The notes beneath the pieces are model-generated. The model saw only the letters and a list, made by a program, of their open reading frames with translations, was not told where the DNA came from and ran no database searches. DNA of 64,000 nucleotides from Neocallimastix lanati (nom. inval.) (Eukaryota; Neocallimastigomycota; Neocallimastigomycetes; Neocallimastigales; Neocallimastigaceae): assembly GCA_016946835.1 (NCBI GenBank), contig JACVTC010000133.1:167001-231000 (forward strand). The letters run 5' to 3'. The position numbers and the translations under genes are program-made. This document shows positions 1-64,000 of this stretch, piece after piece. Every line of letters starts with the position of its first letter. The first letter of the stretch is position 1.

Positions 1-540
1 TAATTTTTTTTTTTTTTTTTTTTTTTTTGGTAACATTTTAAACTTTATTAAATATAATAAATTATACCAAATATGCAAAATTTATCCATATTAAAATTAA
101 ATCTTTAAAAATAAAAAAAAGGGATTATTATTATTATTAAAATTTCAAATAGTTATCATTATAAAATTTTTATTATTTAATTACTCCATATGTTGCTACT
201 TAAATTTATTGTAAATTTTATTATTGATACTATTTTATAATTTTATAATAATAATAAAAAATAAAAAATAAATAATGATAATAAAAAACAACAAATTAAT
301 AATAATAATAAAAAAAAAATTAATAATAATAATAAAAAAAAAATTAATAATAATAATAAAAAAAAAATTAATAATAATAATGAAAAAAATTAATAATGAA
401 AAAAAATTAATAATAAAATTAATAATTATAAAAAAATTAATAATAATAAAAAAATTATTAATAATAAAAAAATTATTAATAATAAAAAAATTAATAATTA
501 ATATGATTTTTATTTAAATATAAAAATACTTTGTGGAATT
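1..540. other. AT-rich non-coding, low complexity
   Basis: A long T tract opens the window. From about 275 to 500 lies a degenerate array of AATAATAA-type units that stays open in one frame only because it lacks stops. The encoded Lys/Ile/Asn string has no protein-like variation. I see no gene here. Confidence 0.8.
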
Positions 541-815
541 AACGATTTATACTCGTTCTTTTACTAATTTTCTTGAAATTAGTAAGAAAGATTGTAAGTT
601 TTAAGAGAAGAAGATTTATGATAGTCCTTTATATCATCGAAGATATAAGGGAAGTCCAGGTGGGTATAAAAATAAACATCAGGTAAAAGCGAGTGACTTA
701 GAGCAATGGAAGAATTATATATAGTAAGCGATAGATAATTAAGAAAGGCAGATTAAGAAGCATTAAACTGTATTCTCTTATCGAGAAACCATTGGAAGCT
801 AACGTTTAACCATTT
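541..815 (+). pseudogene. Unidentified coding-like island, decayed
   Basis: This stretch is clearly richer in G and C than its flanks. One plus-strand frame, starting near 543, reads like ordinary protein (for example SPLYHRRYKGSPGGYKNKHQ, then a piece ending DLEQWKNYI) but is interrupted several times. I do not recognise the family. It could be the remnant of a host gene or of a mobile element. A structured RNA is an alternative, though the codon-like pattern argues against it. Confidence 0.35.
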
Positions 816-1689
816 TTTTGAGTTCTAAATCCTATTTTTTTAACATTTATAATTTTATTCATAATTATGAATTAATTATAATGAAAATAATAATGATAAT
901 AATAGTAATTTTTATATATTTTTAAATATTTTGATGTTTTTAATTTATTGTGTTCCTGAGAAAAATAATTTACTTTATTTTAATATGAAATATATATATA
1001 TATTTTTTTTCTGTATAATTTATAAAATATAAAAATATAATTTTTAATATGACAAACAAATTTTTAAATAATAAACTATAAATAAATAAATAAATAAATA
1101 AATAATAAATTAAAAAAAAAATAATTTCAATTAATATCAATTTTTATAAAAATAAATATAAATTATTTATTAAATATTAATTTTTATAAAAATAAATATA
1201 AATTTTTTATTAAATACGGTCAGCAAAAAGTTTAATTTCTATAATTATTATTTAATATTCTAATAAATTAATAATTAATATTAAGTTTATCGAAATTAAA
1301 TTTATAAAAATATTAAAAATATTAGATATATTAAATATTTTTGTGGAATTAATTGTCAAATTTTATCAAATAAATAATAATAATTAATTTCAGAAAATAA
1401 AATTAAAATAAAAAAAAAAAATACAAATTATTTTATTATTATTATTTATTATTATAATTATTATTATTAATAATAATTTTAAATAGTGGATAAATAAATA
1501 AATATATAATTAACAAGGTTATTAAATTAATTTATTTAATTATTTATTTTTTAAATTTAAATTATTATTATTTTAACAAACTAATTATACAATTTATCAA
1601 TTTATTATAATTTATTATTTATCATTCATTATTTATTATATATTCAATTATTTATTATTCAATTATTTATTATTCAATTATTTATTATT
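816..1689. other. AT-rich intergenic, nothing seen
   Basis: A/T homopolymers and ATAA/ATTT simple repeats. A 45-bp segment around 1127-1205 is repeated twice in direct orientation. No coding pattern in six frames beyond low-complexity shadows. Confidence 0.7.
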
Positions 1690-2830
1690 TATTATTTTAT
1701 TTTATTTTATTCAATCTGTATTTTATTTTCATACTAAATATTTTATTTTATTTTATTTTATTCAATCTGTATTTTATTTTCATACTAAATATTTTATTTT
1801 ATTTTATTTTATTCAATCTGTATTTTATTTTCATACTAAATATTTTATTTTATTTTATTTTATTTTTATTAATATTTTGATATTTTATAATATTTTATTT
1901 TTATTTTATTTTATTTTATTTTATTTTATTCAATCTGTACTTTATATTCATATTTCAACTATTTATTTTATTTTATTTTATTCAATCTGTACTTTATATT
2001 CATATTTCAACTATTTATTTTATTTTATTTTATTCAATCTGTATTTTATATTTATATTTCAACTATATATTTTATTTTATTTTATTTTATTCAATCTGTA
2101 CTTTATATTCATATTTCAACTATTTATTTTATTTTAATCAATCTGTACTTTATATTTATATTTCAACTATATATTTTATTTTATTTTATTTTATTCAATC
2201 TGTACTTTATATTTATATTTCAACTATATATTTTATTTTATTCTATTTTATTCAATCTGTACTTTATATTTATATTTCAACTATATATTTTATTTTATTT
2301 TATTTTATTCAATCTGTACTTTATATTTATATTTCAACTATATATTTTATTTTATTTTATTTTATTCAATCTGTACTTTATATTCATATTTCAACTATTT
2401 ATTTTATTTTATTCAATCTGTACTTTATATTTATATTTCAACTATATATTTTATTTTATTTTATTTTATTCAATCTGTACTTTATATTTATATTTCAACT
2501 ATATATTTTATTTTATTTTATTTTATTCAATCTGTACTTTATATTTATATTTCAACTATATATTTTATTTTATTTTATTTTATTCAATCTGTACTTTATA
2601 TTTATATTTCAACTATATATTTTATTTTATTTTATTTTATTCAATCTGTATTTTATTTTCATACTAAATATTTTATTTTATTTTATTTTATTCAATCTGT
2701 ATTTTATTTTCATACTAAATATTTTATTTTATTTTATTTTATTCAATCTGTATTTTATTTTCATACTAAATATTTTATTTTATTTTATTTTATTCAATCT
2801 GTACTTTATATTCATATTTCTACTATTTAT
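1690..2830. repeat. AT minisatellite, 47-57 bp unit
   Basis: About twenty tandem units, each made of a variable (TTTTA)n spacer plus a fixed core around TTCAATCTGTACTTTATA followed by TATTTCAACTAT. The interval between cores is 52 bp at 1931, 1983 and 2035, then about 57 bp, depending on the number of TTTTA steps. Two core variants alternate in blocks: one with TATTTCAACTAT at both the middle and most of the array, and one with TTTTCATACTAAAT at both ends. The same core recurs inverted at 54.1 kb. Confidence 0.9.
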
Positions 2831-3624
2831 TTTCTTTTATTTTATTTTATTTTTATTAATATTTTGATAATTTATAATATTTTATTTTATTATTTAATTT
2901 TATTTTATATTAATTATATTTATCATAAATATTAAAAAAAAAAAATTTTGAAGATTCAAATAAATAAATAAAATAAAGTTATGATTCATTATTATAGCCC
3001 AATAAATTTTAAGATATTTATTAAATTTTTAAAATTTTAATATGTTTAATTAAAAAAAAACTTTTTTTTTATATAAATTTATCATTCATATAATTATAAA
3101 TATTAAAGTTTTTTTTTTTCTTGAAACAGTTAAAAAAAAAAAAAACGGCAATTTATTTATTATTATTATTAATATTTAAATACCGCATATAATATATATT
3201 ATATTTTTTAAAAATATATAAATATACATTTTTTTTTTTTATTTTTTTAAACAATTATTGTATTTATTTGTATATAAATCTTTCTAATTTTATTTATTAA
3301 ATTATTAAATTTATATTTTTAAAAAGTTATTTTATTATAATAAAAATATTGAAAAATATAATAATAATACCATGAAATATTGTAAGTCATTATTTGATGA
3401 ATTTTATAATATTAAATTTGAAATTATAAAATTATATTTTAAATATATATATATGAATAAATAGAATAATAATAATAAATAATAATAATAATAAAAAGTA
3501 TTCAATTTTGATTTAATTTTTTTATAAATTAAAATTTAAAAATAAAAAAAAATTTTTTTATATGTTTTATAAAAATATAATATAATTTATATAGCATTGA
3601 AATCTGTTTTATTTTTAATTGTAG
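2831..3624. other. AT-rich 5' flank of the EEP-jacalin gene
   Basis: Homopolymer-rich. A possible first exon sits at 3372, where an ATG is followed ten bases later by a textbook GTAAGT donor. Its phase does not match the frame required by the acceptor TTGTAG at 3624, so I do not join them. The true start of the downstream gene is unresolved. Confidence 0.6.
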
Positions 3625-4987
3625 ATTATCAATAAATAAAATTAAATGTGAAAATGAAAAAAGATATAACAATTATTATAATTCCTACATACCAGGGAAC
3701 TTTACTGAAAATAATATAAGATATGACCAACCAAATTCTCAAACTTATGGTTCTTTCACTATTTTAAGTTATAATGTTGGTGGATTACCTGCTATTATTT
3801 CAAGTAGTTCTCCTGCTGAATATACCCATCAAATTAGTCCCAAATTAAATAAGTATGATATTGTTAACGTACAGGAAGATTTTGGTTATAATGATGAACT
3901 TACATCTATGCTTGATTTTCCATATCAAACTGAATTCTCTGGAAATGTTCCATTTGGTAATGGTTTAATGACTTTTTCAAAATTTCCATTATGTTTAACG
4001 ACTAAAATTGCTTGGGAAAAAACACATGGTTTCATTAGTGATGGTGCTGATCAAATGATTCCAAAGGGTTTCACCTTTGCTTCAGTAGAAATTAGACCAG
4101 GCTACTTTATTGATATTTATAATATACATACTGATGCTGATACTGATGAAGAATCACTTGCTGCTAGACGTTCTAACATGGCTCAACTTGCAGCTTATAT
4201 TAACACCAGATCTGCCGGCAAAGCAGTTATTGTTTTCGGTGATACTAATTCAAGATACACCAGAGAAGGAGATAACTTTGATGAATCCGTTTTAAAACCA
4301 TGTAATTTAAAGGATGCGTGGGTTCAAAATGTAATGGGAGGCGTTGCTCCACCAAAAGGAGAATCCCTTATGGTTGACCGTTTAGGACAAAAGGGTGAAG
4401 TTGTTGATAAAATTTGGTTCCGCAGTGGAAAGAATATTGAAATCAATGCAGCTACTTTTGAATTACTTCAAACAGAGTTTACAGATGCTCAAGGTAATCA
4501 ACTTTCAGATCATTATCCAATTACTTCTAGAATTGATTTTAAGTTAATTGAAAACTTCCATACAACAGATACATTTGGTGGTAAAGGTGGACAAGGATTC
4601 TCATTCCTTGAAAAAATTACTGATAATAGATTACCAATTAGTGTTACTATTTCATCAGGAGATAGAATTGATAGAGTTGGATTTACATATGTAGGAAGTG
4701 GACTTGTTACAGCAGGAGGAAATGGAGGTAAAGAACAAACTTATGTTTTCAAAGAAGGAGAGTACATCTCTTCTATGACTGTTTCTAAAGCTACAAAGAA
4801 TATCCTTAGTTCTAATCGTATTAGTTATATTAGTCTTGTTACCAATTTAGGTAATGTTATATCTGCTGGTAATTATAATGATGACTCGATGTATTTCAAA
4901 CCACCAGAGGGTTATGCTATCACTGGTTTTATTGGGTCTGCTGAAGATGAAATTGATAGAATTGGCTGTATCTATCAAAAATTATAA
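3625..4987 (+). CDS. EEP-fold hydrolase with C-terminal jacalin-like lectin domain (5' end uncertain)
   Basis: The frame is open from the acceptor at 3624 to TAA at 4987, about 453 residues; the first in-frame ATG is at 3908, but homology clearly starts upstream, at ILSYNVGGLP. The first two thirds have the DNase I-like/endonuclease-exonuclease-phosphatase signatures: SYNVGG, VQED with the metal-binding Glu, NIHTDAD with a catalytic His, GDTNSRY, and LSDHYPI with the terminal Asp-His. The last ~140 residues form a jacalin-like beta-prism: the FGGKGGQGF start, GGNGG, GEYISSM, a LVTNLGN strand and a GFIGSAEDEIDRIG end. The combination suggests a sugar-targeted phosphodiesterase or phosphatase (sphingomyelinase-like or nuclease-like). 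The substrate cannot be read from sequence. No signal peptide is visible in this exon; one could lie in a missing first exon. Codon use is markedly less AT-biased than the flanks, so the gene looks intact. Confidence 0.85.
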
Positions 4988-5730
4988 ATAATTAAATCAA
5001 AATATTTAAATATTTAAATATTTAAATATTTATAATTATTTATGATAATCTTTTTATTTTACTTTATATATATATTTTTTATTATTAATTTATTAAAAAA
5101 AAAAAAAAAAAAAAAAAATTACTCTATTGCTTTAAGTTTTATTTTTATTTTACTTTTTCTTTATTATGAACTATATATATTATTTCACATGTAATATAAA
5201 TAATATTAATATTAATAATAATAACATATATATATATATTATAAAAAAATGATGTTTATTTTTTTTATTAAATTAATGAACATGATATACATAAAATATA
5301 AAGGAAAATATCATTTGGTATATCTGTAAAATATTTATTTATAAATAAAATAAATTTTATTTTTTCATTGTTTCAATTTAAAAATTAAAGAATTATTATT
5401 ACAATTTCAATATTTGGATTTCGTTATTTTTTATTAAATTATAATAACATTGTTTCTTTTTTATTTTTAATAATTAAAATTTAAAATAGTATTTTTGAGA
5501 ATATTTATAAATTTAAATATATATTATAGGTAATAAAATGAATGAAATATAGGGTAAAGGAGTTGAATAATAAACAGGACAAAAATTTTTAAATAGTATT
5601 AAATCACTTATATTGAATAATATTAATTATAAAATAATTATTTTTAAATATTTTCATTATATAATTTTAATTTTTATTTTATTTAAAATATTTTTTATAC
5701 CTTTTATATATATTTTTTATTTTAATATAT
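4988..5730. other. AT-rich intergenic between convergent genes
   Basis: Holds an A22 tract at about 5096 and TA repeats. The genes on either side converge on it. No coding signal seen. Confidence 0.65.
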
Positions 5731-6194
5731 TTATGATTCCCAATGATGTGGACTATTTTTCCAGGTCCATGGAGGGTTGATGGAAAAGGAATAACCTATA
5801 TCAGGTGTACTAATTACAGCTTTCTGTGATTCTGATGATAATCGATGGTTATCCTTTCTAAAGTGGCTTCTAGTACGAAGAGTGAAAACTGGAATACTGG
5901 AATACTGTAGAAAGTGAACCTGATGTTTTATTGTTTTATATTGTTTTAAACTGGATATATAGTAACATTGGAGTTATATAATTAATAATATCATTTAGTT
6001 TCTACATATTATCATTGTAATGAATCTATTGTATTTTTTACTTTAGCATTATTTTGTATATGTATCTTTCTATAGTATTATTTATACTTTCATGTAGCTA
6101 TTGTAAAATGGAAATGTAGGAGATTGATTCACTCCAAAGCTTGTGTTTAAGACTTTATTTAACGGGTGGGAATCTTTTTTATAGTCTTTCTCTA
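5731..6194 (-). CDS. Last two exons of an unidentified protein gene
   Basis: Reading the minus strand through splice sites gives two coding exons. Exon A runs from about 6194 to 6088: acceptor ATATAAG, then a frame containing DSHPLNKVLNTSFGVNQSPT and ending SYMK, donor GTATAA. Exon B runs from 5904 to 5731: acceptor TTCTACAG, with a frame containing VFTLRTRSHFRKDNHRLSSE, DIGYSFSINPPWTW and a final SPHHWES before TAA. Both junctions are in phase 0. The DNA here is strikingly less AT-rich than its flanks. I do not recognise the protein. The C terminus is rich in Trp, His and Pro. Upstream exons are not visible before the LINE at 6673, so the gene may have been truncated by that insertion, or its 5' exons may be too short to see. 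Confidence 0.5.
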
Positions 6195-6672
6195 CTTATA
6201 TTTTTTCTTTTTAAATATACTTTTAGCTAATTTATGATTATTCAACAGAAACTTTTTAACATCTTAAAGCGCTTTATTAATTGAAAGAATTACAATCAGT
6301 CAAAAGATAAAAAGAAACAATTATTTATTTTAACAATATATACAAGTAATTTTGTATCAATAAATTTCTAACCCTTGAACAAATTTATAAATATTATATC
6401 AGTAATACCGGATAAAATCAATTATTTACAAAATCTAAAATCTATTAAATCATCAAGAACAATTATATATTTCAAGCTTTCAAATATTTAAAATATTTTT
6501 TATTTACTATTTAAAGGAAATTTACTTTTTCTTTTATTTTTTATTTTATTTTATTATATATATATATAAAAAAAAAAAAAAAAATTTTTTTTATCTATTT
6601 TTTTTATTATTTTTATTATTTTTTATTTTTTATTCTATTCTTATTTTATTTTATTTTTTAAGCTTTCTTGAA
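6195..6672. other. AT-rich gap between unknown gene and LINE
   Basis: Slightly mixed base composition from 6240 to 6440 on both strands but no convincing exon. From 6480 the DNA is T-rich simple sequence up to the LINE coding start. The 5' end of the LINE must lie in this stretch but has no visible boundary. Confidence 0.5.
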
Positions 6673-7977
6673 ATGAATAATACTTCTTCAAACTCAGCAA
6701 CTATACCTGTTTTGCGGCGTGGCCTTCGAAGATACGATATTCAGAATAAAGATTTCATTCTTATCTTTATTCATGATCTTCAATCATGGTCTGTTAGTAA
6801 ACTTTGGGAATTTCTTAGTAAACGTATTTCCAATTGCAATAAAATTGTTCATGGAATTACAAAAAAACACACACCTAATATGGAAAATTACTTTATTTTA
6901 AGGATAAACTATGATAAACCCACTTATTACCTAAATATTTTATTTCTTCTTACCCATTACCTTCCAATCTATAAAATTAATTGGATCCAAACCAACATAA
7001 TCAGAATTTTCAGTGAAGTTAAGAAATTTAACAACAAATTTTCTTCTTTTGAAACTAAATCAATGGTTAAAGATTTTCTTTATAGTAGTATTTACTCACC
7101 GTCTACTCAGTTCTTTAATCTTTGTGTCAATTGGAACATTAATGGATGGAGTGATGAAAATTGTGATGGTATTAGATACTTTAATGAAATTTTTAAACCT
7201 ATTTGCATTTGCCTGCAAGAGGTTGGTAATAGCCAATACCTTAATGTACATTCAAATAATTACCCATTTCTTTGTCATTATAATACAATTTTACGAAAAT
7301 CTAATCCAAATATACCCGGTATGAGAGGTCTTAGTATAAGTGTACATCGTTCATGTTCATTTTCTCCTGATCCTTTTGAATATAAGTATATCATTTCTGT
7401 CAACATTACTTCTTTTTGGAGAATTAAATGCACTATTGGTAATATTTATGTTCCTACGGTCACTCATAAGGAAGAAAGAAAGAAAGCCTTTTCAGAAATT
7501 ACTAATTGGATAAAGAAACATACTAATACACCTTCTATTCTTGTAGGTGACTTTAATATGCTAAATCCCAATTAGATAGTTTACTTAATAAATCATCTCA
7601 TAAGTGGTTCACTAAAAACTTATTAGGTCTCGAGTTCATATGGGCTCGGGATGGTAGATCGTCTTGTATTGATCATGTTTTATTTAATTGTAAAATGAAA
7701 GAATACATTAATAAGGTATCTGTTTGTAGTACATTCAATGATATATCTGACCACTTCCCTCTTATCCTTTCCTGTAAGAAAGATGACTCAGAAGGTTTTC
7801 GTGCTCCTACTCCTTCTAGAAGATTCAAATGGTCCCAACACATGTGTAAGGAAAAGCAAAATGAAATATTCTCAAGTAACTACTTCTCAATTCTTCTTAA
7901 TGAATTTGATGATAATGAAGAACTAAGTTCTAATGAAATGGTCAATAAATTTATAGAAACAGCTAATAAAAGTTGGT
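6673..7977 (+). pseudogene. LINE endonuclease region
   Basis: The first 300 codons (6673-7575) carry an uncharacterised N-terminal segment and then the endonuclease: CVNWNINGW with the first metal-binding Asn, CICLQEVGNSQ with the Glu, GNIYVPT, and LVGDFNM with Asp/Asn. After a one-base shift near 7561 the frame continues and includes the substrate-loop region and NDISDHFPLIL, the terminal Asp-His pair. All expected active-site residues of the AP-like endonuclease are therefore present, although split over two frames. The endonuclease nicks the target DNA that primes reverse transcription in this element class. Confidence 0.85.
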
Positions 7978-8736
7978 GATAAAGTTCATGCTAGGGTTCC
8001 TTGTGATCTTAAAGGCTCAGCTTTCCACTGCCCTTATTATATCAAGAAACTTTCTCATGAAAAACATGTTGCATTTAATAAAATCAAAAATTTTTCTTTA
8101 GGTTCTAATCTTGAAAAGCTTGATGAATTTTTAAATTTGTTTCGTGAATATAAAAATATATGTGCTAAAGTCTGGTTAATTAAGTTTTCTATTAAATTAA
8201 AACAATTTCATTAGTCAATAGAATCTGCATGTAATGATTTTCGTAATAAAAATGCTAGAAGTGCTTGGTTAAAATTAAAGAAGCTATCTCACCCTATGTA
8301 CTCTAATTCTATTTCGTCAAGTGTTTTAAAGGACAAGCAGGGTAACTTTTTATTTTCTTATTCGGATCAATTAAATCGATTTGCTGATAATTACAGTGAA
8401 CTAGCTTCTGATGTTACTCAACACAGTTTGGATTATGAATACTGGGTATGTTTATTTGGAACTAATCCTAATAATAAATCTTACTTGGGATATTAATGAT
8501 TCTATTACTATGGAAGAAATTCAAAACACTGTGCTTGAAATGAAAAATAATAAAGCTCCTGGACCCGATGGTATTCCGATTGAATTTTTTTTAAAGCCTT
8601 CTTTAGTAGATCTGATTTATCCAATAATCAAGATGATTCTTCAGTTGATCACTACTCTAAGTGTGCTAAATGTTTACTTTCATTATTTAACAAAATCTGG
8701 GATGGTGATTTCCCTGAAGAGTAGAATTCGGCTTCT

Positions 8737-10605
8737 ATAATATCAATTCCAAAAAAAGGAGATCTTTCGGATTGTAATAATTATCGTGGTATTTCTCTTA
8801 TAAATGTTGGCTTAAAAATTATTTCAAAGATTGTTACTAATAGAATTGCTAAATATGCCCTTGAACATAAATTTGTTAGACCTGAACAATTTGGATTTAG
8901 AAATAAAGAAGAATGCATAAGTTTATATATTTCAATTAGAGAGATATATCAAAGAAGAAAATTTCAAGGAAATTTTACTTATCTTACTTTTCTCGATCTT
9001 AAAAAAGCCTATGATTCAGTACCTATCTTTAATATTTTGACCAAATTATATAACTTAGGAATTAGAGATAAATGTCATCTGTTTTTAAAGAATCTTTATC
9101 TATCCTCTATAGCTCGTGCTTTTTTTAATGGTAATCTCTCAGAAGAATTTTCGATTAATCGTGGTGTTAGACAAGGATACCCTCTATCTTCTATTTTATT
9201 CAATTTGCTCATTAATGATGTACTGGATAATTGTAATAAGTATGGTGTATATTTAGATTCTCAATATTGTTGTGGTGGACTTTTTGCGGATGATATTGTT
9301 TTAGTTGCTCCATCTAAACAAGCTCATAAGAAAATTTTAAATAAAGTTCATGAATGGGCTATTAAAAATGAAATGACTTTTGGAATTAATAAGTGTGCTA
9401 CTCTTGTTGTAAAACCGATTAACTTTGTTAAACCGATAAACTATGAAGATCCATCTTTCTTTATTGGTAGTAACAAATTACCTAAAACTGACAACTATGC
9501 TTATCTTGGTATTCCTTTTGATGAATCTTTATCATTGAAACCTATACAATCCAAATTAAACAGTAATTTAAATGTCAAGTTAAATTTGTACTTTCGATTT
9601 CTTATTAATAGATCTATTCCTCTCCAATTGAAGAAATATGTTTTAATTTCGTTTATTCTTAGTCTTGTTATATATTATGCTCCTCTCTATGGTTCAAATA
9701 AGAGCAGATGTTCTAAAGCTCAAAAAATTATTATTAATAGAGGACTTTATTGGAGTTATGGATTTAAATCTCGCAATTCTTCTGTTAGTCTCTATGATAT
9801 TACTCGTGAATTGAGAATACCTCCCTTCAAACCCTCAAAAGCTAAAAAAGCAATTATTTACAAGGAGAATGATTTTGGATTTATTTCAGAAATCAGAAAC
9901 TTAAAATTTCAATATCATAAGTATCAAATGGGATTCTTTTGGATTTCACGAATTAGGTGTGGCTTTAAATTTGACATTAGTATTTCCATTAAAAGAAAAA
10001 TCGTCTCAGATGATTGCCTTAAATGTTGCTCATGTTGTGGTGTTAGTGTACCTAGCTTTTCTCACTGGATCTTTGCCTGTAAAGAATTGGAAAATTTCAA
10101 AAATAAATCTTTACCTTTTCTAGATGATCTCTTTTTGAAGTTTGCAATGATAATTGAACAAAAATCCTTGGATGTTTCTTTAGATTCAGAAAAGGATTAT
10201 GATAATAATATTTATTATTATATATTGAGTGCTCTTCTTAATGGGCGTTCAATATATTCAAAAATTAAAGTTAATGATGGGGAACAAAGACAATTAGTTG
10301 ACAACATTTTTAAACAAAGTTCAACTTCGTCAACTGTTCCGTATTTTGTGGGGATTGCGGAGTTTCTAACAAACGTAATACCATTAATTTGTCGATCTTT
10401 TAGTTTGATGATGAAATGGTATTCCGTTGAATCTACCGTTACCAAGAGCGTTGACGTCGAAACGATAAGGCATTGATTTTCACCACCAGATACAGATTCG
10501 ATTGATAACACTAATACTGAAATTATTACTCGCAATAATGGGCGTGGTGTTATTATCGAGGAATGGGAAAAGTTAGTGGCTATTGCTTCTAACGCACTTT
10601 TATAA
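8737..10605 (+). pseudogene. LINE reverse transcriptase and C-terminal zinc motif
   Basis: The frame is open from about 8725 to a TGA at 10474 and then continues, in the same frame, to TAA at 10605. Landmarks: NNYRGISLINVGLKI, RPEQFGFRNKEEC, LTFLDLKKAYDSVP (motif A with its Asp), GVRQGYPLSSILFNLLIND (motif B), GGLFADDIVL (motif C with the catalytic Asp pair), then thumb sequence and CSCCG...HWIFAC, the C-terminal zinc motif. Motif 0/1 (NNKAPGPDGIP) lies just upstream, at about 8545, in another frame. Catalytic residues are intact. The ~43 codons after the TGA look like coding sequence, so the TGA is probably a recent C-to-T change. Confidence 0.88.
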
Positions 10606-10727
10606 TTTTATAATATATAATATTTTATTTCATGTATTTTATTTGTTATTTTTTCATTTAATTCAAGTAATTTTATTATTATTATAAATTAAATAAACTT
10701 ATTCTCTAAGTCTAAAAAAAAAAAAAA

Positions 10728-10970
10728 ATATATATATATATATTTATGATGTAATTTTTTATTTATGGTATAATTAATATTAGTATCACTATAAATTATA
10801 ATTAAAAATATAACTTTTAAATATAAATTAGAAATATTATTACATTATTAAACTATTTATAAATTTATATTATTACAAATGAATTAAAATAACGTTTTAA
10901 ATAAATAAAAAATATAAATAATTCTATTTATAATAGAATCCTTATATATAGTATCTAATTAAAAATATAA

Positions 10971-11003
<33 letters not shown>

Positions 11004-12618
11004 TTCACTTGTTTAATAATAATCAAAAATAAATATATTTTTTCCTTTTATTATTAAACATATAACAATTTATTTATTTTCCTTTAAAACTTTGATAATA
11101 CTTTTTATAATTTTATTTATTATTAATTAATATATAAGTCATAAGTCAATGATTATAAACCAAAAATATATTGAATCAATCAAAAAATAATATATTTTTT
11201 TTTTTTTTTTGTTAAAAATATGCAGTATGAAAAAAAAAAAAAATTCTTTTTTTTTTTTTTTTTAATAATTAAAAATAGAAATAACAATTTTATAAGCATA
11301 ATTTATATAAAGTTTTATTACTACTCTTTAATGAGGTTACCTATAATAATTGTAAAATTTTTATTTTATATTATTTTATTTTTTAATTTTTGAAAAAAAA
11401 TTTTATATTCATAATTATGTAAATAGTAAATAAAATAAAATAAATATAGAAAAAAAAAAAAAAAAAAAAAAAAAGAACATCATTAAAATTTAAAATACAA
11501 AGTACAAAGTAAAAATACATAATAAAAAATAAAAAATGAAAAAAAAAATAAAAAAAAAACTGAGAAATAAAAATAAAAAATAAAATATACATTTATCAAA
11601 GTGAAGAAAAAAAGTATAATAGATCTTAAGAGTAATTATAAAATATATTTTTTATAAATTTTTTACTTTAAAAATCTAATGACATAGATATACTATAAAA
11701 GAAAAAAGAATAATATATATATTTACTAGTATATTTGCAAGATACGAACAAAAAAGGCTTAAAATATTGCTTTAATATATGTTTAAAAATATATATATAT
11801 ATTTATATATTTAAAAAAATAAATTTAGCTATAACAATAATAATTTAAACCAATTCTAGGTATTAAAGATAGATATAGTTGTAATATTCTAATAAAATAT
11901 AAGCTTACATTTATTTTATTTTATTTTTTTTATTCAAATAATATATATTAAGTAGTAAAAAAAAAAAAAAAAAAGGGTAAAAGAATATTTATTTTAATGT
12001 TAAATTTTAATCTCTTAATTTTCAGAACATTAAAACAAGAACTAATTATTTCAATAATTTCTTTTATACTAATAATTACTAAATAAATATAACTTTGGAT
12101 TTGTGTAACATAAAATTACTAATTATTTTATGGGAATATTATTATATACATAATAAATTTAGACGTTGAAGAAATAATTAATATTAGAGGAAAATATATA
12201 AATTTAATAATAAACCTAATTTACAAATATGTAGAATTACATATTTGATTTCATATCAAAATGATAGAAATGATAATTAATATAAATTAAAATAAATTTT
12301 CTAATATACACAAAAAAAAAAAAAAAAAAAAAAAACTTTGATCAAGGAATTCGAATCTTCGAAAAACTTTTTAATTATGAGTGTTAAAAAAATAAAAGTA
12401 TTGTAGAATTAACAAAATTTATGTTACATTATAATTAATTTGTATTTCTTTTTTTTTATTAAAAAAAAAACATAACTTATATTAAATTTTAAATTTCAAA
12501 TTTTTTTACCATATATATATATATATTTTTTTTTTTGTTTATTTTTTTATTTATTTTTTTTTATTTATAATTTTTTTTAATTTTATATTAAAATAAAAAA
12601 GAAAAAAAAAAAAAAAAA
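10728..12618. other. AT-rich intergenic, nothing seen
   Basis: Long A and T runs (for example about 10977-11002, 11448-11474 and 12309-12333) and scattered TATA repeats. A small less AT-biased spot near 12335-12370 contains ATTCGAATCTTCGAA but no tRNA fold surrounds it. Low-complexity Phe/Ile frames on the minus strand around 11383-11592 are not genes. Confidence 0.7.
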
Positions 12619-14431
12619 ATGAATCATCATAATGTCACATCAGAAGGTTTATTATCAGTTTAAAGTATAACAGCATTTTTTTTTTTTTATAAAAAAAAAA
12701 GCAAGAAAATAAATATTAATTAATAATATTTTGTGTTATGTAAATTTTTTATAGATAGATATATTAAAGATTTAAAAAGTTTAATTGTTAATTATAACCT
12801 ATATGATATAATAGACGAAGAATATTATGAATGGTCATGTTCAATTAATAATAATAATAATGATAATAATAATGAATCTATATATTATATAAGTCCAATT
12901 TACAAAATTTGTGATAAAAAATGGTAAGTTCATATAATTAAAAAAAAATAAAAAAAAAAAAAAAATTATTTTATTATATCTTTTTAAATTATTTAGAAAT
13001 GAAATGTTATTTGTTTATATAATTCTTAATTTATATTTATTTACCTCATTTATTAATATATATATATATTTTTTTAAATAAAAAATAAAGGCAAATTATT
13101 ATTAAAGATATTAATAACTCCTTAATTTCTTTAATTTTGCGTTTAGTACCCGATGACAAAATAAAAAACAATGAAAAAGAGAATGTCAATGAAGAGGTCA
13201 ATTCCAAATTTGTTATATCTTTTCGTAATCACCGTTATTTTATTCCAAAAGGTATTTTATTATTATTTATTTATTAAAAAAAAAAAAAAAAAAAGAAAAA
13301 CTTTTAATATATTATTTTTCTTTTTGTTAATTCTTATTATTTTTTTCTAATTTAATTTATTTTTTTTTTTATATTTATTTTTTATTTTAATATTTACCCT
13401 TTATAGTATCTTCATTTTATTGTTTTAATAAAGAAAATAAATATCAACATGAGTTTATTATAAATAAAAATACATTTAAAAATGATATAGTAGGATTTTT
13501 AATTGATGAAAATAGTAAAATGGATCTTGGAGTATACATTCAAATTTATAAAGAAAATGTTTATGGTATATTGTTATTAAAATTTTGATATACATATGTA
13601 TCCTTTTTATTTTATTTTATTTTTATTATTTTTTTAAAAAAAAAAATAAATATAAAGGAAATATATTAAATAATGCATTAAATAAATAAATAATGAATAA
13701 ATTTATTTAAATAAATATTAATATATATATATATATATATATAAATTATATAATATCTAAAAGATTATGTAAAAGAAATGAAAAATTTAATAAAAAATGA
13801 TAGTAACCGAAAAATTATCGGAGAAGACCTATTTGAATGTCCACTTGTTAATTGGTGTAGTATTGGTAAGTTAGATCGTAGTCCGGAATTTGAAATTGGT
13901 GGTAATAAATGGTAATTAATAACAACAACAATTATAATAATGATAATAATTATAATTCTTTTTTATAAATAATATTTAAATAAAAAAAAAATTTTTTTTT
14001 TCTTACATATATATAGTTTTTTTTTTTATTTTTTTATTTTTTTATTTTTTACTTTTTATTTTTTTTTGTATAATAGAGTAAATGAATGAATTATTTATTA
14101 ATTACATATGTATATATATATTAATATAATTTTATTATATAGGAAAATTCAATTTAATCGCACTAATATAAAAAAAAATATCGCTACTTTCAAATTAATT
14201 AATTCCTCTATTGGTGATAATACTGAATTTGTTTTTGTTAATCTTGTACTTTACATTCGTAAATTTTATGAATTACACTCTGATGAAACTAAAGGTATAA
14301 AATAATAATAATAATTCATTTTTCATTATGTATAATAAATATATATAAATCTATTATGAAATTTATATATTAATCATTAACATGATAAAATTATATATAT
14401 ATATATATATATACTTAAAAATAAACCATAA

Positions 14432-14462
<31 letters not shown>

Positions 14463-14644
14463 ATTAATAAATAAAAAAAAAACTTATAAATGTAGTATTT
14501 ATTTCATTCCAATGTTTTAATAAAACTAATAATGAATATACATTCGAAAAGGAACTCAATCCAGGAACTAAAGAATTAATAGAAAATGGTGAAGCTATAT
14601 TCGGATTTTATATTCGAGTTTATAATAATACTGTTTTATTTTAA
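12619..14644 (+). CDS. Tandem MATH (TRAF-homology) domain protein, seven exons
   Basis: My exon model is 12619-12646, 12755-12923, 13091-13251, 13407-13565, 13764-13911, 14143-14294 and 14496-14644, giving 966 nt and 321 residues. Every junction keeps frame and uses GT/AG ends; the first donor (GTTTAT) is the weakest. Two MATH-type domains follow one another: residues ~30-170 (YEWSCSI, then CDKKWQIIIKDI, RFIPK-like strand, VSSFYCFN, VGFLIDEN) and ~190-321 (LVNWCSI, GGNKWKIQFN, VFISFQCFN, AIFGFYIRVYNN). MATH domains bind short peptides and act as adaptors in ubiquitin and signalling proteins. No BTB, UCH or RING partner is present, so this would be a stand-alone adaptor. The two domains have introns at equivalent places and phases, so the second arose by duplication of a three-exon block. 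An asparagine-rich insert sits in domain 1. Confidence 0.75.
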
Positions 14645-14833
14645 TTTTTTATTTATCTTTTTTTCTTTCTCTCTCTCTCTCTCTTTTTTTTTTATTTGAA
14701 CATATATTCAATAAAAAAAAAAAAAACTTTTATAAAAAATAAATAACTTAAAGTAAATAAATAAATAAATAAATAAATAGATAAATAAATTAATTGAATT
14801 TTACAAATATTTTATTAATTCGCTATCTGTATT

Positions 14834-14876
<43 letters not shown>

Positions 14877-15319
14877 TATATATATATATAAAATTTTATT
14901 ATTTATTATTTATTATTATATATTATAAATATATATACATTTTTTATTTTTATTATTTTTATTTTTTATTTTTACTTTTTTTTTATTTTTATATTTTTTT
15001 TTTAATTCATTAGTTTAATAAATTTTAAATACATAATATATATTTTGTGATTCTTGATTTACTTTTTTTTTTTTTCTTTTTTTTTCTTTTTTTTTAACAA
15101 AAAAAATTCAAATTACAATTATTATTACAATTTTTATAAAAATATATATCATGAAATTGAAGTAATTCGATAAAATATATATATATATATCATCATTAAG
15201 TATATAATTATTTAAATTAGTTTTTATATAAATATATATATATAATACAAGAAAAAAGTTTTAATATTATATATAGATTTTTTTTTTACTACATTTATAC
15301 ATAAATGATTTATATTACT

Positions 15320-15362
<43 letters not shown>

Positions 15363-15639
15363 GATTATCCTATCATAATTAATTATTATTTTTATTATTA
15401 ATGTTTTTAATATTGATTATTATTAATTTTTTTTTTTTTTTTTTTTTATTTTTTATTTTTTTTTATTTTTATTTAAATAGTTGTTATCATTATTATTACT
15501 ATTATTTTACATTATTTTAGTAGATATATTGATTGTTCTACTAGTAATAGTAATGTTTTCTTATTAACTTCTGTGGTTTATTCACTAGCTTCAAAAATAT
15601 TATATATTATATTGTAGCTTGATCCTTTATCATCTTTAT
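14645..15639. other. T-tract-rich intergenic
   Basis: Contains T runs of roughly 37-40 at 14836-14873 and 15321-15358, a short CT repeat at about 14668 and TA repeats. It separates two convergent genes and would hold both 3' UTRs. No coding signal. Confidence 0.7.
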
Positions 15640-18600
15640 TTATTTTGGTATTAGTGTAGGTTCATCCTCTAATTCTTCTGTCACAACTTCTATAATACTA
15701 TTAATATCATCAGAATTAAGTTCTTCTTCTTCTTCATCATCATACTTTCTACTCCTAGTGATGGTAACTGTTTTTGTTGAGGTTGATGTTGAAGTTGGAA
15801 TTTCTACTTCTGAGGTAGTCATTTTATACTCTATCACTTCAGTGGCTATATATTCTGGTTCTTCTGTCACAACTTCTATAATACCATTAATATCATCAGA
15901 ATTAAGTTCTTCTTCTTCTTCTTCATCATCATACTTTCTACTCCTAGTGATGGTAACTGTTTTTGTTGAGGTTGATGTTGAAGTTGGAATTTCTACTTCT
16001 GAGGTAGTCATTTTATACTCTATCACTTCAGTGGCTATATATTCTGGTTCTTCTGTCACAACTTCTATAATACTATTAATATCATCAGAATTAAGTTCTT
16101 CTTCTTCTTCTTCATCATCATACTTTCTACTCCTAGTGATGGTAACTGTTTTTGTTGAGGTTGATGTTGAAGTTGGAATTTCTACTTCTGAGGTAGTCAT
16201 TTTATACTCTATCACTTCAGTGGCTATATATTCTGGTTCTTCTGTCACAACTTCTATAATACCATTAATATCATCAGAATTAAGTTCTTCTTCTTCTTCT
16301 TCATCATCATACTTTCTACTCCTAGTGATGGTAACTGTTTTTGTTGAGGTTGATGTTGAAGTTGGAATTTCTACTTCTGAGGTAGTCATTTTATACTCTA
16401 TCACTTCAGTGGCTATATATTCTGGTTCTTCTGTCACAACTTCTATAATACCATTAATATCATCAGAATTAGGTTCTTCTTCCTCTTCATCATCATACTT
16501 TTCACTTCTAGTAAGTGTTTCCATTGGTTCTGACGTTACAGAAGAAATTTCAATTTGTGATGTAATAGTATTCATTATATCTTCCTCCTCCTTAATTTTC
16601 TTTGAATCTAAGAAGTTTTTAAGTTTAAGAAAATGTTTATCAGAAATGCATATATTTTCTGCTTCACTTGTAGAATTAAATGGATAGAAAAAATGATTAT
16701 ATTCCACAGTATCAGCAAAATTATTGTCATACCAAAGATAGAAATGATCATTATTAATGGTTATTCTTTTAGAGAAATCATCCTTCTCTAATATAATAGT
16801 TTTATTTTGAAAGTATTTATCGTAAACAAGGGTAATCATATCTTTATTAATAGGATGAATATAGAATTTTTTATTATTACTACTTACTAAGTTGACAAAA
16901 TAAACCTCTTCCAAGAAAATAGCTACATCATTAAAGAAGACAGTAGTATCCATATTAAAATCAATATTATACTTTACTAAATCATCGGTTTCATATTGTT
17001 TACCACAATATAAGATGGCTTCAATTTTTAAAACACTTGAATTAGTATCTGAGAGATAACAATCATAGATTTTTTTTGTTGTTGTAGAATTTTCACTATC
17101 TTCAACATGATCAATATATCTCACGAAAAAGTCTTCAAAATATTTATATTTTTCCTTATCGTAGAAAGAAATCTGCTTTTTACAATTAGAGGCTGGAGAT
17201 AAAGTAGGAGTAGCAGTATTAATAGTCGTCGTCGTTGTAATCGTTGAACTTGGAATATATTTATCAAATGAGCATTGACCGAATTCACTTTGACAACCAT
17301 TTTCAACATAGCAAAGAGGAGAAAGATTATCCTCGGAATATTCAATACATTGACCATCCTTGGTACAACATCCTTTATCACATTTAATATCACCTGAGGA
17401 ATGACCACAGCCATTATAAATATTTAGTGGTGAAAAAATAGTGTACTTACCGTTATTTGCAAAACGGTTAGGCGTATCTTCAGAACCCAAATTATTGATA
17501 ACACCTTTTAAAGAAAGTTCTATTAATTTTTCTTTCATGAGTTCGTAAGTCCATTGAATTTCTGGATATTCTGACATAATGGTTGCAGCAATACCTGTTA
17601 CAATAGGAGTAGCACAAGACGTTCCACGTTTCCAATCATAACCTTTCTTGTTATTATTTGTAGCAAAATATACTTGTCCAGGAGCATGAATATCTATACA
17701 TTTTCCATAATTAGAATAAGAAGCAGCATTGTAGGCCTCTTCAATAAAATCATTTCTTACATCTCCAGTGGCACCAACAGCAATGACTCCATCGTATTCA
17801 GAGTAATAATTAAAGCTAGTTTTAATGTTTGTACAACCATTACGACCTTCGTTACCAGAAGCAACAATAAGAATAAATCCTGCATTAATTAATTCAGTAA
17901 TTTTTTCTTGAGTGACTTTACTATAATTAGTCCAATTTCCTCTTGAAAGATTAATCACTGTTTTATGAGGTGTACCGTTTTGTTTTATATAATCAAATGC
18001 TGCCAAAGTATCACTTAATTGTAAACTTGTAGAAAGCATATGAATATTGGCCTTTTTAGCGACACCAAATATAGAACCAGCAGATATTGAGGCGACCATC
18101 ACCCCATGATCTGGATAGGTGTCATCAAAGGTACAAAAGTTCTTATTATCTTCCGTTACTGGATTGATTTTGGAACTTCTGATCACTGCATCACAAACAA
18201 CGACACGTTTATCCTCTTTCTCTTCATAGTAATTAAAATCGGTAAGATTTAAATCAATACCAGCATCAATAAGATAAATATCAATACCTTTTCCAGCAGA
18301 AGCAGGATAATAATAATTATTATCATATTTCTTAGTATTATCCTTAATATATTTTGCTTGTGATATTAATGATAAATGGGAAAAAGAATTAGTAAAAAGA
18401 GTTTTTTGTTCTTGAACATTAACATCAGTCCAATTAGTTTCCTTTTTAATATACTGTTGATCATAATAATGATTAGATATTTCTTCATCAGCAACTTGAT
18501 ATTTCATTTCTACAGACTTTTCACAATCAATTACATTAGGTAATTTCATTACTTCTTCGACAATATCATCAGAAAGATAGACATTAATAGCATAATAATT

Positions 18601-19098
18601 GGCGACAGGACAAATATGATTAATTAAATTAGAATCAATATAAATGTATTCTTCGTCGTCATTGTTACTTAAACCATTTTCAATTTCGAATTCTGTTGAA
18701 TTAAAGTTACGTTTATAATTATTGCTTTTTGAATTAAAGTTAAGTTTATAATTATTGCTTTTTGGTCTATTTGTATTATTAAATATATAATTAATATTTT
18801 TATTTATATTATTACGTTTTTTCAATGAAATGTTTTCAAGTTCATTTAATTTTTCATCTTTCTCCCCATTTTCTAATATATAAGTATCTGCATTATCAAT
18901 AATAATTTCATATATATCATTCATTCTATCATTGACTAAATTATCAATAGCATTTTGAATTTCCTCACTTTCTTTATCATATTCTTTATCATTTTCACTT
19001 CTTCGAATAGATACTATATAATAATTGTTTTCTGCATAAACTTTAATAATAAGTTCAAAAATTTCAATTATAATGAAAAATAATGAATAATAATTCAT
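15640..19098 (-). CDS. Secreted subtilisin-like serine protease with CBM18 and repeat tail
   Basis: A single exon of 1152 residues. Residues 1-22 form a signal peptide ending KVYA. About 25-205 is a propeptide with inhibitor-I9-like strands (YYIVSIRR; YYAINVYLSDDIVEEVMKLP). The S8 catalytic domain spans ~240-555, with Asp278 (IYLIDAGID), His331 (PDHGVMVAS), the oxyanion Asn416 (ASGNEG) and Ser494 (GTSCATPIV). Residues ~562-610 have the hevein/CBM18 cysteine pattern (YNGCGHSSGD, CDKGCCTKDGQC, NGCQSEFGQC). A Thr-rich linker leads to an unassigned ~220-residue domain and then about five copies of a 63-residue acidic/Thr-Ser repeat. All triad residues are present, so activity is likely, with chitin or glycan binding anchoring the enzyme. 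The S8 fold and CBM18 calls are family knowledge; the middle domain is unknown. No transmembrane or GPI signal is seen at the C terminus. Confidence 0.93.
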   Translation of the reverse strand: MNYYSLFFIIIEIFELIIKVYAENNYYIVSIRRSENDKEYDKESEEIQNAIDNLVNDRMNDIYEIIIDNADTYILENGEKDEKLNELENISLKKRNNINKNINYIFNNTNRPKSNNYKLNFNSKSNNYKRNFNSTEFEIENGLSNNDDEEYIYIDSNLINHICPVANYYAINVYLSDDIVEEVMKLPNVIDCEKSVEMKYQVADEEISNHYYDQQYIKKETNWTDVNVQEQKTLFTNSFSHLSLISQAKYIKDNTKKYDNNYYYPASAGKGIDIYLIDAGIDLNLTDFNYYEEKEDKRVVVCDAVIRSSKINPVTEDNKNFCTFDDTYPDHGVMVASISAGSIFGVAKKANIHMLSTSLQLSDTLAAFDYIKQNGTPHKTVINLSRGNWTNYSKVTQEKITELINAGFILIVASGNEGRNGCTNIKTSFNYYSEYDGVIAVGATGDVRNDFIEEAYNAASYSNYGKCIDIHAPGQVYFATNNNKKGYDWKRGTSCATPIVTGIAATIMSEYPEIQWTYELMKEKLIELSLKGVINNLGSEDTPNRFANNGKYTIFSPLNIYNGCGHSSGDIKCDKGCCTKDGQCIEYSEDNLSPLCYVENGCQSEFGQCSFDKYIPSSTITTTTTINTATPTLSPASNCKKQISFYDKEKYKYFEDFFVRYIDHVEDSENSTTTKKIYDCYLSDTNSSVLKIEAILYCGKQYETDDLVKYNIDFNMDTTVFFNDVAIFLEEVYFVNLVSSNNKKFYIHPINKDMITLVYDKYFQNKTIILEKDDFSKRITINNDHFYLWYDNNFADTVEYNHFFYPFNSTSEAENICISDKHFLKLKNFLDSKKIKEEEDIMNTITSQIEISSVTSEPMETLTRSEKYDDEEEEEPNSDDINGIIEVVTEEPEYIATEVIEYKMTTSEVEIPTSTSTSTKTVTITRSRKYDDEEEEEELNSDDINGIIEVVTEEPEYIATEVIEYKMTTSEVEIPTSTSTSTKTVTITRSRKYDDEEEEEELNSDDINSIIEVVTEEPEYIATEVIEYKMTTSEVEIPTSTSTSTKTVTITRSRKYDDEEEEEELNSDDINGIIEVVTEEPEYIATEVIEYKMTTSEVEIPTSTSTSTKTVTITRSRKYDDEEEEELNSDDINSIIEVVTEELEDEPTLIPK
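15680..16510 (-). repeat. 189-bp in-frame coding tandem repeat of the subtilisin
   Basis: The motif CTACTCCTAGTGATGGTAAC recurs on the plus strand at 189-bp intervals (about 15750, 15939, 16128 and 16317), with a diverged fifth unit ending near 16510. Inner copies differ at only a handful of bases, including one codon for Gly or Ser after DDIN and the number of GAA codons in the acidic run. The unit encodes DDEEEEEELNSDDI, then IIEVVTEEPEYIATEVIEYK, then a Thr/Ser stretch likely to be O-glycosylated. Such near-identity suggests recent expansion or conversion, and array length should vary between strains. Confidence 0.95.
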
Positions 19099-19210
19099 TT
19101 TAATATATATTTATATATATTATATTTTTTTTTTACTTATTAATAATATTATTTTTTATATATATTCTAATTTATTAATTTCTTTCTATTTTCTTTTTTT
19201 TTTTTCTTTT

Positions 19211-19258
<48 letters not shown>

Positions 19259-20184
19259 TTTTATTATTATTATTATTATGTATAATTTATTTATGTTTTT
19301 GGTTTTCAATTAACATAATTTATATTATTTAAAAAGTATTTAAATTTTATTTTAAATAAATAAAATTTATAAATCATAAATTCATTTTTATTCTTCTATT
19401 TTCTTATTTATATATATATATTTTTTAGTACTTCATATGTATTAAATATTATTATATATAATATATATAATATACTATATATAATATATATATAAAGTCA
19501 ACTTTTTTATAAAAAAAAAAAAAAAGAAAAAAGAAAAAAGAAAAAAGAAAATAGTAAAATAAATAAAACCTTATTACTATTTTAATTTATTTTTTTTTTC
19601 CACAAGTTTAAAATAATAATTTTTTTTAAAATATTTAAAGTTTTTTTTTCTTTTCTGTTTATTAATATAAAATATAAATTAATTTATTAATAGTGATAAT
19701 TAATATTTATTTACTATTCATTTAATAATACATTTAATTTAATATAAAAATAAAATAAAAATCTCGATGATACTTTTATTTTGAATAATACTTTTTTTTT
19801 TTTTATTTATTTTATAATATATATATTTAATCTTAAATTTTTAAATTTTAATTTTTATTTTTTTTTTTTTTGTTATTTTGATTGAAGACTTCAAAATAAA
19901 AAATAAAATTTGACCAGGACCATTATATTATTACTTGATTAACTAAAGATTTATTTATTTATTTATTTATCTATTTATCTATTCATTTTATTAATTATTC
20001 AATTTTTTTTTGTTGTAATGTTTATTATTACAATTGAAATAAATTATTTCCTTTTATTTATAATTTATTATATTTGTTATTTATTAATAATATTATATAA
20101 GACTTCCATTTTTCTAAAATTTTTTGTATTTAATATTCTATTCTTTTTTTTTTTCTTTTTTTTTTTCTTTTTTTTTTTTTTTTG

Positions 20185-20215
<31 letters not shown>

Positions 20216-21276
20216 TTATTTGTTATTATTATCATTGTTACTAATAGATATTGATAAAGCATGAAAATTTATTGATGTTTCCCATTGAAGTATTTGTGTA
20301 AGTCTTATATTCTCCAAATTACAATTATTTCCTATAAACAATTTCATTTTATTAAAGTATTTAAACATTTCTAACAATTAACATTTTAAGAGTTTTCTTA
20401 TTACTATAATAATATTATTTAGTATTTAAATAATTTTTTTTTTTATTTTATAATCCTATATTTATTTTAATTTTATTATTATTTAAAGTTTCATTTTATA
20501 TCAATATCCTAAATTAATTTAATTAAAATCAGAAGTTTTTTGTTTTATTATTCTTAATATTTTTATTATTTACTTTATCATTCATTTATATTAATATTAC
20601 TATAATAATAATATTAGTCATAATATAATAATATTTATTATAATAATAATAATAATATAATGATAATTAAAAATTTTGATATAAATATTAATTACAATTT
20701 GTTATTTTCTTTTTCTTATTTTTTAAAAAAAAAAAATTATTTTGATTTTGTTAATAGAAATTTTAATAATAGTAAAATTTGAAGTAAAATTAATTTATTA
20801 TTTAATATATATTATTTTTTATATTATCTTATATTACCAATATAATGTATTCTCATACTTAACATTAAAGTTGAACCAATATTTGATAATAAAATTTTAT
20901 TAAAAAATACTATTTATAAAAGTTTGATTGGATTTAAGTGAATTAAATTTTAATAAATTTTAATTAAATTTGTAAAATATATTTAACTCAATAAATTACT
21001 TTTGATACATCTTAAAATATAAAAAAATATATCAATAATTTAATTTTTGTTTATTATGGATATAAATAAATGTATCAATAATTTAATTTTTGTTTATTAT
21101 AGATAAGTTAATTGATTTTTTTTTTCTATGTATGTATTTTATATAAAACACAATAAAACTAAATTAAAGCTTGTTCTATGAAATTTTAACTATTTTAAAT
21201 TATTAATTATTAATATATAAATATCACAATTACAATATATTCTTTCATAATTAATAATTAATTGTTTAAATTCAAC
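19099..21276. other. AT-rich intergenic upstream of subtilisin
   Basis: The promoter side of the subtilisin gene. Contains a T44-class tract at 19212-19255, a (TTTTG)n stretch near 20183-20212 and TA repeats. The frames open on both strands at 20018-20262 are poly-Phe/poly-Lys shadows. A 42-bp direct repeat with ATCAATAATTTAATTTTTGT lies at about 21030-21105. No gene seen. Confidence 0.7.
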
Positions 21277-21431
21277 TTAACAATTTTTTAAAAATAAAAA
21301 AAAAATAATACATGAAATATCAAAATTTAATAAAAAAAAAAAAACTTAGCAATCCTATTGTAAACTTTTTTTTATATTAAATTTTGATATTTCATGTATT
21401 ATTTTTTTTTTTATTTTTAAAAAATTGTTAA
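21277..21431. repeat. Inverted repeat, ~55-bp arms
   Basis: The left arm 21277-21331 and right arm 21376-21431 are complementary almost base for base, differing in A/T run length; the centre is TAATACATGAAATATCAAAA against its complement. The 44-nt loop includes the only mixed sequence (CTTAGCAATCCTATTGTAAA). It could be a small MITE or an RNA hairpin. Confidence 0.85.
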
Positions 21432-21565
21432 TTAATATAATAATTTTTGTAATTACCTTAAAGAGAAAATAAAAAATAAACAAACAAAAATATTATTTTT
21501 TATTTTATAATTTTTATTAAGTTAATTTTGCACTTTTATTATTATTATTATTTTTTTTTTATCTT

Positions 21566-21695
21566 TGTATTTTTAATTTCTTTAAGTAAAAATAAAAAGT
21601 ATGACTTTTTTTTTTAATTCAAATAGAAATTATTTTTAATTTCTTTAAGTAAAAATAAAAAGTATGACTTTTTTTTTTTAATTCAAATAGAAATT
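21566..21695. repeat. Direct repeat, two ~62-bp copies
   Basis: Two tandem copies of a unit that runs from TTTTTAATTTCTTTAAGTAA through AAAGTATGAC, a T run and AATTCAAATAGAAATTAT. They differ only in the T-run length. No coding content. Confidence 0.85.
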
Positions 21696-21767
21696 ATATA
21701 ATAAAAAGAAAAGTACAACTTTTTTCTTATTATATATTGTATTTATTTCATTCGGATTTACAACCTA

Positions 21768-21811
<44 letters not shown>

Positions 21812-22021
21812 AAAAAAAGGAAAAAAAAATTATTTGTGAATAGTTTTAATTGTAAAAAAATTTTAAAACCTAGAGTTAATTTATTATGGTTCTCTTTTAA
21901 TATTTATAAATACTTAATCATATAATTAATGGTGAAGAAATGAAAATATTAATAAATATAAATTAATTTTTTATAAAAACAGAATAAAGAATATTAAATA
22001 TCAATTATATATAAAAAATTT
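21696..22021. other. AT-rich gap with A tract
   Basis: Includes an A38-class run at about 21772-21809. A 62-codon frame here is a poly-Lys shadow with no family resemblance. Confidence 0.6.
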
Positions 22022-22168
22022 TTAAAAAGTACATGAGGCGGAACGAATCAATTCCTACAGGAATATAAAAAAGTATTATAATTATAACATAATAAATATA
22101 CATAATAAATGTAACATTATAGTACTACACATAAATGATTCCATACATAAAAAAATTGTAAATACAAG

Positions 22169-22205
<37 letters not shown>

Positions 22206-22364
22206 AAAAAATTGAAAAAGATACATGAAAGAAAAATGGTACTATTTCACCCTCAATACTACGAGAATTAAAATGGTTTTCTCTCAGTGAACCTCTTAGA
22301 AGGTAATTGGTCCCTGATGGACATAATTTATTATCGTTATGATAAAATAAAACAAAAACATTAT
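22022..22364 (-). CDS. Terminal two exons of an unidentified protein gene
   Basis: On the minus strand an exon at 22364-22225 follows an ACATTTTCAG acceptor. It reads DNVFVLFYHNDNKL, CPSGTNYLLRGSLREN, then HFNSRSIEGEIVPFFFH, and stops at a GTATCT donor. A second exon at 22054-22022, after acceptor CCTGTAG, adds ELIRSASCTF and TAA in the same phase. The intron between contains an A35-class run. Base composition and codon pattern set both pieces apart from the flanks. The protein is not recognised. No upstream exon is visible before the LRR gene, so this is either a gene with distant 5' exons or a truncated remnant. Confidence 0.45.
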
Positions 22365-22627
22365 CTGAAAATGTTAGAGAAGAGATTATATACTTATAAT
22401 TTGTACATTTAATATTTTAATATTTTATAGTAATCAAATTTAACACAAATTTTGTTATTATTAATATTTATTTGTAATTTGTTAATATTTTAATTATTAT
22501 TTTATTGTATTTTATTTATTATTTTTATATTTATCTATTTATATATAAGTGTATTTATTTATTTACTTTATTTTTTTTTTATTTTTTTTTATATTTCAAT
22601 TTTTTTTTTTTTTTTTTTTTTTTAATC

Positions 22628-23180
22628 TTGTTATTTCATAATTATTATTAGTACTATATACTATTTATAATATATATAATATATATTTTATATATTTATA
22701 TTTTTTTTATTATTTTTTTTTTTTTGAAGCACTTATCATATTAATTATTATTATTATTATTTTTATTCTTTTTATAACATGTAACTACTACAAAAATCAA
22801 TATATATGTTACATAAGATGTTTTAGAGGAAAATGTTTCATATTCATCACATTTTCCTATATCATTTACATCATTATTATGTAATTTGTTATTACATAAT
22901 TATTGTTAGTACTATATATACTATTTATAACATATATAGTATATATATTTATATTATTTTTATTATTATTATTATTTTTCTTTTTTTTTTTGAAATATTT
23001 ATCTTATTAATTATTATTATTATTTTTTTTATTCTTTTTACAGCATGTAACTATGAGAATTAGGAGAATAATCACTACGACTACTACTACAAAAATCAAT
23101 TTATATGTTTTATAAGACGTTTTAGAAGAAGTTTCATATTCAACACATTTTCCTATATCATTTACATCATTATTGAATTC
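22628..23180 (-). repeat. Tandem duplication covering the LRR gene's last exon
   Basis: Copy 1 (about 22628-22882) and copy 2 (about 22886-23180) share, in order, GTTATTNCATAATTATTNTTAGTACTATATA, the TTTATAAN block, a T-rich stretch, CTTTTTANANCATGTAACTA, ACTACAAAAATCAAT and TTTTCCTATATCATTTACATCATTATT. Copy 2 contains the live last exon of the LRR gene. Copy 1 lacks about 30 bp of the membrane-segment coding sequence. Confidence 0.8.
22728..22870 (-). pseudogene. Duplicate, shortened last exon of the LRR gene
   Basis: It matches the C-terminal exon of the neighbouring LRR gene: the segment encoding NNDVNDIGK and the basic tail are recognisable on the minus strand. The region coding for the hydrophobic core is missing and the frame is not kept. 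It lies downstream of the functional stop codon, so it would be at most 3' UTR. Confidence 0.7.
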
Positions 23181-24341
23181 ATTTCCTGATAAGCATCTAA
23201 AATAATATTAATAGCATTATTATATAATATTTAATAAAATTTTAAATTTTATTTATTTTTACTAGTAAAATAATAAATACTTTTTAAAAGTATATATACA
23301 TAAATAATTATATTATTTATTAATTCAAAATAAAACTTTATTTCTATAATTATTTAAATTCATTTGTTTCATAAAAACTTACAAAGTATTGATTTTAGTA
23401 TTATTTGGAATATCTAAATTTCCAGATAATTCGTTATTACGAATATCTCTATATAATTATATAAAGATCAATATATATATGAAAAAAAAAAAAAAAAATT
23501 CATGAGATTATATTTTTTGTTATTATTAAACTATTTTTACATATATCTATAACTACATATATATATAAATAAAAAATTCTATGAAATAAATGAATTATTG
23601 CTTTTTAAAATATTATTTTTTAAACTTGTAATAATTTATTATATTATTTTAAAAAGTCATTTTAAAATATTTTTTTTATATATATTATATTTTAAATTTA
23701 TTTATTATAAAAACTTACAAATGTTTAAGATTAGAATTTTTTGGAATAACTAATTCTCCTGATAATTTATTGTTACTAACATCTCTATATAATTGAGTAT
23801 ATTTATTAATAAATAATTTATATAATATTATATTTATATTTTTAGAATTATAAACTTTATAATATCTTATATATATAGAATTTAAGAATTTTTTTTTAAA
23901 TATTTATTTTAAATCCAACTATTAATAAATCTTACAATATTTGTAATGTTGAATTTTCTGGAATATTTAATTGTCCTGTTAATTCATTATCATAAACATG
24001 TCTAATAATTTACCAAATCCATTTATTTATAATAAAAAATTAATCATATAATATAAAATTTTATTCATTAGTTTAATAAATATAATGTTCCGTTCCAAGA
24101 TGAAATTTTTATTATCATATTTTATTTTAAATTAATTTATTATTAAAACTTACAATTCTTCTAATTTAGAATTATTTGGAATAACTAATTCTCCTGTTAA
24201 TTTATTTTTTCCAACATCCCTATTTAATAATAAAAAAATCAAAAATATTTTTAAATAAATTTTTTTAGAATTATATTTCCATTTTTGGAAATATTAATTT
24301 TTAATATATATATAAATTTATATATATAAATTGAATTAAAA

Positions 24342-24377
<36 letters not shown>

Positions 24378-26689
24378 GAGATTTAAATCTTATTTGATAA
24401 ATAAAACTTACAAAAATGTTAATTTTGAATTTTCTGGGATATTTAATTTTCCTGAAAATTGATTATTTGGAATATCTCTAATTTATTTGTACAGAATAAA
24501 AATATATATATATGTATATATATATGTATTTTTATTAATAAATTTTTTAATAAATATTTATAAATATTGATTATTAATTTCCAATATTTATGTTATCTAT
24601 TTATATATAACTATTAATTTAACAATAAAATTATTATTTCAATATTTATTTTAAATATTAGTTATTAAACTTACAACTTTATTAATTCTGAATTTTCTGG
24701 AATAACTAATTCTCCTGTTAACTTATTATCAGCAACAGATCTAGTAATTAAATATATTTATTTGAATTATGAAAAAAAAAAATAAATTTTTTTTATAAAT
24801 AAATTTTCAAAAAAAAAGATATTTATTTATTTAAGAATTATTTAATTATAATAGCTTATTTTTAAAAGTAAATACTTATATATATTTTTATTTAAAATAA
24901 AAATTTAATTTATACATTTATTTAAATTAATTAGTGATTAAACTTACAAAATTTTTAACTTTGAATCTTTTGGAATATTTAAGTTTCCCGTAAGCATATT
25001 ACTGTAAATATGTCTAATAATTGAATATATTTAAAAAAAAAAAAAAAATTAATATTCATTTATAAATTTCATATATACATATATATATTATTTATATTTA
25101 TGAATTATTTGCTTTCAATAATATAATATTTCCATATAAAAATTAATATATATTTTAAAATTAAAATAATAATAATAATATTTATAACAATTTTTTGTTT
25201 TATTTTGTTTTACTTTTTATATTTATTTATATTTATTTAATTATAAAACTTACAATTCTTCTAAATTAGAATTTTCTGGAATGACTAAATCTCCTGATAA
25301 ACTATTTCTTCTTGCATCTCTAATAATAATAATAATAATTAAAATAATAATAAATATATATATATATATATATTAAAATTAAAAACTTTTTTTTTTTCAA
25401 ATATTTATAATTATTTCCAAAAATTTAAATTTCATTAAATATATTTATTTAAACCTAATTATTTTTAAAACTTACAATTTCTTAAGTTGGGAATTTTTTG
25501 GAATATTTAATTTTCCTGTTAATTTATTAAAATGAACATTCCTAATAATCGAATATATTATTCGTATAAATATTTAATATTTACATTAATATTTTATTTG
25601 TTTTTATTTGTTTCTTCTTTAAAGCTATTTATATTTATGAATTATTTATAGATTTATATATATTTAAATATTTGATTATAACACTTACAATTCTTCTAAT
25701 TTTGAATTCTCTGGAATGTCTAAATTTCCTGTATATCTATTATTAGAAATATTTCTAAAATAATAAAAGTATTTATTATATATATATTTATAAATAAAAC
25801 TTGCAAATATATATATATATTTTTTCTTGAAATACTTATATATATAGAATTTTATTTATATATATTCCGATTTTTCATATTTATAATTTATAGTTTATTA
25901 TATATATTTTAATAAAAAAATTTATCAAAATTTTTATTTAATTCCATTTGTCAACAAGACTTACAAATACTTCAATGTGGAATTACTTGGAATAACTAAA
26001 TCTCCTTGTAATAGATTTTTACTAATATCTCTAATATTTGAATAATATTTATATATTTATATAAAAAAGATTTTTCATTAATAAAGTTATTTATAAATTA
26101 TATCTATATTTTTTTATTTTTTATTTTTAATATATATTTTATATTTATGTAAAACAAATCTCAAAATATAAATAATAAATATAATAAAATAAATTAACAT
26201 TAATTTTAATTTCTTAATATTTACAACACTTCCAGATTTTGGAAATTATCTACAAATGTTTGTATTGTAAGGTTTTCCTCTTGTTTTAATTCAGACTCTA
26301 AATGTCTATATAATTAAATATATATATACATATATATTAATAATTATAATTAATATTAATTTAAAATATAAAATAATTTTATAGATATATATATTTTAGT
26401 GAAATTTTAAATTGTTAGTTAAATTTTTTTTTTTAATATTATATTTAAAAAACTATCCTATATTCATTATTTAATATTATTATTATAATTGTTATAAATT
26501 TTACAATTTAATAATATGGTTTTGACTTTCATCGCATTCGACTTTATCATTTTTACAACAGTCGTCCCCATAATTTTTAACTTTTTCAACATCAATTAAA
26601 TTTTTAAGTTTTTTGCATTCCTCAACAGGTACGGAATAAGTTAATGCAAAAATATTGGAAAAAACTAAAAATAATGTGTAAAATTTCAT
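23007..26689 (-). CDS. Leucine-rich-repeat single-pass membrane protein, fourteen exons
   Basis: My model: 26689-26505, 26305-26225, then eleven 66-bp exons at 26030-25965, 25754-25689, 25541-25476, 25319-25254, 25013-24948, 24740-24675, 24477-24412, 24219-24154, 24001-23936, 23784-23719 and 23448-23383, then 23196-23007. Total 1182 nt, 393 residues. Every intron interrupts a Leu codon in phase 2, and most donors are GTAAGT. Residues 1-19 are a signal peptide (FYTLFLVFSNIFALTYS), followed by a Cys-containing cap (EECKKLKNL, DDCCKNDKVEC). Each 66-bp exon encodes one 22-residue LRR of the form LDVxxNxLTGxLxIPxNSxLxx. The last exon gives a cap with Cys (GKCVEYE), a membrane helix (LIFVVVVVVIILLILIVTCC) and a short Lys/Asn tail. 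It resembles a cell-surface recognition receptor with no cytoplasmic kinase; its ligand is unknown. The gene looks fully intact. Confidence 0.92.
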
Positions 26690-26986
26690 TCTTCTTTTTT
26701 TAATTTTAGTTAATATAAAATATTATTTATTATTTATTTTTTTTATTTTTACTTTTTTTTTTTTTTTATAATTTCGTTTTGAAAAAACTAAAATGTATTT
26801 TTTTTATACTTAAAAATACTATTTAAGAAAAAATTTTTGAAGAAATAAAAATTTATTATAAACTCCAACTATTTATATTTTTTAAATATTGAAAATAAAA
26901 AATTAAAAAATAAAAAAAAAAAAAAAAAAAAAAAAAATCGAATCAATCGAAAAATCTACAACCAAATTATAATTTTCATTTAATCA

Positions 26987-27026
<40 letters not shown>

Positions 27027-27400
27027 TTCTATTTAATAGACTTTAAATAATGAATTCTTTTATTAAATTTTACAATTTGTTGAAAATAAAGTTTATTATA
27101 GTTAATTATTAAGTTAAAATATATTTAAAATTAGTTAATATAAAATATTATTTATTATTTATTTTTTTTATTTTTACTTTTTTTTTTTTTATAATTTCGT
27201 TTTGAAAAAACTAAGATGTATTTTTTTTATACTTAAAAATATTATTTAAGAAAAGATTTTTGAAGAAATAAAAATTTATTATAAACTTCAACTATTTATA
27301 TTTTTTAAATATTGAAAATAAAAAATTAAAAAATAAAAAAAAAAAAAAAAATCGAATTAATCGAAAAATCTACAACCAAATTATAATTTTCATTTAATCA

Positions 27401-27446
<46 letters not shown>

Positions 27447-28014
27447 CTATTTAATAGACTTTAAATAATGAATTCTTAATTAAATTTTACAATTTGTTAA
27501 AAATAAAGTTTATTATAGTTAATTATTAAGTTAAAATATATTTAAAATAAATTTTGTATATGTTAACTAAATATTTGAGGCTTATATAAATTATAACAAT
27601 GAGTTAGTACAAAAATTTGATTGAATTATGTAAATGTATTGACATAAAAAGAATAATATTTTTTATAATTAAAAATATAAAAAAAAAAAAAAAAAAAAAT
27701 CGAATCAATCGAAAAATCTACAACCAAATTATAATTTTCATTTAATCAAAATTAAAAAAAAAAAAAAAAAAAAAAAATTTCTATTTAATAGACTTTAAAT
27801 AATGAATTCTTAATTAAATTTTACAATTTGTTAAAAATAAAGTTTATTATAGTTAATTATTAAGTTAAAATATATTTAAAATAAATTTTGTATATGTTAA
27901 CTAAATATTTGAGGCTTATATAAATTATAACAATGAGTTAGTACAAAAATTTGATTGAATTATGTAAATGTATTGACATAAAAAGAATAATATTTTTTAT
28001 AATTAAAAATATAA
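26690..28014. repeat. Triplicated non-coding segment upstream of the LRR gene
   Basis: Copy A (about 26706-27130) and copy B (about 27131-27546) share TTAGTTAATATAAAATATTA, ATTTCGTTTTGAAAAAACTA, TTTTTGAAGAAATAAAAATT, ATCGAATCAATCGAAAAATC and TTTAATAGACTTTAAATAAT in order, at a 414-425 bp period. Copy C (about 27690-27880) repeats the second half. The block TTTTGTATATGTTAACTAAA...GAATAATATT follows B (27547) and C (27881), 334 bp apart. Copy A starts about 17 bp from the LRR start codon, so the LRR promoter is itself the source or target of the duplication. Confidence 0.9.
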
Positions 28015-28559
28015 GAACTCAATAAAATAAATAAAAAGGGATTAATTAAAACAAAATAAATTTAAAACAATTTAATTTCTGTAGAGGTTCATATTATAAG
28101 GAGTGTGAACATTAATAAATAAATAAATAAATTACTTATACACTAAAGAATTTATTATTACACATTAATAATTTTTTTTAAAGAACTAATTTATTTTATT
28201 GTTAAAAATAACTTTATTAATATTAATATTATTTTAATAACAATATGGGAAACCTTTCTATTTTATTTTTACTATACTATATTTCCTAATTCTTTCTAAA
28301 GAAAGCCCCCCATATAAAATATAGATTATACATATTTTTATATTATTTAATTACATTAGTAAATCCAACCATATAAATTTATTACATAAATTAATATTTA
28401 AAATTATAAAATATAATTAATATAAAAATTATTATATAGAATATAAGAAAATTATTAATAGTAAAGAATATAATAATATATTTTTATATAATAAATTATT
28501 AAGAATATATGTTAAAAATATCATTATTATTTTATTCTTTATCATTTCATTTTTTTGTA
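28015..28559. other. AT-rich intergenic, nothing seen
   Basis: Scattered mixed-composition spots (for example TCTGTAGAGGTTCATATTAT near 28078 and AAGAAAGCCCCCCATA near 28300) without a readable frame or RNA fold. Confidence 0.6.
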
Positions 28560-28745
28560 GCCATGTTGGTTCAGTCGGTTAGGACGATACAGGTTTCTGT
28601 AGAGGGCGGGAAGTGTGTAACGACAATTGAGAGAGGCGAAGCTATTACAGTATGCCAATAACTCATCACCTTACAATTAATTAATAACTGTAGGGCCATA
28701 TAGGAGATGGGTACCCATTATGTGCAAGTCTATGTTTTCATTTTT
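28560..28745 (+). repeat. SINE-like dispersed repeat with tRNA-like head (copy 1)
   Basis: The GC-richest spot for kilobases around. It begins GCCATGTTGGTTCAGTCGGT: a box A match (TGGTTCAGTCGG at 28567-28578), and a D-arm in which GTTC (28569-28572) pairs with GGAC (28582-28585) round a nine-base loop. A TACAG/CTGTA hairpin follows, but there is no proper anticodon arm or box B, so it is not a working tRNA. Downstream GCCAATA, GTAGGGCCAT and GGTACCCAT are shared, in the same order, with the element at 58.8 kb on the other strand. Confidence 0.55.
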
Positions 28746-29499
28746 ATGCACTTTTATAAATTTTTAAATTCCAAAATTTAAATTTAATCAAAATTATAAT
28801 TAAAATCTTATTTTAATTTTAAAAATACTTATAAATAAACTTGGTTCGATAATTAATTACTTTAGGTATAATTTTATTTAATTTCATATTTTAAAACCTT
28901 TATTTGTTTATAACTCTTGTTCGTTATTTTACAATAAGTTATAAAGTATTTCATACTAATGATAATATAATAAAAAGCTATTCAATATAATAATTATAAA
29001 AATATATGAAAATATAATATATATAATATAATAGATATTAACAAATATTTTTTATAGTTTCATGTTTTAGTGTAATTTCATTTTAACATTTGACTTGTTA
29101 TTTACCCCAATTATAAATTTAATTATAAATTTAAGTATAATTTTCTTAAACATAAATATTAATATTGATTTTATATAATTTTAAATTTAAATTTAATTTT
29201 TTCTAACATAAATATTAATATTGTTATATAATTTTTTATATTTAGTAAGGTTTTTTTTTTTTTTTTAATATTAATATTTTTTATATCATTCGTCTATATC
29301 TTTCGTCACTGTTGAATTAAATTTTATGACATTCAACGGAAAAACTTTTCAAATATTCTATTTTCTATTTCTAAATTTTTGAAATTTCTTATGTTCCTTA
29401 TAATTTCTCTTAATTTTTCATAATATGATATTTTTAATTTATTATAATAATTTTTTTTTATTTTTTATATTTTTATTGTTAAATTTTATTTTATTTATT
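28746..29499. other. AT-rich intergenic, nothing secure
   Basis: A slightly mixed patch at 29285-29410 could be decayed coding sequence on the minus strand, upstream or downstream part of the neighbouring ankyrin relic, but I cannot support a frame. Confidence 0.5.
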
Positions 29500-29843
29500 A
29501 TTTTTTTAAATATTTAATTATTTCATGGTTATCATTATATATGACATGGAACATTAGTATAAAACCACTTATACTTTTAAGATAAATATTCGTTCCTTTT
29601 TTTTATTAAATATTTTATTATTTCAGTATTATTATTATTACTAGTACATAATAAAAGGCGTATAACCATTCTCATTTTCTTGAACATTGACATTCACACT
29701 TTTTTCAACTAAATATTGAATCATTTTAATTTTATTATTACCACAGAATATTCTAATTCGCAATTTTACATCATTGCTATATTAATAATTTTCAAATAAT
29801 TTGTCAAATTATTATTATCTCTAACGATAAGGTAGGTATTCAT
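29500..29843 (-). pseudogene. Ankyrin-repeat gene relic
   Basis: Minus-strand frames carry typical ankyrin fragments: MIQYLVEKSVNVN followed by ENENGYTPFIM (about 29705-29640), and MFHVIYNDNHEIIKYLKK (about 29555-29500). Further upstream, NTYLIVRDNNNLTNYLKIIN (about 29840-29780) also fits the ankyrin style of this genome. Stops and frame changes separate the pieces, so the gene is dead. The fragments resemble the intact ankyrin genes at 44.3 kb and 63.4 kb in style, but I cannot say whether they are close paralogs. Confidence 0.55.
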
Positions 29844-30763
29844 GTTAATATAATGTTTTTTATCTATTCTATGAATAATTTTTTTTTTTACACAGATAAT
29901 TGTTGTTTAATAAAAAATATAAAAAAAAATAATAATATTTAATATTTGTTTTCAATAATAATTTAAAAATTCACTTTATATTACAATAAAAAAATATTAC
30001 ACCATTAATATTAATATTAGAACTTTAATTCAATAAAAAAAATATTACACCATTAATATTAATATTAGAACTTTAATTCAATAAAAAAAAAAAGATGAAA
30101 ATATAAATATTTCAAATTATATAATATATACTTTGGAACAAATTAACCCATAAAAAGAAAGTACAAATATAAATACATTAATAAATAATATATATATGAA
30201 TAATTATATAATTTAATTTCATTTTAATGATTCATAAAGATATGATATGTTACATTAAAATTAAATGTTAATTGTTTCTTGAAAAAATATAAAAGTTTTT
30301 TATGAAATTTAACAAATAATTTTAATGGAGTATTAAAACATTCCTTATTGGATAATTATATCTATATCATTACCCCAATATTCAAAGAAAATTAAAATAA
30401 AATAAATATTTAAATATTATTATTATTATTAATATTATTAATTATATAGTTTATAAGGTCATTTGGGAAATTAATATTTGTTTTATTTGTTTTTCTTTAT
30501 TATTACTTTTTTTTAATTAAATAAATTAAATAATTATTTATTTATCTTAATTATTTACTTATTGAAATAATTTTTAATATTCTTAAGCCAATAAAATTAA
30601 GATCTTTTAATTAATTTTTTAAATCTTCATTCTTCATTCTTATTCGTTATTATTATTATTAATTTTTTTTTATGGTATAAAATGAAAATAAAAACTTTAA
30701 TTATTAACAAATTATTTGGGTTAATATTTCATAAAAATAAATTAATAAATCATTACTTAATTA
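29844..30763. other. AT-rich intergenic with a short direct repeat
   Basis: A 46-bp unit containing ATTACACCATTAATATTAAT and AACTTTAATTCAATAAAA is repeated in tandem at about 29993-30083. The rest is A/T-rich without coding signal. Confidence 0.7.
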
Positions 30764-31351
30764 TGGGAGAGGAGCATTTCGAAAAATTTCATAAAAAGTT
30801 TCATTTCGAAAAATTTCATTTCGGAAAAGTGTCATTTCGCAAAATTTTTAATAAATAAATAAATTAATAATAAAATAAATAAATAATATATATGATTTAA
30901 ATAAATAACTAAATAAATGAAAATAAATAAATGAAACTATAATAAATAAATAAATTTTAAAATTAAATTTTTTAAAAAAAATATATATATATGGACATAT
31001 ACATAATAAATATACATTATATAATAATAAATATTCATTAGAATTAACGCTTTAAAAAAATAAAATATTTTATCATATGCTTTAAACGTTTTATAATTTA
31101 AAATATATATAAGAATTTTATATATATATAAAAATTAAGTATTAATAATTTAAAAGATGTAAAGGATAATAATTTAAAATATAACTACTAAAATTAAAAA
31201 TAATTAAAAAATAATTATTATAAAGATTAAAAAATAATATATAAATAATTAATTGATCATTTTACACCTTTTAAGTCCTTGCGCAGTATTTTAAAAAAAT
31301 CTTAAATTACTAATAAATTTTTTTAATAAAAGAAATATTTATAAATAATTC

Positions 31352-31395
<44 letters not shown>

Positions 31396-32252
31396 TGAGG
31401 ACATCATAAAAAAGGGAGTTAAAAGTAGCACAAAGTTAGGATGATTTTAGATGTTATCTATTTTTTTTTTATTTTATATTTTATATTTTAATATTTTATA
31501 TTTTATATTTTAATATTTTATATTTTATATTTTTTATTTTATATTTTATATTTTATATTTTATATTTTTTATTTTATATTTTATATTTTATATTTTATAT
31601 TTTATATTTTATATTTTATATTTTATATTTTATATTTTATATTTTATATTTTATATTTTATATTTTATATTTTATATTTTATATTTTATATTTTATACTT
31701 TATATTTTATATTTTATATTTTATATTTTATATTTCTATATTTTATATTTTATATTTTTTATTTTATATTTTATATTTTATATTTTTTTTTATTTTTTAT
31801 TTTTTTTTTTATTTTTTATTTTTTTTTATTTTTTATTTTATATTTTATATTTCTATATTTTATATTTTATATTTTTATTTTTTTTTTTTATTTTTTTTTT
31901 ATTTTTTATTTTATATTTTATATTTTATATTTCATATTTTATATTTCATATTTTATATTTTATATTTTTATTTTTTTTTTGTTTTTTTTTTTATTTTTTA
32001 TTTTATATTTTATATTTTATATTTCATATTTTATATTTTATATTTCATATTTCATATTTTATATTTCTATATTTTATATTTTATATTTTATATTTTATAT
32101 TTTAATATATATATATATATTTTTTATTTTATATTTTTTATTTTATATTTTATATTTTATAATTTTTTTTTATTTTTTTATTATTTATTTATTTATTTAT
32201 TTTATTATTTGTTTATCTATTTATTAAAATTTTACGAAATGACACACACTCC
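30764..32252. mobile_element. Possible non-autonomous DNA transposon with terminal inverted repeats
   Basis: The left end (30764-30858) reads GGGAGAGGAGCATTTCGAAA and carries four copies of a CATTTCGNAAAA motif, ending GTGTCATTTCGCAAAATTTT. The right end (32222-32252), read on the other strand, is GGAGTGTGTGTCATTTCGTA followed by AAATTTTAATAAATA. So roughly 30 bp are inverted copies with few mismatches, 1.49 kb apart. No transposase is inside. The interior is AT-rich sequence, an A45-class run at 31352-31393 and an expanded minisatellite. I could not define a target-site duplication. Confidence 0.5.
31466..32165. repeat. (ATATTTT)n-type minisatellite
   Basis: About 700 bp of seven-base units TATATTT/TATTTTA with occasional ATATTTC or T-run variants. 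It lies inside the putative transposon and encodes only a Tyr/Ile/Phe shadow frame. Confidence 0.95.
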
Positions 32253-32293
32253 TTAATCATTTGATTAATTATCATTGATTTATAGTGCGATTT

Positions 32294-32346
32294 AATCGAT
32301 TATATATCTAGTTACATTAAATATGTAACTAGATATATAATCGATT
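32294..32346. repeat. Perfect palindrome, 24-bp arms and 5-nt loop
   Basis: AATCGATTATATATCTAGTT plus ACAT (32294-32317), loop TAAAT, then the exact reverse complement (32323-32346). No mismatch. It sits about 40 bp outside the right end of the putative transposon. Confidence 0.97.
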
Positions 32347-32751
32347 TACATAATATTATAAAATTTATACGAACACATAGAATTAATGTAAACATAAAAT
32401 TTATAACATAAATTTAATGTTATTTAAATAATTTTATTTTATTTCATTTCATTTTATTTTATTATATGTTATTATAATTATTATATATTTTTTATTATAT
32501 ATATTACACTTTTTATAATATTAAACAAAATAATTAATTCTTAATTATTTTAAAACAATGTATAATTAGAGAATATTATATAAAGAATAATTTTCCTTTA
32601 TTCTTTGCCTTTTTCAACACTTATTTTTATTATTTTAATAAATAAAGTTCACTTAATAATAATATGAAATAATATTAATATTTTTAAGCAAATATATTTT
32701 ATAAAAAATAAATATATATATATATATATATTTTTTTTTTTTTTATTTTTT

Positions 32752-32805
32752 ATTTCCGGTGTGTACCGCTTAGTAAGTGTTTCAGCATATTGGCTCACTA
32801 ATAAA
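32752..32805 (-). repeat. SINE-like dispersed repeat, short copy (copy 2)
   Basis: Read on the minus strand: GTGAGCCAATATGCTGAAAC, then ACTTACTAAG, then CGGTACACACCGGAAAT followed by an A-rich tail. It shares both ends (GCCAATA..CTGAA and CGGTACACAYCGGAA) with the copy at 58.8 kb, lacking about 110 bp between. Confidence 0.6.
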
Positions 32806-33508
32806 ATTATAAATATTAATATTTTTAAATAAATAATTTTATAATATAAATTATTAAATTATATTCTTCTGTCTCCCTAAAGAGTTATAACAAACCAAGT
32901 ACTTATCTTTGATATTTTTCATATACATATATTAAAATTACAAAACTTTTATTGGAAAACTTAATATTTAATATAGAAATTAATATAAAAGGATAATATT
33001 TATATTAATTATATAATTTATCATGTGAATAGTACACCAATTATCTAATTATCTGATGAGAATAAATTAATTTCTAATTATATTTTATTATAAAATATGG
33101 TTTTGAACAATTTTAAAAAAATTTTTTTAATAATTTCAATATGTAATCTTCAAATGGAAAGATATAAAACTTTTAATTTTTAATTTTCAATATATTATTA
33201 AGAGATTGACCTTTTTTTTTTTTTTTATTTTATTATTGATAATTAAGCATTTCAAGATTATTATGACCTATTTCTCTAATTATTGGAAAATATTTATAGT
33301 TACTTTTTCTATTAAATACTATTAATATTTATATTTTTATTGAAATAATTTAATAAAAATTTAATTAGAAATATTCCTTTTTACATATATATATATTCTT
33401 TAATTATTTTTGTAATTTTTTTTTATTATTTTTATTTTTTAATTTGACATATTTTCATAATTATTATTATTATAATTATTATTATAATTGTTATTACTAT
33501 TATTATTA
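32806..33508. other. AT-rich intergenic, nothing seen
   Basis: Some mixed patches around 32860-33060 (for example CTGTCTCCCTAAAGAGTTAT) but no sustained frame on either strand. Confidence 0.6.
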
Positions 33509-33509
33509 C

Positions 33510-33600
<91 letters not shown>
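33509..33600. repeat. (ATT)n microsatellite
   Basis: About thirty uninterrupted ATT units preceded by imperfect ones from 33462. The poly-Tyr frame across it is an artefact. Confidence 0.97.
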
Positions 33601-35231
33601 TTGACATATTCAAAGACAATTTAAATTTTTTGCATTTTCTTTATTTCTGAAATCATAAAAAAGTAAAATTTTAATTATAGATAATTAATATATAAATAAT
33701 ATGAAAACAAGTATATAAAATATTTTATGAAATTATTCAAAATACTACTAAATTATGAAATTATTCAAAGATAAAAAATAATTAAATAAAATAATATTTT
33801 TTTTTTTTTTTTTTTTTTTTTTAATAAATTTCTTAAACAATAAATTATTATTATTATTGTTAAAATATATGAAATATATGAAAAATAAGCTTCAAATGTT
33901 TTGAAACCTATTGTAATATAATTAAAATATAAGCCAGAATGTATTAAAATAAAAGTATTTAAGTTTAGTGCTAGTACTAGTAATTGTTTATCAAAATAAA
34001 AAAAATTTATAATTTATTTTTCTTTGACATAATATTATGTTCGTCAAACAATTCTTTTGCTAAAATAGGAATTTATAGTTTATAATTATGTCAATTATAC
34101 TAATATATTATCATAAAATATATTAATTAAATTGACTTAAATGGGTTTAGATAATAACTAATTTAGTATGTTCATAAGACAAACCAATGTGATGAAAGAT
34201 ATAATAAATTAATAAATATAACCATGAATTGTATATAAAATAGATGACCTTTATTCATCTACAAACTACACTAATTGATTGCAAAGTATTTTAAATTATT
34301 AAGCTTTATCATTAATATTTTAATGATGAGAAAATTTAAATATATAAAATCCATTAAGAAATTTGGATTTGAGAGGGGAATAGGCAACATAAAATAAAGA
34401 ACATAAAATATTAAAGGAAAGTTACTTAACTGATTCCTTGTATTGATTATTTAAAAAACATATTTAATTTGGAAATGAATAAAAATATCCTAAATAGAGA
34501 AAATAACAAAAATTAGCCCACAAGAAGAAATTAACTGAAATATTGAATCTTAATAAATTATGAATCAATTTATATTATTTACTAATAAGTTTAAATGGCT
34601 AGAATAATATAATTAGTAATAAATGTAATCAAATTTAATATCCAAAGATTATGATTTATCAAAAACCCAAATATATAATTAACAACATATTTTTAATAGT
34701 TATTGCTAAAACTACAAAGCGGATATATATAAAAAAAAAAAGTTAGTGGTAATCTTTAATGCAGATTATGATTGAAAGTAATGTAAAATTCAATGTTAGA
34801 GATATAAGAGGTATTCACACAAATAGATTGTATAAACTAATCTTTTAAAAGAAAGGTTTCCATAATATAAATGGTATATATAAACCATATATTATAAGAG
34901 ATGTTTTAGATACATCTAATGTTAATAGTGTAATAATATTAAATACATAGTTTTTTATTTAAATTATTAGAATTCAAATATTTTTAAGAAACTATTTAAA
35001 CAATATTTAAATTGAATTAATGAAATTGGTATAATGTACAAATTATTTTATTCATGTAATATTAAAAGTCAATTTATAATAGAAATGTATAATAATTTAA
35101 TAATATCAAGTTAAAAAATAAAATAGGATAATTTTATAAATACATATTCAACATACCAATATATCATTAAAGAATAATTATGTATTATATACTAAGACAT
35201 AATTTTAAACCATAAATTCCTGACACTTATC

Positions 35232-35272
<41 letters not shown>

Positions 35273-35638
35273 TTTGTTAATTTATTATATATTTTATTAA
35301 TTAATTATAATTGAAGAATTTCTTCATTTATTATTATTATTATAAGTTATTTATTATTTATAATTAAATTTATGATTGTTTTTTTAAATTTATTGATAGT
35401 CTCATATAATTAATATTATATTTTTCTATTAAATAAATATTATTTAGTATAACAATAGCAGAATCCTTTTATTTATTTATTTATTTATTAATTTATTTAT
35501 TTATTTACTTATTTATTTATTATATGTTAATTATTTAATTATGGAAAACTTATTCGAGAAACTTAAGTTAATAGTTATTAAATTATGGAAAACTTTTTTG
35601 AAAATTTTAAATAATAGTTTTTAAATTACGAAAAACTT
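33601..35638. other. Intergenic with unusually mixed composition, unidentified
   Basis: From about 33880 to 35200 homopolymers are fewer than elsewhere and short coding-like stretches appear on the plus strand near 34770-34930, but stops are frequent in all frames. It could be an old decayed mobile element or gene that I cannot name. (ATTT)n arrays lie at 35230-35275 and 35467-35520. Confidence 0.45.
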
Positions 35639-35968
35639 ATTTGAGAAATTTAAATATTTAGTTATTAAATTAAGATTATACTCAAAAAATGTTTGCTTAT
35701 TAAATAAATTAAAAACTTTATAAATTTTAAAAATGATATAAAAATTTCGAAATATAAATTTTATTATTATTATTTTATTATTATTTTTATTTTATTATTA
35801 TTATTTGAGAAATTTAAATATTTAGTTATTAAATTAAGATTATACTCAAAAAATGTTTGCTTATTAAATAAATTAAAAACTTTATAAATTTTAAAAATGA
35901 TATAAAAATTTCGAAATATAAATTTTATTATTATTATTTTATTATTATTTTTATTTTATTATTATTTT
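35639..35968. repeat. Direct tandem repeat, ~174-bp unit, two copies
   Basis: Two copies of a block running from ATTTGAGAAATTTAAATATT through GATTATACTCAAAAAATGTT, ATGATATAAAAATTTCGAAA and an (ATT)n tail, starting at about 35639 and 35813. They are nearly identical. A more diverged third relative precedes them from 35535. Confidence 0.9.
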
Positions 35969-36013
35969 TATGTATTTTATATTATATATATATTATATAT
36001 ATACATATTATAA

Positions 36014-37903
36014 TTAATTTTCTTTTTTTGCTTTTTTATTATTTTCTTGCCATATTTTCATTTCTAAATTATAACGCTTTTTATCTTGTTCAGACTTTTC
36101 TACATATTTTGCTTTTTCTTCTGGTGTTAATTTTTTCCATGACTCAGAAATCATTTTACTTATAGCTCCTAATGATTTCTTTGAATATTTTGACATATAT
36201 TGTGTACGTACATCTTGGAAATAGAATAAGAAAGCAGATGATGGATGTTTTGGTTGAGTTGGGTCTTTTGGTGTACGTACTCTTTTTTGTGGTGGAAGAA
36301 CAGAATAAGGAGGTAATAATCCAGTGGATGATGTTGGTAGATAATTATAATTATAATTATAGGGTGCATAATGTTCTCTAGTATTTTGTCCGTATGGAGA
36401 ATATATTCCTGGTGTTGGAATTTTATTTATGTTTTTTAAATTCTTTTGTTGAGCTTTAGCTATCTTTTTTAATTCATTATTTTCATTACGCAAACGTTTA
36501 GCCTCTTCATAATATTTAACTTTTTCTTTCTCTGGAAGTTCTTTCCATGCATTTCCAACCAACTTACTTATGACTCCTGGTGATGAGTCTGGATTCTCAT
36601 CTTTTATTTTTTGACGATAATCAGCACTAAAAAGAATAAATGCATTTGGAGATTGCTTAATTTGAACTACTGGATAATTGATAGTCATTGGTGAAGCTTG
36701 TGGCGTATATGGATATGGACATTGATATGAATACATATAAGGTGAACAATTCATTTGTGGTGGGTAACTTTCTGGTTGTTTTTGATGATCTATTATACTT
36801 TCTGTTGATTGAATTGATCTTTTCTTATAATTATTTGGATTTGGGGTATAAATATAATCAGGACGGTCAAGTTCTAAATCATTTTCTACTAATGGTGATT
36901 GAAGAATATAATTATTTTTTTCTTCCTATAATATTAGAATATGTTATTAATAAATATAAGTAAATATATAAATGAATTATTTAAAGTGATCCATTAGATA
37001 AAAAAAAAAATTTAATTTTTAAACTATTAACTAAGAATTATACATACTTCACTCATATTAGTCCATTCATCACCTAAAATAACACTAACTTCTGCTGTTG
37101 ATAGTGCCGGATTTTGAGCAGAAAGTTCCTTTCTTCTTTTAGAACAATACATCATAAATGAATTTATTGGACGTTTAATTTTCTTTACATTAGAAATACT
37201 ATTTGAAGAACATGTTGATAAAGTATCATCTTCACCTATTAAATTTCAATATTAATTTTTAAAAAATTTTTTTATTTTTTATTTTTTTTTTATATTTCAA
37301 TAAATTTAATATTAAAATTTATTAGTATTATATTAATATATAATTGAAAAAATAAAATAATGTTTAAAAGAATATTTAGTTCAAATTTATTTATTTATTT
37401 ATTAATAATTTATTATTACTTTCTATATATAGATTATTTTGAAGTTGTTTTTGTATATCCACAATTTGCTGATTATCTTGAATACTCCATTGAGCTTGGT
37501 TTCCTCCATTAATTATTTTATTCATAGAATTATTTGTATCTATAAATTCAAACATTTGATTAGAATTATTTAAATTATTTCTTATATCTTGACGTGTTGT
37601 CCCTGTTTGAAAAGTTGGTTTTATTGTTTGTGATATTGAGGTTTTAACTATTGGAGTTTCTGTTTGATTTGAACATTCTGGCATCGATTGTACGGATGGT
37701 TGAGAATATATCGCAGAATTATTATTATTATATATGAATGTTGGATTTTGAACTTTGTATATATCAAAAGGAGGGGTAGAAATACTTGTTAATTCATTAT
37801 TTTGATTATTTAATGTTTGTTGATGGATTTGTTGCTGCTGTGTTTGATGCGTAGTGTACGCCATTTGTTGTTGTGAAAACATCGAAGTACTATAGTTAAA
37901 CAT
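36014..37903 (-). CDS. Three-HMG-box DNA-binding protein, three exons
   Basis: My model: exon 1 37903-37420, exon 2 37235-37048, exon 3 36925-36014; 1584 nt, 527 residues. Donors are GTAATA and GTATGT, acceptors AATAG and TATAG, and all phases agree. Residues 1-161 are Gln/Asn-rich and disordered. HMG box 1 (~179-245) crosses the second intron: KKIKRPINSFMMYCSKRRK, then VILGDEWTNMSE and EEKNNY. HMG box 2 (~316-378): SPNAFILFSADYRQ, KLVGNAWKELPEKEK. HMG box 3 (~449-516): KHPSSAFLFYFQDVR, MISESWKKLTPEEKAKY. Box 1 has the RPxNxF start and LGxxW core of sequence-specific MATA/SOX-type boxes; boxes 2 and 3 look like the non-specific, DNA-bending type. Nuclear and probably regulatory or architectural. 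Whether it has a mating-type role is unknown. Confidence 0.88.
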
Positions 37904-39763
37904 TTTACTTTTTTATAAATGAAAATAATTAACAATAACTTTTTTATAAATGAAAATAATTAATTATAACTATAACACTTTTATTTAATTAATATTTTCA
38001 TTAAAAAATATTTTAAGTAATCCTTTTTTTTTTCAAATAAGGATATTTTTTTTTTAAATAATTATTGAAATTAAATAAATTGATAAATATTTTATTATAT
38101 ATGTATATTTATTTAATTTCCTTTCCTTTTTCAAAACTATATTATGTTAAATATTACTTCTATTTCTGGATTAATATTTACTATTTAATTGTTTTTTAAA
38201 GTTTATCTTTTTAATTTTTTTATTTCCCATAATAAAATTTTATTAAAAATTTTATAGATAAAATTTTAAGTTTCTTAATAAAAAATTTTTTCAGTCTTAT
38301 ACTCTTCTTTATATATAAATTTGAAATTTTATATAATGTAATTGATTTTATATATATATTCATTAGTATATTTAAAACTTACATAATATATATATTTTTT
38401 TTATTTTTATATTTTAATTTTATTTTATTTCATTTCATTTTATTTTATTTTGGATTAAATTAAAAATAAATTAAAGCGATAAATCTTAAAATTTAAAATT
38501 ATTACTATAAAATGTTATATATTATTATTATAAATCTTACTAATTTATTATATTTTAATATAAAATATCATGATATTTATATGTTTTTATATATATATAA
38601 TTTTAAATATAAATATTAATATATATCATGATATAAATAATATACAATAAATTAATATTAATTAAATATCAATTATCAATACAGAAGTTTATATTATTAT
38701 TATAAAGATGATTATAAATATTATAAAACATAATGTTAAGGGAGACTTATAATGTTCTTTTTTATGAAGTATTCATGATTATTTCAAAAAGAAAGAAACT
38801 CATTATTATAGTATATGAATAGTATAAATCTCCTTTTTTTAATTAATAAAAAAAAGTATATATATTATTATTAAAAAAACAAAATGAGTTAAAATAAATT
38901 TGGCAATACGAAGATTAAGAAGTGAATCAAATTAATATGTAATCAAATAATTAAATAAATAAATTCATGCTTTACATATATTTCTGTTATTATGTACATG
39001 TGACCAATATTATATATAATATATATATACATAAAAAATTTTCAATAATAATTAATACCAAATATAAAAAATAATAAAAATTATTTATATTAAGTATTAT
39101 TATAACTATTATTATTTTTAATTAATTTTTCTATTAATAAAAGCTTCTAAAAAAAAAAAGAAAATGGGTATTCGTTAATTCTATTTATAGCTTATTATCA
39201 CAGTACTCATAATATGCTAATAATATGCTTACTTTAAATTTTCTTATTTTAATTTAACTTTAATTTCTATAATAATTTTTATTTTTATTACACAAAAATA
39301 AATTTTATCACAAAATAATAACCATAATTTTTTTGGCAATTATCTAATTATTAATCTATTTAATTATAACCTTTTTATATTTTTTATATCATTAACATTA
39401 AAAGGTATATAATATAAAATTGATTCATAAAAAATAAATAATAGAAACATTGATTAATAAAAAATTGATTAAATACTTGATAAAAAAAATAAATAATAAT
39501 AAATAATTAATAAAAGTTAATAATAAAAATAAATATTTAATAAATAAATAATTATATAGGGTAACACATAAATAAATAAATGTAAATATAATTTTTTTTT
39601 TGTTTGTTTCATAAATTGAAAAAATATACTAAATTAAATTAAAAAAAAAAAAAAAAATAAAAAATATTTAAAATACTTAATTGGACAATAAAAAAAATTT
39701 TAACATATATAAAAGAAAAGTGTTTCCATTGACATTCTTATTATATAATTAAAAAATTGTTTA
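37904..39763. other. AT-rich intergenic, nothing seen
   Basis: Promoter side of the HMG gene; a 27-bp direct repeat with CTTTTTTATAAATGAAAATA lies at 37909-37965. Beyond that only AT-rich simple sequence. Confidence 0.65.
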
Positions 39764-39900
39764 TTTTAAAACATGTTATTTGAATTTATATATTTAAATA
39801 TACAAATATACAATTTTATACAAAAAGAATATTTTAAAACATGTTATTTGAATTTATATATTTAAATATTCAAATATACAATTTTATACAAAAAGAATAT
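39764..39900. repeat. Direct tandem repeat, 68-bp unit, two copies
   Basis: Two copies of TTTTAAAACATGTTATTTGA...ATACAATTTTATACAAAAAG with one or two differences. Confidence 0.95.
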
Positions 39901-40466
39901 AAAGTATTTTATAAATATTATATATTATATAGGATTTTAATGTGTTAATGTGGTATAATTATATAAATAATTATTAAATTATAATTACAATAATGATAAT
40001 TTTATTTAATAGAAATATAGAATAACAAATTTGAAAAGTTTATTAAAATTATATCCTTTTGATTATTTTTACCTTTATTTTTATTTTTATTATTTTATTT
40101 TTATTTTTATTTTTAATACTTTTTTATTTATTTATTAATTTAATTATTTTTTAAAAAAATAATATGAATTGTACAACCAAACGGAAAATAAATTTTATTA
40201 TTTTAATTTATTTTTTAATAAAGATATTTATTTATAGTTAAGGAACAATCTTATGAACAATGAAATAAAATGAAATAAACTAAAGAATTTTTTATTATTT
40301 TCTCCATATAAAGATTTAATAATGATATAAAAATTTAAAACAAGTATTATTATTATTATTGTTATATTATATATTAAAAGAAAAAAATTTTTTTTGTAGT
40401 AGTATATAAAGAAATAATTATTCATTTTATTGCCAAAAATTCTACATTCATATTTAACTTTGATTT

Positions 40467-40574
40467 TTTTTTCTGTAATCTCCTAATTTTTTATAAGCAA
40501 TACAGTAGCTTATAGAATATTTTTTTCTATAATCTCCTAATTTTTTATAAGCAATACAGTAGTTTATAAAATAC
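40467..40574. repeat. Direct tandem repeat, 54-bp unit, two copies
   Basis: The unit contains TAATCTCCTAATTTTTTATA followed by AGCAATACAGTAG; copies start at about 40476 and 40530. Confidence 0.95.
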
Positions 40575-42135
40575 TTTTTAACAAAAAAAAAAAATTAAGA
40601 ATGTTTTTAAAATATAACAAAACAAAAAAACATAAAAATCTCCCATAAATATAATAAAAAAAAAAATCTTTATATTAAATCTAAAAATTTAGTTATAATT
40701 ATATTAAATAAACTTTATTATATAGATTATTCCATTTAAATATATAATTTTATACAAAAAATTTTGGTTTTTGAATAAAAATACATTATAATATATATTT
40801 ATACATTTTAAAATTTTATTTCAAAATATAATAATAATTAACAATAGTAATATTAAAACAAAAATTCACAATTAAAATTTAATAATTTTTTGAATTTATT
40901 ATTATTAAATATTGAAATATGGAATATTTATTTATATGAATTTTTTTGAAAATAAAGATAAATAAATAAGATATATTATTAAATATATTTTATTATATTT
41001 TATTAAAAGTAGTAGTAATAATAAATAATATATATATAAATTAGAGAAAAACAATGTAACTATATAAAACATATAGTTACAAATAAATATTAAAAAATAA
41101 ATTTATATAATTTTTTTTTATTTACGAACGTAAAAGTTAAGTTCTTTATATATAAAAGAATTTATTACAAAATTCAAAATTTGTAATAAAAATTTTTTCT
41201 TAAATATATTTTAAAATAGTTAATTAAAATTTTATGCTATGAAAGGACCATTGTTTATAAAATTAATACATTAAATTTTAGTCATTTATAATGATAAATT
41301 TTTATTTTAATACATATACATAATTTTTAATTTAGATAAAAACTCATTTAATTAACGATTTGTATTTATTTATCTATAATTATTAAAACGAAATTATTTT
41401 AATCAAAATCTTTTGTAATTTATTGAGATTTAGATGAAATGAAATTTTATTTAGCAAACGCTGTTTTATAAAAATAATATAAGGTTATTTCATTTATATC
41501 ATGTTACAATTACATACAATTATTTATACACATTTTTCATTAAATATATGAATGTAGTGAAACCGCATTTCTAATACATAAATTTATAAAATACTTCATA
41601 TGATATACGATATTTAAAATATAATTAATCATAAGAAAATAATTAATATTAAACTTTATTTTCAACAAAATCTTCAGAAAATATGCATGATACAAAGACT
41701 AAAATATTACTTTAATTCATTTATTAATAATTTGAAAATGAAATTTCAATTTTTTTTATCTTTTTTTTTTTTTTTTTTTATTTTCTTTAATAATAAATAA
41801 TTAATTAATTAAATGTATTTTTATACACTTAAAATAAATAATAATTTTTAAGGTATTAAATAAAATACATTGAATAATAATTATAAAATATTAATAATTT
41901 TTTTACTACCTTTTTGATAATAAAATATTAATAATTTTTTTTATTACCTTTTTAATTAAAATTTTTATAAAAATAATAAATAAATAAATAAAGATTTAAG
42001 TTCATAATAATAAATAAATTTGATTTAATCATTTTATATATCTCTTTTTTTTTTTTTTTTTTATGTTAAAAAATATATAAATATAAATAAAATTTCTAAT
42101 AATAAGTACTAGTAGAGAAAATAAAAACCCAATTT

Positions 42136-42194
<59 letters not shown>

Positions 42195-42392
42195 TAATTT
42201 TATTTAGTAAAATATGTTCCTACATACATATTCTGATATAATAATTTTTTTTTAATTAATATTAGCTTTATTATTTTAATTTTTATGAAAAACTTTATAT
42301 TTAATGTTTTTTATATTAGTATCAAGAATTTCAAAATTTATTTTTGTATTAATTATCTTATTTTTTATTTTCATTTTAATAATGATAAATAA

Positions 42393-42425
<33 letters not shown>

Positions 42426-44254
42426 TAATACATTCATTATATAAATATTCTTTAACTTACCTATTATTATATTTTAATATTTACACAATTTTTTTTTTTT
42501 TATTATTATTAATTTATATTTTTTTATATATATAATAATTTAAAAAAATGCTTTTTTTATTTAAGAAATTTAATCCAATAAAACTTATTTTTTTGATATA
42601 TTTTAGTTGTTAGATTTTCAAACAAAAATTCCATTCATCAAAATTACAAAAAAATAAAAATTTCGTACAAAATTATAGTTAATATATAATAAAATTTTAT
42701 TTGATATTAATTAAATCAAAAAGTCTTTCCTATAAAAGGAAATTAAAAAAAAATACATCAATACTAATAATTACTAAAATACTAATAATTAAAAAAATTA
42801 TTTTATAAAAAAAAGAAGAAAGAAATTAAAAATAAAAAAAAATAGTTTTTTTTAGAAAGAATTTTTTTTAATAAAAAAAGGAAAGTTTTATAATTTTGTA
42901 ATATCTAGTTTTGTAAATATAACAAAGGGAGGTTATATTTATAAAAAAGAGAACACTAAAATAAAATTTTCTTGTTTATTTTTTATTTATTAAATTTAGT
43001 ATTTTAAATAAAAATAAATTTTGTTTTAAAATTTTATATTAAATAAAATTTTCATTAAAAAAATCTTTTGTACATTACTTAGTATCAATAGTTGGGCTTA
43101 TCTAAAATTGGTAATAATTATTAATTTTTAATATAAAAAGGAAAAATAAAAACAAAAACAAAAGCAAAAACAAACAAACTAAAAAAAAAAAAAAAAAAAA
43201 AAGGACAGAATTAAAATGTCCTAATGACGTGTAATTAATATATTAAATATTTCTAATCCTAATCCTTAAAGCAATAGTTTAATAATATAAAAGTATGTTA
43301 AATTATTGTTATGTGTTTAATTACTTAGTACATTATACTACATAATTAAATGTAAAATATTTCTATTTGGTAGTATTTTTATGCAGTGTAACGTTAAATA
43401 TTACCTATAATGTTAAACTATATAATTATAAATAATATTAAATAATATATTTTTAAATAAATAGGACTTTCTTAATGTAAAAGCAATAAAATAAATAAAT
43501 AATGTAATATAGATATTATTTCTGATTTTAAGTGTTATTGAAGAAAAAATGTCTAAAAAAAAATTTTTTATAAAAAAAATAAAGAATATTCCATTATTTC
43601 ATTTTAATTTAAATTTAAAGATTGAGTTAATTATTATTTAATTAATATAAGATATAAAAATTTAAAATTCTATATAATTAAATATAATTAACTCAATCTT
43701 TAAATTTAAATTAATCTTTACATTTTTTAAAAATTTTACAATACTTTTTTTTTTAAAAAAGGAAAAATTAAATTCAAAAATGAATATTCTGTAGTTTAAT
43801 AATACTTTTTTATTATATAAAATATTTTTAATACATTAAGTATGTTTTCATTTAATGTTTCATTAAATTTAATAATAAATATATGAATATATATATTTTT
43901 AAATTTAAAAAATTTCATATTTTCTTCACTTCTAATTTATTTTTTTTTTCATTTATTTTTATCTCTATTTATTTTTTTATAATTATACTTATAATTAAGA
44001 ATTTTAATGACATTTAAACCATTATATATACTTCAAGATACTTCAAAAATAGAGCAATAGATATATATATATATTTTTCATTTTAATTAAAGTTCATTGT
44101 GTTATAATTACATTTTAATAATCATATTCATAATCATATTCATAACCATAATAATAATTGTAATTTAAATATAAACAATTAAATTATTTTTTTTTTAAAA
44201 AAAAAAAAATAAATAAATTAATAAAAAAAAAGATAAATAAAAAAAAAGATAAAA
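40575..44254. other. Long AT-rich intergenic stretch
   Basis: No exon found. Holds an A52-class run at about 42141-42192, (ATTT)n at 42398-42424 and an A24 run at 43179-43202. A few mixed patches (for example 41440-41600 and 43200-43400) do not yield a sustained frame. Confidence 0.6.
43606..43712. repeat. Inverted repeat, perfect 29-bp arms
   Basis: AATTTAAATTTAAAGATTGA plus GTTAATTAT at 43606-43634, exact reverse complement at 43684-43712, with a 49-nt AT loop. Possibly a tiny MITE. Confidence 0.95.
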
Positions 44255-46817
44255 ATGAATAAAAAAATAAATTTCCAAGAAAGTATTAATATAATAATAA
44301 ATAGTAAAAATGTTAAGGAATTAAAACAAAATCTAATAGAAAATGGTTTTCAATTAAAAGATTTAAAAAATATAAATAAGGATAATTTAAAAGGTTATAA
44401 TGTTCAAGGCTTTGATATATTAATTCATTTTATTGAAAACAATGCAACTCAAGAAGTAGTTCAATATATTATTATTAATGGAAAATACACAAATTTAAAT
44501 TATGTAAATATTTATAATATTAATAATAAAAACTACATAAAGACACCGTTATCTTCTGCATTGGAAATAAATAACCTTTCCTTATCTAATTTTTTAATAG
44601 AAAATGGTGCCACTCTCGAATATATTCCATTGAATCTTTTAGTTCAATCTATTAACAATGAAAATTATAAATTTATTTTTCAAAGTCACCAAATTCATAT
44701 TAAGAAAAAACTATTAAAAGCTATTATAAAAAATGGAAATAAAAATTATGCTTTAAAAGAAATTTTTAATGATAAACCGGAAAGTAAACAATTAATTAAT
44801 AGATCTATTTATAAAACAGCAATAAAAAGTAAAAACTATGAGGCTTTAACTATTTTATATAATAATGATTCAAGAGAAAGAAAATATATATTTAATGATT
44901 TTAGTGAAATATTTAAACCACCACCCCCTTTTGATAATGAGATGCTCAATGAAACAAATGAATATTATCCAAATGAAAAAGATAAATTAGAACTTATAGA
45001 AAGGCTTAAAAATTCAGAATTAGAATTCTCTGTGAATAACATTTTTATAAATAGTTTAAATAATCAAGAAAATCTTATTAAATTAATTCAAAATAATAAA
45101 CTAAATGATTTTGAAGATTATGTCAACAAAAATCCTGTGATAATAACAGAATTTAGATACATGGAAAATACTGGCATTGATAAGGATATTTTAAGTTATG
45201 CAATTGAACATCATGTTTCGCTTGACTTTTTAAAATTTCTTATACAAAAATGTCTTGAAGAAAAACCTGATTTTATCGAATATAATCGAAACTATGAAGA
45301 CATGTTTTACACTGCAATCTCGAGAAATAATTTTAATGCAGCGGATTATATATTGGATCAATATAAAGATTCCGGTAAAACCTACAATTATATGTTTTCT
45401 AATCTTTATTGTTCATTTGATCCTCATTTACTAAATGATAAAAATCTTGAGTATTTCATAGAAACCCCAATTCCTCATGATTGTAGTACAAATGAATTTT
45501 TATCCATAGATAGCTTAGTAGAAAATAATGAATTAGAAATTTTAAGAAAAATTTTCAAGTATTACGAGAATGAAAAAAATATAACAAATGAAAGTGATAA
45601 AATATCAATAAATTTTTCACTATATAAAGAAGCTATTTATCATGATCATTTGGAAATGGTAAACTTTTTATCTGAACATGATGATCGAAAAAAAGAGGAT
45701 ATTTTAGACACTATATTTCAAATTGTTGATGGAATGAATAGAGCACAAAAGCAAAAATTTTTATATAATATTAAAAATGGTAAAATAACTTTACCATCGG
45801 TTGACTATCTCGATCATTTTTTAAATAATTTAAATGAAAACCAAAATATATGGAAAGCTATAGTTAAAAAAATAGAAAATAATAGTATTTCTGAATTAGA
45901 TGACTATCTTCAAGAAAAAAATATTTCCTTATCCTGTTTTCATAAAGATATATTAATATATGCTATTGAAAACAATTCATCTTTTGAAATGATTCGATAT
46001 CTACTCTCCCATTATCCATCATTAAATTTTATTTCTGATAGAAGAACACCCCTTACTTGTGCTATCTCCCATAACCATTTTGATATAGCAGAATTATTAA
46101 TAAAACATGGGGCAGATATTCATTACAATTACGACTCAGAACCCTTTGGTTATATTTTTGAAAATGTTATTTGTTATACTATCGATAAAAACCTATTAAA
46201 TAAGAAAAATTTAAAATTTATTTTGAATTATGAAATTGAGTTCATTCCAAAAATTATTTCTCTTCTTATTTCGAGTCACGAAGAGAGTCATAGAAAAATA
46301 TTAAATGAATTGTTAAATAATTACGTTATGGATAATCATTTTATAATAAAATTACTTTCATATTATCATAACGCAACACCATTATCAAATTTTCAATTGC
46401 AAGAAATGACTTTAAAAGAAAAACAAAAAATTTCTAAGAATTGGTATACTTATGCCTTTTATGACAACGGTAACAGAGAAAATATTGAATTGCTTTTAAG
46501 ATATGATAGTAATGAATCTGAACTAATGTCAGATACTAATAACAAGGAAGGAAATTCGGATGGTGAATTGGGTCAATCTATATTATCAAGCATACTATGC
46601 CATTTTCTGAAAGAAAATAATTATAATATCATTGAAGAGGTATTAAAATCTAATATATTTCATTCTAAAAAATTCAATTTAAAAAGATTTCTTTCAAACT
46701 TATTTGATATTGAATATAAAGAACTAGCTAATCAAGAAAGTGATGAAGATGATATTGATGATATTGATGAAATTGAAGATATTGATGATGATAATAATGA
46801 TAATGATAATAATAATG

Positions 46818-46907
<90 letters not shown>

Positions 46908-47653
46908 GTGATGATGATGATGATGATGATGTTAACCATAATGTAAATATTAATGAGGATGATGATGATGTTAATGATAATGTAAATGTTAATGATGAAA
47001 ATGATGAAGATGATGTTAATAATCATGTAAATGTTAATGATAATGATAATGTTAATGATAATGTTAATGATAATGTAAATACTAATGATGATGTAAATTT
47101 TAATGATAATAATGATAATATAAATGAATTTTATATAGAAAAAATTCGTAATAAATCCAATTTCAAAAATTTTGATCTATTAAAAATATTTTTAGATGGA
47201 TTAATAATAAATAATTACATTGATTTTAAAATTACGAATAATGATTTTGAAGATATATTATTATTACTTTTACGTGAAAAATGTCCATTTGATTTATTGA
47301 TATCATTTATTCAAGATTCATTCAAAAATGATACTTTAGACCTTACTAAAGTTAACTTCGAAATCATTTTAAGGGAATTGACGGATGCGGTTAATTCTTT
47401 CGCTTCAAGTCATTCTGAAATAATTAAAATATTTATTTATGAATACTTTCATCATAAAGATTTTAATATAAAATACATTAATATTGAAAAATCTGTAGCA
47501 ATTCTGTGCCCTCTGGAGGATAATATTTCAAATTTGAACTATTTTATTCATATTCTAATTCAATGTCATCAATTAAGTATTAAGGATTCTATGAATGATA
47601 TTTCATTACTTTTAAAAGAATTAGATTGTTTAGATCTAGTAAATAATATCTAA
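44255..47653 (+). CDS. Large ankyrin-repeat protein with acidic Asn-rich insert
   Basis: A single exon of 1132 residues from ATG 44255, preceded by AAAAA context. Ankyrin repeats occur in groups: TPLSSALEINNLSLSNFLIE followed by NGATLEYI (~95-120), DILSYAIEHHVSLDFLKFLI (~310), and DILIYAIENNSSFEMIRYLL leading into RTPLTCAISHNHFDIAELLI and KHGADIHYN (~565-630). Between are less conserved helical pairs of the same style. At ~825-960 lies an intrinsically disordered insert: acidic DDID repeats, about 30 Asn codons (AAT tract at 46813-46905), Asp runs and a degenerate (N-D/V-N-V)n array. The helical part resumes afterwards to the C terminus. Ankyrin proteins are protein-binding scaffolds; the partner is unknown. 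There is no signal peptide or membrane segment. The Asn tract is probably length-variable. Confidence 0.9.
46813..46905 (+). repeat. Coding (AAT)n tract
   Basis: Around thirty near-perfect AAT codons (poly-Asn) inside the ankyrin gene, flanked by GAT-rich acidic repeats. The AAT tract is the same microsatellite motif that occurs in non-coding DNA at 33.5 and 52.4 kb. Confidence 0.95.
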
Positions 47654-48028
47654 GAATTTTTTTCTCTCAATAAATATTGTCAAAATAATGATGAGATTTT
47701 CTTTATCAACATCTAATCACTCTAAAATTCAAAATCTTATATTCAAATAAAAAATATTAAAAAATAAATGAATTAATGTATGAATAAATAAATGAATAAA
47801 GAAATAAATATAAAGATGAAGCAATTGTATAATATAAAATAAATAAATAAATAAATAAATAGATAAATAAATAAATAAATAAATAAATAGATAAAATAAA
47901 AATAAAAATAAAAATAAATGTTACTATTAGAAATTAAATTTATATTGATGTTCATGGATGATTACATCTATCTTTCATCTTTTAATGAAAATGACTGCAA
48001 ACCATTTTATTAGTATAGAAATTTATTT

Positions 48029-48062
<34 letters not shown>

Positions 48063-48435
48063 TAATATTTTAAAATTATAAAATTATAATAAAAATTATT
48101 AAGTATTAATGAAACCATTTACTTAACATGTATTATTAAATAATAATAATAATATTATTATATATATATATATATTTATATATTTATATATTTATAAATT
48201 AATTCTTTTTAATTAATTATTTCTTTTTTTTTTTTTTTTATTTTTAATTTTATTTTATTTTATTTTTTTTTTTATAACCATGATATTAAATAATATTAAT
48301 GAGTTTATTTCTAATATCATTGATTATTACATAATAATTGAATGTATTATTTTTATTATATTAGAGATATAAATATAAATATATATAGTATTTTTTTTTT
48401 TTTTTTCGATAATATAAACTAATTTTTAGTTTTAT
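47654..48435. other. AT-rich gap between convergent genes
   Basis: (AAAT)n at about 47772-47895 and a T32-class run at 48029-48060. No coding signal. Confidence 0.75.
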
Positions 48436-49617
48436 TTAAACAATATATCGATTTAAAACTGGAATCAATGAAATGATGTAACTGAGTAGTAAACTTACTG
48501 AACTAACTGATACAAAGTAAATAGGAATACCAATTACTGTATTAAATTCTATTCCTAAAAATGAATGTTGATTGATGTTTATTCTATTTAGCATATTTCT
48601 TAAAATTAAGTGACTTAAATACATACCAAAGGTTAAAGAAGAAAGTTTTGTTATTATTTTAGTAGCTTTGTGAGAAAACTGAATTCTTCCAATTTCGAAT
48701 TTAAAGAAAAGAAAGAGGATAAAAGCATAAATAAGTACGAAAATCGAAAAGTTATTTCTATATTGTTCAGAATAGCCTTTATCTCTATTTTCTACATATA
48801 ATGTAAGTAAGACATACGTGATTACATCCACAACACAGAATATATACATTAAAAGTCGAACTATCAGGGATTTAATATTAACATATTTAAGAAGATGATA
48901 ACCAGCAACGAAATAACCAACAAATTCTATAGTAAAGTGGTAATGCCAACGTGAAGTCCATACACCAAGATCATCATATACATTATTTATTCCAACTACC
49001 TTGAATGTATTTCTTAATGTTGGTATTAAAGAACCCCAAACAATGAAAAGACCCAAAAAATATCTTGCTAATACGACATCATCTGAAAAGAATCGTAAGA
49101 ATGGAACAACCATATAACAACCAACAATCATTAGAATAAACCATAAATATTCTTCCCCGACCAAAAAATCTCTAATAAATTTTTTAAGACCTTCTTTTGA
49201 AAATAGAGTAAGATTTTTATTATAATAAACATTTATAAATGCATTAACTGAAGCCCAGAAATAAAAAGCCGTAAAAAGACGTAGGATGTTGTGTCGAAAT
49301 AATTTTTTAAAAGAAAATGGTTTTGAAGGATCTAAAAAAAAGGTTCCTGATAATAAAACAAACATTGGGACACTGAAACGAGTAATTGAATTATATATGC
49401 AAGCAATTTTCCAATTTGGATTATCGGAATTTCTTAAATTTTTCTCATATGTATAATTTGCGCAATGTAAAAATATAATATTAAACATTGAAAATATACG
49501 AGCACAATCTGCCCAATATAAACGATTCTTTTTTCTTGGTCTCAAATCTTGTGTCGAACCATTTGGATCAATTTCATTATTATTCAACGGTAAAAGTTGG
49601 TATTCTGAATCGCTCAT
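48436..49617 (-). CDS. Acyltransferase family 3 integral membrane protein
   Basis: A single exon of 393 residues with about ten membrane segments. The N-terminal signature of the acyltransferase-3 family is clear: RLYWADCARIFSMFNIIFLH with the conserved catalytic-type His51, then SVPMFVLLSGTFFLDPSKP, FKKLFRHNILRLFTAFYFWA and YLWFILMIVGCYMVVPFLRF. In known members this fold transfers an acyl group (often acetyl) from the cytoplasm to extracytoplasmic sugars or other hydroxyl acceptors. In a gut fungus a role in acetylating cell-surface polysaccharide is plausible but inferred. The family is best known from bacteria, so lateral origin is possible; intronless structure is compatible but not proof. 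Start chosen at ATG 49617, giving a ~30-residue hydrophilic leader. Confidence 0.9.
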   Translation of the reverse strand: MSDSEYQLLPLNNNEIDPNGSTQDLRPRKKNRLYWADCARIFSMFNIIFLHCANYTYEKNLRNSDNPNWKIACIYNSITRFSVPMFVLLSGTFFLDPSKPFSFKKLFRHNILRLFTAFYFWASVNAFINVYYNKNLTLFSKEGLKKFIRDFLVGEEYLWFILMIVGCYMVVPFLRFFSDDVVLARYFLGLFIVWGSLIPTLRNTFKVVGINNVYDDLGVWTSRWHYHFTIEFVGYFVAGYHLLKYVNIKSLIVRLLMYIFCVVDVITYVLLTLYVENRDKGYSEQYRNNFSIFVLIYAFILFLFFKFEIGRIQFSHKATKIITKLSSLTFGMYLSHLILRNMLNRININQHSFLGIEFNTVIGIPIYFVSVSSVSLLLSYIISLIPVLNRYIV

Positions 49618-54084
<4,467 letters not shown>

Positions 54085-54255
54085 AAAAATAAAATAAAAT
54101 AAAATAAATAGTTGAAATATGAATATAAAATACAGATTGAATAAAAATAAAATAAAATAAAATAAAATAAATAGTTGAAATATGAATATAAAGTACAGAT
54201 TGAATAAAATAAAATAAAATAAAATAAAATTAAATAAAATAAAATAAAATAATGT
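54085..54255 (-). repeat. Inverted copy of the 1.7-2.8 kb minisatellite
   Basis: Read on the minus strand it shows TTCAATCTGTACTTTATATT then CATATTTCAACTATTTATTT with TTTTA spacers, the same core as at 1.9 kb; about two and a half units. Confidence 0.93.
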
Positions 54256-54986
54256 AGTACCAAATTATTTTATATTTAATTTAATTTCATATATTTCCTT
54301 AAAAATTTTTTAACTTTTTATTTTTTTAATTTTTTTTAAAAAGTGAAAAAAAAAAAAGTTTTTTTTTTAACATATTTAATTAAGTTTTTTAATATAAATA
54401 ATCCCAATTTTTTAAAAATTATATCTGAGAATAATATGTGAAATTCCTATTATATATTCATATTTTACATTATGATGTATCATAAAAATAAAATGTTTTT
54501 ATTATTTAATTAATTATATTATATTATAAATATTATATAATATTTATTATAGTTTTATCATTTCTTTTAAACACCTAACTTTATTTTTATATTTATTTTA
54601 TATTCGTTATCATTATTATTATGAAATATAAATATTTACCGGTATACACTAATAATAATAGATACTAAAAAAAATATAAATGTATGATTTTAACAATATT
54701 CATTTATATTTTTATTATAAAATACTTAATTATATCTAAATTAAAAATTATAATATCAAAAATATTCTATTATTTTTTTGATATTATAATTTAAAAATAA
54801 TAGAATATTTTTGAATTGTTTTATTATTAAGATTATTAATTATACATTATTTACAGAAGATGAATCAATAACTTCTTTTTTTTTTTTTTTTTTAATTTAA
54901 TTTATATATTATTCTTTTTTATTATTTTTTTTTTTTTAATTTAAAATTATTCTTTTATTTTATTTTTTTTTTTAAAAAATAAAAAA
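54256..54986. other. AT-rich 3' flank of the membrane-protein gene
   Basis: Homopolymers and the compound hairpin described separately. No coding signal. Confidence 0.7.
54748..54814. repeat. Compound inverted repeat with two alternative stems
   Basis: TCAAAAATATTCTATTATTT (54756 onward, 22 bp) is the reverse complement of 54793-54814. The overlapping ATTATAATATCAAAA (54748-54762) is the reverse complement of 54776-54790. The two stems share bases, so only one can form at a time. Confidence 0.93.
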
Positions 54987-56264
54987 TTATTCATTGAAAT
55001 CATTTTTTTTATTTTTCATGCTATTTAAGTAATAATTACTATTCAGTGGCCTAAAATAAGAAGAGTTACTTAATATTGTTATAGTATTCGATTCTGAAAA
55101 TTCTTGATTTATAGGTATATTCAAATTTTCATTTCTATTTAAACTATCCATAAATTTATTTTGATTATTTATTAAACTTTCATTTCCAATATCCCCATAG
55201 TCATTATAGTTATGAAAATCATGATAAACCATATTAAAATTAAATATATTGTGATTTGTGGGATTAGATGAATTGGTGGTATTTGAGGAAGAATTATAGT
55301 TTTTTCTGATATTAATATTCTGTTCTACAAAAAATCTAAGTAATATCTGGTCAATATACATTAAATTATAGTTTAAATTAAGAATAATTCTTCTGAGAAA
55401 ATCTGCTCTGGAATCATCAATAGAATTTTGATCTTTAGTATTTATATCATTTCTGAAGTTGACGTACACTACAACAGAAGTAAATCCAAATATAAATGGA
55501 ATACCAATAACAGTTATTATCATTGATAAATATATACGATATTCTGATATTATTTTGAATTTATATAAAAATCTATTTTCGTTACTACTATCATCATTTT
55601 TAATATTATTTATATTATTAAATATATTCTTTTTAAATGCTCTAATGACAGCAAGATCATATAATAAACTAAAAATTTGCTGTCCTGCTACATTTATCCA
55701 TTGTTTAAATTTAAACTCTCTTTCATCTATATCATGAAGATAATTCTTTTCTTCTAGTGGTATATTGTATCCCTTTCTAAAAGGGACATAAGTTAAATAG
55801 TTAAACATTTGTATGATTTTTATAAAATTATAAAGAAAACAAGTAATAAACACCATTTTTAGTTTGCCTTTATTTTTAATGATTGCTGTTGTTCTTAATA
55901 AAGGATACCAATCACCAATGATTTCACTAAAATACCAAAATATACTAGCAACACCATAACTATATAACCAGCTATTATTACTATGAGGCCATCTATTTGA
56001 TTTTTTTTCAAAAAGATCATAAGAATAGAAGAAGCAATCACCAATACATCTTAAAAACCAATGTAAAAATAAAATAATAACCACAGGTCTTTTCCATTTT
56101 TTATAGTTTAATAGAAGAACTAGGCAAGTCCATGTAAAATATTGATTATTTATAAAACATAAAATATTATTACTTTGGTAAAGATCACCTTTATTTAAGG
56201 GAAGTGCATTAATTTCTGTATTGTTTAATCCTGATTTTTCTCCTAAATCTATTATTTCTTTCAT
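54987..56264 (-). CDS. Unidentified multi-pass membrane protein
   Basis: A single exon of 425 residues. After a 30-residue hydrophilic start come about six hydrophobic segments: ~36-55 (CFINNQYFTWTCLVLLLNYK), ~60-80 (VVIILFLHWFLRCIGDCFFY), ~105-125 (YGVASIFWYFSEIIGDWYPL), ~135-155 (MVFITCFLYNFIKIIQMF), ~195-210 and ~245-270 (IYLSMIITVIGIPFIFGFTS). The last ~130 residues are hydrophilic, Asn/Ser-rich and probably cytoplasmic and disordered. Recurrent acidic/aromatic motifs in the membrane part (GDCFFYSYD, SEIIGDWYPLLR) suggest conserved function, possibly receptor- or sensor-like, but I do not recognise a family. Composition is coding-like and the frame is intact. Confidence 0.8.
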   Translation of the reverse strand: MKEIIDLGEKSGLNNTEINALPLNKGDLYQSNNILCFINNQYFTWTCLVLLLNYKKWKRPVVIILFLHWFLRCIGDCFFYSYDLFEKKSNRWPHSNNSWLYSYGVASIFWYFSEIIGDWYPLLRTTAIIKNKGKLKMVFITCFLYNFIKIIQMFNYLTYVPFRKGYNIPLEEKNYLHDIDEREFKFKQWINVAGQQIFSLLYDLAVIRAFKKNIFNNINNIKNDDSSNENRFLYKFKIISEYRIYLSMIITVIGIPFIFGFTSVVVYVNFRNDINTKDQNSIDDSRADFLRRIILNLNYNLMYIDQILLRFFVEQNINIRKNYNSSSNTTNSSNPTNHNIFNFNMVYHDFHNYNDYGDIGNESLINNQNKFMDSLNRNENLNIPINQEFSESNTITILSNSSYFRPLNSNYYLNSMKNKKNDFNE

Positions 56265-57826
56265 ATTTATATTAAATATATTTTTCTTTATTAATTATTT
56301 TTAAATAAAATATACATATATATATAAATATATGATGTTTTTTTTTTTTTATAAAAGTTTTTTAAAGAAAAACATGATTTTAAATATATATAATTTGAAA
56401 TAAATTTTTAAAGAAAAAAATGTTTAAAATTTTTTAATTTATGAGTTGTATACTACTTAATTTTTGTACAACCTTAGTTTAAATTAAATAACAAATAAAA
56501 AAAATATAAATTTTATTCAATTATAATTTGGTTAAACAAATGTAAATCATTTTCCAAATAAATGAAAATGTAACTATAAAAAAAAATTTAATTAAAAATA
56601 ATATATGAAAATCATTCATCTTTTTTTTTTTTTTTTTTTTTTTTTTATTTTTTTTATCTTTCTTTCAATTAAATTAATTTTAATATAAATAAATATTAAA
56701 CTATTATTTTTTTACAGATATAATTATTTAAATAATTTCTATTATGGATTTTTTTTAATTAATCTATAGTAAATAGAAAAAAAATAACAATAATAAAAGT
56801 TTAGTATTTTTTATATTTATAAATAAAGTTTTATAACAATAACAAAAAAAAAAAAAAAAAAGTTAACATAATTTAAAATACAAATTAAAAAAAAAAATTA
56901 TTTATGGATTTACAAAAATTTTATTAAAAAGTTTTGATTTTTGTGTTTTTAATGGTTTTATTATATTTTTATTATATATTAATTATAATATATAATAATA
57001 TTTATTATGAGTTTCATATACTTTTTAATATTATAAATAGTTAATAGATATCATATAAATAATAATATGATTATTAGATTTAAAAATATATGTATTTCAT
57101 AATAATTTATTTTTAACTTATCCCTTTACTTTATATATATAAATTTACTATGATTTATGTAAGAGGAATATCTAAATACTAATAAAATAAATATATTAAG
57201 TAAAATTTATAAAAATAATATTATATAATAAAAACATTTTGAGTTTTTAGAAAATGAAAGAGAAATTTAGTCAGCCACTTAATAAATGATATAAATGATA
57301 TCATAACAACAAAATAAAGTTTAATATATATGAAATTTATAAAAAAAAAAAAGTTTAATATTAAATAAAAATAATTTTTTTTTTAAAAATATGGATGAAA
57401 AAAAAAAAAATTGTGTAACCAAATAAATACTATAGTAAAGCTTTATTATTGGTAATTTATTTTTTTTAATTTTTTTATTATTTTCCTTTTTTTTTAATAT
57501 TTTTTTACTATTTTTTTAATATTTTTAACTCCTATATAGTACTTTACTATTTATTTTATTTTATTTTGTATTATAATTAAACTTACAGGTATATATAGTT
57601 GATCTTTATTATAAAATATTTATATATTTTTTTTATTATATTAACTTATATAGTATTTCTGTACCCAGTTAAGATTTAATATATAACATTGTAGTTATGT
57701 TTTTATATAAAAATCCTTAATAATTATAATATTTAGATTTTTTATTTATATTTTGATGAAGAAATGATTCATTAAAATAATTATAAATAAAGTTTTCTTA
57801 TATTTTTTTCCTACAAGTCAATGAAA

Positions 57827-57860
<34 letters not shown>

Positions 57861-58266
57861 ATATTAATTATTAAAAATTCATTAAAAAAAATGTTAAAAA
57901 TATTTATTTAATATAATTATTTTTTTTTTTAGAACGAAAACTAATACATATTGAATATTTTATTTATTTATTTATTTATTTATTTATTATTAATATTAAT
58001 TTTAAAAATGGTATATATATTGAAGCTTTTTTTTTTTTTTTAATAAAAATTAAAAATAAGAAAATTGATAAACATTATTATATTTATATTTTAAATTTGT
58101 AATAGTAATATTATCTTAATATATTTATTATTTTATAATAATTTTTTTCTAATTTTATTTAATCTTTATTTTTAAAATTTTATATTGTTATTTGTTATTT
58201 ATAATATTTAATGATTGATTAATTCAATTACTGATTATTTCTATTATTTTTATAATATATTTACTT
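56265..58266. other. AT-rich intergenic, nothing seen
   Basis: T24 and A29-class runs at 56621-56646 and 57832-57859, otherwise AT simple sequence. No exon found. Confidence 0.65.
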
Positions 58267-58362
58267 GTACCACAATATCCATTTGGTCCACATCGTAAAT
58301 CCACAAATACCAATACCTTCACAACAAACGGTTTTATATAATGGTAAAGTGGCTTTTAAAGA
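58267..58362 (-). pseudogene. Hevein-like (CBM18) exon fragment, decayed
   Basis: Minus strand. One frame gives KTVCCEGIGICG and, one base shifted, the continuation gives LRCGPNGYCGTSKY. Both pieces resemble parts of hevein-type chitin-binding modules (CC..xG.CG; CGPNxGYCGT). The fragment is only about 30 codons, needs a frame change and has no neighbours, so it is at best an exon relic. A Cys-rich coincidence is possible. Confidence 0.3.
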
Positions 58363-58732
58363 ATAAATAAATAAAAATTATAAATATATGCTGATAATTT
58401 TATGTATTATATATTATGTTTAACATAAAAAAAAGAAAAATAAAATAATATTTAATATTTAAAATAATAAATATGATTCTTAATTGATTATTATTATTTA
58501 ATTCATGCTTAACTGCTCTTTTGTATAATAAAAATTTAATGATACCTTTAGATTGAATTAAAATTAATTTTTGAAGCCAATTATAAAAAAGAAACTACAT
58601 TGAAATTTTTCATTTTTGATTTATTATTAATATATATTATATTTTATTTTGTTTGATTATTTTATTTATATATACATGTATATATTTTATATTTATTTTA
58701 TTCGATTATTTTATATATTTTATTTTATTTTT
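58363..58732. other. AT-rich gap
   Basis: No feature seen apart from short AT repeats. Confidence 0.6.
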
Positions 58733-58925
58733 TTACTTCCGATGTGTACCGCCCTTATTTTCAACTTCCCTCCTCAAGGACATGGGAATATTAAGGTTGT
58801 CACAACACTTCCGTATGCTTTCGTATAGGTAGATATTGTCCCTGCTGGATGGCCCTACTGAGTGTTCAGTATTGGCGCTACGACATGCATATTATTGCCG
58901 AGAATTTTCTATCAAGGTCAAAATT
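58733..58925 (-). repeat. SINE-like dispersed repeat (copy 3, longest tail)
   Basis: A sharply GC-richer 190-bp island. On the minus strand it contains GCGCCAATACTGAACACTCA, GTAGGGCCATCCAGCAGGGA, GGAAGTGTTGTGACAACC and, at the end, GGGCGGTACACATCGGAAGT followed by an A-rich (AAATA)n tail. GCCAATA, GTAGGGCCAT and GGTACxCAT occur in the same order in copy 1 (28.6 kb); GCCAATA..CTGAA and CGGTACACAYCGGAA occur in copy 2 (32.8 kb). One plus-strand frame looks faintly protein-like (IFNFPPQGHGNIKVVTTLPY), so a decayed coding exon is an alternative. Confidence 0.55.
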
Positions 58926-59765
58926 TATAATTAATTAATAAAAATTTAAAAATTTATAATCAATATTTTTTTTTATTTTAATATTTATCCGATTCAGTTA
59001 TATAGATTTTTTTTTATAAAAGTTATATCAATTACACATAATAATTTTTTTTAATATATTAATATTCTTTTTCCATAAAAGACTTATAATTTAAGGTGTG
59101 ATATGTTATTATATTTTAGAAAATTTAAAATTTTTTTTTTTATTCGCCATAAATATTAATAAATGAAAAGTGAAAAGTTTTAATACAATAAAAATTAATA
59201 AATAAAAAAAAAAAAAAAAAAAAGTAAAATTTGATTATAACAAAAAAAAAAAAAATAGTTCTAATAATAATGATTTAAGGTTTAAAAATTCTTCAAAATA
59301 AATCAATTTTGTTAAAAAAAAATAAATAAATAAATAATAAAATATAATTGTAGATAATTATCAAAGTATAAATAAGCTGAAATACAAATTTTAATTTTTT
59401 TTTTAAGTAAAACTTTAATTACTAGAACTAAAGTTTTTGAAATTTAATATTCTTTCCAATATATATAAAACTTTAAAATATGTATATATTATATAAGGAA
59501 AATTTTTATTTTTGATACAAAACTTCATTTATTGTTTTATAAATGTAAAAAGATTAACAATAGTATTTATTAAAATATATATTAAAATATATAAATATAT
59601 TTAGACTCATATTACTAGTAATTTCTTTAAATTATTAATATAATTATTTATAATTTGCAATTTATTATTTATTATTTATTATTTAGTATTTATTTAAAAT
59701 AATTTTTAGAAAAATGAATACAAAAAGTTTAATATTAAAAAAAATCTTAAAAAGATTTTTTTAAA
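58926..59765. other. AT-rich intergenic, nothing seen
   Basis: A runs at 59204-59223 and 59242-59254, no coding signal until the esterase relic. Confidence 0.65.
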
Positions 59766-60168
59766 AAAACATTGACTTTTAGATAATCATTTTTATCACC
59801 TTCTCCTCCATAATTTAAATATAAGACTGGATATTTTTTATTAGTATCATAATTTGGTGGAGTTATAACAATGACAGGTCTTTCAGAACCAGTCATACTA
59901 GAATAATATTTAATTCTATTAATTTCTACATAGGTTACATTTTCTATCTTTACATTAAAGTCTTCGGGAGGACTTTGAATTTCTTTCTCTATTGTTAATA
60001 AAAGAGTTGGAATTTTATCTGGTTCTTCAATAATTAAAGAAATAGCTTAAATTTCATCTTTCTCACTATCCGAAGCTGAATCTTCATCAAAAATTAATTA
60101 AGCGGTTACATAAATTCCGATAATGGAAGTGTAGCTAAAAACAATGAACGAAAAAAAATTTTATACAT
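59766..60168 (-). pseudogene. CE1-type esterase relic (feruloyl/acetylxylan esterase-like N terminus)
   Basis: Minus strand. From ATG 60168 comes a hydrophobic leader resembling a signal peptide, shifted by one base inside a T8 run, then two in-frame stops (one about 15 codons after the other). A clean frame follows: FNVKIENVTYVEINRIKYYS, SMTGSERPVIVITPPNYDTN, KKYPVLYLNYGGEGDKNDYL. This matches the start of the esterase D-like CE1 fold (YYSxxTGxxRxxxVxxPPxYdtnKKYPVLYLxHG). In working enzymes YLLHG is usual; here it is YLNYG. The sequence stops about 135 codons in, before the catalytic Ser motif could appear, and runs into AT-rich DNA. It is a 3'-truncated dead copy. CE1 enzymes remove feruloyl or acetyl groups from plant xylan, a hallmark activity of gut fungi. 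Confidence 0.75.
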
Positions 60169-61044
60169 TTTAAAATATTTATAGATATTAATTTAGAATA
60201 AAATTGTAATTTAAATCTTTTTTTTTTTTTTTTTTAAATATATTTTTAATATAATAACTTTTTATTAGTTGTATATATATACAATAATGAATATTAGTAA
60301 TTAATTATTTAATTAATATATTAATTACATAAATTACATATCTATATTTCAAGCATTTAATGAATTTAATCAGGCAATATTATAGTATTTAATTTTTTTT
60401 CTTTATAATATTAGTAAAAGTTAAAAGAAACGTTCTTAATAACAATAACAACAACAACAACATTATATTACATTGGTAAAATATACAATTTAATTAGGTA
60501 TTGAAAAAACTATTATAATTATTTATTTTAAAATTGATAGAAAAATCTTTTAATTAATTATTTATTAAAAAGAAAAAAAAAAAAAAATTCATAAAATTTA
60601 ATAACAATTTATTATATTAAATTTTGCCTAATACATTATTAATTAATTATTCTAATACATTACAAATTATATCCTTAGCTATACTTTAATAAACTTTAAA
60701 TCATATTTATTATTAATATTGAATTCTCCAAATAATATTTTTAATTTAAGTTGATTTTCATTTAAAAAAATTTTTTTTTTAAATAAAAATATCTTTTCCT
60801 TATTAAAAAAAAAAATAAAAATAAAAATAAAAAATAAAAAATTTAAACATAAAAAAAAATAATAAATTTAATAAATAATAAAATAACAAAAAAAAATAAA
60901 ATAACAAAAGAAAAAAATAAAATAACAATAATTTAAATAAATAATAAATTAAATAATACAAATAGATTACTGATAGATTAATAACAAATAAAATTATATA
61001 TAAATTACTAATCAGTTCAACTTTCAGTATTTAACAACAAAATC
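60169..61044. other. AT-rich intergenic, nothing seen
   Basis: AT simple sequence with (AACAAC)n near 60445-60460 and A/ATA repeats at 60810-60960. Confidence 0.65.
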
Positions 61045-61590
61045 GTACTATTATAGAACGATTCAAAAAATATAACCTTATTGATAAATCAGGGTATCAT
61101 TTTAAAAAACTATTGTCAATAAAATATCTACCAAATAAACTCTGAAAATTAAACAGTTGAATGTTTCAGTAGAGACTAAAATCAAAGATAATATATTTGT
61201 AAATTTGGTTATCGCATGTCAGTATAAAATTCTTCCAGATATGATCCAGAATAACATATCATTGCTTTCAATTTTGATTGGGTCAGAGCACAAGTTCCAT
61301 TGTAAGATTTGGATGATGTGTTTTCCTAAAAAAATTATTATAGTGAATGTCGTAAAATCTGACCTTGAAGAGCATACGGCATCGGTTATGGAATTTTTAT
61401 AGCTCTAGTCATTGATGTCAACCCAAAAGGGAATGTTAAATCTGCAATGAATGAATTCAACACAGCTCAAATATTAAGAATTGTATCTATCAAAAAATGG
61501 TGAAACCGAAAAGATTATAAAAATTAAGCAAGCCGAAGCTGGAGCAGAAACTTGTATGCATATACATAAGATAGATAACAATAAATTAAT
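61045..61590 (+). pseudogene. SPFH/band-7 (HIR- or prohibitin-like) protein relic
   Basis: Pieces in changing plus-strand frames match the hypersensitive-induced-reaction branch of the SPFH family in order: IIERFKKYNLIDKSGYHF (about 61051), then KQLNVSVETKIKDNIFVNLV followed by IACQYKILPD (61154-61240), a diverged block ending KSDLEEHTASVM (about 61390), then IALVIDVNPKGNVKSAMNEF and NTAQILRIVSIKKW (about 61400-61500), and ETEKIIKIKQAEAGAE (about 61505-61550). Known HIR proteins have VETKTKDNVFV, QYKV, AMNEINAAQRLR and EAEKIL..KAAEADAE at these places. At least three frame changes and one internal shortening make it dead. There is no intron trace, and an A22 tract follows at about 61623, so a processed retrocopy is possible. 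Working SPFH proteins scaffold membrane microdomains. Confidence 0.78.
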
Positions 61591-61619
61591 ATATATGTAC
61601 TATTGAGTGAATATGGAAA

Positions 61620-61651
<32 letters not shown>

Positions 61652-62329
61652 AATGAATATGAGCAGTTCTTATGCAATAACAACTGAACTCTATTTTATA
61701 TTTGGCAACTATTATCGTAATTTAATTTTATTAATTTTTAAAATATTTATTAAATATATATATATATATATTATATAAATAAAAAATAACAAAATAAAAT
61801 AATATAATCCTGATATGAATATAAAATAGAAATATCTAAATTAAATAAAAATATCAAAATAAATTAAAAATATAAAGATAAATTAAAAATATAATAATAA
61901 ATTAAAAATATAAAAATAAATTAAGGATATAAAAAATAAATTAAAGCTATCAAAATAAAATAAAATAAAATAAAATTTATATAATAAAACTGAAAAAAAG
62001 TATATATGAAAAAAAAAAAATTTAGACATAAAAAAATATAATTAAACTTAAAAATGTATAAATCTAAATTATTGTTATTAAACCTCAATTAAAAAGTATC
62101 AAAAATAATAAAGTTTTTTTAAAACTTTAAAACATTATTAGTGTTAATCCATATGCATTATATATATTATAAGGTTTAAACTTTTAAATTTTTTATCATA
62201 ATTTATTTATAAGAGTTATTAATATTTGATTTCTAGTATAAATAACTTTTTTTTTTTATCTTTATAATGTAGTTTATACATTATTAATATATGTTATAAT
62301 ACATTTGAAACTTAAGTTATAAATAATAT
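61591..62329. other. AT-rich gap with degenerate tandem repeat
   Basis: An imperfect 17-18 bp tandem array (TAAATTAAAAATATAAAA-like) runs from about 61830 to 61975. Otherwise nothing seen. Confidence 0.65.
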
Positions 62330-62720
62330 GAAATCCGAAAAGAAGACTTTCACGAAGATGATTGAAAAATATTATTATTAAATTGCCCCTCTTTCCCCCA
62401 AGCTGATCTGAGTATTTCATATATTGAATTTCAATCCAGAAGGAGACTTAGTATGTAAAAATTAATATTGTTTTTAAAATTTTCCTTTGAATTATCAGAA
62501 ATATTCAATGATTTCTCTTGAACAATCAGAGAAAAAAATTAATAAAAATTTCATCAATAAATTGAGTGAATAATTGTTGATTAAATTCTTCAAATTTAGG
62601 ACATGAAAGAATCCAAAGTGTGAAAACTAGATACCCTATTACTATCACTATAAAAAGAACAGAATGATGGACATTCCTGTAGATACACTCTGTATTTTTA
62701 GTAAAGGATTTCATATAAAA
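62330..62720 (-). pseudogene. LINE 3' fragment, decayed
   Basis: Minus strand. Around 62680-62590 two adjacent frames give QECPSFCSF and, further on, HTLWILSCPKFEEFNQQLFT followed by QFIDEIFINFF. This parallels the C-terminal zinc motif and following helix of the LINE at 6.7 kb (CSCCG..., SHWIFACKELENF, LDDLFLKFA). The rest down to 62330 is unusually mixed in composition (GGGGGAAAGAGGGGCAATTT) and probably belongs to the same relic. Being only the 3' end, it fits a 5'-truncated, older LINE insertion of the same broad group. Confidence 0.5.
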
Positions 62721-63358
62721 TTTAAATTCATATTTAATATGTTTAATCCAAAAAAAAAAATAAAAATAAAAATAAAATAAAAATAAAATAAATAAAAAAT
62801 AAAAAAATAAAAAAAAAAAATGAAAATTGTGAATATTTTTTATTTTTATTTTGATCTTTTTCTTTTTTCTCATTTTTTTAATTTATTTATGTTATTGAAA
62901 ATATATGGAATTTTTAATATAATTACATAGATAAAATATATAACTATAATTTTTGAATATTTAATTGTAATTCTTTTTCTAAGAACTATTATTAATTATA
63001 AATAATATATATATATTTATTAAAAAATTTTGTTCTTAATAATATCTTGTTAACAATTACTATTAAACACTATATATAAATATTTATATTCATTTACTAT
63101 TATAATTTAAATATATATAATTATTGAATTTTTTAATAACATAACACTACTTGTTAAAAGATAAAGGTAATTTATCAATTATTTATAAGTATTATAGGTA
63201 CATATAACAAATAAAAATAAATAAAAATTGATATATATTTAAAAAATTAAAAATTTAATTTGTTAAATTTATTTTAATATTTACCTATTTATTTACTTAT
63301 TTATTTATTTATTTATTTATTTAAAAATCAAAAAATTAAATTTTTATTTTTATATTAA
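62721..63358. other. AT-rich gap
   Basis: AAAT-type repeats at 62750-62820 and (ATTT)n at 63295-63322. No coding signal. Confidence 0.7.
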
Positions 63359-64000
63359 TTATTCCTCGTAATAAGCATATTCACTCCGATTTAAAAGATT
63401 ATAAATTCTGAATTTATTATTATTATTAGAAGCTAAATCAAAAGAATCATGACCCTCATTATTTTTTATCTTTGGATCTGAGCCAATATCAATTAAATAT
63501 TTCATTATTTTTAGACTTTCATTCCTCACTGCTAAATGTAATAAGGTTTCTCCAAAATGGCCACAAAAATTATACTTTTCATCAACTTCAATTAATTTTT
63601 TATCAAATAACAATTTGACCAATTTAATATTATCATTCTTAAATGGTTTATTTAACGATTTTGGATTTATATTATAAAATACACTAGATTTAATTTTAAG
63701 AATATAATCAACTATTTCATTATTATTAACTGAAATTGCGTAATCTAATGGTGAAAAATTAGAAAAACGATTACATTTATTAATTGAAGATCCATTTTGA
63801 ATTAAAATTTTAGTAATATAGAAATTATTAGCAAATATTGCAGTGTTCAATGGAGTAAACCCATCTTTGTCAACTAAGTTTAGATTACAACCTTTTTCTT
63901 TGAATTTAAGGATAATATCTTTTTTAGTCTGATTATTAAAACTTTTACTAATAATGATTTTATTAATTGGAATTATAGTATTATCATTTATTTTATTTAA
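63359..64000 (-). CDS. Ankyrin-repeat protein, 3' part (runs off the window)
   Basis: The minus-strand frame is open from the window edge (64000) to TAA at 63359, 213 residues of the C-terminal part; the start lies outside. At least four ankyrin repeats can be read: KDGFTPLNTAIFANNFYITK followed by ILIQNGSSINK; FSPLDYAISVNNNEIVDYIL; DNIKLVKLLFDKKLIEVDEK; and FGETLLHLAVRNESLKIMKY followed by LIDIGSDPKIKNNEGHDSF, the best match to the TxLHxAVxxxxxxIVKxLIxxGAD consensus. It ends with a short acidic YAYYEE tail. Intact as far as visible. It is a likely member of the same expanded ankyrin set as the 44.3 kb gene and the 29.5 kb relic. Confidence 0.88.
   Translation of the reverse strand, partial: LNKINDNTIIPINKIIISKSFNNQTKKDIILKFKEKGCNLNLVDKDGFTPLNTAIFANNFYITKILIQNGSSINKCNRFSNFSPLDYAISVNNNEIVDYILKIKSSVFYNINPKSLNKPFKNDNIKLVKLLFDKKLIEVDEKYNFCGHFGETLLHLAVRNESLKIMKYLIDIGSDPKIKNNEGHDSFDLASNNNNKFRIYNLLNRSEYAYYEE

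Follow-up and report, generated by a model that had tools for sequence, protein, structure and literature searches.

The gene at positions 26689 to 23007 (minus strand) of the window, the 64,000-nucleotide stretch analyzed here, probably belongs to a multigene family of an anaerobic gut fungus that builds single-pass surface leucine-rich repeat (LRR) proteins from interchangeable 66-bp phase-2 exons. The exon anatomy, the family, the variable exon number, the frame-keeping duplication and loss of exon pairs, and the different last exons are read directly from the DNA. If the proposed reading is correct, the ectodomain would form a curved LRR solenoid with one repeat per exchangeable exon, placed between a first exon supplying the signal peptide and N-terminal cap and a last exon supplying the C-terminal cap, membrane helix, and tail. 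Variable residues on the concave face would then bind ligands at the cell surface.

The gene comprises 14 exons that join at the inferred splice sites into one open frame of 393 residues. Exon 1 (26505 to 26689, 185 bp) carries the ATG, a signal-peptide-like start, and an N-terminal Cys cap (Cys 25, 44, 45, and 52). Exon 2 (26225 to 26305, 81 bp) opens the solenoid and, with 27 residues, differs from the 22-residue unit. The eleven consecutive LRR exons, also on the minus strand, lie at 25965 to 26030 (LDISKNLLQGDLVIPSNSTLKY), 25689 to 25754, 25476 to 25541, 25254 to 25319, 24948 to 25013, 24675 to 24740, 24412 to 24477, 24154 to 24219, 23936 to 24001, 23719 to 23784, and 23383 to 23448. All eleven are exactly 66 bp, bounded by AG and GTAAG sites, in phase 2 on both sides, and identified by splice sites, frame, and profile; each encodes one 22-residue LRR. 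The last exon (23007 to 23196, 190 bp with the stop) encodes a C-terminal Cys cap (Cys 332 and 348), a membrane helix at about residues 363 to 381, and the tail CCKKNKKNNNNN. All 14 exons are open, and the 13 introns (147 to 270 nt, GC content of 6 to 12% each) are GT-AG and in phase 2. Every intron interrupts a Leu codon that starts with TT and ends with A or G, including introns 1 and 2, where the final base is A. Taken together, the exons have a GC content of 23.3% and the introns 8.6%. The initial annotation had proposed eleven exons of exactly 66 bp that cut the same Leu codon in phase 2 and encode one 22-residue LRR apiece. The lengths are borne out by the inferred splice sites and the single open frame, the codon and phase by 13/13 introns, and the repeats by curated LRR models scoring above cut-off.

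A repeat profile run against six-frame translations of the window retrieved the eleven exons at E values of 1.8e-11 to 8.9e-14, although this search is circular for these exons, whose repeats were used to make the profile. The next best segment had an E value of 2.5; therefore, no twelfth LRR exon is present in the window. A degenerate exon-plus-donor pattern matched 6/11 exons and had no other match in the window, nor any in 100 shuffles. Directly downstream of the gene lies a damaged tandem copy of the 3' part of the last exon (22744 to 22890, minus strand, open for 52 residues), in which the hydrophobic stretch is shortened and the homologous position has no acceptor AG. Tandem repeats surround the gene.

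The 393-residue product matched the Pfam models LRR_1 (55.3 bits), LRR_4 (53.4 bits), and LRR_6 (33.9 bits), all above cut-off and reflecting tandem LxxLxLxxNxL repeats. Its best solved relative in the PDB was the BRI1 ectodomain (E value of 1.5e-32). By hydropathy, the sole hydrophobic stretch falls within residues 357 to 388, where the 19-residue mean reaches 3.77. Of the topology described in the initial annotation (a signal peptide, Cys caps, and one C-terminal helix), the caps and the helix held, whereas the signal peptide is a call made by eye in a protein whose other 19-residue segments, N terminus included, never exceed a mean hydropathy of 1.6. The C-terminal tail has 12 residues and contains no Pfam domain, including no SH3-like domain of the kind found after the helix in some paralogs.

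The LRR exon-array family extends across the 199-Mb genome, where 18 of the 27 loci opened contain at least three such exons (range, 3 to 26). With at most one mismatch, a 34-place form of the exon-plus-donor pattern gave 56 genome-wide matches, compared with none for the reversed control pattern. First exons resembling exon 1 occur at 28 places at an E value of ≤1, the window's own included. Six further places of this kind were opened: two (L033 and L034) have 66-bp arrays, two (L029 and L030) gave weak non-66-bp calls, and two (L031 and L032) gave none. Outside the opened set lie C445:225381 (of which L020 includes the first exon alone) and C700, as well as weaker places on C85, C532, C577 (two), C190, C69, and at C445:1869571. 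A weak match on C68 (L017) was rejected as an LRR gene. The nearest relatives of the gene by first exon, C543 and C761, have reduced arrays and odd donors. No other place in the genome closely resembles its last exon (best E value of 4.6e-4, 45% identity). Both findings weigh against the proposed reading. The viral and prokaryote contigs that were scanned, from nonfungal collections and thus uninformative about other fungi, contained neither close relatives nor exact exon-plus-donor patterns.

Exon length and phase were largely conserved among the paralogs. With both left free, 142/175 called exons were 66 bp and 166/175 had phase 2 at the start and a length divisible by three, in a set that includes a few low-scoring calls outside arrays and for which a profile built from 66-bp exons favors that length. 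Most of the calls of other lengths (27/33) were still multiples of three. Under a mild positional prior, 100/112 exons were 66 bp and 108/112 were phase 2-2. These counts became 97/112 and 106/112 without the prior at a 25-nt search margin, and 80/112 and 93/112 at a 40-nt margin, where many acceptors were chosen inside the exon. One gene, C742, has 26/26 called exons of equal length, in phase 2, with one repeat each, matching the 11/11 in the window gene. An exon count in paralogs, which the initial annotation had named as a check, was made in the same genome and varies from 3 to 26 over the 18 loci. The expectation that close paralogs share the identical exon length stood for the majority and failed for exons of 60, 63, 72, 99 bp, and others; the family tends strongly toward 66 bp without being bound to it.

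The last exons vary across the family. In three genes, two on C621 and one on C434, the membrane helix is followed by an SH3-like domain, which passed the Pfam cut-off in two of them (L021 and L028) and fell below it in L024. Other loci end in a plain membrane helix or in a long N-rich tail with PPSY. Judged by eye, L022 has a hydrophobic tail resembling a GPI signal in place of a membrane helix plus tail. Paralogs with SH3-like tails would signal directly, and the window protein, with its 12 residues, would need a partner or act as a binder or adhesin. If the latter applied generally, the LRR surface would grip plant fiber, other microbes, or sister cells as a wall-anchored binder that does not signal. 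The short domain-free tail and the GPI-like ending of L022 are consistent with such a role, as is a gut-fungal protein that, in the available part of PMC12421816, joins LRRs with two CBM10 (dockerin) domains and suggests that LRRs may serve secreted fiber-binding machinery. However, SH3-like domains past the helix in three paralogs and the PPSY tail in one fit signaling or trafficking better, and we regard a purely adhesive role as rather doubtful.

Less likely still is that the diversity arises by alternative splicing, with one gene producing many receptors by skipping or choosing among 66-bp exons, a proposal compatible with a family of surface LRR proteins. Every LRR exon of the window is frame neutral, and brown algal ROCO genes yield multiple splice variants from 72-bp phase-2 LRR exons, according to the available text of PMC11378527. 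Nevertheless, in the window array the LRR exon donors are GTAAGT in 10/11 cases and GTAAGA in the remaining one, and 11/11 acceptors are TAG. Because donors and acceptors are this uniform, no exon looks weak.

Change in exon number is seen in genomic DNA. The initial annotation had predicted that repeats could be gained or lost by exon duplication and deletion without loss of frame, and paralogs display both, which supports its proposal of a candidate modular recognition receptor. At C445:228163 (L035), exons 4 and 5 with their introns are 98.7% identical to exons 6 and 7 with theirs over 559 columns, compared with 56 to 64% for neighboring single units; the 559-bp repeated unit comprises two exons and represents array growth caught nearly in the act. 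In C554 (L014), exons 3 to 13 alternate between two types, and the intron flanks are 81.4% identical at even lag versus 62.2% at odd lag, a difference reached in 14/10,000 permutations. A weaker even-lag excess, in exons but not introns, was found in C742 (54/10,000), C93 (212/10,000), and L018 on C445 (320/10,000), and none was found in C1 (5,791/10,000). L020 lacks exons 4 and 5 that are present in its tandem paralog L018, with an AAT-type microsatellite at that place. Exon pairs do not explain every change: seven exons separate C268 from C554, and C434 has apparently lost just one. We infer that recombination between similar exon-intron units would lengthen and shorten the arrays.

Within the window gene, a two-exon periodicity was considered and set aside. 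ELVIP-type repeats alternate with KLNIP-type repeats (runs probability of 0.024), a pattern that was chosen post hoc and is a hint only. Permutations gave 0.046 at the nucleotide level and 0.22 at the residue level, and a stricter alignment gave 601/10,000 (0.060) for exons and 2,728/10,000 for introns. Duplication of a four-exon block was unsupported (0.19 and 0.11).

Six of the 22 repeat positions are invariant across the eleven window repeats whereas others vary widely; together with the open exons, this speaks for purifying selection acting on the repeat frame. It also makes quite improbable a neutral turnover in which free recombination of AT-rich repetitive introns lets arrays grow and decay and the window copy lacks any important function, despite the decayed look of C543 and C761, the damaged last-exon copy, the tandem repeats flanking the window gene, and the exon loss in L020, since 14/14 window exons remain open with GT-AG introns. 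Across 93 family exons, a set that omits L012, L013, near-duplicates, low-scoring exons, and the window gene, the variable-face positions 2, 4, 5, and 7 had a mean entropy of 2.82 bits versus 2.23 bits at loop positions. In three close locus pairs, however, 9/37 nonsynonymous changes fell on the 4/22 concave-face positions, which is no concentration, and dN/dS was about 0.5, 1.1, and 2.2 on few changes. As the entropy agrees with positive selection on the concave face and these substitutions disagree, that proposal was dropped.

As a surface LRR protein, the window product resembles plant LRR receptor-like proteins and kinases (BRI1, SERK, and TOO MANY MOUTHS) in its LRR ectodomain, Cys caps, and single helix. 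Plant-type repeats have 24 residues, the LRR exons of plant LRR kinases are often 72 bp long and in phase 2, and short-tailed plant LRR receptors depend on a co-receptor kinase. Unlike the plant receptor kinases, neither the 393-residue product nor the eleven scanned frames of other loci contain a kinase domain by Pfam. Gonadotropin receptors are seven-helix receptors, unlike the gut-fungus genes, which encode one helix and vary in exon number. The ectodomains of these vertebrate receptors are similarly built from single-LRR phase-2 exons of comparable size (cited in the available part of PMC11378527). The same source describes brown algal LRR-ROC-COR (ROCO) genes, candidate immune receptors with splice variants, that share one LRR per phase-2 exon and a variable exon number. 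They differ in their 72-bp exons and intracellular GTPase domains, whereas the genes here have a signal-peptide-like start and a membrane helix, with no ROC-COR domains by Pfam in the window product and other-locus frames scanned. As far as the available text of PMC6564038 goes, Tetrahymena LRR genes likewise form tandem arrays of equal exons with phase-2 introns and variable exon number, for which unequal crossing over was proposed, with a LINE-like element nearby. These ciliate exons are 90 bp (30 residues), and such genomes mostly have over 1,000 LRR genes, compared with 66 bp (22 residues) and the 18 loci found here, whose first and last exons suggest a secreted, membrane-anchored protein.

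Extracellular LRR recognition receptors have been described as absent, or nearly so, from fungi (available parts of PMC2939053 and PMC9119436). Soanes and Talbot (2010; PMC2939053) reported LRR receptor genes in almost no fungus: after curation, five genes remained, from four of the 49 species, one of which was a chytrid. The window gene, with LRRs plus a single membrane helix, fits their definition as given in the available text, and the main text in that form contains no occurrence of Neocallimast-, Piromyces, or anaerobic. Our literature search found no published description of a one-LRR-per-exon phase-2 array in any fungus and no published account of this LRR family in anaerobic fungi. Because the exons are equal and frame neutral and sister genes display gain and loss, this fungus appears to expand its recognition proteins in a way similar to that of plants, brown algae, and ciliates. 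More tentatively, anaerobic gut fungi may have a fast-evolving repertoire of surface LRR receptors, including an LRR-membrane-SH3 class, whose recognition surfaces are remodeled by gain and loss of 66-bp phase-2 exons, often in pairs, and which is an independently evolved counterpart of the plant and brown algal arrays. If true, this would place LRR surface receptors in a kingdom reported to be almost devoid of them, and a further eukaryotic lineage with one repeat per phase-2 exon would make a strong case for convergence in repeat-receptor evolution. The presence of at least 18 such loci in one gut fungus, some of them SH3 tailed, makes it testable whether these fungi use LRR receptors to sense bacteria, plant fiber, or each other.

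The genome also encodes CBM10-type fungal dockerins: all 150 candidates scored, of 1,440 at first look, matched PF02013 above cut-off, compared with 0/14 control genomes. The GC content of the window is 10 to 30% per 2 kb. Very many such dockerins together with very low GC content mark Neocallimastigomycota genomes, and this one is most likely that of an anaerobic gut fungus.

The LRR gene runs on the minus strand from an ATG at 26689 to a stop codon ending at 23007, and its joined exons (in order, 185 bp, 81 bp, 11 × 66 bp, and 190 bp) form a single open frame of 393 residues. Eleven consecutive exons measure exactly 66 bp, each preceded by AG and followed by GTAAG. All introns (13/13) are in phase 2 and interrupt a TTA or TTG codon after its second base; thus, each LRR exon starts on the last base of a Leu codon, runs through 21 full codons, and stops two bases into the following one. 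The exon lengths and the resulting frame agree exactly with the initial annotation, which had proposed eleven 66-bp exons, each encoding one 22-residue LRR. Introns are 147 to 270 nt long, with an overall GC content of 8.6% versus 23.3% for exons. A profile made from the gene's own repeats retrieved the eleven exons from the window (E values of 1.8e-11 to 8.9e-14; next match, E = 2.5), and thus the window holds no second LRR array. The 3' end of the gene is tandemly duplicated at 22628 to 23130, the repeat including part of the last exon and downstream sequence (22628 to 22831 versus 22886 to 23130; 70 to 90% identity in pieces). In the outer copy, 52 residues are open, the hydrophobic stretch is shorter, and an acceptor AG is missing; this damaged copy was the sole close relative of the last exon in the genome search. 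The 5' flank is also tandemly repeated (26715 to 26942 versus 27138 to 27365; 89% identical, 423 bp apart), with more copies visible by eye as far as 28000.

The N-terminal part of the protein carries four Cys residues (25, 44, 45, and 52) ahead of the repeats, which are followed by Cys 332 and 348; the protein ends with a hydrophobic stretch and then the tail CCKKNKKNNNNN. The proposed Cys caps are present; the proposed signal peptide is a resemblance by eye, with 19-residue hydropathy below 1.6. The protein contains six N-glycosylation sequons and scores above the cutoffs of Pfam LRR models; its best relative of solved structure is the BRI1 ectodomain (E = 1.5e-32). Within the repeat consensus, LxVxxNxLxGxLxIPxNSxLxx, positions 1, 6, 10, 12, 14, and 15 are identical in all 11 repeats, and positions 4, 22, 7, and 5 are the most variable. 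From known LRR structure, we take it that positions 4, 5, and 7 would sit on or beside the strand forming the concave face.

Searching the assembly (199,045,447 bp; 762 contigs) with the first exon retrieved 28 places at E ≤ 1, including the window's own, and 20 at E ≤ 0.01, six of which cluster on contig C445. An exon-plus-donor pattern matched 56 times across the genome, while the reversed control pattern matched 0 times. At least three array exons (one-LRR exons, mostly 66 bp) were present in 18 of the 27 loci examined, the window among them. Exon number in relatives, a check suggested by the initial annotation, ranged from 3 to 26 over these 18 loci; the counts, made with a profile caller, are approximate and exclude low-scoring calls beyond an array. 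By contig, they were 26 (C742, all 66 bp), 24 (C1), 13 to 14 and 6 to 7 (C93, two loci, the second counted from an incomplete stretch), 13 (C554), 12, 10, 8, 6, and 3 (C445, five loci, that with 6 examined over 2.8 kb only), 11 (window gene), 9 (C64), 8 to 9 and 9 (C621, two loci), 8 (C434), 7 (C38), 6 (C268), and 3 (C761). Six loci lacked an array of at least three exons (C543:952 kb, with one good exon; C632; two on C212; C257; and C68), and three outside the 18 were examined for SH3 ends (C312, C543:335 kb, and C759). At locus L032 (minus strand, about 45 to 1085 from the 5' end), the frame that follows a Cys-cap first exon is rich in Ser and Gly and finishes in a hydrophobic segment. No LRR array was found behind this first exon; given this locus, the Cys-cap exon itself may be shuffled. 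With length and phase left free, 142 of 175 exons called in 17 loci were 66 bp, and 166 were in phase 2 with a length divisible by three. Equal length, as anticipated for paralogs, thus holds for most exons and fails for 33, including 14 of 60 bp and 5 of 99 bp, which by eye reflect the deletion of two residues and the insertion of eleven, respectively.

Two exons are the usual unit of change in these arrays. In a C445 locus (L035, at 228163), exons 4 and 5 with their introns are 98.7% identical to exons 6 and 7 with theirs over 559 columns; neighboring single units show 56 to 64% by the same measure. In the C554 gene, two exon types alternate through exons 3 to 13, as do the intron flanks (81.4% identity at even lags, i.e., even distances in exons, versus 62.2% at odd lags; 14/10,000 permutations as extreme). 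Within the C445 cluster, exons 4 and 5 of L018 have no counterpart in L020, which has in their place a long AAT-type microsatellite flanked by similar intron ends. A weaker even-lag excess was seen in exons, but not introns, for C742 (54/10,000), one C93 locus (212/10,000), and L018 (320/10,000), and the same permutation test gave none for C1. The C761 gene, which ranks second in first-exon similarity to the window gene, has an exon 1 and an exon 3 that, flanks included, are almost duplicates (88.5% identity across aligned bases; 80% counting gaps) and have a GTTAGT donor in common. There are exceptions to the two-exon unit. The C268 gene and its close relative on C554, which are paralogs or alleles, share first two exons that are 96 to 100% identical and a third at 89%, yet differ by seven array exons (6 versus 13). 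The C434 gene seems one exon short: at 2182 to 2700 of its locus (L024), the counterpart of exon 3 of its C621 paralog lacks a donor at the corresponding site and is followed by an unrelated open frame, a single exon apparently having been lost with the frame intact. Such changes preserve the reading frame, since every exon involved is in phase 2 and has a length divisible by three, and the pair duplication in L035 and pair loss in L020 bear out the suggestion that repeats can be gained or lost without frame loss. Alternative use of array exons is possible, as a candidate only.

The last exon differs from member to member. Genes on C445, C268, C554, and C93 end in a plain membrane helix followed by a short basic tail, that on C38 in an N-rich tail of roughly 600 residues with PPSY, and that on C64, by eye, in a GPI-like hydrophobic end. 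Two C621 genes and one on C434 combine a membrane helix with an SH3-like domain; against the SH3_1 cutoff of 22.9 bits, the former score above (26.8 and 26.0) and the latter below (20.3); the C434 exon shares 79% identity with that of the first C621 gene. Two intronless frames on C312 and C543 (L025, 304 to 1536, plus strand; L026, 204 to 1580, minus strand) each encode a single membrane helix plus a clear SH3 domain at the C terminus (36.5 and 35.4 bits). Their LRR matches are weak and below cutoff; they represent another type of LRR-membrane-SH3 protein encoded by this genome. In C1, a C-cap and a new N-cap are fused within one exon, which suggests that this protein has two LRR domains.

By its anatomy, the window gene product is probably a surface binding protein. 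Since relatives carry SH3-like tails, it is plausible that some family members signal; for the window protein, this would require a partner. The main rival is an adhesin role, in favor of which a section of PMC12421816 lists a gut-fungal protein with an LRR and two CBM10 domains. In this genome, all 150 scored CBM_10 (fungal dockerin domain) candidates, drawn from 1,440, exceeded the cutoff, and the domain was absent from all 14 control genomes. Taken with the GC content, this dockerin richness indicates an anaerobic gut fungus.

Sections of PMC6564038 describe arrays of 90-bp phase-2 LRR exons in Tetrahymena; the authors of that paper knew of no other eukaryote as uniform in this respect. Likewise, sections of PMC11378527 report one LRR per 72-bp phase-2 exon in brown algal ROCO genes and cite gonadotropin receptors for the same exon phase. 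Given these precedents, the principle is already known. Relative to those accounts, the gut-fungal instance differs from Tetrahymena in lineage, unit length (66 versus 90 bp), and protein type, and from the ROCO genes in the same respects (66 versus 72 bp). What makes this instance of real interest is its lineage, together with the exon turnover that can be seen in the arrays and the relatives with SH3 tails. Soanes and Talbot reported LRR receptors to be nearly absent in 49 fungi (PMC2939053), in a main text without "Neocallimast-," "Piromyces," or "anaerobic"; neither "leucine" nor "LRR" occurs in the main texts of a gut-fungal membrane proteome paper (PMC5168858) or a dating paper (PMC6712302). 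We did not find this family described in the open-access literature on anaerobic-fungal LRR genes. Genome portals probably annotate LRR ("L domain-like") proteins one by one.

Elsewhere in the window, a LINE-like element with several frames (6439 to 10476) matches reverse transcriptase (RVT_1, 1.1e-36), with an endonuclease match just below cutoff (23.0 versus 24.5 bits). A protein judged by eye to be very similar is encoded downstream of an LRR paralog on C445 (L018, 7726 to 9901); Tetrahymena LRR exons are likewise associated with a LINE-like element, according to a section of PMC6564038. A subtilisin-like protease (Peptidase_S8; 15640 to 19110) contains a segment rich in Cys, and its C terminus carries five acidic/Ser-Thr repeats that look nearly identical by eye. 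The window also encodes a jacalin lectin domain fused to an endonuclease/exonuclease/phosphatase-family domain (3581 to 4987) and a 1,138-residue ankyrin protein (44237 to 47653) that also contains Asp-Asn-Val repeats and a long run of Asn.
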